From Oceanimonas smirnovii ATCC BAA-899 (GTDB lineage Bacteria > Pseudomonadota > Gammaproteobacteria > Enterobacterales > Aeromonadaceae): 64,000 nucleotides of DNA. A program made the position numbers and the translations under genes. The notes under the pieces are model-generated. The model was not told the DNA's origin. It worked only from the letters and a program-made list of their open reading frames with translations, and did not search any database. This document shows positions 1 through 64,000 of this stretch, in pieces (within the stretch, counting starts at the first letter, position 1; every line of letters begins with the position of its first letter). The DNA is taken from assembly GCF_000381965.1 (NCBI RefSeq), contig NZ_KB908461.1:62001-126000 (forward strand), given 5' to 3'.

Positions 1-55
1 CACAGGAAAGCCCCGTTTGCCCCAGTCCGATAATCACAGTGCGTGCAGGAATCAT
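1..55 (-). CDS. murD: UDP-N-acetylmuramoyl-L-alanine--D-glutamate ligase MurD, N-terminal fragment
   Basis: Only the first 18 codons lie in the window; the gene runs off the left edge. The visible peptide contains VIIGLGQTGLSC, the glycine-rich nucleotide-binding start typical of MurD (E. coli has VIIGLGLTGLSC). The ATG lies 4 bases after the mraY stop, which is the usual mraY-murD order in the dcw cluster. MurD adds D-glutamate to UDP-MurNAc-L-Ala in the cytoplasm. Identification rests on this short motif plus position. Confidence 0.85.
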   Translation of the reverse strand, partial: MIPARTVIIGLGQTGLSC

Positions 56-59
56 GATG

Positions 60-1142
60 TTATCTCAGCTTCAGAGTGGCCAGGCCGGTAAGCACCAGCA
101 TCAGGGTAATGATCCAGAAACGGACAATCACACGAGGCTCGGGCCAGCCTTTCAGTTCATAGTGATGATGAATGGGTGCCATGCGAAAAATTCGCTGGCC
201 CCGCAGCTTGTAGGAACCCACCTGCAGGATCACCGACAGGGTCTCGATAACAAAGATGCCGCCCATGATCACCAGCAAAAATTCCTGGCGTACCAGCACC
301 GCAATCACGCCCAGGGTGGCACCCAGTGCCAGCGAGCCTACATCGCCCATAAATACCTGAGCGGGAAAGGTGTTAAACCATAAAAAACCGAGACCGGCGC
401 CGACAATGGCAGTGCACACCACGGTCAGCTCGCCGGCATTGGCCACATAGGGAATATGCAGATATTCGGCAAAGTTGACGTTACCGGTGGCCCAGGCCAC
501 CAGGGCAAAGCCTGCTGCCACCATTACAGTGGGCATAATCGCCAGGCCGTCCAGCCCGTCAGTCAGGTTGACCGCATTGCTGGAGCCGACGATCACGAAG
601 TAACTGAGGATCACAAAAAACAGACCAAGCTGAGGCATGACGTCCTTGAAAAACGGAACAACCAGCTGGGTCTGAGCCGGATCCTTGGCTATCCAGTACA
701 CAAAAATGGCCGCTGTCAGCGCTGCCGCCGACTGCCAGAAATACTTCCAGCGGGCGATCAGACCGTCGGTGTTTTTGCGTACCACCTTGCGGTAGTCATC
801 CACAAAGCCGATGGCACCAAAGGCAATCAGTACAAACAGCACCACCCATACATAGGGGTTGGACAACCGTGCCCACAGCAGCACAGAGACAGAAATGGCG
901 ATCAGTATCATCAGGCCACCCATGGTAGGGGTACCCGCCTTGCTGAAATGAGACTCAGGACCATCGTTGCGTACTACCTGGCCGATTTGAAGCTTCTGCA
1001 GCCGGCGGATCAGCCTTGGTCCAATCCATAAAGACACCATCAGGCCGGTCAGAATGGAGACGATGGCCCTGAAGGTCAGATAAGAAAAAACGTTAAAAAA
1101 GCTGAAATGGGGAGTCAGCCATTCCGCCAGCCAGACTAGCAT
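60..1142 (-). CDS. mraY: Phospho-N-acetylmuramoyl-pentapeptide-transferase MraY
   Basis: This integral membrane enzyme transfers phospho-MurNAc-pentapeptide from UDP to undecaprenyl phosphate, giving lipid I. The 360-residue length equals that of E. coli MraY. Visible family marks are GTPTMGG (70-76), the catalytic Asp pair in VDDYRK (D115, D116), the [11 protein letters not shown] loop carrying the third essential Asp, and the HHHYELKGW stretch near residue 325. About ten hydrophobic segments alternate with short loops. It overlaps the 3' end of murF by 7 bases and is followed after 4 bases by murD, so it is translationally coupled inside the dcw operon. Nothing unusual is seen. Confidence 0.98.
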
Positions 1143-2476
1143 AGCTCTCCCTCCTGAATGGCCCGGACCAGCTGTTCCATCCGCGCGCTGCGTGCACCCT
1201 TAACCAAAACGACCACCTTGTTGTGTGCTGCCAGCGCTGCTTTCAGCACTGGCCACAATTGTTGTTTATTCTCGAAATGACGGCCATTGGCCGCCGTTGC
1301 CGTATGGTGGCTGTCCCGGCCAGCGGTCAGTACCTCATCAATACCCAGCTTGCGGGCATGCTCACCCACTTTGCTGTGCATTTCGCGGCTGTAATCACCC
1401 AGCTCGGCCATATCACCAAACACAAAAATGCGGTAACCCGGCAGGCTGGCCAGGGTATCAAGCCCTGCCAGCACCGACGCTACGCTGGCATTATAGGTAT
1501 CATCCAGCACCGTCAGACCGGGTCGCGTCCATACCTGTAAACGACCTTTGGCCTGTCCGAAGGCGGCAAGTCCGGTCGCAATGTCGGCCAGACTGGCACC
1601 CAGCTGCTCGGTACCGGCGGCAGCGGCCAGGGCATTGGCCACATTGTGTTTGCCGGGCACCGGCAGCTGTACTTCAATTTCGCCCTGGGGCGTCAGCAGC
1701 CGAAAGTGAGCACAGCCAGCAGCATTCAGGCTGATATTACGGGCCTGATAGTCCCGGCGCTCACCAAAATAAATCAGTTCCACCTGTTGTTTCCACAGGT
1801 TGCAGAACGGACTGTCACCGTTGGCAATGGCCACACCGCCGGGCACCAGACCGCTGTAGATTTCACCTTTGGCCTGAGCGATGCCTTCCAGCGAGCCGAA
1901 GCCCTCCAGGTGAGACGCCTCCACATTGTTGATCAGGGCCGCATGGGGTTTCGTCAGCGAGCTGGTCCAGGCGATTTCACCGATATGGTTGGCACCCAGC
2001 TCAATCACGGCGTAGTCAGTGCTGTCGGTCAGCTCGCACAGGGTCAGAGGCACACCAATCTCGTTATTGAGGTTACCCCTGGTGGCCAGCACTTCCCCCT
2101 TCTGGCGCAGTATGCTGGCGGCCATCTCTTTGACCGTGGTTTTGCCACAGCTGCCGGTAATGGCCAGCACTTTGGCATGGCTGGCATCACGTACCAGACC
2201 GCCCAGAACGCCCAGCGCGAGCCGGGTATCGGCCACTCTGATCTGGGGCACATCCAGAGCCTGCCAGCGCTCCACCAGCAGCGCAGCGGCACCCTGCTTC
2301 ACTGCCTGAACAGTAAAATCGTGGGCATCAAAGCGCTCGCCGGACAGGGCCACAAACAGGCAGCCATCACTCGTGGGCTGCCGGCTGTCGGTGGATACTG
2401 CCAGAATGTTCTGATCGGTGCCGCGCAACTCACCGCCGGATGCCTCGGCCAGCCGGCTCAGGGAAAGTGTAATCAC
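1136..2476 (-). CDS. murF: UDP-N-acetylmuramoyl-tripeptide--D-alanyl-D-alanine ligase MurF
   Basis: MurF is the cytoplasmic ATP-dependent ligase that adds D-Ala-D-Ala to UDP-MurNAc-tripeptide. The 446-residue protein shows the three Mur-ligase parts: an N-terminal substrate domain ([15 protein letters not shown] near residue 30), the central ATPase with the P-loop TGSCGKTT (107-114) and [10 protein letters not shown], and a C-terminal domain starting around DDTYNAS. The start overlaps the last 4 bases of murE and the end overlaps mraY, so the three genes are coupled. Length and motif order are normal. Confidence 0.97.
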
Positions 2477-3948
2477 AATGTCACTCCCAGCAGCGCCGCC
2501 ACGGTTTCCCGGTCGCTGTAATGCATGATCTCTGTACCCACAATCTGATAATCCTCATGGCCCTTGCCGGCCACCAAAATAATATCCTGCTCGTCCGCGT
2601 GTTCTATGGCGTATGCAATGGCATCACGCCGGCCATGGATTACCTGCGCTGCCGCCGGATTGCTGAGCCCGGCCTGCATGTCGGCAATAATGGCTGCCGG
2701 CGACTCAGTACGGGGATTATCGTCGGTAAGGATAACCACATCGGCACCTTGTTCCGCTGCTGCCGCCATCAAGGCCCGCTTGCCCTTGTCCCGATCGCCG
2801 CCGCAGCCGCTCAGACACCAGAGCCGGCCCTTGCAATGCTGCTGCAGCGCCTGCAATACCTGCTCAATCGCATCGGGTGTATGGGCATAATCCACCACCA
2901 GCAGGGGTTTACCCGGCGCAGTAAACGGCTCCATCCGCCCGGCCACGCCCGTCAGTTTGGGCGCGGTCGCCAGCAGCTTTTCAAAGGACTCGCCCAGCAC
3001 CAGCAGTGCTCCCATCGCCGCCAGCAGGTTGGCCACATTAAAACGGCCGATCAGGGGGGCGGATAATACACCATTCCCCCAGTCGGAGTTAATGGTCACT
3101 TTCACTCCGTCACCATAAAAGTGAACGGTTTCCGCCACCAGCTGACGCCCCCTGAAATCTGCTACCCGCCCGTGCAGACTGTAAGCCACTGCATCGGGGT
3201 AATGGCCCAGCCAGCGCCGGCCAAATACGTCATCGGCGTTAATCACCCGCCCTTTGGTACACAGCTCAAAAAGGCTCCGTTTGACTTCACTGTATTCCGC
3301 CATGGTGCCGTGATAATCCAGATGATCCCGGCTCAGATTGGTAAACACCGCCACGTCAAAATCAAGCGCAGCCACGCGATGCTGGTGTAAACCATGAGAC
3401 GACACTTCCATCGCCACTCTGCGTGCACCAGCGCCAAGCATACGCGCCAGCTGCTGCTGCACCTCCAGCGCTGACCCTGTGGTATTGACCGCCGGCTCAA
3501 GCTGGCCGCACAGCCCATTACCCAGGGTTCCCATGACACCGCTGGTAGTACCAAGCAGCTGACCCCAGTGCGCAATCAGCTGAGAAACCGTACTTTTGCC
3601 GTTTGTGCCGGTCACACCGGCCAGCTGCAGCTGCCGGGCAGGCTCACCATAAAAAGCGCCCGCCAGCAGCGACAATTTGGCTGGCAGGTCAAACACGCCC
3701 AACAAACGGTGGTCCCGGCTGTTCAGGCCGGCTTCTTCCTGAGTGTCGGTCTGATAAATTACCGCTGCCGCACCCTGCTCCAGCGCCTGCCCGATAAAAC
3801 GACGACCATCGGCATGATGGCCTTTAACAGCAATAAACAGACAGCCGGCAGACACAGCCCGGCTGTCGAGGGTCATTCTGTTTATGGCAATGGCCGGGGC
3901 CGCATGCCCCAGCGCGCTTGCCAGCTCTCTAAGAGTGAGGGACAACAC
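2473..3948 (-). CDS. murE: UDP-N-acetylmuramoyl-L-alanyl-D-glutamate--2,6-diaminopimelate ligase MurE
   Basis: MurE adds meso-diaminopimelate to UDP-MurNAc-L-Ala-D-Glu in the cytoplasm. Visible marks are the P-loop in GVTGTNGKS, the NTTGSA and MEVSSHGL stretches, and DDNPRTE, the signature of diaminopimelate-specific MurE, which predicts DAP-type peptidoglycan. An ATG at 3993 would give 506 residues, but AGGAGG lies just upstream of a GTG (3946-3948) and a TTG (3943-3945), and the protein that follows (LSLTLRELASALG) aligns with the family N-terminus. I therefore prefer the GTG (491 residues); the TTG has even better spacing. Either start lies inside the last codons of ftsI, so the genes overlap by about 20 bases. 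Confidence 0.95.
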   Translation of the reverse strand: MLSLTLRELASALGHAAPAIAINRMTLDSRAVSAGCLFIAVKGHHADGRRFIGQALEQGAAAVIYQTDTQEEAGLNSRDHRLLGVFDLPAKLSLLAGAFYGEPARQLQLAGVTGTNGKSTVSQLIAHWGQLLGTTSGVMGTLGNGLCGQLEPAVNTTGSALEVQQQLARMLGAGARRVAMEVSSHGLHQHRVAALDFDVAVFTNLSRDHLDYHGTMAEYSEVKRSLFELCTKGRVINADDVFGRRWLGHYPDAVAYSLHGRVADFRGRQLVAETVHFYGDGVKVTINSDWGNGVLSAPLIGRFNVANLLAAMGALLVLGESFEKLLATAPKLTGVAGRMEPFTAPGKPLLVVDYAHTPDAIEQVLQALQQHCKGRLWCLSGCGGDRDKGKRALMAAAAEQGADVVILTDDNPRTESPAAIIADMQAGLSNPAAAQVIHGRRDAIAYAIEHADEQDIILVAGKGHEDYQIVGTEIMHYSDRETVAALLGVTL

Positions 3949-5677
3949 TTGCCTCCTGTCCTGCCAGCTGGAATTGTTCTTCGGTGGCGGCATCGGGGCG
4001 AATATTCAGCAGCTGCAGGGCACCGCTCATCACCTCGGCAAAGACGGGTGCCGCCACCAGACCGCCGTAATATTGATCGCCCTGAGGTTCATTGATCACC
4101 ACCACCATGGCCAGACGAGGGTTACTCAATGGTGCCACACCAGCAAACAGCCCCACATAATCACTGCCATAACCACCGGCAATGGCCTTGCGCGAGGTAC
4201 CGGTCTTGCCGCCCACCCGATAACCGGGAATAGCCGCCCGAGTGGCGGTACCACCGGGATTAACCACACTTTCCAGCATTTGTAATACCGCATCAGCATG
4301 CTGGCGGGGAATGACCTGCTCGCCGGTGGGCGGCTGGTTACGTTTCACAATGGAAAGCGGATAACGCACACCGCCGTTAGCCAGAATGGCGTAAGCCTGA
4401 GCCAGCTGCAGCGGGGTTACCGTCACGCCATATCCAAAAGAAAGGGTCGCCTGCTCTATTTCGGACCAGCGCCGGCGTTGGGGAACCATACCAGTGCTTT
4501 CACCCACCAGCCCCATGCCCGAATCGATCCCCAGCCCAAAGCGATACAGGGTATCCAGCATCTGGGCCGGCGTTTCTTCCATGGCCATCCGCACCATGCC
4601 CATGTTGGAGGAGTGTTTAAGTACGGTTTCTACGCTGATGTTGCCCAGATTGCGATGGTCCGCTACCCGCTTGCCACCAAGGCGCATCCAGCCCGGATTG
4701 GTATCTATCATGCTGCCGGCATTAATAACGCCGTTCTCCAGCGCGCTGACCACTATCATCGGCTTGAGAGTTGAACCGGGTTCATAGGTGTCGGTTACGG
4801 CGCGGTTACGGGCACGAAAACTCTGATACTGACTACGGTTATTGGGGTTGAAAGAAGGTGCGTTCACCATGGCGATGACTTCACCGGATTTTACATCAAG
4901 CATCACCAGTGAGGCCGAAGTGGCTCTGTGATATTCAAAGGCCCGCTTGAGAGAACGGTAAGCCAGTGCCTGCACCCGCTGATCGATGCTCAGTTCAATG
5001 TGATTGGCTTCACGGGCAGCCGATACCACGCCCAGATCTTCAATCACCCGGCCCAGACGGTCCTTGCGCACTTTGCGCTCACCGGGCAACGCGGTCAGCC
5101 AGTCATTAAAGCCCCGCTCTATCCCTTCGATACCAGAGCCGTCTATGTTAGTCATGCCCACCAGGTGGGCGTTGATTTCACCGGTAGGATAAAAGCGGCG
5201 TTCCTCCGGGCGCAGGTGCACACCAGGCAGGCGCAGCTTGCGAATATATTCGGCTACTGCCGGCGTGACCTGTCGCTGCAGATAAACAAAACGGCGTTTG
5301 GGATCCTGTACTCGCTTCAGCAGAGTATCGTGAGGCACGCCCAGCACTTCTGCCAGTGCCTGCCAGGCCTGTTGTTTATCCAGACTGTGCTCGGCATGGA
5401 TCTGCTTGGGATCCGCCCAGACCGCCTGCACCGGCACAGAAACGGCCAGCTCTTCGCCATTACGATCCATGATCATGCCACGGGAGGTATTACTGACAGC
5501 AGTGGAACGCAGCGAGCGCAGATCGCCTTCGAGACGTAGCCGATCCGGCGAAATTACCTGGATCCATGCAGCCCGGGCAAACAGGGCCACAAAGGCCAGT
5601 AAAATGACGCCGCAGGTAAAGTAAAACCGGCCACGGGCCATCATGGGTTCTTTTTTCTGCTTCTTGCGCCAGCTCAT
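3929..5677 (-). CDS. ftsI: Peptidoglycan D,D-transpeptidase FtsI (penicillin-binding protein 3)
   Basis: FtsI is the septum-specific transpeptidase that cross-links peptidoglycan during division. The 582-residue protein has a short basic cytoplasmic tail, one membrane anchor (about 17-38), a dimerisation domain with RGMIMDRNGEELAVS, and a transpeptidase domain with SxxK as S302-TLK-305, SSN at 356-358 and KTGTS from 491. E. coli carries STVK at the first motif. It overlaps ftsL by 4 bases upstream and murE downstream, as usual for the dcw cluster. The product acts in the inner membrane with the periplasmic domain outward. Confidence 0.97.
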   Translation of the reverse strand: MSWRKKQKKEPMMARGRFYFTCGVILLAFVALFARAAWIQVISPDRLRLEGDLRSLRSTAVSNTSRGMIMDRNGEELAVSVPVQAVWADPKQIHAEHSLDKQQAWQALAEVLGVPHDTLLKRVQDPKRRFVYLQRQVTPAVAEYIRKLRLPGVHLRPEERRFYPTGEINAHLVGMTNIDGSGIEGIERGFNDWLTALPGERKVRKDRLGRVIEDLGVVSAAREANHIELSIDQRVQALAYRSLKRAFEYHRATSASLVMLDVKSGEVIAMVNAPSFNPNNRSQYQSFRARNRAVTDTYEPGSTLKPMIVVSALENGVINAGSMIDTNPGWMRLGGKRVADHRNLGNISVETVLKHSSNMGMVRMAMEETPAQMLDTLYRFGLGIDSGMGLVGESTGMVPQRRRWSEIEQATLSFGYGVTVTPLQLAQAYAILANGGVRYPLSIVKRNQPPTGEQVIPRQHADAVLQMLESVVNPGGTATRAAIPGYRVGGKTGTSRKAIAGGYGSDYVGLFAGVAPLSNPRLAMVVVINEPQGDQYYGGLVAAPVFAEVMSGALQLLNIRPDAATEEQFQLAGQEASVVPHS

Positions 5678-5985
5678 GGTTGCCTCACCAGTTTCTCCTT
5701 GCTTGGCTCGGGTCGTTTCATATTCAGTTTTTCCCGGGCCAGTGCTTCAATCCGGCTGTGCTCCATCAGAGTATTTTGCTCCAGCAGCAGATTACGCCAT
5801 TCAATATCCAGCTTGTCCTGCTCCGCCATCAGCTGATTATATTCACTGGTTTTCTGCCGCGTACTGTGAGTCACCACTATCACTGACATCGCCGAGATAA
5901 CGGTAATAATGGCCAGCAGCAGCAGCCATTTGTATCGCCACAGATCCCGTCCCACTTCCCGGGTCAGGTTAATGCGGCTGTCCAT
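5674..5985 (-). CDS. ftsL: Cell division protein FtsL
   Basis: FtsL is a small bitopic divisome protein that works with FtsB and FtsQ to activate FtsWI. The 103-residue product has a basic cytoplasmic start, one transmembrane segment (about 19-38, LLLAIITVISAMSVIVV) and a periplasmic heptad-rich region (YNQLMAEQDKLDIEW) that should form a coiled coil. The family is poorly conserved, so position between rsmH and ftsI is the strongest evidence. Its ATG shares one base with the rsmH stop, and its stop overlaps the ftsI start. Confidence 0.95.
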   Translation of the reverse strand: MDSRINLTREVGRDLWRYKWLLLLAIITVISAMSVIVVTHSTRQKTSEYNQLMAEQDKLDIEWRNLLLEQNTLMEHSRIEALAREKLNMKRPEPSKEKLVRQP

Positions 5986-6929
5986 CAGGCTTCTCTGTCC
6001 AGTCGTTCAGCGACTCGCAGCACTGAGCTGCGGGCTCTGGGGTTGGCAGCCACTTCTTCAGCTGAAGGTTTCTGTGCCTTGCCCACACTTTTGAGCGTGC
6101 GGCCACCGGCCAGCTGAGCCTCGGTTAATGGCAGTCCGGGAGGCACTTCAGGTCCTTTTTCCTGCTTACGAATAAAATGTTTGACCAGCCGGTCTTCCAG
6201 AGAATGAAAACTGATCACCGACAAACGACCGCCGGTTGCCAGCACACGCAAGGCACCATTGAGCGCCTGGTCAATTTCATCCAGCTCGCTGTTAATGTAG
6301 ATGCGAATGGCCTGAAAACTGCGGGTGGCGGCGTGCTTGTTCTTTTCCTTACTGGGGTTCACCCGGGCGATCATCTCTGCCAGCTGACGGGTACGGGTCC
6401 AGGGCGTGGTCTGGCGATCAAGCACGATGGCCCGGGCAATTTTGCGGGCATGACGCTCTTCACCAAAGGTTTTAAGCACCCAGGCAATGTCGTCTGCATC
6501 GGCATGGTTGAGCCAGTCGGCGGCACTCTGGCCGCTGGTTGGATCCATGCGCATATCCAGAGGACCGTCTTTCTGAAAGCTGAAACCGCGCTCGGCTTCA
6601 TCCAGCTGCGGCGAAGACACACCAAGATCGAGCAGAACGCCGTCAATCTTGCCGGTCAGTCCCGCGGCTTCCATCATGTCGGCCAGACGGGAGAAAGGGC
6701 CATGAAGAATAGTAAAGCGGGGATCATCAATTTGTTCGGCCACGGCAATAGCGGCCGGATCCCGGTCAATGGCCAGTAACCGGCCATTCGGGCCAAGTTT
6801 TGACAAAATATGGCGCGAGTGACCGCCCCGGCCAAAGGTGCCATCCACATAAATGCCGTCAGGGCGAATATTGAGGCCGGCCACTGCTTCATCCAGCAGT
6901 ACGGTAATGTGTGCCTGTTGTTCACTCAT
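5985..6929 (-). CDS. rsmH: 16S rRNA (cytosine(1402)-N(4))-methyltransferase RsmH
   Basis: RsmH (formerly MraW) N4-methylates C1402 of 16S rRNA using S-adenosylmethionine. The start at [15 protein letters not shown] matches the family N-terminus; a longer frame reaching 6971 would run into mraZ and is not preferred. Motifs include [12 protein letters not shown] (SAM loop), [25 protein letters not shown] and the C-terminal [14 protein letters not shown]. The resulting 314 residues are normal. It begins 2 bases after mraZ and ends on the ftsL start codon. RsmI, which methylates the ribose of the same nucleotide, is encoded nearby at 8.0-8.9 kb. Confidence 0.96.
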
Positions 6930-6931
6930 TG

Positions 6932-7390
6932 TTATAGCGAAAAGTCCCGCAATCGTTCCGATGACTCCCACCCCTCATGATCAAGAGCCAGTAAATCATC
7001 GTTAATTTGTTGTTGCCAGCGAAGCTCACTCCAGATTTCAAAGCGATTGAGCTGTCCCACCAGCATGATTTTTTTCTCAAGCCCGGCATGCAGCCGCAGC
7101 GGTGCCGGAACCAGAAAGCGTCCGTTTCCGTCCAGCTCACATTCGGTGGCATGGCCCAACAGCAATCGCTGCAGACGCCGCTCTGTTGGCTGTGTGCTCG
7201 ACAGGCTGCGCAGCTTGTGTTCTATCAGCTCCCATTCGCCAAGCGGATAGAGCAGCAGACAGGGGTGACTGATGTCGATGGTACAAACCAATAAGCCGTC
7301 GCATTGTTCACGCAACGGCTCACGATATCGGGTTGGTATGGCCAGCCGCCCTTTACTGTCAAGGCTGATGGCATGGGCACCACGCAACAT
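6932..7390 (-). CDS. mraZ: Transcriptional regulator MraZ
   Basis: MraZ is a ring-forming DNA-binding protein of the AbrB/SpoVT superfamily and represses its own dcw promoter in E. coli. The 152-residue product has two related halves, each with a conserved D-x-K/N-G-R pattern: [15 protein letters not shown] near the N-terminus and [14 protein letters not shown] in the second half. It is the first gene of the cluster. Its putative operator of three 10-bp-spaced repeats lies directly upstream, just after the -10 element, so autoregulation is likely. Confidence 0.96.
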
Positions 7391-7414
7391 TCAGAGTCCC
7401 TGTTATTGGCTTTG

Positions 7415-7440
7415 TTCCACAAAGATCCACTTTTTCCCAC
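7415..7440 (-). promoter_or_regulatory. MraZ operator: three direct repeats
   Basis: Read on the minus strand, three GTGGG/GTGGA pentamers (7436-7440, 7426-7430, 7416-7420) recur exactly every 10 bp, immediately downstream of the -10 box and upstream of mraZ. E. coli MraZ binds TGGGN repeats separated by 5 bp at the same place. The spacing fits one helical turn per repeat. Only the first repeat has the full GGG; the other two read GGA. Confidence 0.8.
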
Positions 7441-7447
7441 CGCAACA

Positions 7448-7476
7448 AGTGTAAGGAGGCAATACCGGCATTTCAA
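7448..7476 (-). promoter_or_regulatory. Predicted sigma-70 promoter of the mra/dcw cluster
   Basis: On the minus strand TTGAAA (7471-7476) and TACACT (7448-7453) are separated by exactly 17 bp. The predicted start point falls at about 7441, next to the MraZ repeats, which would let MraZ block initiation. Confidence 0.7.
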
Positions 7477-7553
7477 GCAAGGAAATAGCCATCAGAAGAA
7501 AAGGTGGTTACTGAATAAAGGATAAAAAGCTGGCGCAAGCGGCCGGGAATAAT

Positions 7554-7586
7554 AAAACAGCGCAACTCGAAGAGTTGCGCTGTTTT
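7554..7586 (-). terminator. Rho-independent terminator of rnpB
   Basis: A perfect inverted repeat (AAAACAGCGCAACT arms) closes on a TTCG-type loop and is followed on the minus strand by TTTTATTATT. It lies about 12 bases beyond the 3' end of RNase P RNA. The arms also carry a T-run in the plus direction, but no plus-strand gene ends here. Confidence 0.85.
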
Positions 7587-7596
7587 AAGGAAGATA

Positions 7597-7976
<380 letters not shown>

Positions 7977-7982
7977 GTGCGC

Positions 7983-8012
7983 AGTGTAACCCAGCCACGC
8001 CTGTGGTGCCAG
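7983..8012 (-). promoter_or_regulatory. Predicted rnpB promoter
   Basis: On the minus strand TACACT (complement 7983-7988) is preceded by CTGGCA/TGGCAC at 17-18 bp. The expected start about 7 bases downstream coincides with the predicted RNA 5' end at 7976. The -35 element is only a moderate match. Confidence 0.55.
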
Positions 8013-8027
8013 AGTAAATCCGCATCG

Positions 8028-8864
8028 TTACAAGCCTGCTTCAAGCCCGTGCTTATACAATGCATTTTTTTTCAGCCCATAAATATCGGCAGTCAGCGCA
8101 GCGGCTTTTTTCAGCCCCAGATCGGCACTCAGCAAGGCCAGGGTTTTCTGCGCCGGCAGCGGCAAAGCGTCAGCATCAGCCTTGTGTCCGGCTACCATCA
8201 GCACAATTTCACCCCGGCAGCGGTTACTGTCTTCCTTAAGCCATGCCAGCATGTCGCCTGCCGGCAGGCCGTGAATGGTTTCAAAGGCTTTGGTCAGCTC
8301 CCGGGCCACCACCAGCCGGCGGGCTTCCCCCATCACCTCAACCAGAGCCGTCACCGTATCCAGCAAACGCCGGGGCGACTCATAAAACACCATGGTTCTG
8401 GGTTCATCCTTCAGGCTTTCCAGCTTGTCGTGACGGGCCTTGTCTTTTGCGGGCAAAAAGCCTTCGAACACAAAGCGATCCGTAGGCAGCCCCGCTGCCG
8501 ACAAGGCAGTCACTGCCGCACAGGGACCGGGCAGCGCCACTACCTGAATACCCGCCTCACGACACCGGTTGACCAGATGATAACCGGGATCGCTGATAAG
8601 CGGTGTACCCGCATCGGACACCAGCGCTATGCTTTTCCCTTCCAGCAGCCGGGTAACCAGCTGCTCCGCCTTGTGCTGCTCGTTGTGGTCATGCAAGGCC
8701 CAGGTCGGTGTGCCAATCTGATAATAAGATAATAATTTCCCGGTGTGGCGAGTGTCTTCACAGGCAATGACATCTACCTGTTTCAGAGTATCCAGAGCGC
8801 GCTGGCTGACATCAGCCAGGTTACCGATAGGGGTAGGCACAATATATAAGGCAGCTTGGCTCAT
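8028..8864 (-). CDS. rsmI: 16S rRNA (cytidine(1402)-2'-O)-methyltransferase RsmI
   Basis: RsmI methylates the 2'-OH of C1402 in 16S rRNA. The protein has the SAM-dependent tetrapyrrole-methylase fold: [19 protein letters not shown] at the start, [28 protein letters not shown] and [17 protein letters not shown], then a C-terminal [20 protein letters not shown] helix. Two ATGs are adjacent; AGGAG lies 5 bases before the second (8864), which I take as the start, giving 278 residues. It is divergent from lpoA, as yraL is from yraM in E. coli. Confidence 0.97.
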
Positions 8865-8933
8865 CATGACTCCTGTGCAAGCAATTGTTTCACCGTGCCG
8901 GCCCGATTACACTTAGGACCAGAATGACTCAGC

Positions 8934-10706
8934 ATGGGAAATAAGGGATTGGCAACTCAACTTCAGCGCATCAGTGTAACACGACTGCTGTTTACTCTGG
9001 TGCTTTCAACCATACTCACCGCCTGTGGCAGTGGGTTTCTGCAGCCTGCCGTTACGCCGGAACCGGCACCAGACATGTTCAGCCCGCTGGTGCGTCCGGC
9101 AGATCAATACCGGGTTCAGGCTGATATCGCCACCGGTGACAATGCTTTTGCCTGGCAGGTGCTTACCATTCGCTCTTTGTTACAACAAGGCAGCCAGCAG
9201 GAAGCCGAAGCCAGATTGCAGGCGTTGCGCGCCACGGCAAGCCTGTCTCAGCAACCCGTGGTACAGCTGCTTGCTGCTGCCTCCCGGCTGACTCAAAACC
9301 AGCCAGCCGAAACCTTGTCACTGCTTGATAATATCGATACAGGGGCATTGTCATCTTCCGGTCAGGCCTACTGGTGGCTGCTCAAGGCCAACGGCCATGA
9401 GCAGCAGCGTCAGCCGGTGCAGGCTGCCCTGGCGCTGATTGCCCGTAATGAACTGCTGTCGGGCCCTGAGCAACGCCGGGACATTGATCGTATTTATCAA
9501 TTACTCAGTGCTCAATCTCCCTCCGTACTGCGCAGCGCTCAGAGCGATAACCTTTCGGCCACAGCCAACGGCTGGCTGCGCCTGCTGGCGATTCTGAACA
9601 GTCAGGACATTCCCGCCGAGCAAAAAAACTGGCAGCTGCTGTCATGGGAGCGCAGCTATAAGGATCATCCTGCCCGTATTTACCTTCCGCAAGTACAGGA
9701 CCAGGTGCAGGCACCTGGCTTTGATGCCAGCCATATAGCGGTATTGCTGCCGTTGTCGGGCCGGCTGGCAGAGCAGGGCGAGGCTATTCGTAACGGCATT
9801 CTCAGTGCCGGACAGGGACAATCGGCGCGAGTCAGCTTTTTTGATACTCAAAATCAGGACATGGCCGCTCTTTATCAGCAGATTATGCAGTCCGGCGCTG
9901 ATATGATTCTGGGCCCTTTATTGAAGGATAACGTAGATACATTGCTCAAGCTGGATCCGGCCTTACCGGTACTGGCGCTTAATCAGCCCGCTTACCAGCC
10001 GGAACTGGCTACTTTCTATTACTTTTCGTTAGCGCCCGAGGGTGAGGCAAGCGATGCTGCTCGCCGTATGTGGGAAGAAGGGCATCAGCAACCACTGATT
10101 TTTGCGCCCGATAATGAGCTTGGCCGGCGAGTCTCGGCAGAGTTCAACCGCCAGTGGCAAACATTTAGCGGTCAGCCGGCTGCCGTATCCTACTTCAGCA
10201 ATCAGGCCAGCATTGAAAAGGATGTGCGCAGAGCGCTCGGCAGCCATCATGCCGACTCGGTATTTATGCCCACCAATGCTGCCGAAACCCGCTTTATTCT
10301 TCCCTATTTTGATTTTGTGCGGGACAGTCGTGCCACACGCCTGCCGACCTATGTCATTTCACGCAGTTATATTCCTGCCGGTGAAGCCCCCATGGGCGAA
10401 CTGGCCGGACTGCGGCTGGCAGATATGCCCTGGATGTTTGATGGTGCACCTCAGCTGAAAGAAGAGATTCTCGGCTTGTGGCCGAGTGCTGGCAGCGCCT
10501 GGCTGCGACTGTTTGCTCTTGGCTATGACGCCCGGGCAATTATTCCCCAGCTGCCGGCGTTGCGTCGTGGTGCGCCCGGAGTACCGGGCCTGACCGGCGA
10601 GCTGACAGTATCACCGGAAGGCGTAGTACAGCGGCGCCTGCTATGGAGGGAGTACGACAATGGCAACTGGATACCGATCGGGGCAAACGCCGAACTTCAG
10701 GAATAA
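8934..10706 (+). CDS. lpoA: Penicillin-binding protein activator LpoA (lipoprotein)
   Basis: LpoA is an outer-membrane lipoprotein that reaches through the periplasm to activate PBP1A. The 590-residue product has a lipoprotein signal with lipobox LTAC (Cys31). Next comes an N-terminal TPR-like helical domain (about 60-240, many short Gln/Ala-rich helices). The C-terminal part is a periplasmic-binding-protein-like domain beginning at IAVLLPLSGRLAEQG (about 264) and including GPLLKDNVDTL. The ribosome-binding site is weak. The 3' end overlaps yraN by 47 bases in another frame. The neighbours (rsmI divergent; yraN, diaA, dolP downstream) match the E. coli yraL-yraP block. Confidence 0.95.
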   Translation: MGNKGLATQLQRISVTRLLFTLVLSTILTACGSGFLQPAVTPEPAPDMFSPLVRPADQYRVQADIATGDNAFAWQVLTIRSLLQQGSQQEAEARLQALRATASLSQQPVVQLLAAASRLTQNQPAETLSLLDNIDTGALSSSGQAYWWLLKANGHEQQRQPVQAALALIARNELLSGPEQRRDIDRIYQLLSAQSPSVLRSAQSDNLSATANGWLRLLAILNSQDIPAEQKNWQLLSWERSYKDHPARIYLPQVQDQVQAPGFDASHIAVLLPLSGRLAEQGEAIRNGILSAGQGQSARVSFFDTQNQDMAALYQQIMQSGADMILGPLLKDNVDTLLKLDPALPVLALNQPAYQPELATFYYFSLAPEGEASDAARRMWEEGHQQPLIFAPDNELGRRVSAEFNRQWQTFSGQPAAVSYFSNQASIEKDVRRALGSHHADSVFMPTNAAETRFILPYFDFVRDSRATRLPTYVISRSYIPAGEAPMGELAGLRLADMPWMFDGAPQLKEEILGLWPSAGSAWLRLFALGYDARAIIPQLPALRRGAPGVPGLTGELTVSPEGVVQRRLLWREYDNGNWIPIGANAELQE

Positions 10707-11043
10707 ACGACAATACGGCGCGCTGTATGAGCGCCGTGCCGAAGACTACCTTCGCGCTCAGGGACTGACGCCGGTACAACGCAACTATCAGTGCAAACCG
10801 GGTGAGATCGATCTTGTGATGCGCCAGGGCGACACCCTGGTGTTTGTGGAAGTTCGCTTTCGGCAACGGGAAGACTTTGGTGGCGCAGCCATGTCAGTTA
10901 CCTATGGCAAGCAACAAAAGTTACGCCGTGCAGCATTGTGTTATTTACAAATGAAAGGGCTGAATGAAGCCCATCAGTCCTGTCGTTTCGATCTGGTGGC
11001 CATTGACGGTGATCAGGTTAACTGGATACAAAACGCCTTTTGA
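10660..11043 (+). CDS. yraN: UPF0102 family protein YraN (nuclease-like fold)
   Basis: This 127-residue protein belongs to UPF0102, a restriction-endonuclease-like fold family without a settled role. The core [21 protein letters not shown] (cited here as GEIDLVM and FVEVRFR) carries the D and E-x-K/R-like residues of the PD-(D/E)xK fold, followed by [19 protein letters not shown] and a [10 protein letters not shown] strand. The ATG lies inside lpoA and is supported by alignment with the E. coli N-terminus, which is also about 25 residues before the conserved GD/GALYE region. It is probably coupled to lpoA translation. Confidence 0.93.
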
Positions 11044-11051
11044 GGAATCTC

Positions 11052-11642
11052 ATGCAGGAAGAAATCAAAGCCAGCTTTACTGAAAGCATTCAGACCAAAA
11101 TTGCCGCCGCCGAGGCGCTGCCCGACGATATTCTGGCGGCGGCTCAGATGATGGTCATGTGCCTGCTCAACGGTAACAAACTGCTGGTATGCGGGAATGG
11201 CGGCTCCAACGCACTGGCCCAGCTGTTTGTCAGCGAGCTTATCAACCGCTATGAAACAGAACGCCCTGCGCTGCCGGCCATGTGTCTGACCCTGGATACC
11301 AGCAGCATCAGCGCCATTGCAGTGGACCATCACTTTGACGATGCCTATGCCCGCCAGATCCGAGCATTTGGACAAAGCGGCGATGTGCTGGTCGTTATCT
11401 CTACCAGCGGTCACAGCCGAAACCTGATCAAGGCCGCCGAGGCCGCGCTCAGCCGGGACATGACCATCGTCGCCCTGAGCGGCGGCGACGGCGGCGAACT
11501 GGCAGGCCTGCTTGGCCCCAATGATGTGGAAATCAGGGTTCCGGCACTGCGGGCACCGCGCATTCACGAGGTAAACCTGCTCACCCTGCACTGTCTGTGC
11601 GACCTGATTGACCGCACGCTTTTCCCCAGCCAGGAGGACTGA
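11052..11642 (+). CDS. diaA: DnaA initiator-associating protein DiaA
   Basis: DiaA is a SIS-domain tetramer that binds DnaA and promotes timely, synchronous initiation at oriC. The 196-residue product begins [16 protein letters not shown], matching E. coli MQERIKACFTESIQTQ, with GAGG 6 bases before the ATG; the in-frame ATG at 11040 overlaps the yraN stop and is less likely. SIS features are [14 protein letters not shown] and [15 protein letters not shown]. The closing [17 protein letters not shown] is typical. It follows yraN by 8 bases and precedes dolP by 3. Confidence 0.96.
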
Positions 11643-11645
11643 TTA

Positions 11646-12224
11646 ATGAACAAGACACTGATGGTGATACTGACCTCACTCACCTTGCTGCAGGGCTGCG
11701 CCGGGCTGGTGGCCGCAGGCGGTGCAACCGGTGCCAACATGATCACCGACAGGCGCACCATAGGTACGCAAATCAGCGATCAAACCATTGAGATGCGTGC
11801 CCTTCACCGGCTGGGAGAAGAACAGCCCATGTGGGACCAGAGCCGTTTTGCCGCCATTGCCACTAACGGAAAAGTATTACTGATTGGTCAGACTCCCAGC
11901 GAGGAATACCGCACCCGGGCCGAGCAAATAGTGGCTGACGTACCCGGTGTTAAGGAAGTTTTTAATGAAATACGCACCGGTCAGCCTGTTTCTCTCAGCC
12001 AGCAAAGCAAGGACACCTGGCTTACCTCAAAAGTGAAAAGCACACTGCTGGCAGAAAAAAATCTTGACGGCACCAAGCTCAAGGTCGTGACTGAAAATAC
12101 CGAAGTATTTCTGATCGGTCTGGTAACCCGCAAGGAAGCGGATATCGCCGTGCAGCTGAGCCGTAACGTGGCTGGCGTATCCCGGGTGGTCACCGCGTTT
12201 GAATATATACAGCCGGCCCCTTAA
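11646..12224 (+). CDS. dolP: Division/outer membrane stress-associated lipoprotein DolP (two BON domains)
   Basis: DolP (YraP) is an outer-membrane lipoprotein that binds anionic phospholipid, collects at division sites and supports outer-membrane integrity. The 192-residue product has a signal peptide with lipobox LLQGC (Cys18). Two BON domains follow: about 45-113 (RTIGTQISDQTIEMRALHRL to VFNEIRTG) and about 122-190 (SKDTWLTSKVKSTLLAE to VVTAFEYI). AGGAGG lies upstream of the ATG, 3 bases after diaA. In enteric bacteria the gene is sigma-E controlled; I see no sigma-E site in the tiny gap here. Confidence 0.95.
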   Translation: MNKTLMVILTSLTLLQGCAGLVAAGGATGANMITDRRTIGTQISDQTIEMRALHRLGEEQPMWDQSRFAAIATNGKVLLIGQTPSEEYRTRAEQIVADVPGVKEVFNEIRTGQPVSLSQQSKDTWLTSKVKSTLLAEKNLDGTKLKVVTENTEVFLIGLVTRKEADIAVQLSRNVAGVSRVVTAFEYIQPAP

Positions 12225-12246
12225 GCCGGCAAAACGCGCAAACAAA

Positions 12247-12276
12247 AACGCAGCCTTGCGGCTGCGTTTTTTATTT
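12247..12276. terminator. Bidirectional terminator between dolP and sspB
   Basis: The arms AACGCAGCC/GGCTGCGTT close on TTGC, followed by TTTTATTT on the plus strand and TTTTTGTTT on the minus strand. It serves both convergent genes; the plus-side T-run covers the sspB stop codon. Confidence 0.9.
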
Positions 12277-12708
12277 AATGACTTTGAGGTTTGGTCTGCC
12301 TTTTTTAGGCGCAGGCGAAGACGGCTCAGACTCTGTTACGGACTCAGGCAATGTTTCTTCGCTGGCTGCTTCCAGCCAGGCCTCATAAGCCGGCTCCGGC
12401 GGAAAGAAAGTGCCGGCACCGTTTTCACGGGCCTGAATGGCCACCACTGCCGCCATCGGAATATACACCTGCAGCGGCTGGCCGCCAAAACGGGCATTGA
12501 AGCTGACCGCTTCATTGTCCATCTGCAGACCGAGCACAGCGCTGGGAGAGATATTCAGCACTATCTGACCGTCATTCACATACTGGCGCGGTACTTCGGT
12601 ATGAGGTACTTCAGCATTAACCAGCAGATGCGGCGTCAGATCGTTGTCCAGCAACCAGTCATAAAACGCCCGCAGCACATAAGGACGGCTTGGGGTCATT
12701 TCATCCAT
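12271..12708 (-). CDS. sspB: ClpXP specificity-enhancing factor SspB
   Basis: SspB tethers ssrA-tagged and other substrates to ClpXP. The protein starts MDEMTPSRPYVLRAFYDWL, aligned with E. coli MDLSQLTPRRPYLLRAFYEWL; a GTG two codons earlier is possible. The substrate-binding domain (about 1-110) contains DGQIVLNISPSAV, FNARFGGQP and ARENGAGT. A short acidic linker rich in Glu, Ser and Pro leads to the C-terminal ClpX-binding module RPNLKVIK, equivalent to RPALRVVK in E. coli. It begins 2 bases after sspA, giving the usual sspAB operon. Confidence 0.97.
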   Translation of the reverse strand: MDEMTPSRPYVLRAFYDWLLDNDLTPHLLVNAEVPHTEVPRQYVNDGQIVLNISPSAVLGLQMDNEAVSFNARFGGQPLQVYIPMAAVVAIQARENGAGTFFPPEPAYEAWLEAASEETLPESVTESEPSSPAPKKGRPNLKVIK

Positions 12709-12710
12709 GG

Positions 12711-13340
12711 TCACACCTTGCTGCTCAGATCACGCTCGGTTTCAGTCAGTGAGGCCTGAAAGGAATCCCGCTCAAACAGACGTACCATATACGCCTTGAT
12801 TTCCTTGGCGCCACGGCCGGACAGCTCTATGCCCAGAGACGGCAGACGCCACAGCAGCGGCCCCATATAGCAGTCAACCAGGCTGAACTCTTCACTCATA
12901 AAATAAGGATATTCGGCAAACACAGGCGCAATGGACAGCAGTGCTTCACGCAGCTCTTTACGGGCTTCATCCGCCTTGTCACCACGCTGAATGCGCTCAG
13001 CCAGCGCGTACCAGTCCTGCTCAATCCGATGCATCATCAGCCGGCTGTTACCTCTGGCCACCGGATAAACCGGCATCAGGGGCGGATGAGGAAAGCGCTC
13101 ATCCAGGTATTCCATAATGATATGAGATTGATAAAGCACCAGCTCACGATCCACCAGGGTGGGCAGAGTACCGTAAGGGTTCAGTTCCAGCATATCTTCG
13201 GGCAGGCTGTCAGGCTCTACCTGGCTGATTTCCACACTGACGCCTTTTTCTGCCAGCACAATACGTACCTGATGGCTGTAGATATCATCAGCACCGGAAA
13301 ACAGCGTCATGATGGAACGTTTATTGGCCGCAACTGCCAT
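12711..13340 (-). CDS. sspA: Stringent starvation protein A (SspA)
   Basis: SspA is a glutathione-S-transferase-fold protein that binds RNA polymerase sigma-70 holoenzyme and helps survival under starvation and acid stress. The 209-residue product starts MAVAANKRSIMTLFSG, nearly identical to E. coli. It shows the thioredoxin-like N-domain (to about 85, with LPTLVDRELVLYQS) and a helical C-domain. The conserved surface PHPPLMPVYPVARG known from E. coli SspA is intact. It sits between petC upstream and sspB downstream, an order also found in Pseudomonas. Confidence 0.97.
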   Translation of the reverse strand: MAVAANKRSIMTLFSGADDIYSHQVRIVLAEKGVSVEISQVEPDSLPEDMLELNPYGTLPTLVDRELVLYQSHIIMEYLDERFPHPPLMPVYPVARGNSRLMMHRIEQDWYALAERIQRGDKADEARKELREALLSIAPVFAEYPYFMSEEFSLVDCYMGPLLWRLPSLGIELSGRGAKEIKAYMVRLFERDSFQASLTETERDLSSKV

Positions 13341-13428
13341 TGAATCCTCCAGAAATCAAAAATGGGAACGGCAATGGAAGCATTATACCCCCATTGCCGC
13401 TCACCTGCTCAGCTCAGTCGACGTCGGC

Positions 13429-14163
13429 TCAGTGCACGTCGCGCCAGTATTCTTTCTTCAGCAGATAGGCAATGATGAAGAAGATAACCAGAAAGCCCAG
13501 CACCCAATAACCCATGCGCTGGCGCTCCAGTTTAACCGGCTCACCGGAATAGACCAGGAAGTTAACAATATCCAGTACTGCCTGATCATATTCAGCCGGG
13601 GTCAGCTCGCCATTACCATCAGCCTGAATACCCACCGGAGTGACCACTTCAACACCGTCAACCATGCGGGTTTCGGTTTTCAGATGGGCACTGCCCTGCA
13701 GCGGCTCCAGTACGTGAGGCATACCCACGGACGGGAACACCAGGTTGTTTACACCAAAGGGACGGGTCTCGTCCTTATAGAAAGAACGCAGGTAAGTGTA
13801 CAGCCAGTCGGCACCACGCACCCGGGCAACCAGGGTCAGATCCGGCGGTGCGGCGCCAAACCAGTTAGCGGCATCCGCTTCAGGAATGGCGTTTTCCATC
13901 AGATCCCCGATGGCAACACCGGTGAAGTTCAGGTTGGCCTGCATCACGTCTTCCGGAATACCCAGATCTTCGGCAACACGGTTATAACGCTGATACTGAG
14001 TGCTGTGACAGCCTGAGCAGTAGTTCATAAACAGCTTGGCACCGTTTTGCAGCGAGGCCTTGTCACTCAGATCGTAATCCGCCTCATCGAGGTGAACCTT
14101 TCCGCCGGCGGCAAAGGTCAGGGCCGGCAACAGTGCAAATAATGCAACAACTATCCTTTTCAT
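13429..14163 (-). CDS. petC: Ubiquinol-cytochrome c reductase, cytochrome c1 subunit
   Basis: Cytochrome c1 of the bc1 complex (complex III) passes electrons from the Rieske protein to soluble cytochrome c. The 244-residue product has an 18-residue signal peptide (ending TFAAG), the haem c motif CSGCH in MNYCSGCHSTQYQRYNR, a GVNNLVFPSVGMPHVLEPLQG stretch (only GMPHVLEPLQG need be noted) with the Met/His region, and a single C-terminal membrane anchor (MGYWVLGFLVIFFIIAYL) followed by KKEYWRDVH. It overlaps petB by 4 bases. Confidence 0.96.
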   Translation of the reverse strand: MKRIVVALFALLPALTFAAGGKVHLDEADYDLSDKASLQNGAKLFMNYCSGCHSTQYQRYNRVAEDLGIPEDVMQANLNFTGVAIGDLMENAIPEADAANWFGAAPPDLTLVARVRGADWLYTYLRSFYKDETRPFGVNNLVFPSVGMPHVLEPLQGSAHLKTETRMVDGVEVVTPVGIQADGNGELTPAEYDQAVLDIVNFLVYSGEPVKLERQRMGYWVLGFLVIFFIIAYLLKKEYWRDVH

Positions 14164-15377
14164 TTGAACGTTACCCTCTCTGGCAGCGGCTTGGTTTTTT
14201 CGTTTTTGCTGTAGAAGAACAACAGCACGAAGAAGGCAAAATAGCCGAACGACGTAATCTGTGCCAGCAGCGTCAGTACCGGCGTAGACGGCAGCGCGCC
14301 CAGAATACCCAGAATAATAAAGCAGATCACAAACTGAACGATGTTCAGCAGGTGCAGCTTGCTGCGATAGCGGAAGGAACGCACCTTGCAGCGATCCAGC
14401 CAGGGCAGCACAAACAGTACGGCAATGGACAGACCCATCAGAATAACGCCCATCAGCTTGTCAGGAACCGCACGCAGAATGGCGTAGAAGGGAGTGAAGT
14501 ACCATACCGGTGCAATATGCTCAGGGGTCTTCAGGCCATTGGCTGCTTCAAAGTTCGGCGCTTCCAGGAAGTAGCCGCCACCTTCAGGCATAAAGAAGAT
14601 CACGAACGCAAAGAAGAACAGGAAACCGGCCACACCCACAATGTCTTTCACGGTGTAGTAGGGGTGGAAGGGAATGGCGTCTTTTGGCCAGCCGTTCTCA
14701 TCCTTGTTTTTCTTGATATCGATACCGTCCGGGTTGTTGGATCCCACTTCGTGCAGCGCAACGATGTGCAGGAACACCAGGATCACCAGCACCAGCGGCA
14801 GCGCAATCACGTGCAGCGCAAAGAAGCGGGTCAGAGTCGCACCGGAGATAACATAGTCACCCCGAATCCACAGGGTCAGATCGTCACCAATAACCGGAAT
14901 GGCCCCGAACAGCGAGATAATTACCTGCGCACCCCAGAACGACATCTGGCCCCAGGGCAGCAGATAACCCATAAAGGCTTCCGCCATCAGTACCAGGAAG
15001 ATCAGCATGCCGAACAGCCACAGCAGTTCGCGCGGCTTCTGGTAAGAGCCGTAGATCAGACCACGGAACATGTGCAGATAAACCACCACAAAGAAGGCGG
15101 ACGCACCGGTACTGTGCATGTAACGCAGCAGCCAGCCGTACTCTACATCACGCATGATGTATTCGATGGAGGCAAAGGCACCTTCACCGGACGGGTTGTA
15201 ATTCATGGTCAGCCAGATACCGGTGAGGATCTGGTTTACCAGTACCAGCATGGCCAGTGAGCCAAAGAAGTACCAGAAGTTAAAGTTTTTGGGCGCGGGA
15301 TACTGACCTACATGCTTGTTGTAGGTCGCTGTCATCGGAATGCGCTCGTCGATCCAGCTTACGAGTTTACCCAGCAT
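14160..15377 (-). CDS. petB: Ubiquinol-cytochrome c reductase, cytochrome b subunit
   Basis: Cytochrome b is the membrane core of the bc1 complex and holds haems bL and bH and both quinone sites. The start at MLGKLVSWIDERIP (405 residues) has GGAG upstream and follows petA by 4 bases; longer frames to 15431 overlap petA. Two His pairs lie in helices B and D (LRYMHSTGASA and VVYLHMFRG; FFALHVIALP and LVFLHIVALHEVG). The Qo-site motif appears as PVWYFTPFYAILR, a bacterial variant of PEWY. About eight transmembrane helices are expected. Confidence 0.96.
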   Translation of the reverse strand: MLGKLVSWIDERIPMTATYNKHVGQYPAPKNFNFWYFFGSLAMLVLVNQILTGIWLTMNYNPSGEGAFASIEYIMRDVEYGWLLRYMHSTGASAFFVVVYLHMFRGLIYGSYQKPRELLWLFGMLIFLVLMAEAFMGYLLPWGQMSFWGAQVIISLFGAIPVIGDDLTLWIRGDYVISGATLTRFFALHVIALPLVLVILVFLHIVALHEVGSNNPDGIDIKKNKDENGWPKDAIPFHPYYTVKDIVGVAGFLFFFAFVIFFMPEGGGYFLEAPNFEAANGLKTPEHIAPVWYFTPFYAILRAVPDKLMGVILMGLSIAVLFVLPWLDRCKVRSFRYRSKLHLLNIVQFVICFIILGILGALPSTPVLTLLAQITSFGYFAFFVLLFFYSKNEKTKPLPERVTFK

Positions 15378-15381
15378 GGTG

Positions 15382-15972
15382 TTAGGCTCCTTCCTTGTCT
15401 TCACCCACCAGTATGGTGGCGTCGTTGACATAGTAATAAGGGGGAATGACCAGGTTCAGCGGAGCCGGAACTCCCTGGAACACACGGCCAGCCATATCAA
15501 ACTTGGAACCATGACAAGGGCAGAAAAAGCCGGCGCTCACACCCTGTACCTGCTCGCCAAAGCTGTCAGGCAGATAGGTGGGCGAACAGCCCAGGTGAGT
15601 ACACAGACCCACGGCCACAAATACTTCCGGCTTGATAGAACGGTATTCGTTCTGGGCATATTCCGGCTGTTGCGGCTGCTCGGACGCAGGATCCCGCAGC
15701 TGGTTATTATGCTTGGGCAGACCGTCCAGAATCTCCTGGTTACGGCGAACCACCCAAACCGGCTTGCCACGCCACTCAACCCGAATCAACTGACCGGGCT
15801 CCATTTTGCTGATGTCGACTTCTACCGGCGCGCCGGCGGCTTTTGCCTTGGCGCTGGGGTTCCACGATGCGATGAAAGGCACAGCGGCAAAAGCAGCTCC
15901 GACCCCACCCACGACTGTGGTTGACCAGGTCAGAAATCTGCGGCGACCGGTATCAACTGGCGCATTGCTCAT
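15382..15972 (-). CDS. petA: Ubiquinol-cytochrome c reductase iron-sulfur (Rieske) subunit
   Basis: The Rieske protein carries electrons from ubiquinol to cytochrome c1. The start at MSNAPVDTGRRRFLTW (196 residues) has GGGAGAG upstream. A twin-arginine export signal with the RRRFLT core is followed by a membrane anchor. The [2Fe-2S] ligand boxes are CTHLGC and CPCHGS, with the downstream Pro loop GVPAPLNL. It is the first gene of petABC and has a good promoter at 16087-16115. Confidence 0.96.
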   Translation of the reverse strand: MSNAPVDTGRRRFLTWSTTVVGGVGAAFAAVPFIASWNPSAKAKAAGAPVEVDISKMEPGQLIRVEWRGKPVWVVRRNQEILDGLPKHNNQLRDPASEQPQQPEYAQNEYRSIKPEVFVAVGLCTHLGCSPTYLPDSFGEQVQGVSAGFFCPCHGSKFDMAGRVFQGVPAPLNLVIPPYYYVNDATILVGEDKEGA

Positions 15973-16086
15973 CCAAAAACTCTCCCATTTGGTCTCCGCG
16001 CATTTATTTTTCGTTCCATGCATTGATACTGCTGTGTGACAACCGCGGCGGATATTCTGGTTTCAATTGCCACAAAAAACCCGGAA

Positions 16087-16115
16087 ATTCTAATGAAAAG
16101 CGCGCACTTTTACAA
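16087..16115 (-). promoter_or_regulatory. Predicted petABC promoter
   Basis: On the minus strand TTGTAA (16110-16115) and TAGAAT (16087-16092) are separated by 17 bp. The start point would give an untranslated leader of about 110 nt before petA. The rest of the roughly 250-bp gap between petA and rpsI holds only this promoter and the rpsI terminator. Confidence 0.6.
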
Positions 16116-16218
16116 GGACGCGCACCGTGTCACAGATCGCGAATATCAGGCTCAAATTTGTTTCAAATCAACAAATAAGCAACAATCAATCACGCTGCAG
16201 AAACGGGCTTTCGATCAT

Positions 16219-16246
16219 AAAAAAGCCCGGATAAACCGGGCTTTTT
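16219..16246 (-). terminator. Terminator after rpsI
   Basis: On the minus strand AAAAAGCCCGG TTTAT CCGGGCTTTTTT forms a strong hairpin with a T-run, 24 bases after the rpsI stop. It separates the ribosomal protein operon from petABC. Confidence 0.9.
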
Positions 16247-16269
16247 GATATACAAGACTGCAGTCCCAA

Positions 16270-16662
16270 TTAACGCTTGGAGAACTGGGGACGCTTACGC
16301 GCCTTGTGCAGACCAACTTTCTTACGCTCAACGCGACGGGCGTCACGGGTCACGAAGCCGGCCTTACGCAGGGCACCGCGCAGGGTCTCGTCATATTCCA
16401 TCAGCGCACGGGTAATGCCGTGACGGATGGCACCAGCCTGGCCTGAGATACCACCACCGGCGACGGTGATGTACAGGTCCAGCTTTTCGCTCAGCTCGGT
16501 CAGTTCCAGCGGCTGACGAACCACCATGCGGGCGGTTTCGCGACCGAAATACTGATCCAGTGAACGCTTGTTGATAACGATGTTACCGCTGCCCGCTTTT
16601 ACGAATACACGCGCAGTGGAGCTTTTGCGACGGCCGGTACCGTAGTATTGAGTTTCTGCCAT
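16270..16662 (-). CDS. rpsI: 30S ribosomal protein S9
   Basis: S9 is a small-subunit protein whose C-terminal Arg contacts the P-site tRNA. The 130-residue product matches the E. coli length, starts [15 protein letters not shown], contains [15 protein letters not shown] and ends with the basic RKRPQFSKR tail. It follows rplM by 15 bases in the standard L13-S9 operon. Confidence 0.99.
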
Positions 16663-16677
16663 TTGCCTAATCCCGCC

Positions 16678-17106
16678 TTAGATGTCCAGTACTTGAGGTT
16701 GTTGCGCAGCATGGTTGTGCTGGCTGCCCGCAAAGACTTTCATCTTGCGGTACATGGCACGACCCAGGGGGCCGCGAGGCAGCATGCCGCGTACGGCAGA
16801 CTCGATAACCATCTCGGGCTTGCGCTCGATCAGCTTTTCAAAGCTGATGGACTTGATGCCACCGGGGAAACCGGTGTGAGAGTAGTAAATCTTGTCTTCG
16901 GCTTTATTACCGGTTACCTGTACTTTCTCGGCGTTGATAACCACGATGTAGTCACCGCAGTCAACGTGAGGAGTGTATTCAGGCTTATGCTTACCGCGCA
17001 GGCGGCGGGCAATCTCGGTGGCCAGACGACCCAGAGTTTTGCCCTCTGCATCAACAACATACCAGTCACGCTTAACGGTTTCTGGCTTAGCAACAAAAGT
17101 TTTCAT
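16678..17106 (-). CDS. rplM: 50S ribosomal protein L13
   Basis: L13 is an early-assembly large-subunit protein. The start [20 protein letters not shown] gives 142 residues, equal to E. coli; an in-frame GTG/ATG further up to 17157 has no homologous residues. Conserved stretches include [25 protein letters not shown] and [11 protein letters not shown]. It is first in the rplM-rpsI operon, with a leader of about 130 nt that contains a hairpin, a possible site for L13 autoregulation as reported in E. coli. Confidence 0.99.
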
Positions 17107-17141
17107 GGATGAACCCAAATTACTGAAAATGAATCCTACAC

Positions 17142-17157
17142 TTGCGCACATGCGCAA
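17142..17157 (-). promoter_or_regulatory. Palindrome in the rplM 5' leader
   Basis: TTGCGC-ACAT-GCGCAA is a perfect 6-bp-stem hairpin in the predicted mRNA, ending 35 bases before the rplM ATG. A CAGAC...GTCTG pair lies further 5'. It may be part of an L13-responsive leader; this is inference from position only. Confidence 0.4.
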
Positions 17158-17244
17158 AACACGATCAGACCTTCCGCCCCTTCGAGCAGTTGTCTGCTTA
17201 CTGTGATGCCACCTTATCGGCAGCTGTGTAACGTGGGCCGGGCG

Positions 17245-17250
17245 ATTATA
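17245..17250 (-). promoter_or_regulatory. Predicted rplM -10 box
   Basis: A perfect TATAAT on the minus strand lies about 140 bases upstream of rplM. The matching -35 region is weak (GTGATT or TGATTT at 16-17 bp). No other gene explains the 250-bp gap between rplM and zapE. Confidence 0.55.
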
Positions 17251-17357
17251 GGTAAAGTTGCCTTAAAAATCACCTGCTAATTTCAATGCCCGTTGAAACC
17301 GGCTGGCTCGCCCGCCCTTTTCCCGACCATGCCTCGGATCGGGGCCGCATATTGTGA

Positions 17358-18467
17358 CTAAGGAAGGTGCTCTCTGGCAAGATATTCATGTGATTGCATT
17401 TCAGTCAGCCGGGATAAACAGCGCCGGAACTCAAAATTAAGCCGTCCTTCCCCATAAAGTTGCTCCATAGGCACCGCTGCCGACATGATCAGCGTCACGT
17501 GGCGCTCATAGAATTCATCTACCATGGCGATAAAGCGCCGGGCAGCATCGTCGCTGTCGAGCCCCATGGGCTGCACATTGGCCAGTAAAACCGTATGGTA
17601 GCAACGGGCCAGCTCGATATAGTCCAGCTGCGAGCGGGCAGTGCAGCACAGCTCATGAAAGTCAATGTAAAGTACACCATCACCTTCCGCAACGGCACTT
17701 AACTGCCGGTGATTCACTTCTATTTCAGTTTCCCAGCGTCCGGACTCATTGCTGAGCTGAGAAAAATACTGTTCAAGGTTAGCGCTGGCCTGGGCATCCA
17801 GTGGCGAATGATAAATCTCAGCCTGCTGCAGGGTCCGCAGCCGGTAGTCAGTGCCCGAATCCACGTTGACCACTTCGCAGTTAGCCTTGATAAGGTCAAT
17901 GGCCGGCAAAAACCGGGCCCGCTGCAGGCCATTGCGGTACAACTCATCGGGGGGAATATTGGAGGTGGCTACCAGTGTCACCCCATGGCCGAACAGATAT
18001 TCGAACAGGGTGCCGAGGATCATGGCATCGGTGATGTCGGACACAAAAAACTCGTCAAAACAGATCACCCTGGCATCCCGCGCCAGCCGCTCTGCCACCA
18101 CTTTAAGCGGATCTGCTTGCCCCTTCAGACTTTTCAGCTCATCGTGTACCCGCACCATAAAACGGTGAAAGTGCACCCTTAGCTTGCGCTCAAAAGGCAG
18201 ACAGTCGTAGAAAGTATCCATCAGATAGGTTTTGCCCCGGCCTACTCCCCCCCAGAAATAAAGTCCGCGCACTGCAGTAACCGGCGTCTCTGTCTTGCCG
18301 GTCAGCCGCTGCCACAAACTGGGCCTGGGGGTAACGGGCGGAGCTGCCGTCAGGTCATCATAAAGACGCTGCAGGTGACTAACGGCCTGCGCCTGGGCGG
18401 CATCTTTCACAAAATCGGGACGATTCAAATCTGACTGATATTTGCTGCTGGGAGTCATGACGGTCAC
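17358..18467 (-). CDS. zapE: Cell division AFG1-like ATPase ZapE
   Basis: ZapE is a peripheral AFG1-type P-loop ATPase that associates with the Z-ring and is needed at low oxygen and high temperature in E. coli. The 369-residue product has Walker A GGVGRGKT (73-80), Walker B VICFDEFFVSD, and sensor-like TSNIPPDELYRNGLQR. The GTG start aligns MTVMTPSSKY with E. coli MQSVTPTSQY; an ATG three codons in is the alternative. It is divergent from degQ. In E. coli zapG (yhcB) sits in this interval, but no such gene is present here. Confidence 0.95.
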   Translation of the reverse strand: MTVMTPSSKYQSDLNRPDFVKDAAQAQAVSHLQRLYDDLTAAPPVTPRPSLWQRLTGKTETPVTAVRGLYFWGGVGRGKTYLMDTFYDCLPFERKLRVHFHRFMVRVHDELKSLKGQADPLKVVAERLARDARVICFDEFFVSDITDAMILGTLFEYLFGHGVTLVATSNIPPDELYRNGLQRARFLPAIDLIKANCEVVNVDSGTDYRLRTLQQAEIYHSPLDAQASANLEQYFSQLSNESGRWETEIEVNHRQLSAVAEGDGVLYIDFHELCCTARSQLDYIELARCYHTVLLANVQPMGLDSDDAARRFIAMVDEFYERHVTLIMSAAVPMEQLYGEGRLNFEFRRCLSRLTEMQSHEYLAREHLP

Positions 18468-18592
18468 GGAGTAAATACAGGGGCTTCAGTGTATGGCTGA
18501 CCGCTGACGGCAGCAAGAATGAGCCGGCAGAGGCTTGATCTTCCACACAAAAAGCACAATTAATGAAGGTAACCGCATTTCGTTACCAGCGC

Positions 18593-18620
18593 GGAACTCC
18601 CCTTGCCGCCATGAGTCTGA
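18593..18620 (+). promoter_or_regulatory. Sigma-E-like promoter upstream of degQ
   Basis: GGAACTC (18593-18599), a 15-bp spacer and GTCTGA (18615-18620) resemble the E. coli sigma-E consensus (GGAACTT, 15-16 bp, GTCTAA/TCTGA). The predicted start lies about 40 bases before the degQ ATG. Confidence 0.6.
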
Positions 18621-18666
18621 CAGACAACTTCCGGCATTTATTGTGTTAACAGTTAGGAGCATATGC

Positions 18667-20025
18667 ATGAAAGGTCGACGTCTTCTGTTGTCCGCCCTGG
18701 CCCTGAGCCTGGGCCTGACCACCATTCCTGCGGCACAGGCCGCCCTGCCCTTTGGCGCAGGCAGTGAAATCAACAGTCTGGCCCCGGTGGTGGAGAAGGT
18801 CAGCCCGGGCGTGGTCAATATCTCGGTATCGGGAAACAAGGTCAGCCGTCAGGTCCTGCCCGAACCGTTCCGGTTCTTTTTTGGCCCAAACATGCCCGGT
18901 GAGCAGGTGCGGGAACGTCCCTTTCAGGCGCTGGGCTCAGGCGTGATTATTGATGCCAAAAAAGGTTATGTGATCACCAATAATCATGTCGTTGAAGATG
19001 CTGACAAGATTTTGATTACTCTGATCGACGGCCAGGAATATGAAGCTGAACTGATCGGTGCAGACAAGGAATCAGACATTGCCGTGCTCAAGGTGGACGC
19101 CAAAAACCTGGTAGAAATCAGCTTTGCTGACTCAGACCAGTTACGCGTAGGTGACTTTGCCATTGCTATCGGTAACCCCTTTGGCCTGGGCCAGACAGTG
19201 ACCACCGGCGTAATCAGCGCGCTGGGGCGTACGGGCCTGAATGTAGAAAACCTGGAAAACTTTATTCAGACCGACGCCGCCATCAACTCGGGTAACTCCG
19301 GTGGTGCTTTGCTGGATCTCAAAGGAAATCTGGTGGGCATCAATACCGCCATTCTCGGCCCCGGCGGCGGCAATATCGGCATCGGGTTTGCCATTCCGGC
19401 CAACATGGTGAAGAACCTGGCAGATCAGATACTTGAGTATGGTGAAGTACGCCGGGGTGTGCTTGGTGTAATGGGCGGCGAGCTCACGTCCGATCTGGCC
19501 CGCACCTTTGGCTATCGCAGTCAGCACGGTGCCTTTGTCAGTCAGGTACTGGAAGACTCTGCTGCCGATGAAGCCGGGCTGAAGGCCGGAGACATTATCA
19601 TCAGTCTGGACGGCAAGCCCATTCGCTCCTTTGGTGAACTGCGCGCCAAGGTAGCCACCATGGGGGCAGATCGCACCGTGGAACTGGGCCTGTTCCGTGA
19701 CGGCAAGGAAAAAACCGTTGAAGTCACGCTGGACAAAGCCAGTGAACAGAAAGTTGCTGCCAACACCCTGCATCAGGCGCTCGAAGGTGCCTCACTGGCC
19801 AACAGTGACCGTGGTGACAGCGTACGCGGCGTGCGCGTCACCGAGGTGGTTCCCCGCTCACCGGCGGCCATGTCCGGCCTGGAGGAAGGTGACGTCATTA
19901 TCGGCGTCAACCGCCAGCGGGTAAAAGAGCTGGGCGAGCTGCGCAAGATTATTGAGGGTAAGCCCGAAGTGCTGGCGCTGAATATTCAGCGTGGTAATTC
20001 ATCCATCTATCTGGTACTAAGATAA
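18667..20025 (+). CDS. degQ: Periplasmic serine endoprotease DegQ (HtrA family)
   Basis: DegQ is a periplasmic HtrA protease/chaperone that degrades misfolded envelope proteins. The start MKGRRLLLSALALSLG has TAGGAG upstream and gives 452 residues. A signal peptide is cleaved after AQA (about 25). The trypsin-like domain carries the catalytic triad His107 (TNNHVV), Asp137 (ESDIAV) and Ser211 (GNSGGAL), followed by two PDZ domains (about 278-370 and 375-452). A DegP-length Q-linker is absent, so DegQ is the better name. degS follows 94 bases later. Confidence 0.95.
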   Translation: MKGRRLLLSALALSLGLTTIPAAQAALPFGAGSEINSLAPVVEKVSPGVVNISVSGNKVSRQVLPEPFRFFFGPNMPGEQVRERPFQALGSGVIIDAKKGYVITNNHVVEDADKILITLIDGQEYEAELIGADKESDIAVLKVDAKNLVEISFADSDQLRVGDFAIAIGNPFGLGQTVTTGVISALGRTGLNVENLENFIQTDAAINSGNSGGALLDLKGNLVGINTAILGPGGGNIGIGFAIPANMVKNLADQILEYGEVRRGVLGVMGGELTSDLARTFGYRSQHGAFVSQVLEDSAADEAGLKAGDIIISLDGKPIRSFGELRAKVATMGADRTVELGLFRDGKEKTVEVTLDKASEQKVAANTLHQALEGASLANSDRGDSVRGVRVTEVVPRSPAAMSGLEEGDVIIGVNRQRVKELGELRKIIEGKPEVLALNIQRGNSSIYLVLR

Positions 20026-20119
20026 CTTACTGAAATGAAAGGGAGTCTGTCTCTGGGCGGCTCCCTTCATGACGGCTTTATGTTATGCTTTACGGATTCA
20101 GCAGCCACCGGCTTATTTC

Positions 20120-21217
20120 ATGCGGCCAGCCACTTTTATCAGATATTGCCTGCAAGGTACGCTTTATGGCGTGCTGATGGCAGTGTTGCTGTTGCTATTA
20201 TTTCCTCAACTGCGTACTCAATCTCTCGAACACTGGTGGCGTAATCCGCAAACCGGTGTTACCAGCTTTGCCCATGCGGCCTCCCGTGCCGGCCCCGCTG
20301 TGGTCAATATCTATACTCGCAGCTTTCAGCACAGCAGCGCCAACCCCACCCTGAATGCAACCGGCCTGGGCTCGGGGGTCATTATGTCAGCCCGTGGCTT
20401 TGTTCTGACCAATTATCATGTAATTGCCGATGCCGATCAGGTCATAGTGGCTCTGCAGGACGGACGTATTATTGCTGCCAGAGTCATTGGCTTTGATGTT
20501 CCCACGGATCTGGCCGTACTGAAAATCGACGGTGACCGCTTGCCGGAAATTCCACAAAGTGACGATATCAACCCACAGGTGGGCGATATTGTGCTGGCCA
20601 TCGGCAACCCCTACAACGTGGGCCAGACCATTACTCAGGGCATTATCAGCGCCACCGGCCGCACCGGCCTGTCGAGCATGGGTCCGGACAGTAACGGCCG
20701 CCAGGATCTGCTGCAGACCGATGCCGCCATTAATGCGGGCAACTCGGGCGGTGCCCTGGTGAATGTTTACGGTGAGCTGGTAGGCATTAACACGGCGTCA
20801 TTTCAGAGCGTGGCCCATCAGGAAAGCTATGGTATCAGCTTTGCCATTCCCTATGCTCTGGCAGCCCGTATCATGCAGGAATTAATCACCAATGGCCGGG
20901 TGATCAGGGGCTACCTGGGTATTGGCGGTGCCGACATTCCGCCGGTAATGGCTCGCCTGCTCAATATGGAAGAGCGGGCTGGTATTTATGTAGACAGCGT
21001 CAGCCCGGATGCGCCGGCAGACAAGGCCGGTATTGTCAGCGGTGATGTGATTCTGGCGCTTGATGGTAAGGAAATCGTCAATACCCGCCAGGCCATGGAC
21101 ACGATAGCAGAAACCCGGCCGGGCACGGAAATTCGCGTCACCCTGTTACGAGAAGGCAAAATGCTGACAGTACCGGTGAAAATTGAAGAAGACAGACGCT
21201 TTCAGCGACTGCGCTGA
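20120..21217 (+). CDS. degS: Membrane-anchored serine protease DegS
   Basis: DegS senses unfolded outer-membrane proteins and makes the first cut in RseA, releasing sigma-E. The start at MRPATFIRYC gives 365 residues (355 in E. coli), although its ribosome-binding site is weak and a start at 20069 cannot be excluded. One N-terminal membrane anchor (about 12-29) is followed by a protease domain with His100 (TNYH), Asp130 (PTDLAV) and Ser209 (GNSGGAL), and a single PDZ domain (about 270-360). The gap after degQ contains AAGGGAG...CTCCCTT, a hairpin without a T-run. Confidence 0.93.
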   Translation: MRPATFIRYCLQGTLYGVLMAVLLLLLFPQLRTQSLEHWWRNPQTGVTSFAHAASRAGPAVVNIYTRSFQHSSANPTLNATGLGSGVIMSARGFVLTNYHVIADADQVIVALQDGRIIAARVIGFDVPTDLAVLKIDGDRLPEIPQSDDINPQVGDIVLAIGNPYNVGQTITQGIISATGRTGLSSMGPDSNGRQDLLQTDAAINAGNSGGALVNVYGELVGINTASFQSVAHQESYGISFAIPYALAARIMQELITNGRVIRGYLGIGGADIPPVMARLLNMEERAGIYVDSVSPDAPADKAGIVSGDVILALDGKEIVNTRQAMDTIAETRPGTEIRVTLLREGKMLTVPVKIEEDRRFQRLR

Positions 21218-21218
21218 A

Positions 21219-21346
21219 CAGAAAGTTAGAAGCTAGAAGAAAGTGAGCTGCCAACGAAAAAGGGAAGACAACTGCATGTCTTCCCTTTTCATTGTCACTT
21301 CAGTCCACTCGAACGACTTCTCGCTTCCAGCTTATGGCTTCCAGCT

Positions 21347-21349
<3 letters not shown>
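21219..21349. repeat. GAAGC-type imperfect repeats flanking a terminator (copy 1)
   Basis: Between convergent degS and murA, a left arm with AGTTAGAAGCTAGAAG and a right arm whose complement reads AAGCTGGAAGC twice surround the terminator hairpin. The right arm runs into the murA stop codon. A second copy with the same layout is at 34068-34168. Confidence 0.6.
21257..21290. terminator. Bidirectional terminator between degS and murA
   Basis: AAAAGGGAAGACA and TGTCTTCCCTTTT form a 13-bp stem with a 6-base loop. T-runs on both strands allow it to end both convergent transcripts. Confidence 0.9.
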
Positions 21350-22861
<1,512 letters not shown>

Positions 22862-22878
<17 letters not shown>

Positions 22879-23149
22879 GTGGACTCCGTGAATCGTTATC
22901 GGGCAGGTCAAACAGACTGCCTACCCCGTATAAATCGGCCAGAGGATAAAACTCCTTCGGCGGTGAGAGCAACGCAAGACGCTTATTTTGAGCGGCGAGC
23001 TGCTGGCTCCATTGCACCAGCAACGCCAGCCCGGTGGAATCAATGCGTTCTACTGCACTCAAATCTGCCTGACTATCGGCAAACAGGGTATCACGCTCTG
23101 CCCACCAGGCCGGTACCTGTTCGCGGGTCAGCGGGCGGCTCAGTTTCAT
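22862..23149 (-). CDS. mlaB: Phospholipid transport STAS-domain protein MlaB
   Basis: MlaB is the cytoplasmic STAS-domain subunit that stabilises the MlaF ATPase in the MlaFEDB complex. The 95-residue product has the STAS helix start IDSTGLALLVQW, with the conserved D-S-T-G at 37-40 placed where it contacts MlaF. It overlaps mlaC by 4 bases and ibaG by 17. Confidence 0.92.
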
Positions 23150-23778
23150 TGTCCGGTTTCCAGCGGCGTCACCGGCTTCCGGGTCAGCTCTCGCAGCTGC
23201 TCACTCACGGCCTCAATACCCTTCTGACGAATAAGACCACTGAGTTCAGATTGTTTGGCCGACAGCAGGCTGATACCTTCAGCAATCATATCAAATACTT
23301 TCCATTCGCCGGTGCGCTTGTTCTTGCGCAGCTTGAACTCCAGCTTGATTTCAGGCTTGTTCGGCTCCTGTACGGTGACAGGTACTGTAGCCAGGGTTTC
23401 TTCGGCAGAGGTACTGCCGGTGCCAATATTGACGGTCTGCTCTTTGTAAGCAGCCAGCGCATCGGCGTAAGTCACCACCAGATAATCACTGAAGGCTTTG
23501 ACGAACTCTTCGCGCTGTTCGGAAGTCGTGTTCTTGAGCTGGCCACCGATAACGCGAAAGGCGGAGTAACGCACATCGACTGCCGGCAACATATCTTCCC
23601 GCACTATGGTCCGCAGGTGCTCAGGATCAGCAGCAATTTTGCTCTGCTCCTGTTTCAGCCGATCAAAGGTGCGCTGTGCCACTTGATCCACCAGCTGATA
23701 GGGATCCGTATTTGCCATGGCAGGCATGGTGAACAAGCTGGTGATGACCAGCAAACAGGACATCAGTACTTTTTTCAT
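23146..23778 (-). CDS. mlaC: Phospholipid-binding periplasmic protein MlaC
   Basis: MlaC shuttles phospholipid through the periplasm between the outer-membrane MlaA-porin complex and MlaFEDB. The 210-residue product has a signal peptide ending at PAMA (about 22), then DPYQLVDQVAQRTFDRL and the YRVIGGQ-like region FRVIGGQLKN characteristic of the family. It follows mlaD by 25 bases. mlaA is not in the window. Confidence 0.95.
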   Translation of the reverse strand: MKKVLMSCLLVITSLFTMPAMANTDPYQLVDQVAQRTFDRLKQEQSKIAADPEHLRTIVREDMLPAVDVRYSAFRVIGGQLKNTTSEQREEFVKAFSDYLVVTYADALAAYKEQTVNIGTGSTSAEETLATVPVTVQEPNKPEIKLEFKLRKNKRTGEWKVFDMIAEGISLLSAKQSELSGLIRQKGIEAVSEQLRELTRKPVTPLETGQ

Positions 23779-23803
23779 GATTCCTCCTCAGTGAACTACC
23801 GGT

Positions 23804-24277
23804 TCAGTCTTTACCGATGGAATAGATAAACTTGCCGATTAACTCTTCCAGTACCAGAGCAGACTGAGTATCAGTAATGGTATCGCCATTTTCCAGCATG
23901 CCGATACCCATGTCTTCATCAGCAAAGCCGGGCGTAATGCCCAGATACTGCTCTCCCAGCAGACCTGAAGTCAGAATCGATGCGGTGCTGCTTTCGGAAA
24001 ATTCACCGGCATCCTTATTAATCGCCAGCGTTACCACCGGTACCTGACTCTCTGCATCCAGGCGAATACCGGCCACCCGGCCTACCACCACACCACCCAC
24101 CTTGATGGGTGAGCGCACTTTCAGGCCGCCTATGTTGTCAAAACGGGCATAGAGGGTATAGGTTTCGCTCTGGCCGTTAACACTGACGCCCGCCACCTTG
24201 AAGGCCAGCAGCAGCAAGGCACCGATGCCGGCCAGCATAAAGCAGCCGACGCTGAATTCCAGTTTGCTGTATTTCAT
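23804..24277 (-). CDS. mlaD: Outer-membrane asymmetry MCE protein MlaD
   Basis: MlaD forms the hexameric MCE ring that links the inner-membrane transporter with MlaC. The 157-residue product has one N-terminal membrane anchor (about 7-28) and a single MCE domain starting YTLYARFDNIGGLKVRSPI with VGGVVVGRV. A C-terminal hydrophobic helix (ALVLEELIGKFIYSI) should form the central pore. It follows mlaE by 7 bases. Confidence 0.96.
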   Translation of the reverse strand: MKYSKLEFSVGCFMLAGIGALLLLAFKVAGVSVNGQSETYTLYARFDNIGGLKVRSPIKVGGVVVGRVAGIRLDAESQVPVVTLAINKDAGEFSESSTASILTSGLLGEQYLGITPGFADEDMGIGMLENGDTITDTQSALVLEELIGKFIYSIGKD

Positions 24278-24284
24278 TATTAAG

Positions 24285-25064
24285 TTACCCGAACATAATG
24301 GCGGTCAGCACAAAATCGAGCCCCAGTACCGCCAGAGAAGAATGAACCACAGTGCGGGTGGTTGCCTGACTGATCCCTGCTGCCGTCGGCCTGGCATCAT
24401 GGCCGTTAAACAACGCAATCCAGGTCACCACCAGTGCAAACACCAGACTTTTAATAAAGCCCTGCATAATATCGTCCTGCCAGTCGACGGCTGCCTGCAT
24501 GGTGGACCAGAAGCCGCCGGCATCAACGCCCAGCCAGTCAACCCCAACCAGTTTGGCCCCCCAGATACCCACGATATTAAACATAAATGCCAACAAGGGC
24601 ATGCTGATGACCCCCGCCCAGAAACGGGGGGCCACTACCCGGCGCAGCGGATCCACTCCCATCATTTCCAGGCTGGACAGCTGCTCGGTGGCTTTCATCA
24701 GGCCCAGCTCGGCAGTCAGTGCCGAGCCGGCACGACCGGCAAACAGCAACGCCGTCACCACCGGTCCCAGCTCCCGCAGCAGCGATAGTGACACCAGCTG
24801 CCCCAGGCTGCCCTCGGCACCAAAGTCCACCAGCACGTTATACCCCTGCAGCGCCAGCACCATGCCGATGAACAGTCCTGATACCAGAATAATCAGCACC
24901 GACTGAACACCGACCACATGTAATTGCTGTATCAGAAGTGGAAAATGTTTTCTGGGCTCTGGCTTGCCCACCAACGCATGCGTCAGCATAAAGCCACTGC
25001 GCCCTAACGCCGTCAGCGCCGATACGCCATTGCGGCCCAGACGACCAATCGTATCAGTCAGCAT
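24285..25064 (-). CDS. mlaE: Phospholipid ABC transporter permease MlaE
   Basis: MlaE is the integral membrane permease of MlaFEDB. The start at [10 protein letters not shown] (about 259 residues) is chosen; an ATG two codons earlier is possible. Five or so hydrophobic segments are seen, with the family stretches [35 protein letters not shown], and [18 protein letters not shown] near the ATPase coupling helix. It overlaps the end of mlaF by 11 bases. Confidence 0.95.
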
Positions 25065-25854
25065 AAGCAAGTGACTCCCTGTAATCCGGTGCCGGATAAT
25101 GAAAGGGTACCGGGCCGTCAGCTTCGCCTTGCAAAAACTGGATCACCTGCGGATCCTGATGCGCTTTCAGCTCTGCCGGCGTTCCCGCTGCGATTACCTT
25201 TTTATTGGCAATAATGTAGGCGTAATCGGCAATGCTCATCACTTCACCCACATCATGAGTTACCACCACAGAGGTCAGCTGCTGGGCACGGTTCAGTGAA
25301 GCTATCAGCCGAACCAGTACGCCCATACTGATGGGATCCTGGCCGGCAAAAGGCTCATCGTACATAATCAACTCGGGATCCAGCGCTATACTCCGGGCCA
25401 GCGCCGCGCGCCGGGCCATGCCTCCCGACAGCTCCGCCGGAAATAACGCGGCCGCACCACGTAAGCCGACCGCTTCCAGCTTCATCATGACTAACGTATG
25501 AATAATGGCTTCCGGCAGACCGCTATGCTCACGCAGCGGAAAAGCCACATTGTCAAATACTGACATACCGGTAAACAACGCTCCGCTCTGAAACAACATG
25601 CCCATACGGCGACGTACGTCGTACAACTGCTTGCGGCCCAGAGCAGGAATGGATGCACCATCAAAGAGTATTTTGCCGCTGTCGGGCTTGATCTGGCCGC
25701 CAATCAGGCGCAGCAGTGTGGTCTTGCCAATGCCGCTGGGGCCCATAATGGCGGTGATCTTTCCACGCGGAATGTCCATGCTGATGCCCTCGTAAAGAGG
25801 TCGTTCACCACGGCTGAAGCAAAGATCCCTTATTTCAACAAGGCTTTGACTCAC
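25054..25854 (-). CDS. mlaF: Phospholipid ABC transporter ATP-binding protein MlaF
   Basis: MlaF is the ATPase of the Mla phospholipid transporter. A GTG start at 25854 (preceded by GGGGA) gives 266 residues, close to the 269 of E. coli; a longer ATG frame to 25908 has no homologous residues. Motifs are Walker [10 protein letters not shown], the Q-loop in MLFQSGALF, signature [13 protein letters not shown], Walker [14 protein letters not shown] and the H-loop VVTHDV. The C-terminal [13 protein letters not shown] tail, which reaches the partner MlaF in E. coli, is present. Confidence 0.96.
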
Positions 25855-25996
25855 GCTATGTCCCCGCAAAAAAGAAGTGATTGTATGAGTTCGGCTGACT
25901 ATCAGCAACTACAGCACACCGATTTGCGCCACCCTCTGACCAGAGCAGCCCTCGGGCAAATGCACCAAGCCGGTCGCTTCTCGGCCCCGGCTTTTC

Positions 25997-26002
25997 TATA
26001 AT
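25997..26002 (+). promoter_or_regulatory. Predicted kdsD operon -10 box
   Basis: A perfect TATAAT lies about 27 bases before the kdsD ATG, with a weak -35 (TCGCTT) at 17 bp. GCGGAG provides the ribosome-binding site. The 174-bp gap between the divergent mlaF and kdsD genes holds nothing else I can name. Confidence 0.55.
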
Positions 26003-26028
26003 GTCGCGGCCTTAATGCGGAGAACCTC

Positions 26029-27003
26029 ATGTCAGCTGAATTTGATTATCGCACCACTGCCCAACGTGTTCTGGATATTGAAAAGGCAGCCCTGGAGGGC
26101 CTTTCTCAATATCTGGATGAATCTTTTAACAAGGCCTGCCGGCTGATGTTTGAATGTCCCGGCAAGGTCATTGTCACCGGCATGGGAAAATCAGGCCATA
26201 TTGCCAATAAAATCGCTGCTACCCTGGCCAGTACCGGCACTCCTGCTTTTTATGTTCACCCGGGAGAAGCCAGCCATGGTGATCTGGGTATGATAGACAG
26301 CAAGGATGTGGTGCTGGCGCTGTCCAACTCCGGCGAAAGCGAGGAAATTATCGCACTGTTGCCGGTGCTGCGCCGGCGTGGTCTTAAACTCATCTGCATG
26401 ACCGGCAAGCCTGAATCCACCATGGCCCGGGAGGCAGATGTACATTTGTGCACTCGCGTCGAGCAGGAAGCCTGCCCGCTCGGGCTGGCTCCCACCGCCA
26501 GTACCACGGCGGCCCTGGCCATGGGCGATGCATTGGCGGTCGCGCTGCTTGAAGCCCGTGGCTTTACTGCCGACGACTTTGCCCTCAGCCATCCCGGCGG
26601 AGCCCTGGGTAAGCGGCTGCTGCTGCGGGTGGCCGACATCATGCACAAGGAAGACAAGGTACCCAGTGTGGGCCTGAATACCCTGGTGATAGAAGCACTG
26701 CTGGAAATTGGCCGCACTGGTATGGGCTTTACTGCCGTCGTCGATGATCAGGGCCGGCTGGCTGGCATCTATACTGATGGTGATCTGCGCCGGACCCTTG
26801 ATCAGAAAGTGGATGTACACAACACCCGCATCGAGCAGGTGATGACCAAAGGCTGCACGACGGTTCCTCCGGGCATGCTGGCAGCAGAAGCCGTTAATCT
26901 GATGGAAGAGAAAAAAATCAGCGGTCTGCTGGTATTGGATGAACAGCAGCGTCCTATCGGTGCCTTTAATATGCACGACTTGTTACGCGCAGGAGTGATC
27001 TGA
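26029..27003 (+). CDS. kdsD: Arabinose-5-phosphate isomerase KdsD
   Basis: KdsD converts ribulose-5-phosphate to arabinose-5-phosphate for Kdo synthesis. The 324-residue product has an N-terminal SIS domain (about 35-175; VTGMGKSGHIANKIAAT, HPGEASHGDLGM, SNSGESEE) and two CBS domains (about 210-324). KdsD-type ALSHPGGALGKRLL links the parts. The stop overlaps the kdsC start by one base. It begins the kds-lpt-rpoN run conserved in gammaproteobacteria. Confidence 0.97.
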   Translation: MSAEFDYRTTAQRVLDIEKAALEGLSQYLDESFNKACRLMFECPGKVIVTGMGKSGHIANKIAATLASTGTPAFYVHPGEASHGDLGMIDSKDVVLALSNSGESEEIIALLPVLRRRGLKLICMTGKPESTMAREADVHLCTRVEQEACPLGLAPTASTTAALAMGDALAVALLEARGFTADDFALSHPGGALGKRLLLRVADIMHKEDKVPSVGLNTLVIEALLEIGRTGMGFTAVVDDQGRLAGIYTDGDLRRTLDQKVDVHNTRIEQVMTKGCTTVPPGMLAAEAVNLMEEKKISGLLVLDEQQRPIGAFNMHDLLRAGVI

Positions 27004-27554
27004 TGACAGTGCAGACCCTTTATGGTGATATCAGCCAGGAGATCTGGCAGCAACTTAAACAAATTCGCCTGCTGATCTGTGATGTGGACGGCGTGCTGTC
27101 TGACGGCATGATTTATCTGGGCAATAACGGTGAGGAATACAAGAGTTTTTCCACCCGTGACGGCTTTGGTATCAAGGCACTGCTCAACGCCGGCATCGAG
27201 GTGGCGGTGATCACCGGACGCAACTCACGCATCGTCACGGATCGCATGAACGCATTGGGTGTGCGCCATATCTATCAGGGTCAGAGTGATAAACTGCGCA
27301 GCTATGGTGAGCTGCTTGATCACCTGCAGCTGACAGCACAACAGGTGGCCTATATCGGCGATGACGTGGTGGATCTGCCGGTGATGCAGGACTGCGGGCT
27401 GGGGGTGGCAGTGGCCGATGCGCATCCGCTGGTGCTGCAGCGCGCTGGTTACATTACCCGTACCACCGGCGGACACGGTGCCGTCCGTGAATTGTGCGAT
27501 CTGTTGCTGGATGCCCAAGGCATACTGGCACAGGCTGAGGGCATGAGCGTATGA
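27003..27554 (+). CDS. kdsC: 3-deoxy-manno-octulosonate-8-phosphatase KdsC
   Basis: KdsC removes phosphate from Kdo-8-phosphate. It is a C0-type HAD phosphatase: motif I CDVDGVLSDG, motif II ITGRNS, a Lys in SDKLRSY, and motif IV YIGDDVVDLPVM. The 183-residue length is typical. It starts on the last base of kdsD and overlaps lptC by 4 bases. Confidence 0.97.
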   Translation: MTVQTLYGDISQEIWQQLKQIRLLICDVDGVLSDGMIYLGNNGEEYKSFSTRDGFGIKALLNAGIEVAVITGRNSRIVTDRMNALGVRHIYQGQSDKLRSYGELLDHLQLTAQQVAYIGDDVVDLPVMQDCGLGVAVADAHPLVLQRAGYITRTTGGHGAVRELCDLLLDAQGILAQAEGMSV

Positions 27555-28099
27555 ACCGTCAGACCTGGATATTTGCCGGTCTGTTTGTGGCTGCGCTGAT
27601 CACCTGGCAATGGTTTCGCAACGATCAGACCATCATGGTAAACGAACAGGATTTTCAGCCCGATTTTGTGGCAACGAACCTCAGCAGCATACAGTACAAC
27701 CGACAGGGGCTGCCCTATCGCGGCATGGAAGCGGAGCAGGCAGAGTACTACGAGTCCCTCTCCATGACCCTGATGAAAAAACCTGTTATCTTGCTTTATT
27801 CTCCTGACGGCCAGCCGCAATGGCGTCTCAGCGGTGATAACGGCACCATCAACACCGGCGATAATGCGGTGCTGACCAGTAATGTAGTGGGCAAAGGGCT
27901 GCAACCGGATGCGCTGGTGGAAACCCTGACCACCGAATATCTGGAGATGGATTTTATTAACAACAGGCTGCGTTCCGATCAGACAGTAAGACTGGAAAGC
28001 TCGCAGTATCAGGCGCAAGGCACAGGCCTGCTGGGCAAGCTTGATCAACAAACGGTGGAACTACTGAATGAAACCCGGGCAACTTACTTTAATCCTTAG
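27551..28099 (+). CDS. lptC: LPS export ABC transporter periplasmic protein LptC
   Basis: LptC is a bitopic inner-membrane protein that receives lipopolysaccharide from LptB2FG and passes it to LptA. The 182-residue product has one N-terminal anchor (about 7-21) and a periplasmic beta-jellyroll with DFVATNLSSIQYNRQGLP and DGQPQWRLSGDNGTIN. It overlaps kdsC by 4 bases and lptA by 32. Confidence 0.93.
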   Translation: MNRQTWIFAGLFVAALITWQWFRNDQTIMVNEQDFQPDFVATNLSSIQYNRQGLPYRGMEAEQAEYYESLSMTLMKKPVILLYSPDGQPQWRLSGDNGTINTGDNAVLTSNVVGKGLQPDALVETLTTEYLEMDFINNRLRSDQTVRLESSQYQAQGTGLLGKLDQQTVELLNETRATYFNP

Positions 28100-28589
28100 T
28101 CTTGGCGGCCTGCTGGGCCTGGGTCAGGTGCAGGCCAAAGACAGTGACTATCGTCAGCCGGTTACCATAGACGCTGGCCGCCAGCTGGTGGAGCTGGCCG
28201 AAAACAAGGTGACCTTTACCGATAATGTAGTGGTGAAACAGGGCAGCATAGATGTGCGTGCCAGTGAACTGGTCGTGCTCCGTAATGAGCAGGGGCTGCA
28301 GTCCATGACCGCCAGGGGCAATCCGGCCACTTACCGGCAAGTGCTCAATAACGGCAAGCCGGTACAGGCACAGGCACGGGAAATTCACTATGACATGGCG
28401 GCCCGCACCATCACCCTGATCCGGGAGGCGGAGCTTAAGCAGGACGATAACATCGTGACCGGCTACCGTATCCGCTACTTTATCGACAAGGAACAAATGG
28501 AAGCCGAGAGCCAGGGCGGCAAAGACAGGGTCACCACCATCTTTCTGCCGGAGCAGGTGCAGAATTTCGACAACCAGAGTAACGACTGA
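28068..28589 (+). CDS. lptA: Lipopolysaccharide transport periplasmic protein LptA
   Basis: LptA forms the periplasmic bridge that carries lipopolysaccharide to LptDE. The 173-residue product has a signal peptide cleaved after VQA (about 23) and an OstA-type beta-jellyroll with [21 protein letters not shown] (as in the family) and ADELVV-like SELVVL. The ATG lies within lptC (32-base overlap), supported by the complete signal peptide. lptB follows after 1 base. Confidence 0.95.
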
Positions 28590-28590
28590 C

Positions 28591-29316
28591 ATGGCCAGAC
28601 TTAAAGCACGCGGTCTGCAGAAAAGCTACAAAGGCCGCAAGGTAGTGGCAGATGTCAGCCTGACGGTAAATACGGGCCAGATAGTGGGATTGCTCGGCCC
28701 CAACGGTGCCGGCAAAACCACTTCCTTTTACATGATTGTAGGCCTGGTGCAGCGGGATGCAGGCAGCATCACCATAGACGACAATGACATCAGCCACGAG
28801 CCTATGCATGTGCGGGCCCGCGCCGGCATTGGCTATCTGCCTCAGGAAGCGTCCATTTTTCGCCGCCTGAGCGTGGCCGATAACCTGATGGCCGTACTGC
28901 AGACCCGCAAGGATCTGAGCGCCGACGGCCGTAACGAAAAAATGGAACAGCTGCTGGAAGAGTTCAATATTGTCCATATTCGTGACAGTCTCGGTATGAG
29001 TCTGTCCGGTGGTGAACGCCGGCGCGTGGAAATTGCCCGGGCACTGGCGGCAGATCCGCGCTTTATTCTGCTTGATGAACCTTTTGCCGGCGTTGATCCC
29101 ATCTCTGTGCTTGATATTAAGAAAATTATATTACATCTGAAAGATCGAGGCCTGGGCGTACTGATCACCGATCACAATGTGCGTGAGACGCTGGATGTAT
29201 GTGAAAAGGCCTATATTGTCAGCCACGGGCACCGTATTGCTGCTGGCACACCAGCTGAAATCCTGGCCAATGAGCAGGTCAAGAAAGTCTATCTTGGTGA
29301 ACAATTCAGCCTCTGA
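28591..29316 (+). CDS. lptB: Lipopolysaccharide export ATP-binding protein LptB
   Basis: LptB is the ATPase that powers lipopolysaccharide extraction by LptFG. The 241-residue product has Walker [10 protein letters not shown], the Q-loop [11 protein letters not shown], signature [15 protein letters not shown], Walker [14 protein letters not shown] and H-loop ITDHNV, all matching E. coli LptB closely. It lies between lptA and rpoN as in most gammaproteobacteria; lptFG are elsewhere. Confidence 0.98.
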
Positions 29317-29359
29317 AGGCACCGCTTCGCGCGGTTGATATGGAAGGACGTTAGCATAC

Positions 29360-30796
29360 ATGAAGCCGACTCTTCAGTTACGCCTTGGCCAGCAACTGAC
29401 CATGACCCCTCAGCTGCAACAGGCCATTCGTCTGCTGCAGCTGTCCAGCCTTGAGCTGCAGCAGGAAATTCAGCAGGCACTGGACAGTAATCCGCTGCTG
29501 GAGCAGGAGGAGCCGGACAGTATCAGGGTTGAGGATAATCGCAACGAGGAGCAAATTGCCGCAGACAGTGCCATGGAACGTAATCAGCTTTCTGAAGAGC
29601 TGCCCATGGACACCAGCTGGGAGGAAGTTTATACCGCCTCTCCGGTCAGTGGTGGTGCCGGTCTGCCGGAAGGGCTGGAAGATAATGTCTATCAGGGAGA
29701 AACCACCGAAACGCTGCAGGATTACCTGATCTGGCAAATGAACCTGACTCCCTTCAGTGATACCGATCAGGCCATTGCCCTTGCGATTATCGATGCCGTG
29801 GACGATGCAGGCTATCTCACCGCCGATATTGACGAACTGTTAGCTGCAGCCTCGGCCGACGAGCTGGGCATTGAAGCCGATGAAGTAGAAGCCGTGCTCA
29901 AACGCATTCAGCATTTCGATCCCATCGGCGTAGCTGCCCGCAGCGTGCAGGAATGCCTGTGTATTCAGCTCGATCAGTTTCCCGCCAGCACCCCCTGGCT
30001 GGCAGAAGCCCGGTTGCTGCTGGAACAGCACATGGATCTGCTGGGTAACCGCGACTACCGTACTCTGCAGCGCAAGACCAGGCTGAAAGAAGACGAGCTG
30101 AGAGAAGTTCTGAATCTGATCCAGCAGCTTGAACCCCGCCCCGGCAGCAGCATTATTCAGGGCAGCTCCGAATATGTGATTCCGGATGTGGTGGTCACCA
30201 AACGCAACGGTGCCTGGGTCGTGGAACTCAACCCGGAGGCCATGCCCAAGGTACGCCTGAATCAGACCTATGCCGCACTTGCCGACAAGCCCCGCAATAG
30301 TGAAGACGGCCAGTTTATTCGTAATCATCTGCAGGATGCCAAGTGGTTCCTTAAAAGTCTCGACAGCCGAAATGAGACGCTGCTCAAGGTTGCCAATTGT
30401 ATTGTTGAGCAACAACAGGCATTCTTTGAGTATGGAGAAGAGGCCATGAAGCCCATGGTGCTGAACCATGTGGCCGAGGCAGTAGAGATGCATGAGTCCA
30501 CCATCTCACGCGTGACCACACAAAAGTTTCTGCACTCGCCCCGGGGCGTGTTTGAGCTTAAGTATTTCTTCTCCAGTCATGTGGGCACCGACGATGGTGG
30601 TGAATGTTCATCCACGGCAATTCGTGCTCTGATCAAAAAGCTGGTCGGGGCAGAAAACCCGGCCAAGCCGCTGAGTGACAGTAAGATTGCTCAGTTGCTG
30701 GCCGAGCAGGGGATTAAGGTGGCCAGGCGTACCATCGCCAAGTACAGGGAGTCACTGGCCATCCCCCCTTCCAATCAGCGTAAACGCCTGGTTTAA
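29360..30796 (+). CDS. rpoN: RNA polymerase sigma-54 factor RpoN
   Basis: RpoN directs RNA polymerase to -24/-12 promoters that need enhancer-binding ATPases. The 478-residue product has the Gln/Leu-rich region I ([20 protein letters not shown]), an acidic region II (about 50-120), the core-binding region and HTH in region III ([13 protein letters not shown]), and the RpoN box [10 protein letters not shown] at 455-464. It is followed by hpf and the nitrogen-PTS genes, its usual partners. Confidence 0.98.
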
Positions 30797-30820
30797 AGGC
30801 AACGACAGAAGGAAGACGTT

Positions 30821-31108
30821 ATGCAAATTAACCTGACCGGACACCATGTAGAAATCACAGATGCACTGCGTGACTATGTTAATAGCAAGTTTACCCGGCT
30901 GGAGCGCCACTTCGACCACATTACCAATGTGCACGTCATCCTTAATGTAGAAAAAATGCAGCAAATTGCCGAAGCCAAACTGCACGTCAGTGGTGGTGAG
31001 CTGTTTGCCAACGCCCAGCATGAAAATATGTATGCCGCCATCGACGGACTCATTGACAAGCTGGATCGTCAGATCATCAAACACAAAGAGAAGCTCAAGC
31101 AAAAGTAA
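30821..31108 (+). CDS. hpf: Ribosome hibernation promoting factor, short form
   Basis: Short HPF helps form 100S ribosome dimers in stationary phase together with RMF. The 95-residue product starts MQINLTGHHVEITDALRDYV, and contains KFTRLERHFDHI and the ENMYAAIDGLIDKLDRQI helix typical of the family. The C-terminal dimerisation domain of long HPF is absent. It sits 24 bases after rpoN and 2 before ptsN. Confidence 0.97.
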   Translation: MQINLTGHHVEITDALRDYVNSKFTRLERHFDHITNVHVILNVEKMQQIAEAKLHVSGGELFANAQHENMYAAIDGLIDKLDRQIIKHKEKLKQK

Positions 31109-31110
31109 CC

Positions 31111-31557
31111 ATGGAAGTCGCCGACATACTAAGCAGGGACTGCACGCGCAGTGCAGTTCCCTGCACGAGCAAGAAGCGTGCTCTGGAAATTATCAGCGAG
31201 CTGGCTGCCGAACATTTGAATATCGGCAGCCAGCCGCTTTTTGACTGTTTGCTGGCCCGTGAAAAGATGGGCACTACCGGCATCGGTAATGGCATTGCCA
31301 TACCTCATGGTCGTATTGGCAATGACAACAAGGCGACCGCGGTACTGCTGACTTTTGCCGAACCGGTAGAATTTGATGCCATCGACAATCAGCCGGTTGG
31401 TCTGGTGTTTGCGCTGCTGGTGCCTGAGCAGGAATGTAAACAACATCTGAAAACGCTGTCCTTAATTGCTGAAAAGCTCAGCAACAAACAGATTTGCCGG
31501 CAGCTGCGTCAGGCCGGCAGTGACGAAGAGCTTTATCAAATCATGATTTCTGCCTGA
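31111..31557 (+). CDS. ptsN: Nitrogen regulatory PTS IIA protein PtsN
   Basis: PtsN (EIIA-Ntr) is the end acceptor of the nitrogen phosphotransfer chain and controls potassium and stress responses through protein contacts. The 148-residue product has the active-site His66 in [12 protein letters not shown] and the [18 protein letters not shown] strand typical of the fold. It is followed by rapZ and npr. Confidence 0.97.
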
Positions 31558-31567
31558 AGGAGCCTAT

Positions 31568-32434
31568 ATGCAGCTGGTGATTGTGAGTGGTCGTTCCGGG
31601 TCCGGTAAAACCGTCGCCCTGCGGGTGCTTGAAGATCTGGGTCACTACTGCGTCGATAACCTGCCGGTTGAGTTACTGCCTGAGCTGGTCCGCCTGCGCC
31701 AGAACCGGCCCGGCGCGGTTGCGGTGAGTATAGATGTGCGCAACCTGCCCGACAGCCCCGATAAGCTGGAAGCCTTTCTGGCCGAAGTGCGGGCCATGGA
31801 CGAGGTGCAGGTATCCAGTTTCTTTATTGATGCCGAAAACGCAGTATTGATCCGCCGCTTTGGCGATACGCGGCGACTGCACCCTCTGTCGCGCCACAGC
31901 CTGACTCTGGATGAGGCCATTCGCGAAGAAACTCATCTGCTGGCCCCCTTGTCTTCCGATGCGGATCTGCGTATCGACACCTCAAGCTTAAGCATTCACG
32001 ATCTCAGCGAAATTATTCGCGAGCGTATTCTTGGCAAAAAAGAAAAAGAGCTGAACTGGGTATTTGAGTCTTTTGGTTACAAATATGGCGTTTCCAAAGA
32101 TGCTGACTTTGTGTTTGATGCCCGCTTTCTGCCCAATCCTCATTGGATTGCCGAGCTGCGTCCTTACACAGGTAAGGATCAGCCGGTGGCCGACTACCTC
32201 AGCAGTCAGCCCGAGGTGATGAAATACCTGTGGCAGCTGGAAAATCTGCTGATCACCTGGATGCCTCATCTGGAGCGTAATAATCGCAGCTATGTCACCG
32301 TCTCCATCGGCTGTACCGGCGGACAGCACCGTTCTGTATTTATCGCCGAGCAGCTGGCAAGGGTGTTTGGCCAGATGGGCAAGAGTGTGCAACTGCGCCA
32401 CCGCACGCTGGAAAAGCGCCATGCCGAAAATTGA
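31568..32434 (+). CDS. rapZ: RNase adapter protein RapZ
   Basis: In E. coli RapZ binds the small RNA GlmZ and hands it to RNase E, tuning GlmS and so amino-sugar supply. The 288-residue product has Walker A GRSGSGKT (8-15), Walker B-like DVRNLPD, and the C-terminal RNA-binding domain with [24 protein letters not shown] (cited as FGYKYG and DARFLPNP) and [19 protein letters not shown] lies upstream. The 3' end overlaps npr by 14 bases. Confidence 0.97.
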
Positions 32435-32696
32435 ACGGGATCTGAAAATCGTCAACAAGCTCGGATTACACGCCCGGGCTGCCATACAACTGGTGCAACT
32501 TACTCAGCAGTTTGATGCTGAAGTTACCGTCTGCAATCAGCAGAAACAGGCTCCCGCCAACAGCGTGATGGGCCTGCTGATGCTGGAAACCGCTCAGGGA
32601 CAGGCCATCAGGGTGATGGCAGAAGGGCCGGAAGCCGAAGCCGCCCTGAATGCGGTAGAGCAGCTGGTGGCGGCACGCTTTAACGAATCGGAATAA
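32421..32696 (+). CDS. npr: Phosphocarrier protein NPr
   Basis: NPr (PtsO) is the HPr-like carrier between EI-Ntr (PtsP) and PtsN. The start [10 protein letters not shown] lies within the end of rapZ and gives 91 residues. The phosphoryl-accepting His17 is in KLGLHARAA, and the regulatory region NSVMGLLML is conserved. ptsP is not in the window. Confidence 0.94.
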
Positions 32697-32705
32697 TTCG
32701 GGATC

Positions 32706-34067
32706 ATGACAGACGCCGCAGATCAGAGCAGCACACCGGATCACCTGGAAGCCATTACTCAGGCGCTGAACAGCGGCATGTTCGTGCATGTGCGCCGCAT
32801 GCTGCAGCAAATGCGCCCCGGCGACGTAGCCTGGCTGCTGGAGTCTTCTCCTGCCCCCAGCCGCAAAGTGTTGTGGCAACTGATTGACCCCGACGATTAC
32901 GGCGAAATTCTGGAAGAGCTGTCAGAAGAGGTGCGCGATGGCATTATCCGGCTGATGGCGCCGGAAAAGCTGGCAGTGGCACTGGAAGACATGGAGTCGG
33001 ACGATCTGGCTTATGTGTTGCGGGATTTGCCCGAGCAGCTGTTCAATCAGGTGCTCACCGAGATGGACGAGCAGGACAGGCACAGAGCCGAGCTGGCGCT
33101 GTCCTATCCGGAAGACACTGCCGGCTCACTGATGAATACCGAGTTCATCAGTTTGCGCCCGGACGTCACCATAGAGGTGGTACTGCGCTATCTGCGGCTG
33201 CACAACGAGCTGCCGGAAGGCACGGATACCCTGTATGTGGTGGATCAGCATAACCGCTTGCTGGGTGATATTTCTCTCGCCAGTCTGGTCGTACAGTCCC
33301 CCACTACGACGGTGGCCGAAGCCATGGATACCACAGTCGAAGCCATTCCGCTGACCATGAGCGACACCGAGGTGGCGAATTTGTTTGAGCGCCATGACTG
33401 GCTCTCGGCCCCTGTAGTTGATGAGCAAAATCAGCTGCTGGGCCGTATTACCATCGACGATGTGGTCGACATTATTCGGGAAGAAGGTGAACACTCCATG
33501 ATGGGCATGGCCAAAATGGATGATGACGAAGACACCTTTGCTCCTGTACTGGTCAGTGCCCGCCGTCGCTCTTTCTGGCTGGCCATCAATCTGGGCTCGG
33601 CACTGGTCGCCGCCAGCGTGTCCAATATGTTTGAAGCCACTCTCTCCCAATTGGCCACCCTGGCCATATTAATGACCATAGTACCGTCCATGGGCGGCAT
33701 TGCCGGCAACCAGACTCTGGCACTGGTGATCCGCGGCATGGCGGTGGGCCATATCAGTGACAGCAACGCCCGCTGGCTGCTCACCAAAGAGGCCCTGGTA
33801 GGTCTGTTTAACGGCATGCTGTGGGCGCTGGCCATTTCCGTGGTGGTGGGGCTGTGGAAAGGCAGCTGGGAAATTGGCCTGGTCATTGCCGCCGCCATGT
33901 TTATCAACCTGTCGGTAGCCGGCCTGGCCGGGGCCAGTATTCCGATTATCATGAAACGCTTTAATATCGACCCGGCCCTGGCCGGCTCCATGGCATTAAC
34001 CACCATCACCGACACAGTGGGCCTGCTGTCCTTCCTCGGCCTGGCCACACTGATCCTGCTGCACTGA
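32706..34067 (+). CDS. mgtE: Magnesium transporter MgtE
   Basis: MgtE is a homodimeric Mg2+ channel gated by its own cytoplasmic Mg2+ sensor. The 453-residue product has an N-terminal helical domain (to about 130), two CBS domains (about 135-260, with TDTLYVVDQHNRLLGDI and DWLSAPVVDEQNQLLGRI), a plug helix, and five C-terminal membrane segments including the pore stretch PSMGGIAGNQTLALVIRG. It follows npr by 9 bases, so it is probably co-transcribed; no room exists for a riboswitch. Confidence 0.95.
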   Translation: MTDAADQSSTPDHLEAITQALNSGMFVHVRRMLQQMRPGDVAWLLESSPAPSRKVLWQLIDPDDYGEILEELSEEVRDGIIRLMAPEKLAVALEDMESDDLAYVLRDLPEQLFNQVLTEMDEQDRHRAELALSYPEDTAGSLMNTEFISLRPDVTIEVVLRYLRLHNELPEGTDTLYVVDQHNRLLGDISLASLVVQSPTTTVAEAMDTTVEAIPLTMSDTEVANLFERHDWLSAPVVDEQNQLLGRITIDDVVDIIREEGEHSMMGMAKMDDDEDTFAPVLVSARRRSFWLAINLGSALVAASVSNMFEATLSQLATLAILMTIVPSMGGIAGNQTLALVIRGMAVGHISDSNARWLLTKEALVGLFNGMLWALAISVVVGLWKGSWEIGLVIAAAMFINLSVAGLAGASIPIIMKRFNIDPALAGSMALTTITDTVGLLSFLGLATLILLH

Positions 34068-34168
34068 GGCTGGAAGCCGAAAGCTAGAAGCGGGAAGCCC
34101 CCAAAAAACACCAAGGGCCGCATGCGCGGCCCTTCTTACAGCTTCAAGCTTCCGGCTTACAGCTATGT
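34068..34168. repeat. GAAGC-type imperfect repeats flanking a terminator (copy 2)
   Basis: Directly after the mgtE stop, GGCTGGAAGCCGAAAGCTAGAAGCGGGAAGC-like units (noted as GAAGC at roughly 7-12-base steps) form the left arm, and CAGCTTCAAGCTTCCGGC forms the right arm in inverse orientation. They surround a terminator hairpin between convergent mgtE and pmbA, as in copy 1 at 21.2 kb. Confidence 0.6.
34113..34134. terminator. Terminator hairpin between mgtE and pmbA
   Basis: AAGGGCCGC and GCGGCCCTT form a 9-bp stem closed by ATGC. The T-run is weak on the plus strand (CTTAC) and better on the minus strand (GGTGTTTTTT), so it probably works best for pmbA. Confidence 0.7.
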
Positions 34169-35509
34169 TTATTGCCCTGCAATCTTCATCTTGTCGATCA
34201 GTACCGAGCCGGTGTGCAAGCTGGAGCGGGTTTCCACGTCGGTGCCGATGGCCTGAATGCCGGCAAACATGGTTTTCAGGTTGCCGGCGATGGTGATTTC
34301 TTCCACCGGATAAGCAATTTCGCCGTTCTCAACCCAGAAGCCGGCGGCCCCCCGGGAGTAATCGCCGGTCACTATGTTCACTCCCTGCCCCATCATCTCG
34401 GTCACCAGCAGGCCGGTGCCCATTTGTTTGAGCAGTTCGGCATGGCTCTGGCCGCTGCTGGAAATGGTCCAGTTATGAATGCCGCCGGCATGGCCAGTGA
34501 GCGGCAAGCCCAGCTTGCGCGCCGAGTAGCTGGTCAGCAGGTAGGTCTGCAGCACACCGTTTTCAATGATATTACGCTCGACCGTGCGCACTCCTTCATT
34601 ATCAAAGGGCGCACTGGCCAGGCCCTTGTGCAGGTGAGGCTGCTCGTGAATGGTAAGCCAGTCCGGAAATATCTGCTCACCGCAGGCATCCAGCAGAAAG
34701 GACGATTTGCGATAGAGGTTGCCGCCGCTGATGCCCATGACCAGATGGCCGAACAGGCCCGCCGCCACGTCGGGATGAAACAGCACAGGGGCCTGAGTGG
34801 TCCCGATTTTGCGGCCGCCAAGCCGGCCAAGGGTACGGCTGACCGCCTCGTCGGCCACTTTTTCCGGAGCCCAGAGATCATCAAAGCTGCGCGCCGAGGT
34901 AAATCCGTACTCCCGCTGCATATCGCCGTCCTGCTCGCCAATCAGCACACAACTCATACCGTAGCGGGAGCCGGCAAAGCCTTTCACAAAGCCATGGCTG
35001 TTGCCGTAGACACGAATGCCCACATTGGCAGAGTAACTGGCTCCGTCAGACTGTTTGATGCGCTTGTCCCGCCCCAGCGCGGAGCGCTCGCATTGCAGCG
35101 CCAGCTCAATGCCCTCGGCAGGATCCATGACACGGGGAAAGCACAGTTCAAGCTCGGGGGACTCCCAGGCCAGCTGATCCGCATCGGCCAGGCCGGCATG
35201 AGGGTCGGCTGTGGTATAGCGGGAAATATCCAGTGCCGCCGCCACGGTGCGGGCAATGGCGTCGGGGCGCAGATCCGAGGTGGACGCCGAGCCCTTGCGG
35301 CCATCACGATAAACGGCAATGCCAAGGGCACCGTCTTTATTGAATTCGATGTTTTCCAGCTCAGCATTGCGGGTATTGACCGACAGTCCGGTTTGCTTGC
35401 TGATGGAAACCTCTGCGGCGTCCGCACCCAGCCGCTTCGCGCTTTCCAGCGCCTGCTCTACCGCCAGCTCTAGCTGACGCTGTTCGTTGTGAATCTCTTC
35501 AGGAGTCAT
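34169..35509 (-). CDS. pmbA: Metalloprotease PmbA/TldE
   Basis: PmbA (TldE) forms a heterodimeric protease with TldD that processes modified peptides such as microcin B17 and degrades CcdA. The start at MTPEEIHNEQ (446 residues) aligns with E. coli MKVISQVEAQ; longer in-frame starts to 35596 are possible. Family features are GISVSTR-like GLSVNTRNAELENIEFNKDGALG in parts, SYSARKLGLP, HAGGIHNW and VTGDYSRGAAGFWVENGEI. As expected for TldE, the HExxxH zinc motif is missing and is supplied by TldD, encoded at 36.2-37.7 kb. Confidence 0.95.
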   Translation of the reverse strand: MTPEEIHNEQRQLELAVEQALESAKRLGADAAEVSISKQTGLSVNTRNAELENIEFNKDGALGIAVYRDGRKGSASTSDLRPDAIARTVAAALDISRYTTADPHAGLADADQLAWESPELELCFPRVMDPAEGIELALQCERSALGRDKRIKQSDGASYSANVGIRVYGNSHGFVKGFAGSRYGMSCVLIGEQDGDMQREYGFTSARSFDDLWAPEKVADEAVSRTLGRLGGRKIGTTQAPVLFHPDVAAGLFGHLVMGISGGNLYRKSSFLLDACGEQIFPDWLTIHEQPHLHKGLASAPFDNEGVRTVERNIIENGVLQTYLLTSYSARKLGLPLTGHAGGIHNWTISSSGQSHAELLKQMGTGLLVTEMMGQGVNIVTGDYSRGAAGFWVENGEIAYPVEEITIAGNLKTMFAGIQAIGTDVETRSSLHTGSVLIDKMKIAGQ

Positions 35510-35622
35510 AATGAAATCGCTGGTTCTGTTTGTTGCTAGCATAACAGACCCCTGCGCCCCTTGGGAGAAGCTGGTAGAATAATCATCATCAGCCAATTAT
35601 TTAACGATTCCAGAGAGACGTA

Positions 35623-36144
35623 ATGCGCCATCACGACGACCAGCCCGATCATGACGACGAGATTGAATGGGTCAGTAAAAGCGAAATGAAACGGGAAAGT
35701 CAGGCGTTGCAGCAGCTTGGCATGGACCTGGTTAAACTCAACCCGAGCGAGCTGGCCAAGGTTCCTCTGGATGACGAGCTGAAAGACGCCATTGATCTGG
35801 CTCACAAGCTGGCCAACAAGCGTGAGGCGCAGCGCCGTCACCTGCAGTTTATCGGCAAGCTGATGCGCACCCGGGATGTCACCGCTATTCGCGACGCGTT
35901 AAATGCCTTTGATCAGAAAAGTGCCGTGGCCAATGCCCGTTTTCATAAGCTGGAGCAATGGCGCGACCGGCTGATCAAGGAAGGTGACAAAGCGGTGAAT
36001 GACCTGGTGGCCCAGCACCGCCAGCTCGACCGGCAAAAGCTGCGCCAGCTGGCCCGCACCGGCCGCAAGGAGCTGGCCGCCGGCCTGCCCCCCAAAGCCT
36101 ACCGGGAACTGTTCCAGTACCTGAAGCAAAACCTGGAGCCGTAA
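35623..36144 (+). CDS. darP: Dual-action ribosomal maturation protein DarP
   Basis: DarP (YjgA) helps the peptidyl-transferase centre mature during 50S assembly. The 173-residue, highly charged helical product shows the family pattern EIEWVSKSEMKRESQALQ, GMDLVKLNPSEL, and RHLQFIGKLMR. It is divergent from pmbA, as yjgA is in E. coli, and has its own terminator. Confidence 0.95.
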   Translation: MRHHDDQPDHDDEIEWVSKSEMKRESQALQQLGMDLVKLNPSELAKVPLDDELKDAIDLAHKLANKREAQRRHLQFIGKLMRTRDVTAIRDALNAFDQKSAVANARFHKLEQWRDRLIKEGDKAVNDLVAQHRQLDRQKLRQLARTGRKELAAGLPPKAYRELFQYLKQNLEP

Positions 36145-36177
36145 GCAGCCCTTCACTGCGAAGCCTTATAAAAATAA

Positions 36178-36206
36178 CAACGCCGGCATGATGCCGGCGT
36201 TTTTTG
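36178..36206 (+). terminator. Terminator of darP
   Basis: AACGCCGGCAT and ATGCCGGCGTT pair, followed by TTTTTTG on the plus strand, 34 bases after darP. On the minus strand a weaker T-rich tract (GTTATTTTTATA) could also serve tldD. Confidence 0.85.
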
Positions 36207-36220
36207 CGTTCAGTGGCGGG

Positions 36221-37666
36221 TTACTGGGTGCCGCCCACCGTCATGCGGTCCAGCTTGAGGGTGGGCTGGCCCACGCCTACCGGCACACTCTGGCCGTCCT
36301 TGCCACAGACGCCCACGCCGGCGTCCAGGCTCAGATCATTACCCACCATTGACACCTGGCTCATGGCCTCAGGGCCGTTACCAATCAGGGTGGCCCCCTT
36401 GATTGGCGCGGTCAGCTTGCCATCTTCAATCAGATAGGCTTCTGACGCCGAGAACACAAACCGGCCCGAGGTAATGTCTACCTGACCACCACCGAAGTTG
36501 GGCGCATAAATGCCCTTCTTCACGCTGCGAATAATCTCGTCCGGCGGTGTCTCGCCGGCCAGCATATAGGTGTTGGTCATGCGCGGCATGGGCAGGTGAG
36601 CATAAGACTCGCGCCGGCCGTTGCCGGTGGGTGCCATGCCCATCAGCCGGGCGTTGAGCTTGTCCTGCATATAGCCCCTGAGCACGCCGTTTTCAATCAG
36701 CACGTTATAGCCGCTGGCGGTGCCTTCATCATCCACGGTCAAAGAGCCACGACGATTGGCCAGGGTGCCGTCATCCACTATGGTGCACAGCTCCGAGGCC
36801 ACCTTTTCACCAATGCGACCGGAGTAGGCAGAAGAGCCCTTGCGGTTGAAATCCCCTTCCAGACCATGACCCACCGCCTCGTGCAGCAGCACACCGGGCC
36901 AGCCGGCACCCAGCACTACCGGCATGGTGCCGGCTGGCGCGTCTACCGCTTCCAGGTTCACCAGCGCCTGACGCACCGCTTCCCGGGCATAGCTCATGGC
37001 TCTGGGCTGGCCGTCGATCTCTTCCAGAAAATAATCATAACCAAAACGACCGCCACCGCCGCTGCTGCCCCGCTCCCGCCGGCCATTGCGCTCTGCCAGT
37101 ACCGAGCAGTTCAGTCGCACCAGCGGGCGCAGATCCGTGGCCAGAGTGCCGTCGGTGGCCAGCACCAGTATTTCTTCATATACCCCTGAGATGGAAGCGA
37201 TCACCTGTGTAATGGACGGATCCAGACTGCGGGCAAAGGCGTCCATTTGCTGCAGCAGGGCTATTTTTTGCTCCCGGGGCAGACTGTCCAGCGGGTTCAG
37301 CCCCCTGTAACGGGCGGTCACCGGCTGCGGCTGGCCCACCTTGAAGCGACCGTCGCCACCGTGAGCGGCAATGCCCCGGGCGGCACTCACCGCCTGATCC
37401 AGCGCCGTGGCGTTAAGTTCGTCAGAATAGGCAAAGCCGGTTTTTTCACCGCTGACGGCGCGCACGCCCACACCCTGCTCTATGTTGTAGCTGCCGTCCT
37501 TGACGATGCCGTCTTCCAGCACCCAGGACTCATGCACACTGTTCTGAAAATACAGATCGGCAAAGTCGATCTGGTGGCGGCTGAGCCGCGCCAGCTGGGC
37601 ATCGAGCAAGGCCATATCCAGCTCATTGGGCACCAGCAGGCTTTGATTAATCTGTTCAATACTCAT
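36221..37666 (-). CDS. tldD: Metalloprotease TldD
   Basis: TldD is the catalytic subunit of the TldD/E protease. The start [13 protein letters not shown] has GGAGAG upstream and overlaps the nitrilase stop by 4 bases, giving 481 residues as in E. coli. The zinc motif [11 protein letters not shown] is intact, with GSTLIGN-like [12 protein letters not shown] and GVCGKDGQ near the C-terminus. It is last in the mreBCD-maf-rng-yhdP-nitrilase-tldD run; pmbA is separated from it only by darP. Confidence 0.97.
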
Positions 37667-38490
37667 TCGTTGTCTCTCCACACCGCTCGCAGGCAGGCAT
37701 GTTGGGCCACGGGCATTTGCCGGCGTATGCTGTCGAGGCGATGTTGTTCAAGGGGGGCCACGATCAGGCCTTCACCATTGGGCAGGCAGGCCTGAATGTC
37801 ACCCCAGGGATCCAGGATCACCGAATGCCCCCAGGTTTGCCGGCCCCCGGCATGCTCACCCACCTGGGCTGCCGCCAGAACATAACACTGATTTTCAATG
37901 GCTCTGGCCTGTAGCAAGGGCAGCCAGTGTGCCTTGCCGGTAACGCGGGTGAAGGCGGCCGGCACCAGCAGAATATCCGCCCCTTGTTCACGCAGGGCCC
38001 GGTACAGCTCGGGAAAACGCAGATCATAACAGACTGACAGCCCCAGACGACCAAAGGGGCTGTCAACCACACATAACTCATGACCGGGGCTGAAGGTATC
38101 GGATTCGCGATAACGACCATGGCCATCGGCCACATCCACATCAAACAGATGCAGCTTGTGATAACAGGCTACCCGCTCGCCTTTATCGTTAAATACCAGA
38201 CAGCTGGTATGCAGCTTGTCACTCTGCTCTGTCTGGGTCGGCATGGACCCCACCACCAGCCAGATGCCGTATTGCCTTGCCCACTGGGCCAGACAGTCTT
38301 GCACCGGCCCGTTTCCCAATGGCTCGGCCACGGCCTGCACGGCCTGGCGGTTGCCAAATACCACAGCGTTTTCCGGCAATTGCACCAGCAGTGGCCGGCT
38401 GGCGGGCAGGCGTTCCAGCAGGGCAGCAATTTTCGCCTGGTTGACCGGCCAGTGATCACTGGCATTCAGTTGCAGAGCGACCAGTTCCAT
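37663..38490 (-). CDS. Carbon-nitrogen hydrolase (nitrilase superfamily, Nit1-like)
   Basis: This cytoplasmic amidase belongs to the nitrilase superfamily with the Glu-Lys-Cys triad visible as Glu40 (QLPENAV), Lys112 ([10 protein letters not shown]) and Cys154 ([12 protein letters not shown]). The [11 protein letters not shown] loop resembles Nit1-type enzymes, which hydrolyse deaminated glutathione, so that substrate is plausible but unproven. The 275-residue length is normal. It starts directly at the end of yhdP and overlaps tldD by 4 bases. Homologues occupy the same yhdP-tldD slot in Vibrio and relatives. Confidence 0.9.
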
Positions 38491-41400
38491 TTATGGCTCC
38501 TTGTTAATAGCAGGCAGTTTGATTTTATTTTGTTCCCGCCCCAGCTCTTTGACTTCCGGGCTGGCCAGCGGTCCCGTTACCTCATAGCGAATGCGGGTAA
38601 ACACATCCACCACCGGGCCAAACAATTTGGACGCCGCCAGCACATAAAGGCCGGTGACCGGTGTCACCGCAAAAGCGGTTAATACGGGCAGATTACCGGT
38701 TAAATCCGGAGTAAAGTCAAAGCGATAATTCAGCTGACTGGCTGGCAGATCAACCAGCCCTTTACCGGTCAGATCACCGGCTGCCCCTTCCAGTAAGAAA
38801 TCATTGTTGTGCAGCACTCCATTGTTGAATTCACCGGTTGCGCTGATGCGGTCAAAGTAAAAGCCGCCTTCAAATACATCACGAAAATCCAGCCGCAGCC
38901 GGCGCAGCACTGAATCCATACTCAGTACCGACAGCAGCCCTGCTCCCTTGTCGCTGACGCCGGTCAGCACACCGGCACCGGTTTCCACACTCACAGTGCC
39001 ATTCAGGGTGGCAGGCTCAGGCTGCCAGGGCAACCCGGGCCAGTTTAATTGCGCCTCAATCAGCGCCTTGGTATCCCGAAAGGGAGAGGCATGACCCAAC
39101 GCCCGCCAGAGCTGCTGCAATGACTGAGCACCACCCTGCCACTGAATACGGCTGGTATTCAGCCCTTGCTGCTGCAGCCATTGCCCCTGAACCCGCCCCT
39201 GCAGCTGATCTCCATCCAGCCAGAGGTCATCCAGACTAATGCCGTTTTGAGCTTGCAGCGGCGTGAGCTGAAGCCCCATTTTGCCCAGTGACAAATTACG
39301 CCAGCGGCAGTCATCACAGCGGAACACCAGCGCCGGAATATCAGAGGGCGACAGCGCATCAGGGACTTCGCCAGACTCATTAGTTTGCGGATCAAGCCAT
39401 AAGCGCTCAAACAATGCGGTCACAGGCTCACCGTCAGCCCACGTAAGACTGCCTTTTACCTGTTGCGAATCTATGGTGAGACGCCGCCGTTCTGCCGCCT
39501 CCGGGGTAACGCCCAGCCGCAAATCACTGAGTAATTGTCCCCAAAGTGTTCCCCGGTCGGCGCGCAGTGCCATTCGATAGTCTTCAGGCCAGTGCAGTTT
39601 CATTTGCTGAGGCTGCTGCTGGCCTTGCGTTTCAGACAGCGCAATCCACTCATCCAGCGCCAGCGCTTCCAGATGGGCCGCTATATCCAGCGCAGCTCTT
39701 GGCCCGGCCGCGCCGGCTCCGCCTGCAGTCACCCAAAGCCGCCGGATAGTGGTACCGGCATCACTGAATTCAAGTACGGCATCGGCATCAAGATCCGGCG
39801 CCAGACTCAGCTGTGCTTGTGCCTGAGTGGCATTGCCGGAAACGTTCAGCTTAACCGGCCGGGTCCAGTCTGCTTCTTTCGCCAGCGGTGCCGGCAACTC
39901 GCTATGCAGCCCGTTCAGATCAGAGCTGAGTCTGGCGTCATAGCCAACTTCTCCCTGCTGCAGGCGTAGCGTCACATCGCCCTGCCAGCGGGTCTCGCCA
40001 CTCAGCGCCGCCAGCCCGGGCTGTGCCTTCGCCAGCGCGTCTCCCTGCAGCCGGCCGGCCAGTTCAATCGTGGCGTCATAGCCGGCATTGGTGACTTGCC
40101 CGGCATAATTCACCGTCAGCGGCTGCCCCAGCCACTGCGTCTGCAACCCGGCCAGCCTGGTCTCTTGCTGATCAAACATCAGGGTGCCGGTCACCTTGGT
40201 CAGCGGCATGGCAAGCGGCGTAACCTGCACTTGATTACCAGAAAAATCGACCTCACCATCAACGCCGACGTCACCACCGCTCAGAGGAATATTCAGCGCC
40301 AGCCTGCCAGTGAGCGGACCTGACACCTGTATCTGCTCCAGAGCAACGCCCACCGAGCTTTTTAACGGAGATTGCGTGAGATAATCCGTCACCGCCTCGC
40401 CGGCACCACTGACCCCGGCATTCAGCTCCAGATGCGCGTTTTCATCAAGGGGAGTAATACGGGCATCAATATCGACGGCACGCGCCGCACCTAACCGGCC
40501 GCTGCCCTGCTGCATATAGAGGTTATCGTTCTCAAACAACAGCTCCAGATCAAGATCGGTTAATGGTTGCCAGTCAGGATCAAAGCGAAATTCAGCCTGA
40601 CGCAGCGGCACCCTGGCCTGAAACAGGCCGCTGCCATCATGATAGGGAAACTGATTAAGCCGGCCATACCAGAGCACCTTGGCCTGGCTGGCCTGACCAG
40701 CCACTATGGCACCTTCCAGATAGTCCACCAGCGGTGTGCCCATCACCGGCTCGGGCAGATAGCCTCCCGCCGCACCGGCCCGGTGCAGCTCCACACTGGC
40801 CGAAGCACTGAGCAGTGGCGAGTCATTAGCAGGCAGCTGCAGGCTGATATGGGCATCCACATCCAGATCATCACCGGCAAGACGCAGCGCATCACTCCAT
40901 AGCCACCAGCCATCTTTGCGCTTTTGCCACTGCCATTGAGCCTGCAGCTGTTGCACCGGCCAGGCATGACGAAAAGCGCTGTCCCACTGCCAGGCCGATG
41001 CCTCAGGCTGCTGAACGCTTAAACGGCCATGATCCGCCGCCACCACAAAGCTGCCTTGCAGACCACGGACACCGGGAATCCACTCAAACGCCTGCGTACC
41101 GACATGATGGTATTCTCCCTGCAGCTGCCAGTCACTGCCGGCGGACGGTATATCCGCCTCCAGGTAAAGCCTGGCCAGCTCTCCTGCCGGTGCCGCTCCC
41201 GTCAGCTGCCGGGCTGCTGCCGGCCAGTAATGCTCCCCCCACTGGGCCAGTAAAGCCACATCAGTGAGGCTGAGCCGGTCCAGATAACCGGTCAGTTTGT
41301 TGTTGTGCCTGTCCAGCTGCACTTTCCAGCTGGGCCAGGACTCCCCGTCCACGCTGATATCAATGCCGCTGCTGGCCAGCTGCCAGCCCTGCTGGGTAGG

Positions 41401-42240
41401 TTGCCACTGAATACGGCCCCCCTTTACCGCCACCTGGTGCTCCCCGCCCCAGCGAGCTTCACTGTTTCCCAGAGTCAGCAGTGCCGCCTGCAGCTCTCCC
41501 TGCTGCCACTCCAGCCAGGCTTCAAAAGAGAGCCGGGCGGCCACTTTTTTATCATTGGGTCTTGCCTGAGCCAGCATGGGGCCGGCATCCACCCCCTTAG
41601 CCTGCATATAGATGCCGCCACTCAGGCTGTGAATATCATCCCCTTCGAGGCGCCCCTTGAACACAAACTGCTGGCCGGCGGCACTGCCAAACCCAAGCCG
41701 CCCTTCCCCCTGGTGCAAACCGGGCCGGTTTTGCCAGTGCAGGGCGGGAATTTGTAACTCCAGCAGCGGTTTGCCGGGGCTGGCCAGCACCAGCTGAGCG
41801 TTGAGCAGGGTAAGTTTCCGCACTGCCTGCAATGCCAGGGTGCGCAACTCGTCAAGATCGGTATTGGCTTTCTCTCCTGCGGGGGTCAGTTCCAGTCGCA
41901 GACCATCAAGCGTGACTTCGTTCAGCACCGGCCGCCACTGGCGCAAACTCTGCCACAGCTGCATATCAATCAGGGCACGCCGCAGGGTCAGCCGGGGTTG
42001 CTCGGATCCCTGCAATTGCAGCTTTTCCAGCACCAGCACTGGGCCATAATCTTTCCAGTCCAGCCCCAGATCAGCAATGCTCAGACTCAGATTGTGCTGA
42101 TCCAGCATGCGGTTCAGCCACTGCTGCTGTAACCCTGCCAGCCAGGGCGAACCAAAACGCAGCAGAGTAACCAGCAGCGCCAGCACCACAGCAATGCCGG
42201 CCAGGGTAAACCAGGCCCAGCTGAAAGTGCGCCTCAGCAC
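38491..42240 (-). CDS. yhdP: AsmA-like envelope protein YhdP
   Basis: YhdP is a very long inner-membrane-anchored periplasmic protein of the AsmA/TamB bridge family that helps move phospholipid to the outer membrane. The 1249-residue product (1266 in E. coli) has one N-terminal anchor (about 9-31, FTLAGIAVVLALLVTLLRF), thousands of angstrom-scale beta-rich repeats typical of a groove-shaped bridge, and the conserved C-terminal region RLDFRDVFEGGFYFDRISATG (noted as FEGGFYFD) with LPASQLNYRFDF. It overlaps rng by one base. Confidence 0.94.
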   Translation of the reverse strand: MLRRTFSWAWFTLAGIAVVLALLVTLLRFGSPWLAGLQQQWLNRMLDQHNLSLSIADLGLDWKDYGPVLVLEKLQLQGSEQPRLTLRRALIDMQLWQSLRQWRPVLNEVTLDGLRLELTPAGEKANTDLDELRTLALQAVRKLTLLNAQLVLASPGKPLLELQIPALHWQNRPGLHQGEGRLGFGSAAGQQFVFKGRLEGDDIHSLSGGIYMQAKGVDAGPMLAQARPNDKKVAARLSFEAWLEWQQGELQAALLTLGNSEARWGGEHQVAVKGGRIQWQPTQQGWQLASSGIDISVDGESWPSWKVQLDRHNNKLTGYLDRLSLTDVALLAQWGEHYWPAAARQLTGAAPAGELARLYLEADIPSAGSDWQLQGEYHHVGTQAFEWIPGVRGLQGSFVVAADHGRLSVQQPEASAWQWDSAFRHAWPVQQLQAQWQWQKRKDGWWLWSDALRLAGDDLDVDAHISLQLPANDSPLLSASASVELHRAGAAGGYLPEPVMGTPLVDYLEGAIVAGQASQAKVLWYGRLNQFPYHDGSGLFQARVPLRQAEFRFDPDWQPLTDLDLELLFENDNLYMQQGSGRLGAARAVDIDARITPLDENAHLELNAGVSGAGEAVTDYLTQSPLKSSVGVALEQIQVSGPLTGRLALNIPLSGGDVGVDGEVDFSGNQVQVTPLAMPLTKVTGTLMFDQQETRLAGLQTQWLGQPLTVNYAGQVTNAGYDATIELAGRLQGDALAKAQPGLAALSGETRWQGDVTLRLQQGEVGYDARLSSDLNGLHSELPAPLAKEADWTRPVKLNVSGNATQAQAQLSLAPDLDADAVLEFSDAGTTIRRLWVTAGGAGAAGPRAALDIAAHLEALALDEWIALSETQGQQQPQQMKLHWPEDYRMALRADRGTLWGQLLSDLRLGVTPEAAERRRLTIDSQQVKGSLTWADGEPVTALFERLWLDPQTNESGEVPDALSPSDIPALVFRCDDCRWRNLSLGKMGLQLTPLQAQNGISLDDLWLDGDQLQGRVQGQWLQQQGLNTSRIQWQGGAQSLQQLWRALGHASPFRDTKALIEAQLNWPGLPWQPEPATLNGTVSVETGAGVLTGVSDKGAGLLSVLSMDSVLRRLRLDFRDVFEGGFYFDRISATGEFNNGVLHNNDFLLEGAAGDLTGKGLVDLPASQLNYRFDFTPDLTGNLPVLTAFAVTPVTGLYVLAASKLFGPVVDVFTRIRYEVTGPLASPEVKELGREQNKIKLPAINKEP

Positions 42241-43709
42241 TACATCATCACCACATCAAACTGCTCCTGGTTATACAGGGGTTCATTATTCACCTTGACC
42301 TGCTTGCCAATAAAGACTTCCAGCTCTGCCAGCATATGAGATTCGTCTTCCTGCAGGGCGTCCGCCACGGCAGTAGAGGCGTAGACCACAAACTTGTCAG
42401 CATCGTAGGCTTTATTAACGCGCAGTATCTCCCGCAGAATTTCGTAGCTGACGGTCTCTACGGTTTTCACCCGGGCCCGGCCGTTACATTCGGGGCAGGC
42501 ATCACAGAGCACATGCTCCAGGCTTTCCCGCGTGCGCTTGCGGGTCATTTCGACCAGACCCAGCTGAGAAAAACCGTTTACATTGGTTTTAGCCCTGTCT
42601 CTGGCCAGCGCCAGCTCCAGGCTGTGCAGTACCCGACGCTTGTGATCCTCATCGTGCATATCAATGAAATCAATAATGATAATCCCCCCCAGATTGCGCA
42701 GTCGCAACTGGCGGGCAATGGCCTGGGTGGCCTCGATATTGGTGTTGAAAATGGTTTCTTCAAGGTTGCGGTGGCCCACAAAAGCCCCGGTGTTGATATC
42801 GACCGTGGTCATGGCCTCAGTCTGATCGATGATCAGGTAGCCGCCGGACTTGAGCTCCACTTTACGATCCAGCGCGCGCTGAATTTCGTTTTCCACATCG
42901 TAGAGATCAAAAATGGGAGCATTGCCATGATAATACTCAATGCGGCCGCACAGCTCGGGTACAAACTCTTCTACAAAGGTACACAGGCTGTCACAGGTTT
43001 CCCGGGAATCAACCCGAATGCGGTCCAGCTCGGCCCCGACAAAATCACGTACGATACGAAACGCCAGCCGCAGATCTTCATATAACATGGAGCAGGAAGC
43101 GTATTTGCTTCTGCGCTCCTGAATTTTCCGCCACAGCCGTTTCAGAAAAGCCGCATCCTGAGCCAGCTCCTGCTCGCCAATACCTTCGGCAGCGGTGCGA
43201 ATAATAAAACCACCCTGCTCATCCACATGCTCGGCAGCCAGCGCTTTGAGCCGCTCCCGCTCCTGCTCGGAATCAATGCGCTGGGAAACGCCCACATAGG
43301 CACTGCCGGGCATAAACACCAGATAACGGGAGGGCAATGTAATATCGGTGGTCAGACGCGCCCCTTTGGTACCGAGCGGATCTTTCACCACCTGCACCAT
43401 GATGTCCTGGCCCTGACGCACCAGCTCGGCAATATTGCCCGCCTGAAAGTGGGCCTGCTCACGGGTGTCGACACATTCAGTATGAGGAACTATATCGGAG
43501 GCGTGCAGAAAAGCGGCCCGTTCGCCGCCAATATCCACAAAGGCTGCCTGCATACCCGGCAATACTCTGCTGACCTTGCCCTTATAAATATTGCCCACTA
43601 TGCCACGGCGGGCCTGCCGCTCAATGTGCACTTCCTGCAGGATACCGTTTTCCACCAGGGCTACCCGGGTCTCCGCCGGGGTCATATTGATAATCAGTTC
43701 TGCAGACAT
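42240..43709 (-). CDS. rng: Ribonuclease G
   Basis: RNase G is an RNase E-family endoribonuclease that matures the 16S rRNA 5' end and decays some mRNAs. The 489-residue product has the N-terminal S1 domain (about 37-120, GNIYKGKVSRVLPGMQAAFVDIG in parts), the catalytic Mg-binding IIDFIDMHDEDHKR, and the zinc-link CDACPECNG near residue 410. It lacks the long C-terminal tail of RNase E. It follows maf by 69 bases in the mre-rng operon. Confidence 0.97.
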   Translation of the reverse strand: MSAELIINMTPAETRVALVENGILQEVHIERQARRGIVGNIYKGKVSRVLPGMQAAFVDIGGERAAFLHASDIVPHTECVDTREQAHFQAGNIAELVRQGQDIMVQVVKDPLGTKGARLTTDITLPSRYLVFMPGSAYVGVSQRIDSEQERERLKALAAEHVDEQGGFIIRTAAEGIGEQELAQDAAFLKRLWRKIQERRSKYASCSMLYEDLRLAFRIVRDFVGAELDRIRVDSRETCDSLCTFVEEFVPELCGRIEYYHGNAPIFDLYDVENEIQRALDRKVELKSGGYLIIDQTEAMTTVDINTGAFVGHRNLEETIFNTNIEATQAIARQLRLRNLGGIIIIDFIDMHDEDHKRRVLHSLELALARDRAKTNVNGFSQLGLVEMTRKRTRESLEHVLCDACPECNGRARVKTVETVSYEILREILRVNKAYDADKFVVYASTAVADALQEDESHMLAELEVFIGKQVKVNNEPLYNQEQFDVVMM

Positions 43710-43778
43710 AAGGGCTCCGCCAGTCCGAATAGAGAATGCCCTAAATTAACACAGAATAACCCTGTTCCGGAGTCTGAT

Positions 43779-44354
43779 TCAGGCAGTGGCGATGCCATGG
43801 CGCTGCAGCAGTGCCTCGGTTTCCACCAGCGGCAGACCCACCACGGCGCTGTAGCTGCCATTAATGCCCGATACAAAACGCCCGCCCACTCCCTGAATGC
43901 CATAGCCACCGGCCTTATCGGCGGGCTCGCCGGTGCGCCAGTAACGGTCGATGTCGGCCTCGCTCAGGCACCGAAACGTTACTTCAGTGGTCACCAGCAC
44001 CACCTCACATCCACCATCGGCAGCCAGTGCCATGGCAGTCATCACCTGATGGGTGCGCCCTGACAAACGCGCCAGCATGGCTTTGCCGTGGGCTTCGTTC
44101 CGGGGTTTTTCCAGTACTTCATCGTTCAGCACCACTATGGTGTCACCGCCCAGTACCGGCAGCGGCATTGGTGCCAGTGCAGCGCCCGCCTGCGCTTTGT
44201 CCTGCGCCAGCCGCTGTACATAGCCGGTAGCAGACTCACCCGGTCGCTGGCACTCTTCCACCTCGGGGCGTACCAGTGCAAAGCTGACTCCCAGCTGTGC
44301 CAGCAGTTCGCGGCGGCGCGGTGAAGCAGATGCCAGGTAAAGAGCAATACTCAT
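43779..44354 (-). CDS. maf: Maf-type nucleotide pyrophosphatase (dTTP/UTP class)
   Basis: Maf proteins hydrolyse non-canonical or surplus nucleoside triphosphates. The 191-residue product, equivalent to E. coli YhdE, starts [14 protein letters not shown], has [18 protein letters not shown] and the ITDADI-like [22 protein letters not shown] block (noted as [13 protein letters not shown]). GAGGAG is upstream. It lies between mreD and rng, the conserved place for this gene. Confidence 0.95.
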
Positions 44355-44363
44355 ATCGGCTCC

Positions 44364-44852
44364 TCAGGTCAGAGAAAACTGGCGGCGGCATTTGCGCAGC
44401 AACAGAAAGATCCAGGGCCAGAACAACATGCTGCTGACGATGGACCAGAAGTAGTGATAGTCCACCTGGGTTTCGCTGTTAAGGTAAGCGGTCCAGAAAA
44501 TCAGCAGCTTGTTCAGCATCACCAGACCACCTACCACAAAAGCCTGCTGCCAAACCGAGTAATTGCGCATGCGCTGAAACTGGGATGTTGCCAGATAAAC
44601 CGGAATAACCAGCGCCAGAGCTCTTACTCCCAATACTGAACCAAGCAAAAGATCCAGTAACAGACCGGCTACAAAGGCAGTGCCCACATTGGCCCTGTGT
44701 GGCAGCGCTATGCTCCAGTAAATGAGCACCACCAGCAACCAGTCAGGACGAAAGGGAGCAATCAGATCAGGCAAAGGCAGAATAGACAACATCAGCGCCA
44801 GCATCAGGCTGAACATAATGGTCAGTCTGCTGCGCCACGGGAAACCACTCAT
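44364..44852 (-). CDS. mreD: Rod shape-determining protein MreD
   Basis: MreD is an inner-membrane protein of the elongasome that regulates MreC. The 162-residue product is almost entirely hydrophobic with five to six predicted membrane segments, including PDWLLVVLIYWSIALP-like FRPDWLLVVLIYWS and GLLLDLLLGSVLG. It overlaps mreC by 4 bases. Confidence 0.95.
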   Translation of the reverse strand: MSGFPWRSRLTIMFSLMLALMLSILPLPDLIAPFRPDWLLVVLIYWSIALPHRANVGTAFVAGLLLDLLLGSVLGVRALALVIPVYLATSQFQRMRNYSVWQQAFVVGGLVMLNKLLIFWTAYLNSETQVDYHYFWSIVSSMLFWPWIFLLLRKCRRQFSLT

Positions 44853-45715
44853 GAGGCCCCCTCCGGTGCTACATTTGGTAACGATGTTCTCACTCTGGGT
44901 TCAGGCCACAGTAATAGCAGATAACGTACTCTGTCCAGGGCAGCAAAAGGCGTAATGCGAATCTCGGCAAAGGGCTGGCCTTCCTCATAGCCAACATGGG
45001 TAACTCTGCCGACCGGGTAGCCTTCGGGGAACCGTCCGGCCAGGCCGGAGCTGAGCAGTACGTCCCCTTCCTGTATGTCGGTATTGCGGGTGATATTGTC
45101 GAGCAGCAGCCGATCCAGGCGACCACTGCCGCTGGCAATGGCGCGAATGTCATTGCGCTCCACCCGCACCGGAATGCCGTGACTGGCATCCGTGATCAGC
45201 AAGACCCGGCTGGTGGTTTTACCAACAGACATGACCTGCCCTACCACTCCCTGTTCATTCAGCACTGGCTGACCTTCAAACACACCCTGCAACGTGCCTT
45301 TATCAATCACAACCTGGTGGGAGAAAGGATCGGTATCCACCGCCATGATTTCAGCCACCATGCGCCTTGCGTCCTGCTGAACCGGCGAGCCCAGCAATTC
45401 GCGCAGACGCTGATTTTCCTGCTCCAGGTGGCGCAACCGCAGCAAATCATCCCGCAGCAAAAACAATTCACGCTCCATGCGCTCAGCCTGGGTTAACAAG
45501 GTCTTTCGCGACATCAGCTGGGTTGAAGCAGTGTCCAGCAAAATGCGCGGGCTGTTGGCCATATACTGCAGTGGGCTGACCAGAGAGTTAAGGTAAAGCC
45601 TGATATCGGAAAAGGACTGATAACGGCTGTCTGCCACCATCAGCGCAAGACTGGCCAGCACCGCCAGTGTCAGGCGAATGGGCAAAGAGGGTCCGCGACC
45701 AAAAATAAGTTTCAT
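44849..45715 (-). CDS. mreC: Rod shape-determining protein MreC
   Basis: MreC is the bitopic scaffold that activates PBP2-RodA during elongation. The 288-residue product has a membrane anchor (about 14-26), a coiled coil (about 68-110, MERELFLLRDDLLRLRHLEQEN in part), and a beta-barrel domain starting DPFSHQVVIDKGTLQGV with GVVGQVMSVG. It lies between mreB and mreD. Confidence 0.96.
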   Translation of the reverse strand: MKLIFGRGPSLPIRLTLAVLASLALMVADSRYQSFSDIRLYLNSLVSPLQYMANSPRILLDTASTQLMSRKTLLTQAERMERELFLLRDDLLRLRHLEQENQRLRELLGSPVQQDARRMVAEIMAVDTDPFSHQVVIDKGTLQGVFEGQPVLNEQGVVGQVMSVGKTTSRVLLITDASHGIPVRVERNDIRAIASGSGRLDRLLLDNITRNTDIQEGDVLLSSGLAGRFPEGYPVGRVTHVGYEEGQPFAEIRITPFAALDRVRYLLLLWPEPRVRTSLPNVAPEGAS

Positions 45716-45748
45716 TAAAAGAGCGAGCCGGTCACCCGGCCCGATTCA

Positions 45749-46930
<1,182 letters not shown>

Positions 46931-46965
46931 CTAAGCACCTCTGAATCCTTTCTGTTTATTTTTGC

Positions 46966-47877
46966 GTGATCCAACTTCAACGCTGGCAACACTTGTTTCG
47001 CCATTCTCTGTCGCCACTGATACCACTTGAGCATACGACGCTGCAACAGCACAGGGTGGCGCTTTATATTAAACGGGATGACCTGCTGCACCCTTCCATA
47101 TCCGGCAATAAATGGCGAAAACTTAAATATGTGCTGCGCCAGGCGCTGTCGGAGCAGGCGGCCGGCCTGCTCAGCTTTGGCGGAGCCTGGTCCAATCACT
47201 TACATGCACTGGCTGCCGCCGGCCATACACTGGGAATGCCTACCGTCGGCATAGTACGTGGTGAGCCCGAATACGCCGCCAACCCCACCCTGTCCGATGC
47301 GCAAGGCTGGGGCATGCAGCTGGCGTTTGTAGACCGTCAAACCTATCGCCGCCGCCACCATGCTGATTTTCTTGCCGAACTGCGCCGCCGCTACCCCGGT
47401 TTTTATCTTATTCCTGAAGGCGGCAGCTGCGAGCTGGCCCTGCCTGGTGTGGCCGAGTTGTGGCAAGAGCTGCCAGCATGCGACCAGCTGATCCTGCCGG
47501 TGGCCAGCGGCGGTACCCTGGCGGGCTTGTTGTCAGCCCGCCCCGAACACACACACCTTACCGGCTATGCCGTACTCAAAGGCAAAGACTGGCTGGCCCG
47601 GACGGTGCAGCAGCTGTATGCCCCTGCTGAATCAGATAACGGCTGGCGGTTACGCCTGAATCATCATGGCGGTGGCTATGCCAAATGCTCCGTCGAAGAC
47701 CGCAGCGCCATTACGGCCCTGAGCACAGCATTGGGCATTCCGCTGGAGCCTATATACAGTGGCAAGGCCATGCTGGGGTTGTTTCGTGATATTGAGGCCG
47801 GCTGTTACCCGCCCGATAGCCGGCTGATATTTTTGCATACCGGTGGCCTGCAAAGTGCAAGGTCTCAAGTCAGCTGA
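46966..47877 (+). CDS. PLP-dependent ACC deaminase / D-cysteine desulfhydrase family protein
   Basis: This is a fold-type II PLP enzyme. The 303-residue product has the PLP-lysine stretch SGNKWRKLKYVLRQA, SFGGAWSNHLHALAAAG (Asn contacts the cofactor) and the phosphate-binding loop VASGGTLAGLL. It is shorter than characterised ACC deaminases and D-cysteine desulfhydrases (about 330 residues), so the substrate is unknown. It begins with GTG; the ribosome-binding site is poor. It is divergent from mreB and its 3' end overlaps csrD by 13 bases tail-to-tail. Confidence 0.85.
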   Translation: MIQLQRWQHLFRHSLSPLIPLEHTTLQQHRVALYIKRDDLLHPSISGNKWRKLKYVLRQALSEQAAGLLSFGGAWSNHLHALAAAGHTLGMPTVGIVRGEPEYAANPTLSDAQGWGMQLAFVDRQTYRRRHHADFLAELRRRYPGFYLIPEGGSCELALPGVAELWQELPACDQLILPVASGGTLAGLLSARPEHTHLTGYAVLKGKDWLARTVQQLYAPAESDNGWRLRLNHHGGGYAKCSVEDRSAITALSTALGIPLEPIYSGKAMLGLFRDIEAGCYPPDSRLIFLHTGGLQSARSQVS

Positions 47878-49778
47878 AAACGCTCAGGACAGGAAAAATA
47901 ATATCCCTGTCCGGCATGCACACCCAACTGCTTCAGGCAGGTCCACTCTGCTTCGGTTTCCACGCCCACCGCTATCACCCGGGTATGATTGCCCATGCAG
48001 TTACCCAACAAACTGCGCACCGCCATCTGATTCACCGATTTCTTGTCAATATCTCTGACCAGGCTGGGGTGCAGCTTGAGGTAATCGAGATCATAATCCT
48101 TGATGTACTGAGTGCTGACCACATCCTGGCCAACATGGTCCACCGCCAGCCGGCAGCCAAGCGCCTTCAGCGCCCGCAGTGGTTTTACCAGCTCCAGAAA
48201 GTGCCGGCCTACGCCCGCTTCAGACAGCTCAATGACCAGCTCATGAAGCAAAGGCCTGGGCAACTGGATCAGTTCAAACACCAGCCAGCGGTGAAAACTC
48301 CGGTTAAGGATACTGGCGACCGACAGGTTAACAGCCAGCACCGCCTTGCGGTCAGCGTCTTGTAGTGCCGTCAGGCTTTGCAACATAATGCAGCGATCCA
48401 GATCCTGCAGCAAACCACACTTCTCTGCCATGGGCAGAAAATGACCGGCAGCCAGCTCCCGCCCCTGCTCATCATGAATACGGGCAAGCAATTCAATGCT
48501 CTCGGGAGTGGCCTCTGCAGCGCTGTAAATACCCTGACGGTCCAGTAGTATGGCATCCTGCTCCAGCAGACGTCCAAGCAAAGTGCGCCATCGTACCGTA
48601 CCTTTGCCACTGCTTTCTTCGGTCAGCCCCTTATAGTACATAAAGTAGCCGTCACCACCCTGTAGGGCAGCGCTGCGTAACGCCAGCTCGGCCTCTTCTT
48701 CTATCTGATGTAACTGTTCGCCAAAGCGAAAACAAACACCGCCGATATAAACCGCCGGCTCTTTGACGACATCAGGCCAGTGCAGCCGACGCAGCAGTTT
48801 AAGCACCTGCCGGGCGGCCTCCTGGGCTTCGCTTTCTACCGTGTTGGGAAACATCAGTGCAAAGGTATTACCGGTATAGCGGGCCTGCAGGGCACCGGGA
48901 TAACGCCGGATCAGGTGTCCCAGATACACCGACGCCGAGCTGAGCAGCTCATCACCTCTGTCATGGCCCAGTTTATGGTTGATGTGCTCCAGATCCTGCA
49001 GCTCTACCAGCAATAATGCAGCTGATTGACTGGCTGAGTCATTCAGCGCCGCTTCCAGCCGGTTATCAAAAAACACCCGGTTGCCGATGCCAATATTGCG
49101 ATCAACAAACACATTGGCCCGAATAAAAGTGTCAAAGCGACTACGCTCCTTACGGGCTTCACGCAAGTCAGCCATCAGCTTATCCAGAGCGCGGCTGGCA
49201 GCCTGAGGCCACTCTTCTTTCGGGCTGTGTTGCAACATACTGAGCCGGCCGTCCAGGATCAGCCGGCCACGCTGCTCAAGCAGTTCGGCACCACGCAGCT
49301 GCCGGCGAAACCAGCGCAGACTAAGCAGCAGTCCGGCAAACACCAGCATAATGGCACCGGTCAGACCGGATACCGCAGCCAGAGAATGGTCTATATGGTA
49401 AAAAGGCGGGCGCAGGACCAGCCTGACAAAAAGCCCGTCATGACTGGTGAGTGCTCTGTCGTACTGCTCGCTGATTTCATCACTCGCCAGCGGCTGAGTC
49501 AGACCAGACCGGTAATACTCTTTATGCTGATCATGCACAGTAAAAACAATGAGTTCGTTCGTATCCAGCAGCGCCGGCAACCATCGATCAATATTGGGCT
49601 GAGCAGTACTCTCAGGCTGCCAGGATTCATCCACCATGCGTACCACTGCATCAACCTGACGCTGCTGATAGGCAATGCCCATCTGATAAAAGCTGAGCCC
49701 GGCACCAATCAACACCATCAGTACCGCCGCCAGCACGCACAGGGTGATGGTGGTAATAAACTGATTGGTAAACTTCAT
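47865..49778 (-). CDS. csrD: CsrD-like regulator with degenerate GGDEF and EAL domains
   Basis: In E. coli CsrD makes CsrB/CsrC RNAs susceptible to RNase E and so sets free CsrA levels. The 637-residue product has two N-terminal membrane segments (about 8-31 and 134-152) around a periplasmic sensor region, a HAMP-like linker, a degenerate GGDEF domain (about 215-375; the loop reads TGNTF) and a degenerate EAL domain (about 390-637; ELL in place of EAL). Both catalytic motifs are broken, as in CsrD. It lies beside mreB as in E. coli. A CsrB-type RNA is encoded at 61.8-62.1 kb. Confidence 0.9.
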   Translation of the reverse strand: MKFTNQFITTITLCVLAAVLMVLIGAGLSFYQMGIAYQQRQVDAVVRMVDESWQPESTAQPNIDRWLPALLDTNELIVFTVHDQHKEYYRSGLTQPLASDEISEQYDRALTSHDGLFVRLVLRPPFYHIDHSLAAVSGLTGAIMLVFAGLLLSLRWFRRQLRGAELLEQRGRLILDGRLSMLQHSPKEEWPQAASRALDKLMADLREARKERSRFDTFIRANVFVDRNIGIGNRVFFDNRLEAALNDSASQSAALLLVELQDLEHINHKLGHDRGDELLSSASVYLGHLIRRYPGALQARYTGNTFALMFPNTVESEAQEAARQVLKLLRRLHWPDVVKEPAVYIGGVCFRFGEQLHQIEEEAELALRSAALQGGDGYFMYYKGLTEESSGKGTVRWRTLLGRLLEQDAILLDRQGIYSAAEATPESIELLARIHDEQGRELAAGHFLPMAEKCGLLQDLDRCIMLQSLTALQDADRKAVLAVNLSVASILNRSFHRWLVFELIQLPRPLLHELVIELSEAGVGRHFLELVKPLRALKALGCRLAVDHVGQDVVSTQYIKDYDLDYLKLHPSLVRDIDKKSVNQMAVRSLLGNCMGNHTRVIAVGVETEAEWTCLKQLGVHAGQGYYFSCPERFQLT

Positions 49779-49885
49779 GTGCTTTCCTTGCGGCCGGCAC
49801 CCTGCCGGCGGTTTCCTTTTAATGCAGATTCAGGCGAACCCACTCGTAATCAACTCAGTATCGTGCAGTTTTTAACGTATGCCAA

Positions 49886-49913
49886 TAAAAAGACCCCGCC
49901 AAAGCGGGGTCTT
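49886..49913 (-). terminator. Terminator of ssb
   Basis: On the minus strand AAGACCCCGC-TTTG-GCGGGGTCTT is followed by TTTATT, 11 bases beyond the ssb stop. Confidence 0.92.
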
Positions 49914-49924
49914 GAGGCGCTCCG

Positions 49925-50506
49925 TCAGAACGGAATATCGTCATCAAAGTCCATGGGCGGTTCATTGTATACCGGCTGACTTTGTGGTTTCTGCTGGGGC
50001 TGGCTTTGGGGCTGCTGCTGGGGCTGGCTGCCACCATATTGCGGCTGACCACCCTGCTGTCCGCTACCCTGCTGCTGGCCCCAGTTGCCCTGCGGCTGAC
50101 CACCGCCCTGCTGGCCCTGGTTCCAGCCACCCTGACTTTGCTGACCGCCGCCCTGCGGACGTCCGCCCAGCATCTGCATGGTACCGCCCATGTCCACTAC
50201 CACTTCGGTGGTATAGCGATCCTGGCCACCCTGATCCTGCCATTTTCGGGTTTGCAGCCGGCCTTCCACATACACCTGAGAGCCCTTGCGCAAATACTCA
50301 CCGGCAATTTCTGCCAGCTTGCCGAAAAATACTACCCGATGCCATTCGGTACGCTCACGTTGTTCGCCGCTCTGCTTGTCACGCCAGGTCTCACTGGTGG
50401 CCAGAGTAATATTGGCGACGGCATTGCCGTTAGGCATATAGCGCACTTCGGGATCCTGACCAAGATGCCCGATCAGGATGACTTTGTTGATGCCTCTATT
50501 GGCCAT
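49925..50506 (-). CDS. ssb: Single-stranded DNA-binding protein
   Basis: SSB coats single-stranded DNA and recruits repair and replication partners. The start [16 protein letters not shown] (194 residues) has GGAG upstream; an in-frame GTG at 50524 overlaps yajR. The OB fold covers about 1-110 ([33 protein letters not shown]). A long Gln/Gly-rich disordered linker (about 120-180) ends in the protein-binding tip DFDDDIPF. It follows yajR by 14 bases and is likely co-transcribed with it. Confidence 0.97.
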
Positions 50507-50520
50507 AACTTGCTCCGTAC

Positions 50521-51894
50521 TCACAGGTTGATCAGGCGTTTGGCCTGATCCAGTTCAAAAATATTGCCATCTACCTTAAGGTAGGCAGCGCCTTCATCGG
50601 GAATGATCAACGCCTCATGCACTCCCGGCAGCGCCATCAGCCGCTGCAGCAGCTGGCTGCGGGCAGACTCTGTTTCTATCTTAACACCGATAGGCAGAAT
50701 ATGAGACCGAACCCGGCTGACATTGGTCATGCCTGCCGACAACCAGAACCAGAACACCATGGCCAGCGCCACCAGCAAAAATACACCGGAGCCGCCCAGT
50801 TTCTGATAGAGAGCACCACCGGCCACACCGCCGATAAAGGCACCAAGAAACTGACTGGTGGAATAGATGCCCATGGCAGTGCCTTTGCCGCCCACCGGGG
50901 CCAGCATGGATAAAAACGCCGGCAGCGAGGCTTCCATAAAATTAAAAGCAGTAAAGTACAGCACCATGGCCAGCACCAGCAGCCACAGTTGAGTGCCTGC
51001 CACCGCCATCAGCACCAGGGCCACCATCATCACCAGAATGGAGGCCTGAAACAGCAGCTTGTTCATATTGCGCCGGGCACCGAGGATCAAAAACGGCACT
51101 ATCAGCACAAAGGATGCCAGCAGAGTGGGAAAATACAGCCACCAGTGATGCTCCCGTACCAGACCGGCGTCCACCAGCGACAGCGGAAAGGCCACAAACA
51201 CCGCCGTCAGGCTCAGGTGCAGCAGCATAATGCCAAAGTCCAGCCGCAGCAGTTGTTTGTCTTTCAGCAGCCGGCCCAACAGCTCGGGGGCCGCGGTGAC
51301 GTCACGGATTTGACCCTTACTGACCGAGTCCGGCAGCAGCAGGCGTACCATCAGCATGCCCACCACTGCCAGCACCGCCGTGGCCCAGAACACGCCGGCC
51401 AGACCGAACTGGGCTGCCAGCAGCGGGCCAGCCACCATGGCCACCGCAAAGGAGATGCCGATGCACACGCCGATAATGGCCATGGCCTTGGTGCGGTGCT
51501 CTTCCCGGGTGATATCAGCGGCCAGTGCCAGAATGGCACCGGCGATGGCTCCGCTGCCCTGCAGCACCCGGCCAGCCACCACGCCATAAACCGATTCGGA
51601 CATGGCCGCGACCACTGAACCGGCAGCAAACAGCGCAAGACCGCCATAGATCACCGGCTTACGGCCAATGCGATCCGACAGCCAGCCCGCCGGAATCTGT
51701 AATATGGCCTGGGTCAGGCCATAGGCGCCGATGGCAATGCCTACCCACAACGGTGAGAAGCCGTCCAGGCTGCCACCATAAAGGGCAAACACCGGCATGA
51801 TCATGAACAGGCCCAGCATACGCATGCCAAAGATGCTGGCCAGGGTAAAAGAGGCTCGCCGCTCCCGCGGACTAAAACCTTGCTGTTCGCTCAT
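50521..51894 (-). CDS. yajR: Major facilitator transporter, YajR type
   Basis: This 12-helix MFS transporter starts [20 protein letters not shown] and has motif A as [16 protein letters not shown]. Like E. coli YajR it ends in a small cytoplasmic ferredoxin-like YAM domain (about 390-457; [21 protein letters not shown] in part). The 457-residue length matches (454 in E. coli). The physiological substrate is not known. A longer frame to 51942 runs into the promoter region. It lies between ssb and uvrA, with a LexA-type operator in the divergent gap. Confidence 0.92.
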
Positions 51895-51978
51895 GAATAC
51901 TGTTCCGCTGTTATTGTTCACAAAAGAGCAGCAGTCTAGCACGGAGCGCCGGTCAAGATTAATCCCCTAATGTACCCT

Positions 51979-52007
51979 TGGCTGGCTATTCATCCAGTGC
52001 CATACTA
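51979..52007 (+). promoter_or_regulatory. Predicted uvrA promoter
   Basis: TTGGCT (51979-51984), a 17-bp spacer and CATACT (52002-52007) form a fair sigma-70 promoter whose spacer contains the LexA-type operator. Confidence 0.6.
51982..51997. promoter_or_regulatory. LexA-type SOS box between yajR and uvrA
   Basis: CTGGCTATTCATCCAG fits CTG-N10-CAG. It is close to the operator I recall for E. coli uvrA (CTGTATATTCATTCAG). It overlaps the -35 to -10 spacer of the predicted uvrA promoter, the expected place for repression. Confidence 0.7.
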
Positions 52008-52040
52008 GCCGGTCTCGTTTAAAACTTGGTCATGCTGCAG

Positions 52041-54863
52041 ATGGATAAAATTGACGTTCGCGGAGCGCGCACCCACAACCTGAAGAACATCAGCCTGGAA
52101 TTACCCAGAGATAAACTGATCGTCATCACCGGTCTGTCGGGCTCGGGCAAGTCGTCCCTGGCTTTTGATACCCTGTATGCCGAAGGGCAGCGCCGCTATG
52201 TGGAATCGCTGTCTGCCTACGCCCGCCAGTTTCTCTCGCTGATGGAAAAGCCCGATGTGGATCATATCGAAGGCCTGTCACCCGCTATTTCCATCGAGCA
52301 GAAATCCACGTCCCACAACCCCCGATCTACCGTGGGCACCATTACCGAAATTCATGATTATCTGCGGCTGTTGTTTGCCCGGGTGGGTGAGCCTCGCTGT
52401 CCTACCCATGAGTTACCGCTGGCGGCCCAGACAATCAGCCAGATGGTAGACAAGGTGCTGGAGCAGCCAGAGGGCAAGCGGTTGATGCTGCTGGCCCCGG
52501 TAGTGCGCAACCGCAAGGGTGAGCACAGCAAGCTGCTCGACAACCTGTCGGCCCAAGGCTTCATTCGTGCCCGCATCGACGGCGAAGTCTGCGATCTGTC
52601 GGATCCGCCGGCGCTGGAATTACAAAAGAAACACACCATTGAAGTGGTGGTAGACAGATTCAAGGTGCGGGACGATCTGCAGCTGCGGCTGGCAGAGTCT
52701 TTTGAGGCGGCGCTGGAGCTCTCCGGCGGTATCGCCTCTGTGGTGAGCATGGACGATGAGCAGGAAGAGCCGCTGGTGTTTTCCGCCAACTTTGCCTGCC
52801 CGGAGTGTGGTTACTCCATTGCCGAGCTGGAGCCGCGCATTTTTTCCTTTAACAACCCGGCGGGGGCCTGCGAGCAGTGCGACGGCCTGGGTGCCCAGCA
52901 GATTGTTGACCCCGACAAGGTGGTGTCCAACCCCGAGCTGAGCCTGGCGGGCGGTGCCATTCGCGGCTGGGACAAGCGCAGTTATTATTATTACCAGATG
53001 CTCAAGTCCCTGGCAGAGCATTACGACTTTGATCTGGAAGCCCCTTTTGAAAGCCTGTCCAAGCCCATTCAAAAGGCCGTGCTCTATGGCTCGGGCCGGG
53101 CCAATGTAGAATTCCGCTACATGAATGACCGCGGCGATGTGCTGGTGCGCAAGCACCCTTTTGAGGGCATAGTGCACAACATGGAGCGGCGCTACCGGGA
53201 GACCGAGTCCAACTCGGTGCGGGAAGAGCTGGCCAAATATCAGAGCAACCGGGCCTGCCCGGGCTGCGGCGGCACTCGGCTGAAGGAAGCCGCCCGTCAT
53301 GTGTTTGTGGCGGATCACAATCTGCCCCGGGTGTCCGACATGGCCATTGGTGAGGCCCATGCCTTTTTCACCGGGCTGCAGCTGGATGGCCAGAAGGCGC
53401 AGATTGCCGATAAAATTCTGAAGGAAATTACCGAGCGGCTGGGCTTTCTGGTTAATGTGGGGCTCAATTACCTGACCCTGTCCCGCAGTGCCGAGACCCT
53501 GTCCGGCGGCGAGGCCCAGCGCATTCGTCTGGCCAGCCAGATTGGTGCCGGCCTGGTGGGGGTTATGTATGTGCTGGACGAGCCCAGTATCGGCCTGCAC
53601 CAGCGCGATAACGAACGACTGCTGGCCACGCTTACTCACCTGCGGGATCTGGGCAATACCGTGATCGTGGTGGAGCACGATGAAGACGCCATTCGCGCCG
53701 CCGATCATGTGCTGGATATCGGTCCCGGTGCCGGCGTACACGGCGGCCAGATAGTGGCTCAGGGCACACCGGCAGAGGTGATGGCCAACCCGGAGTCGCT
53801 TACCGGTGCCTATCTCTCGGGCCGTGAGGCCATTGCGGTGCCGGCGCAGCGCACGCCGGTGGGCGAGTACTGGCTGCGGCTTGAAGGCGCCAGCGGCAAC
53901 AACCTCAAACAGGTGAACCTCGAATTACCTCTGGGGCTGATGACCTGTGTTACCGGCGTGTCCGGCTCGGGCAAATCGACCCTGATCAACGACACCCTGT
54001 TTCCCCTCGCTCATCGCGAGCTGAACAAGGCCACGGTGAGTCAGCCGGCGCCCTACTCTGCCATTCACGGCCTCGACAAGCTGGACAAGGTGGTGGACAT
54101 CGATCAGAGCCCCATCGGCCGCACGCCCCGCTCCAATCCGGCCACCTACACCGGCATTTTCACGCCCATTCGTGAGTTGTTCTCCGGCACTCAGGAAGCC
54201 CGCTCCCGTGGCTACAAGCCGGGCCGCTTCTCCTTTAACGTCAAAGGCGGCCGCTGCGAGGCCTGCCAGGGCGACGGCGTGATCAAGGTAGAAATGCACT
54301 TTCTGCCCGACGTCTATGTGCCCTGCGATGTGTGCAAAGGCAAGCGTTACAACCGGGAAACTCTGGAAATCCGCTACAAGGGCAGGAGCATTCACGAGGT
54401 GCTGGAAATGACGGTGGAGGAAGCCTGCGATTTCTTTGCCCCTGTGCCCGCCATTGCCCGCAAGCTGCAGACCCTGATGGACGTGGGCCTGTCCTATATT
54501 CGTCTGGGTCAGTCCGCCACTACCCTGTCGGGCGGCGAGGCCCAGCGGGTCAAGCTGGCCCGGGAGCTGTCGAAGCGGGACACCGGCCAGACCCTGTATA
54601 TTCTCGACGAGCCCACCACAGGCCTGCATTTTCACGATATTCAGCTGTTGCTGACGGTGCTGCACCGGCTGCGGGATCACGGCAATACGGTGGTGATCAT
54701 CGAGCACAACCTGGACGTGATCAAAACCGCCGATTGGATCGTGGATCTGGGGCCGGAAGGGGGCAGCGGCGGCGGTGAGATCCTGGTGGCCGGCACCCCT
54801 GAAGCCGTAGCGAAACACGAAGCGTCTCACACTGCCCGTTTTTTACGGCCCATGCTGGGGTAA
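52041..54863 (+). CDS. uvrA: Excinuclease ABC subunit A (UvrA)
   Basis: UvrA is the damage-recognising ATPase of nucleotide excision repair and loads UvrB. The start [16 protein letters not shown] gives 940 residues, equal to E. coli; upstream in-frame TTG (52026) and ATG (52032) are alternatives. Two ABC modules are visible: Walker A GLSGSGKS (31-38) and GVSGSGKS in the second half, signatures LSGGEAQRI and LSGGEAQRV. Zinc modules include CPECGYS...CEQCDGLG and CEACQGDG...CDVCKGKRY. It converges on the glutaminyl cyclase gene with a gap of 5 bases and no visible terminator. Confidence 0.98.
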
Positions 54864-54868
54864 CAGCC

Positions 54869-55624
54869 TCAGTCAGCAGGCACAAAACGAACCCTGAACA
54901 ATCTGGACCACCACTTGCCGGTGAGGTAAAAATCACCGGTTTGTGGGTCATGGGCAATGCCATTCAGTACCGCATCGGCATCCTTGATGCGACCACTCAA
55001 AGGCAGCAGCGCCGTGGCATCAATCACACCATCAACCCTGCCGCTGGCCTTGTGAATACGTAAAATATGGCTCTGCTTCCACACATTGGCGTAAATATGC
55101 TCGCCCACACAGGCCAGGGCATTCAGCTGATATTGAAGCTTGCCATTCAGGGTCACCGGCAGCCGCTGCTGCAGGCCAAAGTCACTAAGGCGGCGCTGCT
55201 GTAAACTGGCCGAGCCGTCGCTCATCCATAAGTGCCTGCCGTCATAACACAGGCCCCAGCCTTCTCCCTCATAGGTAAAGCCGCTTTCCATGGCAAGCTC
55301 AGGCAACCGCCATACCAGCGCCCGGCCTTCTTTCCAGGTCAGCTGGATCAAGCGGTTATCCACTCGAGTAATGCCTTCGCCGAACAGACTACCGGACAAA
55401 GGCCGCTGTTGCTTCAGCTTACCGTTACCGGCATTCAGCACCCTGATACTGGACTGGCCATACAGGCCGGTGCTTTGATACAGAAGGCCCTCATGCCACT
55501 CCAGCCCCTGTGTAAAGGCACGAATATCGTGCGGCAGGCTCTGCAGCACTTCCACCTTGAGTGCCTCCGCCGCCGGCAGCGGTGCCGCCAACCAATATAG
55601 CAGCCACAGCAGCCGCCGCGTCAT
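54869..55624 (-). CDS. Glutaminyl-peptide cyclotransferase (plant/bacterial beta-propeller type)
   Basis: Enzymes of this family convert N-terminal glutamine to pyroglutamate. The 251-residue product has a signal peptide cleaved after about PAAEA (20), so it acts in the periplasm or is secreted. A five-blade propeller is expected from repeated motifs: FTQGLEWHEGLLYQSTGLYG in part, EGWGLCYDGRHLWMSDGSA in part, LNALACVGEHIYANVW, LNGIAHDP and FYLTGKWW. It is last in an operon with an MCE transporter and overlaps the lipoprotein gene by 4 bases, an association whose meaning is unknown. Confidence 0.9.
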   Translation of the reverse strand: MTRRLLWLLYWLAAPLPAAEALKVEVLQSLPHDIRAFTQGLEWHEGLLYQSTGLYGQSSIRVLNAGNGKLKQQRPLSGSLFGEGITRVDNRLIQLTWKEGRALVWRLPELAMESGFTYEGEGWGLCYDGRHLWMSDGSASLQQRRLSDFGLQQRLPVTLNGKLQYQLNALACVGEHIYANVWKQSHILRIHKASGRVDGVIDATALLPLSGRIKDADAVLNGIAHDPQTGDFYLTGKWWSRLFRVRFVPAD

Positions 55625-56211
55625 GGCGTCTGGATCAGCAGCCAGTGGCTCAGCTCGGCAGCCAGCCGATTGGCGGCCTGGCTCAGTCCCGCCACGGCCG
55701 CAGCTGCATCGCGGCTAGCCAGCTCGGCCCGCTGCTCAAAACGACGGCTGGCCACAATGCGCCGGTCGCTGGTGCGCAACAGCTGGGCGTCAAAGCGGAT
55801 CAGGGCCTGGGGCCGGCCCTGGCTGACATCCACCTCAAAGGCGCGCAAGGTGCCCGCCAGCTCCCAGCCTGCCTGCATGCTGTCTTCTTCCCGGCTGAGA
55901 GCATCAAAACGGCCATCCTGCCACAGGGCATCCAGCAGCCAGTCTTGCCACAGCAACGGCATGGGCGCATTCCAGCGCGCATCGCCATAGGCCTGATAAG
56001 ACTGCTGCCCGGTCAGCACCAACAAACGGTTGCCGGTGTGCACGCCCACTGCCTGAGGCCGGGCCAGGCGCAGCCCTTTCAACGTGAGCGAGGCCTGTTC
56101 AGCCACCGGGGCGGCCGGTGCCAGCCGGTACTGGCTGACCGGCTGAGCCGGCGGTAATACCGAGCAGGCTGTCAGTCCCAATATAAACAGCAGAAGCATG
56201 ATTTGTTTCAT
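55621..56211 (-). CDS. ABC-type transport auxiliary lipoprotein (PqiC/YmbA-like)
   Basis: This 196-residue lipoprotein (lipobox LTAC, Cys16) belongs to the family that accompanies MCE transporters, as PqiC does PqiAB. Visible features are a YRLAP strand, a PRWNAPMPLLWQDWLLDAL-like stretch (ARWNAPMPLLWQDWL) and VDVSQGRPQALIRFDAQLL. It is expected in the outer membrane facing the periplasm and may dock with the MCE protein encoded just upstream, with which it overlaps by 4 bases. Confidence 0.88.
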   Translation of the reverse strand: MKQIMLLLFILGLTACSVLPPAQPVSQYRLAPAAPVAEQASLTLKGLRLARPQAVGVHTGNRLLVLTGQQSYQAYGDARWNAPMPLLWQDWLLDALWQDGRFDALSREEDSMQAGWELAGTLRAFEVDVSQGRPQALIRFDAQLLRTSDRRIVASRRFEQRAELASRDAAAAVAGLSQAANRLAAELSHWLLIQTP

Positions 56212-57125
56212 GGCTCAAACACCTCCATTTGCTCACGTTCCAGCAAGGTGCCGGCCGGGTCCTGCTGCAGCTGTCGGGTCACATCACCCAGGGTTCGCAG
56301 GGTTCGGCGCAGCTCACGCAGGGCCGGCTCCACACCCGCCAGCCCCTGCGCGCCCGCTTCCAGCGCCGGCTGCTGCCGGGCAAGCAATTGCTCCAGCCGC
56401 TCGCTCAGGCGCTGCAGGCTGGCAGCAGTGGCGGCGGTGTTGGCCAGCAGCGGCTCACCATGACGGGCCAGCTGAGTATCGAGCCGAACCATCAGCGCAT
56501 CCAGCCGGCGGGCGGCATCGGTCAGCGAAGTGACTCCTTGCTGCAGGCTGCCTTGCTGCTGTGCCAGCCCGGCGGTTACTGTGTCCAGGCTGGCTAAAAT
56601 ATGCGTAACGTGTTCGGCATTTTGCGGGGTCAGCAGGCGATTGGCATTCTCCAGCAGCGTATTCAGCCCCACCAGCAGCTCTTCAGTACTGACTCTGAGC
56701 TGAGTAAGGGGGGAAGGCTCCGCCCGTATTACCGGAATATCATCCTCATTCTGCAATAACAGCGGACTGTCAGGCGAGCCGTGGCTGAGCGCAATATTGG
56801 CAGCCCCGGTAATGTTGGCCAGCGCCAGCCGTGCCTGCGTGTCGGTTTTCACCGGCGCATCGGCGGCAATACGCACCCGGGCACGCACCTGACGGGGATC
56901 CCGCGGATTCAGGGTCAGGCTTTCTACCTCACCCACACGAATACCGCTATATTGCACGGCACTGCCTACCGACAGCCCGGATACCGGCTCGGTAAACACG
57001 ATGTCATAGCGGCGCAGCTCGCTGTTATCTCCCATTTTGGCCAGCCAAAGCGCAAACAGCAGGGTTGCCGCGGCTGTCAGTAGGGTAAACAATCCCACCA
57101 GTACGTGATGAGCCCGGGTTTCCAT
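56208..57125 (-). CDS. MlaD-family MCE protein of a second lipid ABC transporter
   Basis: This 305-residue protein has one N-terminal anchor (about 9-28), a single MCE domain (about 38-118: YDIVFTEPVSGLSVGSAVQY in part, GIRVGEVESL) and a long Ala/Leu/Gln-rich helical region (about 150-300) that should form a coiled-coil tube or needle. It is nearly twice the size of MlaD in the window's main mla operon. It overlaps the lipoprotein gene by 4 bases and follows the ATPase gene by 3. The cargo is probably phospholipid by family analogy. Confidence 0.9.
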   Translation of the reverse strand: METRAHHVLVGLFTLLTAAATLLFALWLAKMGDNSELRRYDIVFTEPVSGLSVGSAVQYSGIRVGEVESLTLNPRDPRQVRARVRIAADAPVKTDTQARLALANITGAANIALSHGSPDSPLLLQNEDDIPVIRAEPSPLTQLRVSTEELLVGLNTLLENANRLLTPQNAEHVTHILASLDTVTAGLAQQQGSLQQGVTSLTDAARRLDALMVRLDTQLARHGEPLLANTAATAASLQRLSERLEQLLARQQPALEAGAQGLAGVEPALRELRRTLRTLGDVTRQLQQDPAGTLLEREQMEVFEP

Positions 57126-57128
57126 GGG

Positions 57129-57908
57129 TTACTCCTTATTACCTTGAGCAGCATATTGTGCCGCTCTGCCCCGCGGGCCGTGAAAATAATCCTGAATCCA
57201 GGGATCATCAAAGGCCGCTACCTGCGTCAGCTGTCCCACCGTCTGTACCCGCTTTTGCCCCAGCACCGCCACCCGGTCGCAACAGGTATAAAGGGTATCC
57301 AGATCATGAGTGACCAGCACCACCGTCAAATCCAGTGCATTGCGTAATGTCAGCAACAGACGATCAAACGCCGAGGCAGAGACCGGATCCAGCCCTGCAG
57401 TGGGCTCATCCAGAAACAGAACCTGGGGATCCAGCGCCAGCGCCCGGGCCAGCGCGGCCCGCTTGACCATACCACCGGACAGATTGGCCGGATAACGATG
57501 CCCCGCCAGTGCCGGCAAGCCTGCCAGTGCCAGCTTGATATCGGCCAGCTTTACTGCCTGCTGCCAGCTCAGGCCGGCATGCTCCACCAGCGGCAAAGCC
57601 ACGTTTTCCAGCACAGTGAGCGAAGAAAACAAAGCACCGTTCTGAAACAGAACTCCCATACGCCGTTCCAGCTGGCTGCGTTCTGTCGCCGGCAGGGTCA
57701 GCAGATCCTGCTGCCACAGGCGTACTTCGCCGGCATCGGGACGATGCAGGCCAATAATGGAACGCAGCAGTACCGACTTGCCACTGCCGGATCCCCCCAC
57801 CAGCCCCAGAATTTCTCCCGGCATCACATCCAGATCCAGCTGCTCGTGCACCACCTGGGAGCCAAAGCAATTGCGCAAGCCCCGCACGCGAATAAGGGCG
57901 TCCGTCAC
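57129..57908 (-). CDS. MlaF-like ABC transporter ATP-binding protein
   Basis: This 259-residue ATPase has Walker A GGSGSGKSV, a Q-loop in VLFQNGALFSSLTVLENV (also an MlaF feature), signature LSGGMVKRAALAR, Walker B VLFLDEPTAGLDP and H-loop VLVTHDLD. It begins with GTG, overlaps the permease gene by 4 bases, and groups with MlaF rather than with solute importers. It should power the second MCE transporter. Confidence 0.92.
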   Translation of the reverse strand: MTDALIRVRGLRNCFGSQVVHEQLDLDVMPGEILGLVGGSGSGKSVLLRSIIGLHRPDAGEVRLWQQDLLTLPATERSQLERRMGVLFQNGALFSSLTVLENVALPLVEHAGLSWQQAVKLADIKLALAGLPALAGHRYPANLSGGMVKRAALARALALDPQVLFLDEPTAGLDPVSASAFDRLLLTLRNALDLTVVLVTHDLDTLYTCCDRVAVLGQKRVQTVGQLTQVAAFDDPWIQDYFHGPRGRAAQYAAQGNKE

Positions 57909-59014
57909 CAGCCCATCTCCATTAAAAACAGCGCCGCCACCGCATCCAGCAATATCACCACAAAAATGGACTGCACCACACTGGAGGTGGTGTGTTCCCC
58001 TACCGACTGAGCGCTGCCCGAAACCTTGAACCCTTCCAGGCAGCCGATAAGCGCAATCAGCACCGCAAACACGGGCGCCTTGCCCAGTCCTACCAGCAAA
58101 TGCTGCAAGGGCACCTGCTGTGCTATGGCCAAATACTGAGTCAGCGAAATATCCAGCGACAACATGCCCACCAGAGCACCACCAAGCAGGCCGCTGAGCA
58201 CGGCAATAAACGCCAGTAACGGCAGGGTCAGCAATAACGCCAGCAATCGGGGTAACACCAACAGCGCCACGGGATCCAGCCCCTGTGCGCGCAGAGCATC
58301 CAGCTCCTGATTCACTTTCATGGCACCCAGCTGGGCAGTAAAAGCACTGGCGGTGCGGCCGGCCAGCAAAATAGCCGTCAGCAGCACACCAAACTCACGC
58401 ATAAAACTGTAAGCCACCAGATCTACCGTATAGATGGTGGCACCGAAGTTCTCCAGCACGGTAGCGCCGAGAAAGGCTACCACGGCCCCCACCAGAAAGG
58501 TCAGCAGCGCCACTATGGGCACCGCATTCAGCCCACACTGCTGCATCTGTGCCACCAACGCAGTGATGCGCCACTGAGATGGCCGGAACATCAGCCCCGC
58601 TGCCGTGGTCAGAGTCAGGCCGGTAAATCCCAGCAGCATCTTGCCCTGCAGCCAGCCCCGGTCCACGCGCTGTCCCAGCCGGGCCAGCCCGTCACTCCAG
58701 CGGGACATGACCGCCGGCACCGGCTCACGCTGCGCCATCACTTCCGTAACTGCCAGTAACAACGATGTCTGCTTGTCACTCAGATTTTCGGCCTGCTGCG
58801 CCAATACCGGCAGGCCACTACCCAGTTGTTGCCACAACAGGCCGGCACCCGCGGTATCCAGCCGGGTCAGACCTGCTGCTTCCAGCGCTGTGACCTGCTC
58901 CGCCGGCAGCGGCTGCAGGATCTGCTGCAAATATGCATAATGCGCCAGAGTCCAGTCTCCCGTCAGGCTCAACCGGTTTGCCGACAGTTGCCAGCCCGGT
59001 TTTTGTGTACTCAA
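57905..59014 (-). CDS. MlaE-like ABC permease with fused N-terminal STAS domain
   Basis: This 369-residue product joins a STAS-type domain (about 8-95, with LTRLDTAGAGLLWQQL resembling the IDSTGLALLVQW of MlaB) to an MlaE permease (about 115-369, with TFLVGAVVAFLGATVLENFG in part, REFGVLLTAILLAGRTAS and ELDALRAQGLDP). It thus combines MlaB and MlaE in one chain; no separate mlaB-like gene is in this operon. The start is TTG (59012-59014), 7 bases after a perfect AGGAGG, and overlaps the CLC stop by 4 bases. Confidence 0.92.
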   Translation of the reverse strand: MSTQKPGWQLSANRLSLTGDWTLAHYAYLQQILQPLPAEQVTALEAAGLTRLDTAGAGLLWQQLGSGLPVLAQQAENLSDKQTSLLLAVTEVMAQREPVPAVMSRWSDGLARLGQRVDRGWLQGKMLLGFTGLTLTTAAGLMFRPSQWRITALVAQMQQCGLNAVPIVALLTFLVGAVVAFLGATVLENFGATIYTVDLVAYSFMREFGVLLTAILLAGRTASAFTAQLGAMKVNQELDALRAQGLDPVALLVLPRLLALLLTLPLLAFIAVLSGLLGGALVGMLSLDISLTQYLAIAQQVPLQHLLVGLGKAPVFAVLIALIGCLEGFKVSGSAQSVGEHTTSSVVQSIFVVILLDAVAALFLMEMGW

Positions 59015-60669
59015 TATAAGCCTCCTTCTTCTGTCAGCATGCGTACCAAGCGGCTGCGGGTGACCAGCCCCTGACCGCGCCGAACCGGCACCAGAAAGCC
59101 GGCACCGGGCTCACCTTGCAGACTGCGCAGGGCTTCCAATAACGACATATCCTGCTCCAGCAGCTGTAACCGGCGGCCTGGAGTCAGCAGCTTGTCCAGC
59201 TCTTCGGCACTGGTGTTTTCGTCAAGCTGGGCTGCGGCCAGCAAATAGTAATGCTGATCTCGCTGCACTATCAGCACCGGGGCTCTGGTGACAGGTGGTG
59301 CTCCCTTTCCGTTCCAGTGCACCAGGCTCATATCGGCCAGCTCCGACAGATAACGCTGGGCCAGCGCCGTGCGCACTGGATGAGTTTGCAGCTCCTGCCC
59401 ACGCACGCGAAGCTGAGTGATAACCAGCGAAGGAAGATGAAAACCATGCTGGCACAACAGGTTGGCTCCCAGCACCACTATCATGGCCGGTAACATGGAC
59501 TCGGCACTGAGCGACAGCTCCAGCACGGTGGCAATGGCAGCCAGCGGCGCATGGAGTACGGCACTCATCATGGCAGCCATGCCAAGCAACGCATAAAGTG
59601 CCGGATCCGAAGTGCCGGGAATAAGCGCCCCGGCTATACCGCCGGCGCAAACACCCAGCATCAGGGTAGGCGCAATCTGGCCGCCGGGCACGCCCAGACC
59701 GATGGCCGCTGCCGTGGCCAGCAGTTTGCCTGCCAGTATCACCAGTAACAGCAGCCAGGGCAGGCCCTCGTTCAGCATAATATTGATGGTGTCGTAGCCG
59801 GAACCAAGAATTTGTGGCGCAGCCAGCGCCAGCACACCGGTAATAATGCCCGCCAGCAACAGTCTGAGCGACCGGGACTTAAGCGGAACGCGAACAAATA
59901 CCAGCACCAGCCGCTGAAACAAGACGGCCAGCAGACCCACCCACAAACCGGTGATCAACAGACCCGGAATGTCCTGATAGGATGCCAGCGACAGCTGAAC
60001 CGGCTCCAGAATGGCATGCTCTCCCAACAGCGCGCCGGTCAGGGCCGACGCAGTGATGGCGGCTGCAATGATGGGCGCAAACCCCAGCAGGCTGTATTCC
60101 ATCAACACCACTTCCATGGCAAACAGCACACCCGCCAGGGGCGTATTAAAGGCAGCAGAAATGGCCGCTGCCGTTCCGCACCCCAGCAACAGCCGTAGCT
60201 GGCTGGGTGGCCTGCCGGTCACTTGCCCCACCTGGCTGGCAATGCCCGCCCCCATATGTACAGCAGGCCCTTCCCGGCCCACACTGTGACCCGAGCCAAG
60301 GGCAACAAGAGCGGCCACGAACTGAAAGCCGATATTGCCGGCAGGAATGCGTCCCTGCCCGAACTGCAGCCGCTCCAGTACATAGGCCAGCCCTACCGAC
60401 TGCCAGTTCCGGGGAGTGAAATGATATAACAGGATCAGCAAGGCGCTGCCCAGCACCGGCAGCCCCAGCTGCCAGTACCAGGCCAGTGACTCGAAGTCTT
60501 CCAGATTATTACCGTTAAGGCCACCCAGGGTGGCATTAAGAATCAGCAAAAAACTCATCATTACCAAACTGGCTGCGATGCCGGTTAAGACGCCCAGCAT
60601 CACCAGTGGCAGCAAGCTGCCGGTATGCCGTGAAAACAGCCGGCGGATCAGGTTGTGTGCTTGATTCAT
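59011..60669 (-). CDS. CLC-family chloride channel/transporter-like protein with C-terminal CBS region
   Basis: This 552-residue membrane protein has about 10-12 hydrophobic helices followed by a cytoplasmic CBS-like region (about 440-552). The gating Glu is kept (GREGP, Glu133), as is the GVPGGQIAP loop (326-334). Other CLC signatures differ: GSGIP is replaced by WQSVGLAY, the residue aligned with the proton Glu203 of E. coli ClcA is Val187 (FAMEVV), and the central Tyr445 position aligns with Leu415. Anion specificity is therefore uncertain. It is first in an overlapping operon with the MCE transporter genes. Confidence 0.88.
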   Translation of the reverse strand: MNQAHNLIRRLFSRHTGSLLPLVMLGVLTGIAASLVMMSFLLILNATLGGLNGNNLEDFESLAWYWQLGLPVLGSALLILLYHFTPRNWQSVGLAYVLERLQFGQGRIPAGNIGFQFVAALVALGSGHSVGREGPAVHMGAGIASQVGQVTGRPPSQLRLLLGCGTAAAISAAFNTPLAGVLFAMEVVLMEYSLLGFAPIIAAAITASALTGALLGEHAILEPVQLSLASYQDIPGLLITGLWVGLLAVLFQRLVLVFVRVPLKSRSLRLLLAGIITGVLALAAPQILGSGYDTINIMLNEGLPWLLLLVILAGKLLATAAAIGLGVPGGQIAPTLMLGVCAGGIAGALIPGTSDPALYALLGMAAMMSAVLHAPLAAIATVLELSLSAESMLPAMIVVLGANLLCQHGFHLPSLVITQLRVRGQELQTHPVRTALAQRYLSELADMSLVHWNGKGAPPVTRAPVLIVQRDQHYYLLAAAQLDENTSAEELDKLLTPGRRLQLLEQDMSLLEALRSLQGEPGAGFLVPVRRGQGLVTRSRLVRMLTEEGGLY

Positions 60670-60826
60670 GAGCCAGTTCCGATCGCGTCAGGAACATTCA
60701 TTATTCACTCCCTGTGTGGAATAAACCACTCTTGAAGCAAGGAATTCTGTTATATTTCACATACTTCGAACGTTAACGCCCACTCTTGCACACCCCCCTT
60801 AACCCCGGCCATAACAGGGAGACATC

Positions 60827-61138
60827 ATGTACAAGCTGGTATTTTTTGTTCCTGAAACCCATGCCGATGCGGTGAAACAGGCGGTGTTTGCCACCGGTGC
60901 CGGCAAAATCGGTGATTATGACCAGTGCTGTTTTGAAACGCGCGGGCAAGGTCAGTTTCGCCCTTTGGCCGGTGCCAACCCCTTTCTGGGCACAGCCGGC
61001 GAGCTGGAGCGGGTGGATGAGCTGCGCATTGAGCTGGTTTGCGAAGATTCTCTGATTCAAGCAGCGGTGAAAGCACTACGCGCCGCTCACCCTTATGAAG
61101 AGCCGGCCTACGATGTCTGGCCGCTGGCCAAGCTTTAA
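60827..61138 (+). CDS. Nif3/YqfO-domain protein (standalone)
   Basis: This 103-residue protein is the small PII-like domain found inserted in Nif3/YqfO proteins, here on its own. It starts YKLVFFVPETHADAVKQAVF and contains GAGKIGDYDQCCF, RPLAGANPFLG and AAHPYEEPAYDVWPL. A role in metal or nucleotide sensing has been suggested for the domain; the function is not established. ACAGGGAG precedes the ATG. It lies 12 bases before the methyltransferase gene. Confidence 0.88.
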   Translation: MYKLVFFVPETHADAVKQAVFATGAGKIGDYDQCCFETRGQGQFRPLAGANPFLGTAGELERVDELRIELVCEDSLIQAAVKALRAAHPYEEPAYDVWPLAKL

Positions 61139-61150
61139 AGGTGGCACATC

Positions 61151-61606
61151 ATGATATATACCGTTTTGCCCAGCCCCTGTGGTCCATTGCGTATTGAAGC
61201 CAATGACGAGGCCATCACCCGCATTCTTTTTCTCGATAAGCCATTAGCGGCCACTGCTCCGGCCAGCCCTTTGCTGGCACAAACCTGTGATCAGCTGAAT
61301 GCCTATTTTGCCGGCGAGCTCATCCGTTTTTCGCTGCCACTGGCCCCTGCCGGCACACCTTTTCAGCAGCAAGTATGGCAAGCGCTGTTAACCATTCCCT
61401 GGGGTGAAAAACGCAGTTACCGCGATATTGCTGCTGCCATCGGCAATCCCAGGGCCGTGCGGGCCGTCGGTGCCGCCAATGGCCGCAACCCCATTCCCAT
61501 TATCATTCCCTGCCACAGAGTGATTGGTGCCAATAGCCGCCTGACCGGTTATGCCGGCGGACTGGAACGCAAGCGCTGGCTGCTGGATCATGAGACCAAA
61601 GTCTGA
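61151..61606 (+). CDS. ogt: Methylated-DNA--protein-cysteine methyltransferase (Ogt type)
   Basis: This suicide repair enzyme takes the methyl group from O6-methylguanine onto a cysteine. The 151-residue product has the active-site Cys121 in IPCHRVIG, the arginine finger/HTH region YRDIAAAIGNPRAVRAVG in part, and AANGRNPIPI. The N-terminal Ada metal-binding domain is absent, so it is the constitutive Ogt type. It is probably co-transcribed with the Nif3-domain gene. Confidence 0.94.
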   Translation: MIYTVLPSPCGPLRIEANDEAITRILFLDKPLAATAPASPLLAQTCDQLNAYFAGELIRFSLPLAPAGTPFQQQVWQALLTIPWGEKRSYRDIAAAIGNPRAVRAVGAANGRNPIPIIIPCHRVIGANSRLTGYAGGLERKRWLLDHETKV

Positions 61607-61623
61607 CAATACCCCCGCCACCT

Positions 61624-61641
61624 TGTGCGAGATCTCTCAAG
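61624..61641. promoter_or_regulatory. Putative UvrY/GacA-type binding palindrome
   Basis: TGTGCGAGATCTCTCAAG closely resembles the 18-bp site I recall for UvrY upstream of E. coli csrB (TGTGAGAGATCTCTTACA), 14 of 18 matching. It is centred about 170 bp before the predicted start of the CsrB-type RNA. An AT-rich tract (61682-61713), which might bind IHF, lies between. Confidence 0.65.
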
Positions 61642-61737
61642 CTGACTTCAGACAACACGCTTTTGTGATGGGGTCATAGGCCTTATAAAATACATTTTTA
61701 CTTTTATATTCAGTCAGATGCCATTTATTGACCATTC

Positions 61738-61753
61738 CTGACATTTTGGTCAG
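61738..61753. promoter_or_regulatory. Inverted repeat upstream of the CsrB-type RNA
   Basis: CTGAC-ATTTTG-GTCAG is a perfect 5-bp inverted repeat centred about 57 bp before the predicted RNA start. It could be a regulator site, but I know no factor for it. Confidence 0.3.
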
Positions 61754-61766
61754 CATGAAAACCGGA

Positions 61767-61795
61767 CTTTCCGTATTACCACTTCGGGTTACTAT
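61767..61795 (+). promoter_or_regulatory. Predicted promoter of the CsrB-type RNA
   Basis: TACTAT (61790-61795) is preceded at 17 bp by the poor -35 CTTTCC (TTTCCG at 16 bp). A weak -35 fits activator-dependent transcription. The start is expected near 61802. Confidence 0.5.
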
Positions 61796-61801
61796 TCTTC
61801 T

Positions 61802-62078
61802 CGCAAGGAAGCAAGGGGTCTTTCAGGAAGAAAGACTCGCCAGGAATGGCACAGGGACACCGCTGGTGAAAGGCGGACAGGACACTTTCAGGGTTGAAGA
61901 TGTGAAGCGGGTCAGGATGACACGCGGTCAGGAGCGACCAGGGACACACCGACGGAACGGGAAGCGGATAATTTCACGGAGTGAAATACAGTCAGGGATA
62001 TGGCAGGGAGCCATCAGGTTCACGGAACAGAGCCGTCAGGACGACCGAAAAAGGGCAACAGCAATGTTGCCCTTTTTT
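61802..62078 (+). ncRNA. csrB: CsrB/CsrC-family CsrA-sequestering small RNA
   Basis: This family titrates the translational repressor CsrA. About 277 nt carry 17 GGA triplets, 11 of them as AGGA or AGGGA. At least seven short hairpins put GGA in the loop, for example 61818-61836 (GTCTTTC stem, AGGAA loop), 61971-61987 (ATTTCAC stem, GGA loop), 62000-62014 (ATGGC stem, AGGGA loop), and GTC-AGGAY-GAC at 61911 and 62035. The RNA ends at a strong terminator. No convincing protein is encoded: the open frame across it matches nothing I recognise. A UvrY-type palindrome lies upstream and csrD is in the same window. The 5' end is an estimate; csrB versus csrC cannot be told. Confidence 0.88.
62048..62078 (+). 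terminator. Terminator of the CsrB-type RNA
   Basis: AAAAAGGGCAACA and TGTTGCCCTTTTT form a perfect 13-bp stem with a GCAA loop, followed by T. On the minus strand it could also end the carboxypeptidase transcript, which stops 30 bases away. Confidence 0.93.
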
Positions 62079-62107
62079 CGTATTTACGCACTACGCCTGA
62101 TGCGGAC

Positions 62108-63295
62108 TCAGAGCCGTACTACCAGACAATCCATCCCTTGCCGGGACAGGTGCTGACAGGCATTCTGTGCCTGCTTTTCTTCAAAACCTATCAGGCGGGC
62201 ACGAAACAGGGTCCGGTTGCTGATTTCCACTTCAGTAACAGCCGCCCTGGCCTGCGCCAGATCACCCAGCCGGCGTGCAGCATCCGAGGCTCTGTCTCTG
62301 GCCTGCTCCGGCATACGGAAAGAGCCAATTTGTACTGCCCAGTCCCCATGAAATAAAGGAGCAGCCGCCGGGACTTGAGGTGGCTGAGAATTCGGCGCTT
62401 GTTTTACTGTCTGGCGCACAGTGCGCGTACGAACGACCAGTCGATCGGCAGCAGGCACCTGCGTTACCCTGGCAACCTGAGTAGCACGCCCTATGCTGCG
62501 GTCAATCAGTGAAGCCATATGCTGATCCCGGGACTGAGCGGTTTTACCCCCCATCACCACACCTACCACACGGCGATCATCCCGCAATGCCGACGTCGCC
62601 ACATTAAAGCCGGACGCACGAATATAACCGGTCTTCATGCCATCCACCCCGGGCGCATTCTGCACCATGCGATTATGGCTATGGTAGGTTTTGCCCTTAT
62701 AGGTAAAGGACGTGGTGGAAAAATAATGATAATAGCCCGGGTAATCCTTCATCAGCCGCAACGACAGGGTAGCCAAATCCCGGGCAGTGGAAATTTGCTG
62801 GCTGTCGGGCAGGCCCGAGGCATTACGAAAGGTGGTATTGTACATTTTCAGCTCTCTGGCCTTGGCCGTCATACGTTTGGCAAAGGCGCTCTCGCTCCCC
62901 CCCAGGGCCTCGGCCACCACCACAGCCACGTCATTGGCCGAGCGTACTATCAACGCCGGAATGGCATCTTTTACTTTCAGTCTGTCGCCTTTTTTGAGCT
63001 GAATATTGGTTTGTGGCATGGAAGCCGCATGTGCCGACACCGGCATTGCAGTATTCAGGCTCATGCGTCCCTGCTCCATGGCATCAAACAACAGGTAGAG
63101 GGTCATCATTTTAGTGAGTGACGCCGGATAGCGGCTGGCATCAGCATTAGCCGCATGCAGTACTGTGCCGTTTTCGGCGTCGATCACGATGGCCGCATAA
63201 CGTGGATTGGCGTGAGCCTGAGTCGTCAGACAAACCAGCAGCAAAAAACCAAGTAATTGTGAGATAGTTTTTCCCGGGCGGGATACAGTAAACAT
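62108..63295 (-). CDS. Serine-type D-Ala-D-Ala carboxypeptidase with C-terminal SPOR domain
   Basis: This is a low-molecular-weight penicillin-binding protein that trims pentapeptide stems. The 395-residue product has a signal peptide cleaved after AHA (about 29), SxxK at S59-LTK-62, SAN at 119-121 and KTG at 221-223. In place of the beta-rich C-terminal domain and amphipathic anchor of PBP5, a Gln/Pro/Arg-rich linker leads to a SPOR domain (about 318-392, DWAVQIGSFRMPEQA to CLVVRL), which usually binds denuded septal glycan. AGGAGG precedes the ATG. A septal role is inferred. Confidence 0.93.
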   Translation of the reverse strand: MFTVSRPGKTISQLLGFLLLVCLTTQAHANPRYAAIVIDAENGTVLHAANADASRYPASLTKMMTLYLLFDAMEQGRMSLNTAMPVSAHAASMPQTNIQLKKGDRLKVKDAIPALIVRSANDVAVVVAEALGGSESAFAKRMTAKARELKMYNTTFRNASGLPDSQQISTARDLATLSLRLMKDYPGYYHYFSTTSFTYKGKTYHSHNRMVQNAPGVDGMKTGYIRASGFNVATSALRDDRRVVGVVMGGKTAQSRDQHMASLIDRSIGRATQVARVTQVPAADRLVVRTRTVRQTVKQAPNSQPPQVPAAAPLFHGDWAVQIGSFRMPEQARDRASDAARRLGDLAQARAAVTEVEISNRTLFRARLIGFEEKQAQNACQHLSRQGMDCLVVRL

Positions 63296-63492
63296 GGGAA
63301 CCTCCTCCCACTTTAAAAAAGCTGCCTGAAATTACGCCAGGGAATCAGCACTGTCCAGCACCAGTTTTATCCTGATGCAGCAGCCTGACGCAAGGGCACA
63401 CAGACACAGCTTTTAACACTAATAAATCCGTTTATAGTAACAAGCATATACCCTGCTGAACTGATGCAGAACAAGACGGATAAATATTTATC

Positions 63493-63515
63493 AAAAAGGC
63501 GCCAGAGGCGCCTTT
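63493..63515 (-). terminator. Terminator of metH
   Basis: On the minus strand AAAGGCGCC-TCT-GGCGCCTTTTT forms a stable hairpin with a T-run just after the metH stop. The remaining part of the 225-bp gap to 63295 should hold the carboxypeptidase promoter; TTGTTC and TATATG at 18 bp is one weak candidate. Confidence 0.9.
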
Positions 63516-63521
63516 GATTCA

Positions 63522-64000
63522 TCAGTCACTCAGGTTGGGGGCAAGCCACTTTTCAGCGTCTTCTCTGGTCATACCTTTACGTGTGGCATAATCCAGCAGC
63601 TGGTCTTCCTGAATGCGGGCCACCGCGAAGTAGCGGGTGTCCGGATAGGAGAAATAGAAGCCCGACACCGCCGCTCCCGGCCACATGGCGTAGGACTCGG
63701 TCAGCTTCATGCCGATGCGGTTTTCCACGTCCAGCCACTGCCACAGGGTGCCTTTTTCGGTGTGCTCGGGACAGGCGGGATAGCCCGGCGCCGGACGAAT
63801 GCCCTGATACTTTTCGCGGATCAGCTCGTCGTTGCTGAGCGTTTCGTCCGGGGCATAGCCCCAGTACTCCCGCCGCACCTTCAGGTGCATGTACTCGGCA
63901 AAGGCCTCCGCCAGCCGGTCCGCCACAGCGCTGGCCATGATGGCGTTGTAGTCGTCGTGGGCATCCTTGTAACGCTTGACAATCTCGTCCTCGCCGATAC
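63522..64000 (-). CDS. metH: Cobalamin-dependent methionine synthase MetH, C-terminal fragment
   Basis: Only the last 159 codons are in the window; the gene continues past the right edge. The visible part is the AdoMet-binding reactivation domain: DDYNAIMASAVADRLAEAF, YWGYAPDETLSNDELI in part, RPAPGYPACPEHTEK, TESYAMWPGAAVSGFYFS and the closing WLAPNLSD. MetH methylates homocysteine using methyl-tetrahydrofolate and B12. The frame stays open to the window end without an interruption. Confidence 0.96.
   Translation of the reverse strand, partial: IGEDEIVKRYKDAHDDYNAIMASAVADRLAEAFAEYMHLKVRREYWGYAPDETLSNDELIREKYQGIRPAPGYPACPEHTEKGTLWQWLDVENRIGMKLTESYAMWPGAAVSGFYFSYPDTRYFAVARIQEDQLLDYATRKGMTREDAEKWLAPNLSD

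Follow-up and report, generated by a model that had tools for sequence, protein, structure and literature searches.

The gap between ogt and a carboxypeptidase gene in Oceanimonas smirnovii very probably encodes a CsrB-type small RNA, one of three full-length CsrB matches in the genome

The Csr systems of E. coli and of Vibrio provide a framework for understanding the locus presented here. CsrD of E. coli is a decay factor for CsrB and CsrC, and RsmY and RsmZ belong to the same Rfam clan as CsrB. The E. coli csrB gene carries an upstream box, TGTGAGAGATCTCTTACA, centred at -183/-182, and needs IHF, as described in the accessible portion of PMC4682653. CsrB copies of Vibrio were found to be mostly redundant according to the available part of PMC6262261, and the three CsrB RNAs of V. 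cholerae are called nonredundant in the title of PMC6550530. Our analysis of a 64,000-nucleotide stretch of Oceanimonas smirnovii DNA (the window) indicates that the gap between ogt and a convergent carboxypeptidase gene very probably holds a CsrB-type small RNA gene. A preliminary description had placed a CsrB-type RNA in this apparently empty gap, and its proposal is borne out by a match to the Rfam CsrB model, by covariation among relatives, by an upstream box and by the loss of the overlapping reading frame in those relatives. The locus is organised as follows.

61151..61606, plus strand: ogt, methylated-DNA-cysteine methyltransferase (Pfam PF01035 and PF02870; synteny), the upstream neighbour
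61624..61641, no strand assigned: predicted box, an inverted repeat of 18 bp and of UvrY/GacA type, TGTGCGAGATCTCTCAAG, with its centre about 170 bp from the predicted start on the upstream side
61768..61773, plus strand: predicted -35, TTTCCG, from the upstream alignment; TTGAG[CA] in 14 of 15 relatives and poorer here
61790..61795, plus strand: predicted -10, TACTAT, from the upstream alignment; TATTAT in 12 of 15 relatives and TACTAT in 3 of 15
61802..62078, plus strand: predicted CsrB-type small RNA of about 277 nt with 17 GGA (RF00018 match, GGA and hairpins, fold, covariation), its 5' end placed from the -10
62108..63295, minus strand: D-alanyl-D-alanine carboxypeptidase with a SPOR domain (Pfam PF00768 and PF05036; synteny), the convergent downstream neighbour

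A covariance search with the Rfam models, a check that the preliminary description had proposed, matched the CsrB model (RF00018) over its full length, with positions 1-356 of 356 aligned to 61778-62083 on the plus strand at 46.6 bits and an E value of 1.5e-11 when 601 bases were searched (1.9e-11 when the whole genome was searched). The search was permissive and the score lies below the curated Rfam cut-off of 71 bits, which we take as a curation threshold rather than a biological feature, so that a default Rfam scan misses the ogt-side copy. With Rfam's own cut-offs nothing was called at the small RNA locus, and the sole match in the 64-kb window was an ordinary class A RNase P RNA (7594-7976, minus strand, 328.8 bits). 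Across the whole genome there are three full-length CsrB matches, at 84.1 bits (C5), 46.6 bits (the ogt-side copy) and 25.8 bits (C13); two more, listed when E values up to 10 are allowed, are fragments of 32 nt (E 0.05) and 21 nt (E 0.66). Default scanning overlooks this gene, and with two of the three copies below the cut-off it would under-count the Csr output of such a genome. In the permissive search 8 of 14 control genomes matched CsrB, E. coli alone above the cut-off, and at an E value of 0.01 E. coli alone matched; among the window's genome and 40 relatives, 34 of 41 have a CsrB match at 0.01 or better. Rescanning of the ogt-side loci in relatives gave matches at 0.001 or better in 12 of 12, half of which (6/12) reach the cut-off. 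The copy of relative G004 attains 71 bits and is 84% identical to the window DNA (blastn E 3.6e-84), and this homology to a copy that passes the cut-off, together with covariation in the shared alignment, joins the ogt-side copy to the CsrB family. The preliminary description had spoken more broadly of the architecture of CsrB, CsrC and RsmZ RNAs. CsrB-type is the part of that assignment that held, and CsrC (RF00084) was rejected, as it matched just model positions 200-244 of 255, on the minus strand, at 12.5 bits. CsrB was kept as the best match in a clan table that does not contain RsmY and RsmZ and in which four lower-scoring overlapping clan matches are unnamed.

The interval 61802-62078 contains exactly 17 GGA triplets, all of them before 62047, and among 245-nt stretches of the window, both strands considered, the highest GGA count is that of 61802-62046 (17; best on the minus strand, 11). 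By itself this count is just moderately unusual because the region is G-rich: dinucleotide-preserving shuffles of 61802-62046 average 11.8, and 29 of 2000 are as high. The extended motifs are more discriminating in part, with ANGGA occurring 8 times (36 of 2000 shuffles as high), CAGGA 6 times and TCAGG 7 times (0 of 2000 shuffles reach either of the last two). CAGG[GA] density alone does not discriminate, as there are 11 occurrences at the small RNA and 10 at 49996-50295 on the minus strand, where the DNA looks coding. The coding-looking stretch there, at 49923-50400 on the minus strand upstream of csrD, is CAGGG-rich and has a Gln/Gly-rich tail with DFDDDIPF; we take it from this tail to resemble a single-strand DNA-binding protein, and its near equality with the small RNA in CAGG[GA] density is a useful caution. 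The predicted fold of the whole RNA is far more stable than that of shuffles (-92.2 versus a mean of -71.1 kcal/mol, z -4.8, reached in 0 of 200). The structural claims of the preliminary description survived recounting and folding: 17 GGA in about 245 nt agrees with the exact count, the 13-bp-stem terminator is present in sequence and fold, and all seven of its proposed intervals (7/7) fold as hairpins and contain GGA, two of them being weak alone. The hairpins and the terminator are listed here with helix numbers of the consensus structure of 16 sequences.

61818..61836, plus strand: hairpin with a GGA loop (GTCTTTCAGGAAGAAAGAC), part of consensus helix 2, in which 4 of 7 pairs have changed on both sides
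61839..61850, plus strand: hairpin with a GGA loop, consensus helix 3, whose 3 pairs are invariant
61911..61921, plus strand: hairpin with a GGA loop, weak alone (-0.8 kcal/mol), helix 6, 2 of 5 pairs changed on both sides
61926..61939, plus strand: hairpin with a GGA loop predicted for this genome, where the consensus has another pairing (helix 7)
61971..61987, plus strand: covarying hairpin with a GGA loop, helix 9, 5 of 6 pairs changed on both sides and 88.5% of cells paired
62000..62014, plus strand: hairpin with a GGA loop, ATGGC AGGGA GCCAT here and ATTGC AGGGA GCAA[TA] in most of the distant relatives
62035..62045, plus strand: weak hairpin with a GGA loop (-0.4 kcal/mol alone); the GGA is missing in 9 of 16 genomes
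62048..62078, plus strand: intrinsic terminator seen in sequence and fold, with a 13-bp stem (62048-62060 paired with 62065-62077, then T), a GCAA loop and a T run; helix 12, 5 of 14 pairs changed on both sides

A pattern scan listed neither this terminator nor the proposed promoter. DNA matches to 61610-62100 occur in 18 of 41 genomes (its own included), all of the same genus, and many of the matching rows are other CsrB copies. Copies adjoining the same carboxypeptidase gene are found in 15 same-genus genomes, with RNA identities of 64.9-87.6% and 15-20 GGA each. The other flank is ogt in 14 of these 15 relatives, and in the remaining one (G018) just the gene before ogt was found. The stretch that joins the matches to ogt and to the carboxypeptidase measures 483-579 bp in 11 of the 14; in the other three, G001, G019 and G021, it measures 841-1099 bp. 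A DNA search of plasmids with the small RNA locus gave no match.

The consensus structure built from the 16 sequences has 63 pairs with 97.2% of cells paired, and compensation affects 23 of the 63 pairs and 81 cells, values of which none is reached in 500 shuffles. Slid controls gave 31.0-44.9% of cells paired and 3-7 compensated pairs, a comparison that favours the consensus because it was derived from the same alignment that was tested. Of the five covariation measures, one (further pair types) stayed within the range of shuffles (487 of 500 as high). In alignment A1 the G002 row is without its 5' third and several rows start with promoter bases. Compensated changes are found in the hairpins at 61818-61836, 61911-61921 and 61971-61987 and in the terminator. 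Helix 3 (61839-61850) gives no covariation evidence because its pairs are invariant, and the hairpin at 62000-62014, which is absent from the consensus, has 92.5% of 80 cells paired when counted separately, and one of its pairs shows compensation in 7 of 16 genomes.

These same changes in relatives bear on a coding interpretation of the gap. The preliminary description had warned that a false 142-residue protein could be called here, and the frame does exist, running from a TTG start through 142 open codons at 61728-62156; 2 of 15 relatives (G016 and G019) likewise have some frame without a stop over the aligned stretch. In the other 13 of 15, all three frames contain stops there. The length of the aligned stretch departs from the window's by other than a multiple of three in 13 of 15, and the stem changes compensate. 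No Pfam match to the frame was found at an E value of 0.001. Conserved coding potential, which that description had named as one finding that would overturn its reading, was looked for in these relatives, and the frame is not conserved. We rejected the protein interpretation on the interrupted frames and the empty Pfam search, and give a protein-coding gene at this position next to no chance.

The region upstream of the RNA provides an independent view of the locus. Searching with TGTGNGAGATCTCTNACA at up to 3 mismatches, the box is the single site of the window, listed once per strand with 2 mismatches on the plus strand; shuffles average 0.27 matches, and 7 of 100 have at least 2. Its core, GAGATCTCT, is present in 16 of 16 aligned genomes, and the box is similar to that of E. 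coli csrB. The pattern TGTRNGNGATCTCTYA occurs three times in this genome, and each occurrence precedes a same-strand CsrB match by 138-153 bp. Over 26 genomes the pattern was found 42 times. For 36 of these sites a CsrB match lies downstream on the same strand at no more than 290 bp, and the 6 unpaired ones (one palindromic site being counted on both strands) lie in the order relatives G026, G027 and G031, genomes without a CsrB match at an E value of 0.01 or better; the reversed pattern gave 0 matches in the 26 genomes. Within the 16 same-genus genomes all 35 boxes precede a CsrB match. Exactly three boxes are present in 11 of the 16, and all 33 CsrB matches of those 11 have one; 5 of 40 CsrB matches in these 16 are without a box (G005, G014 and G012 once each, G011 twice), as are the CsrB matches of G025, G028, G029 and G034 outside the genus. 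The box pattern is thus a specific handle, and it leads as well to two GGA-rich stretches of G027 without an Rfam match at an E value of 0.01.

The conserved -10 and box, the covarying terminator and the unconserved frame are the sequence evidence for a stand-alone non-coding gene. The position of the RNA downstream of ogt and on the same strand, with a terminator that would stop ogt readthrough too, would also suit a GGA-rich untranslated tail of the ogt message, or an antisense to the carboxypeptidase message, with no independent RNA. We consider this very improbable, as ogt is separated from the RNA by a conserved box and -10 and the other two copies stand in different gene contexts behind the same type of box.

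Transcription from this promoter may have diverged from that of its relatives. The IHF consensus is WATCAANNNNTTR, and an exact site of this kind is present in 7 of 15 relatives and absent from the window copy; as it is exact in 7 of 16 genomes with the window not among them, we do not claim an IHF-like site here. With its poorer -35 and this missing site, expression of the ogt-side copy may be weak or differently controlled. The same two features would be expected if a formerly working CsrB were losing its promoter here and the other two copies did the work, and 5 of 16 same-genus genomes have fewer than three boxes (one of these, G009, is 84% complete), which indicates that copies or boxes can be lost. 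Such decay nevertheless appears unlikely to us: the box, the -10, the 17 GGA and the terminator are intact, the fold is strongly stabilised, and the IHF-like site is inexact in 8 of 15 relatives too.

A CsrB-type gene is also consistent with the Csr homologues encoded in this genome, which include one CsrA match, a UvrY homologue (74% identity) and a BarA homologue (47% identity), together with a more distant part of the same circuit in the window itself.

47865..49778, minus strand: CsrD homologue with EAL, GGDEF and GAPES4 domains, 35% identical to E. coli K-12 CsrD and the best of 27 genome matches (34% over 638 columns by BLASTP)

By analogy with Csr circuits already described, UvrY would be phosphorylated by the sensor kinase BarA and would bind the upstream box and activate transcription. 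The RNA of about 277 nt would then display its many GGA sites and bind several CsrA dimers, and this titration would free CsrA-controlled messages, with CsrD speeding decay of the small RNA. The three CsrB copies would be siblings that share this job, wholly or partly. Together, the covariance match, the compensatory changes, the box, the -10, the terminator, the Csr homologues and the unconserved overlapping frame converge on the CsrB reading. We are highly confident in assigning the locus to the CsrB family, as one of three such small RNA genes that the genome carries, whose product, from its sequence features, would be a BarA-UvrY-activated decoy of CsrA; both its transcription and its binding of CsrA are what we infer.

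The relationship among the copies is only partly ordered by gene context. A FastTree tree of 41 copies has a tendency to cluster by context that is unclean, and one deep node has a support of 0.25. The rsmD/sseA copies form one group and the ogt copies are split among several, and the third context of the tree, thrC, is represented by the copy of this genome alone. The ogt copy of G021 falls with the sseA copies: in that genome the ogt-side and sseA-side copies (L043/L011, G021:C1, and L053, G021:C2) cluster together, against gene context, and look as if they had been recently duplicated or homogenised.

In other genomes CsrB genes appear to be expanded. In G025, of another genus in the same order, a CsrB RNA (L146:725-1278, G025:C1) contains a 52-nt tandem repeat of 10.8 copies at 98% match, and the 760 nt around the repeat have 55 GGA and nowhere five T in succession. 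A 289-base query from this RNA matches 11 of 11 genomes of that genus, in arrays (L167-L191) with units of 50-52 nt. Where a recognised 3' module follows, the arrays comprise about 3 to 13 units, some as tandem genes, with the unit numbers obtained by word count and the repeat numbers resting on the assemblies: 13 in G048, 11 in G025, 10 in G042, 9 in G050 and 3 in G046, and two such arrays each in G049 (6 and 7 units) and G047 (9 and 5, the latter near a contig end). Further arrays, of 3 units in G046 and of 2 to 10 in G043, are either cut or not followed by a 3' module that could be recognised; in G041, G044 and G045, 1 to 3 units are seen where a contig ends. For a protein-sponge RNA to contain a variable-number repeat looks unusual, and it is here, outside the window, that the surprise lies; a literature search, judged by titles and the openings of abstracts, found no repeat-expanded CsrB.

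Expansion takes other forms elsewhere. In G023, of the same family, a CsrB-like stretch of about 725 nt (L149:596-1320, minus strand, G023:C1) has 50 GGA, a 99-nt repeat of 3.6 copies and one terminator-like hairpin found, at its end. In G033 five tandem CsrB matches follow one another at intervals of about 700 bp, all of them above the Rfam cut-off (L148:1307-4440, minus strand, G033:C1), with the UvrY box pattern before the first and the half-like TGTGAGAGATC before the other four. The order relative G027 has two short stretches (L162:850-985 and 1195-1345, G027:C26) with 7 and 6 GGA. Both are preceded by a UvrY box and finish in a strong hairpin, which in the second has no clear T run after it; neither has an Rfam match at an E value of 0.01, in a genome without a CsrB match at 0.01 or better, and they are possible Csr RNAs invisible to Rfam. 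In G031, likewise without a CsrB match at that level, the DNA after a UvrY box is richer in GGA, with up to 8 in 200 nt (L163, minus strand, reverse positions about 1250-1550, G031:C2).

Taken as a whole, these genomes tentatively suggest, as a possibility we hold less likely than its negation, that CsrB decoys in this part of the gammaproteobacteria are a modular and quickly re-tuned sponge, in which the number of genes and of GGA repeats within a gene varies between species and sponge capacity itself is the evolving trait. Under such a scheme this genus would use three siblings, of which the ogt-side copy, with its poorer -35 and no IHF-like site, may have changed input, and another genus would use a single RNA in which a 50-52-nt unit recurs in tandem about 3 to 13 times. 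Literature searches found nothing on CsrB in Oceanimonas, an absence that says little, and nothing on CsrB in Moritella.

In comparison with the described systems, the ogt-side locus shares with E. coli CsrB (RF00018) a full-length covariance match, GGA loops, a terminator and a UvrY box about 170-180 bp upstream. It differs in length (about 277 nt, against an annotated 369 nt for csrB), in its 17 GGA (22 in E. coli CsrB, as given in the available part of PMC11882849), in its position in the ogt/carboxypeptidase gap rather than between syd and yqcC, and in a score under the Rfam cut-off of the family model. CsrC (RF00084) belongs to the same Rfam clan and, unlike CsrB, has no full-length match here, its partial match lying on the opposite strand. 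CsrB, CsrC and CsrD of Vibrio cholerae and csrB1-4 of V. tasmaniensis likewise comprise several CsrB-type genes in separate conserved contexts, as far as the accessible text of PMC6262261 describes them; redundancy has been addressed there, and the three copies here are predicted from sequence. Pseudoalteromonas fuliginea Pf1, Pf2 and Pf3 offer a further parallel, being three GGA-rich, CsrA-binding intergenic RNAs with promoter and terminator; for Pf2 and Pf3, promoter activity and CsrA binding come from experiment in the portion of PMC11882849 consulted, and the likeness drawn here is one of description. The CsrB-type small RNA near ogt is, in this company, very probably a real gene of an already familiar kind, since several CsrB siblings per genome are known elsewhere.
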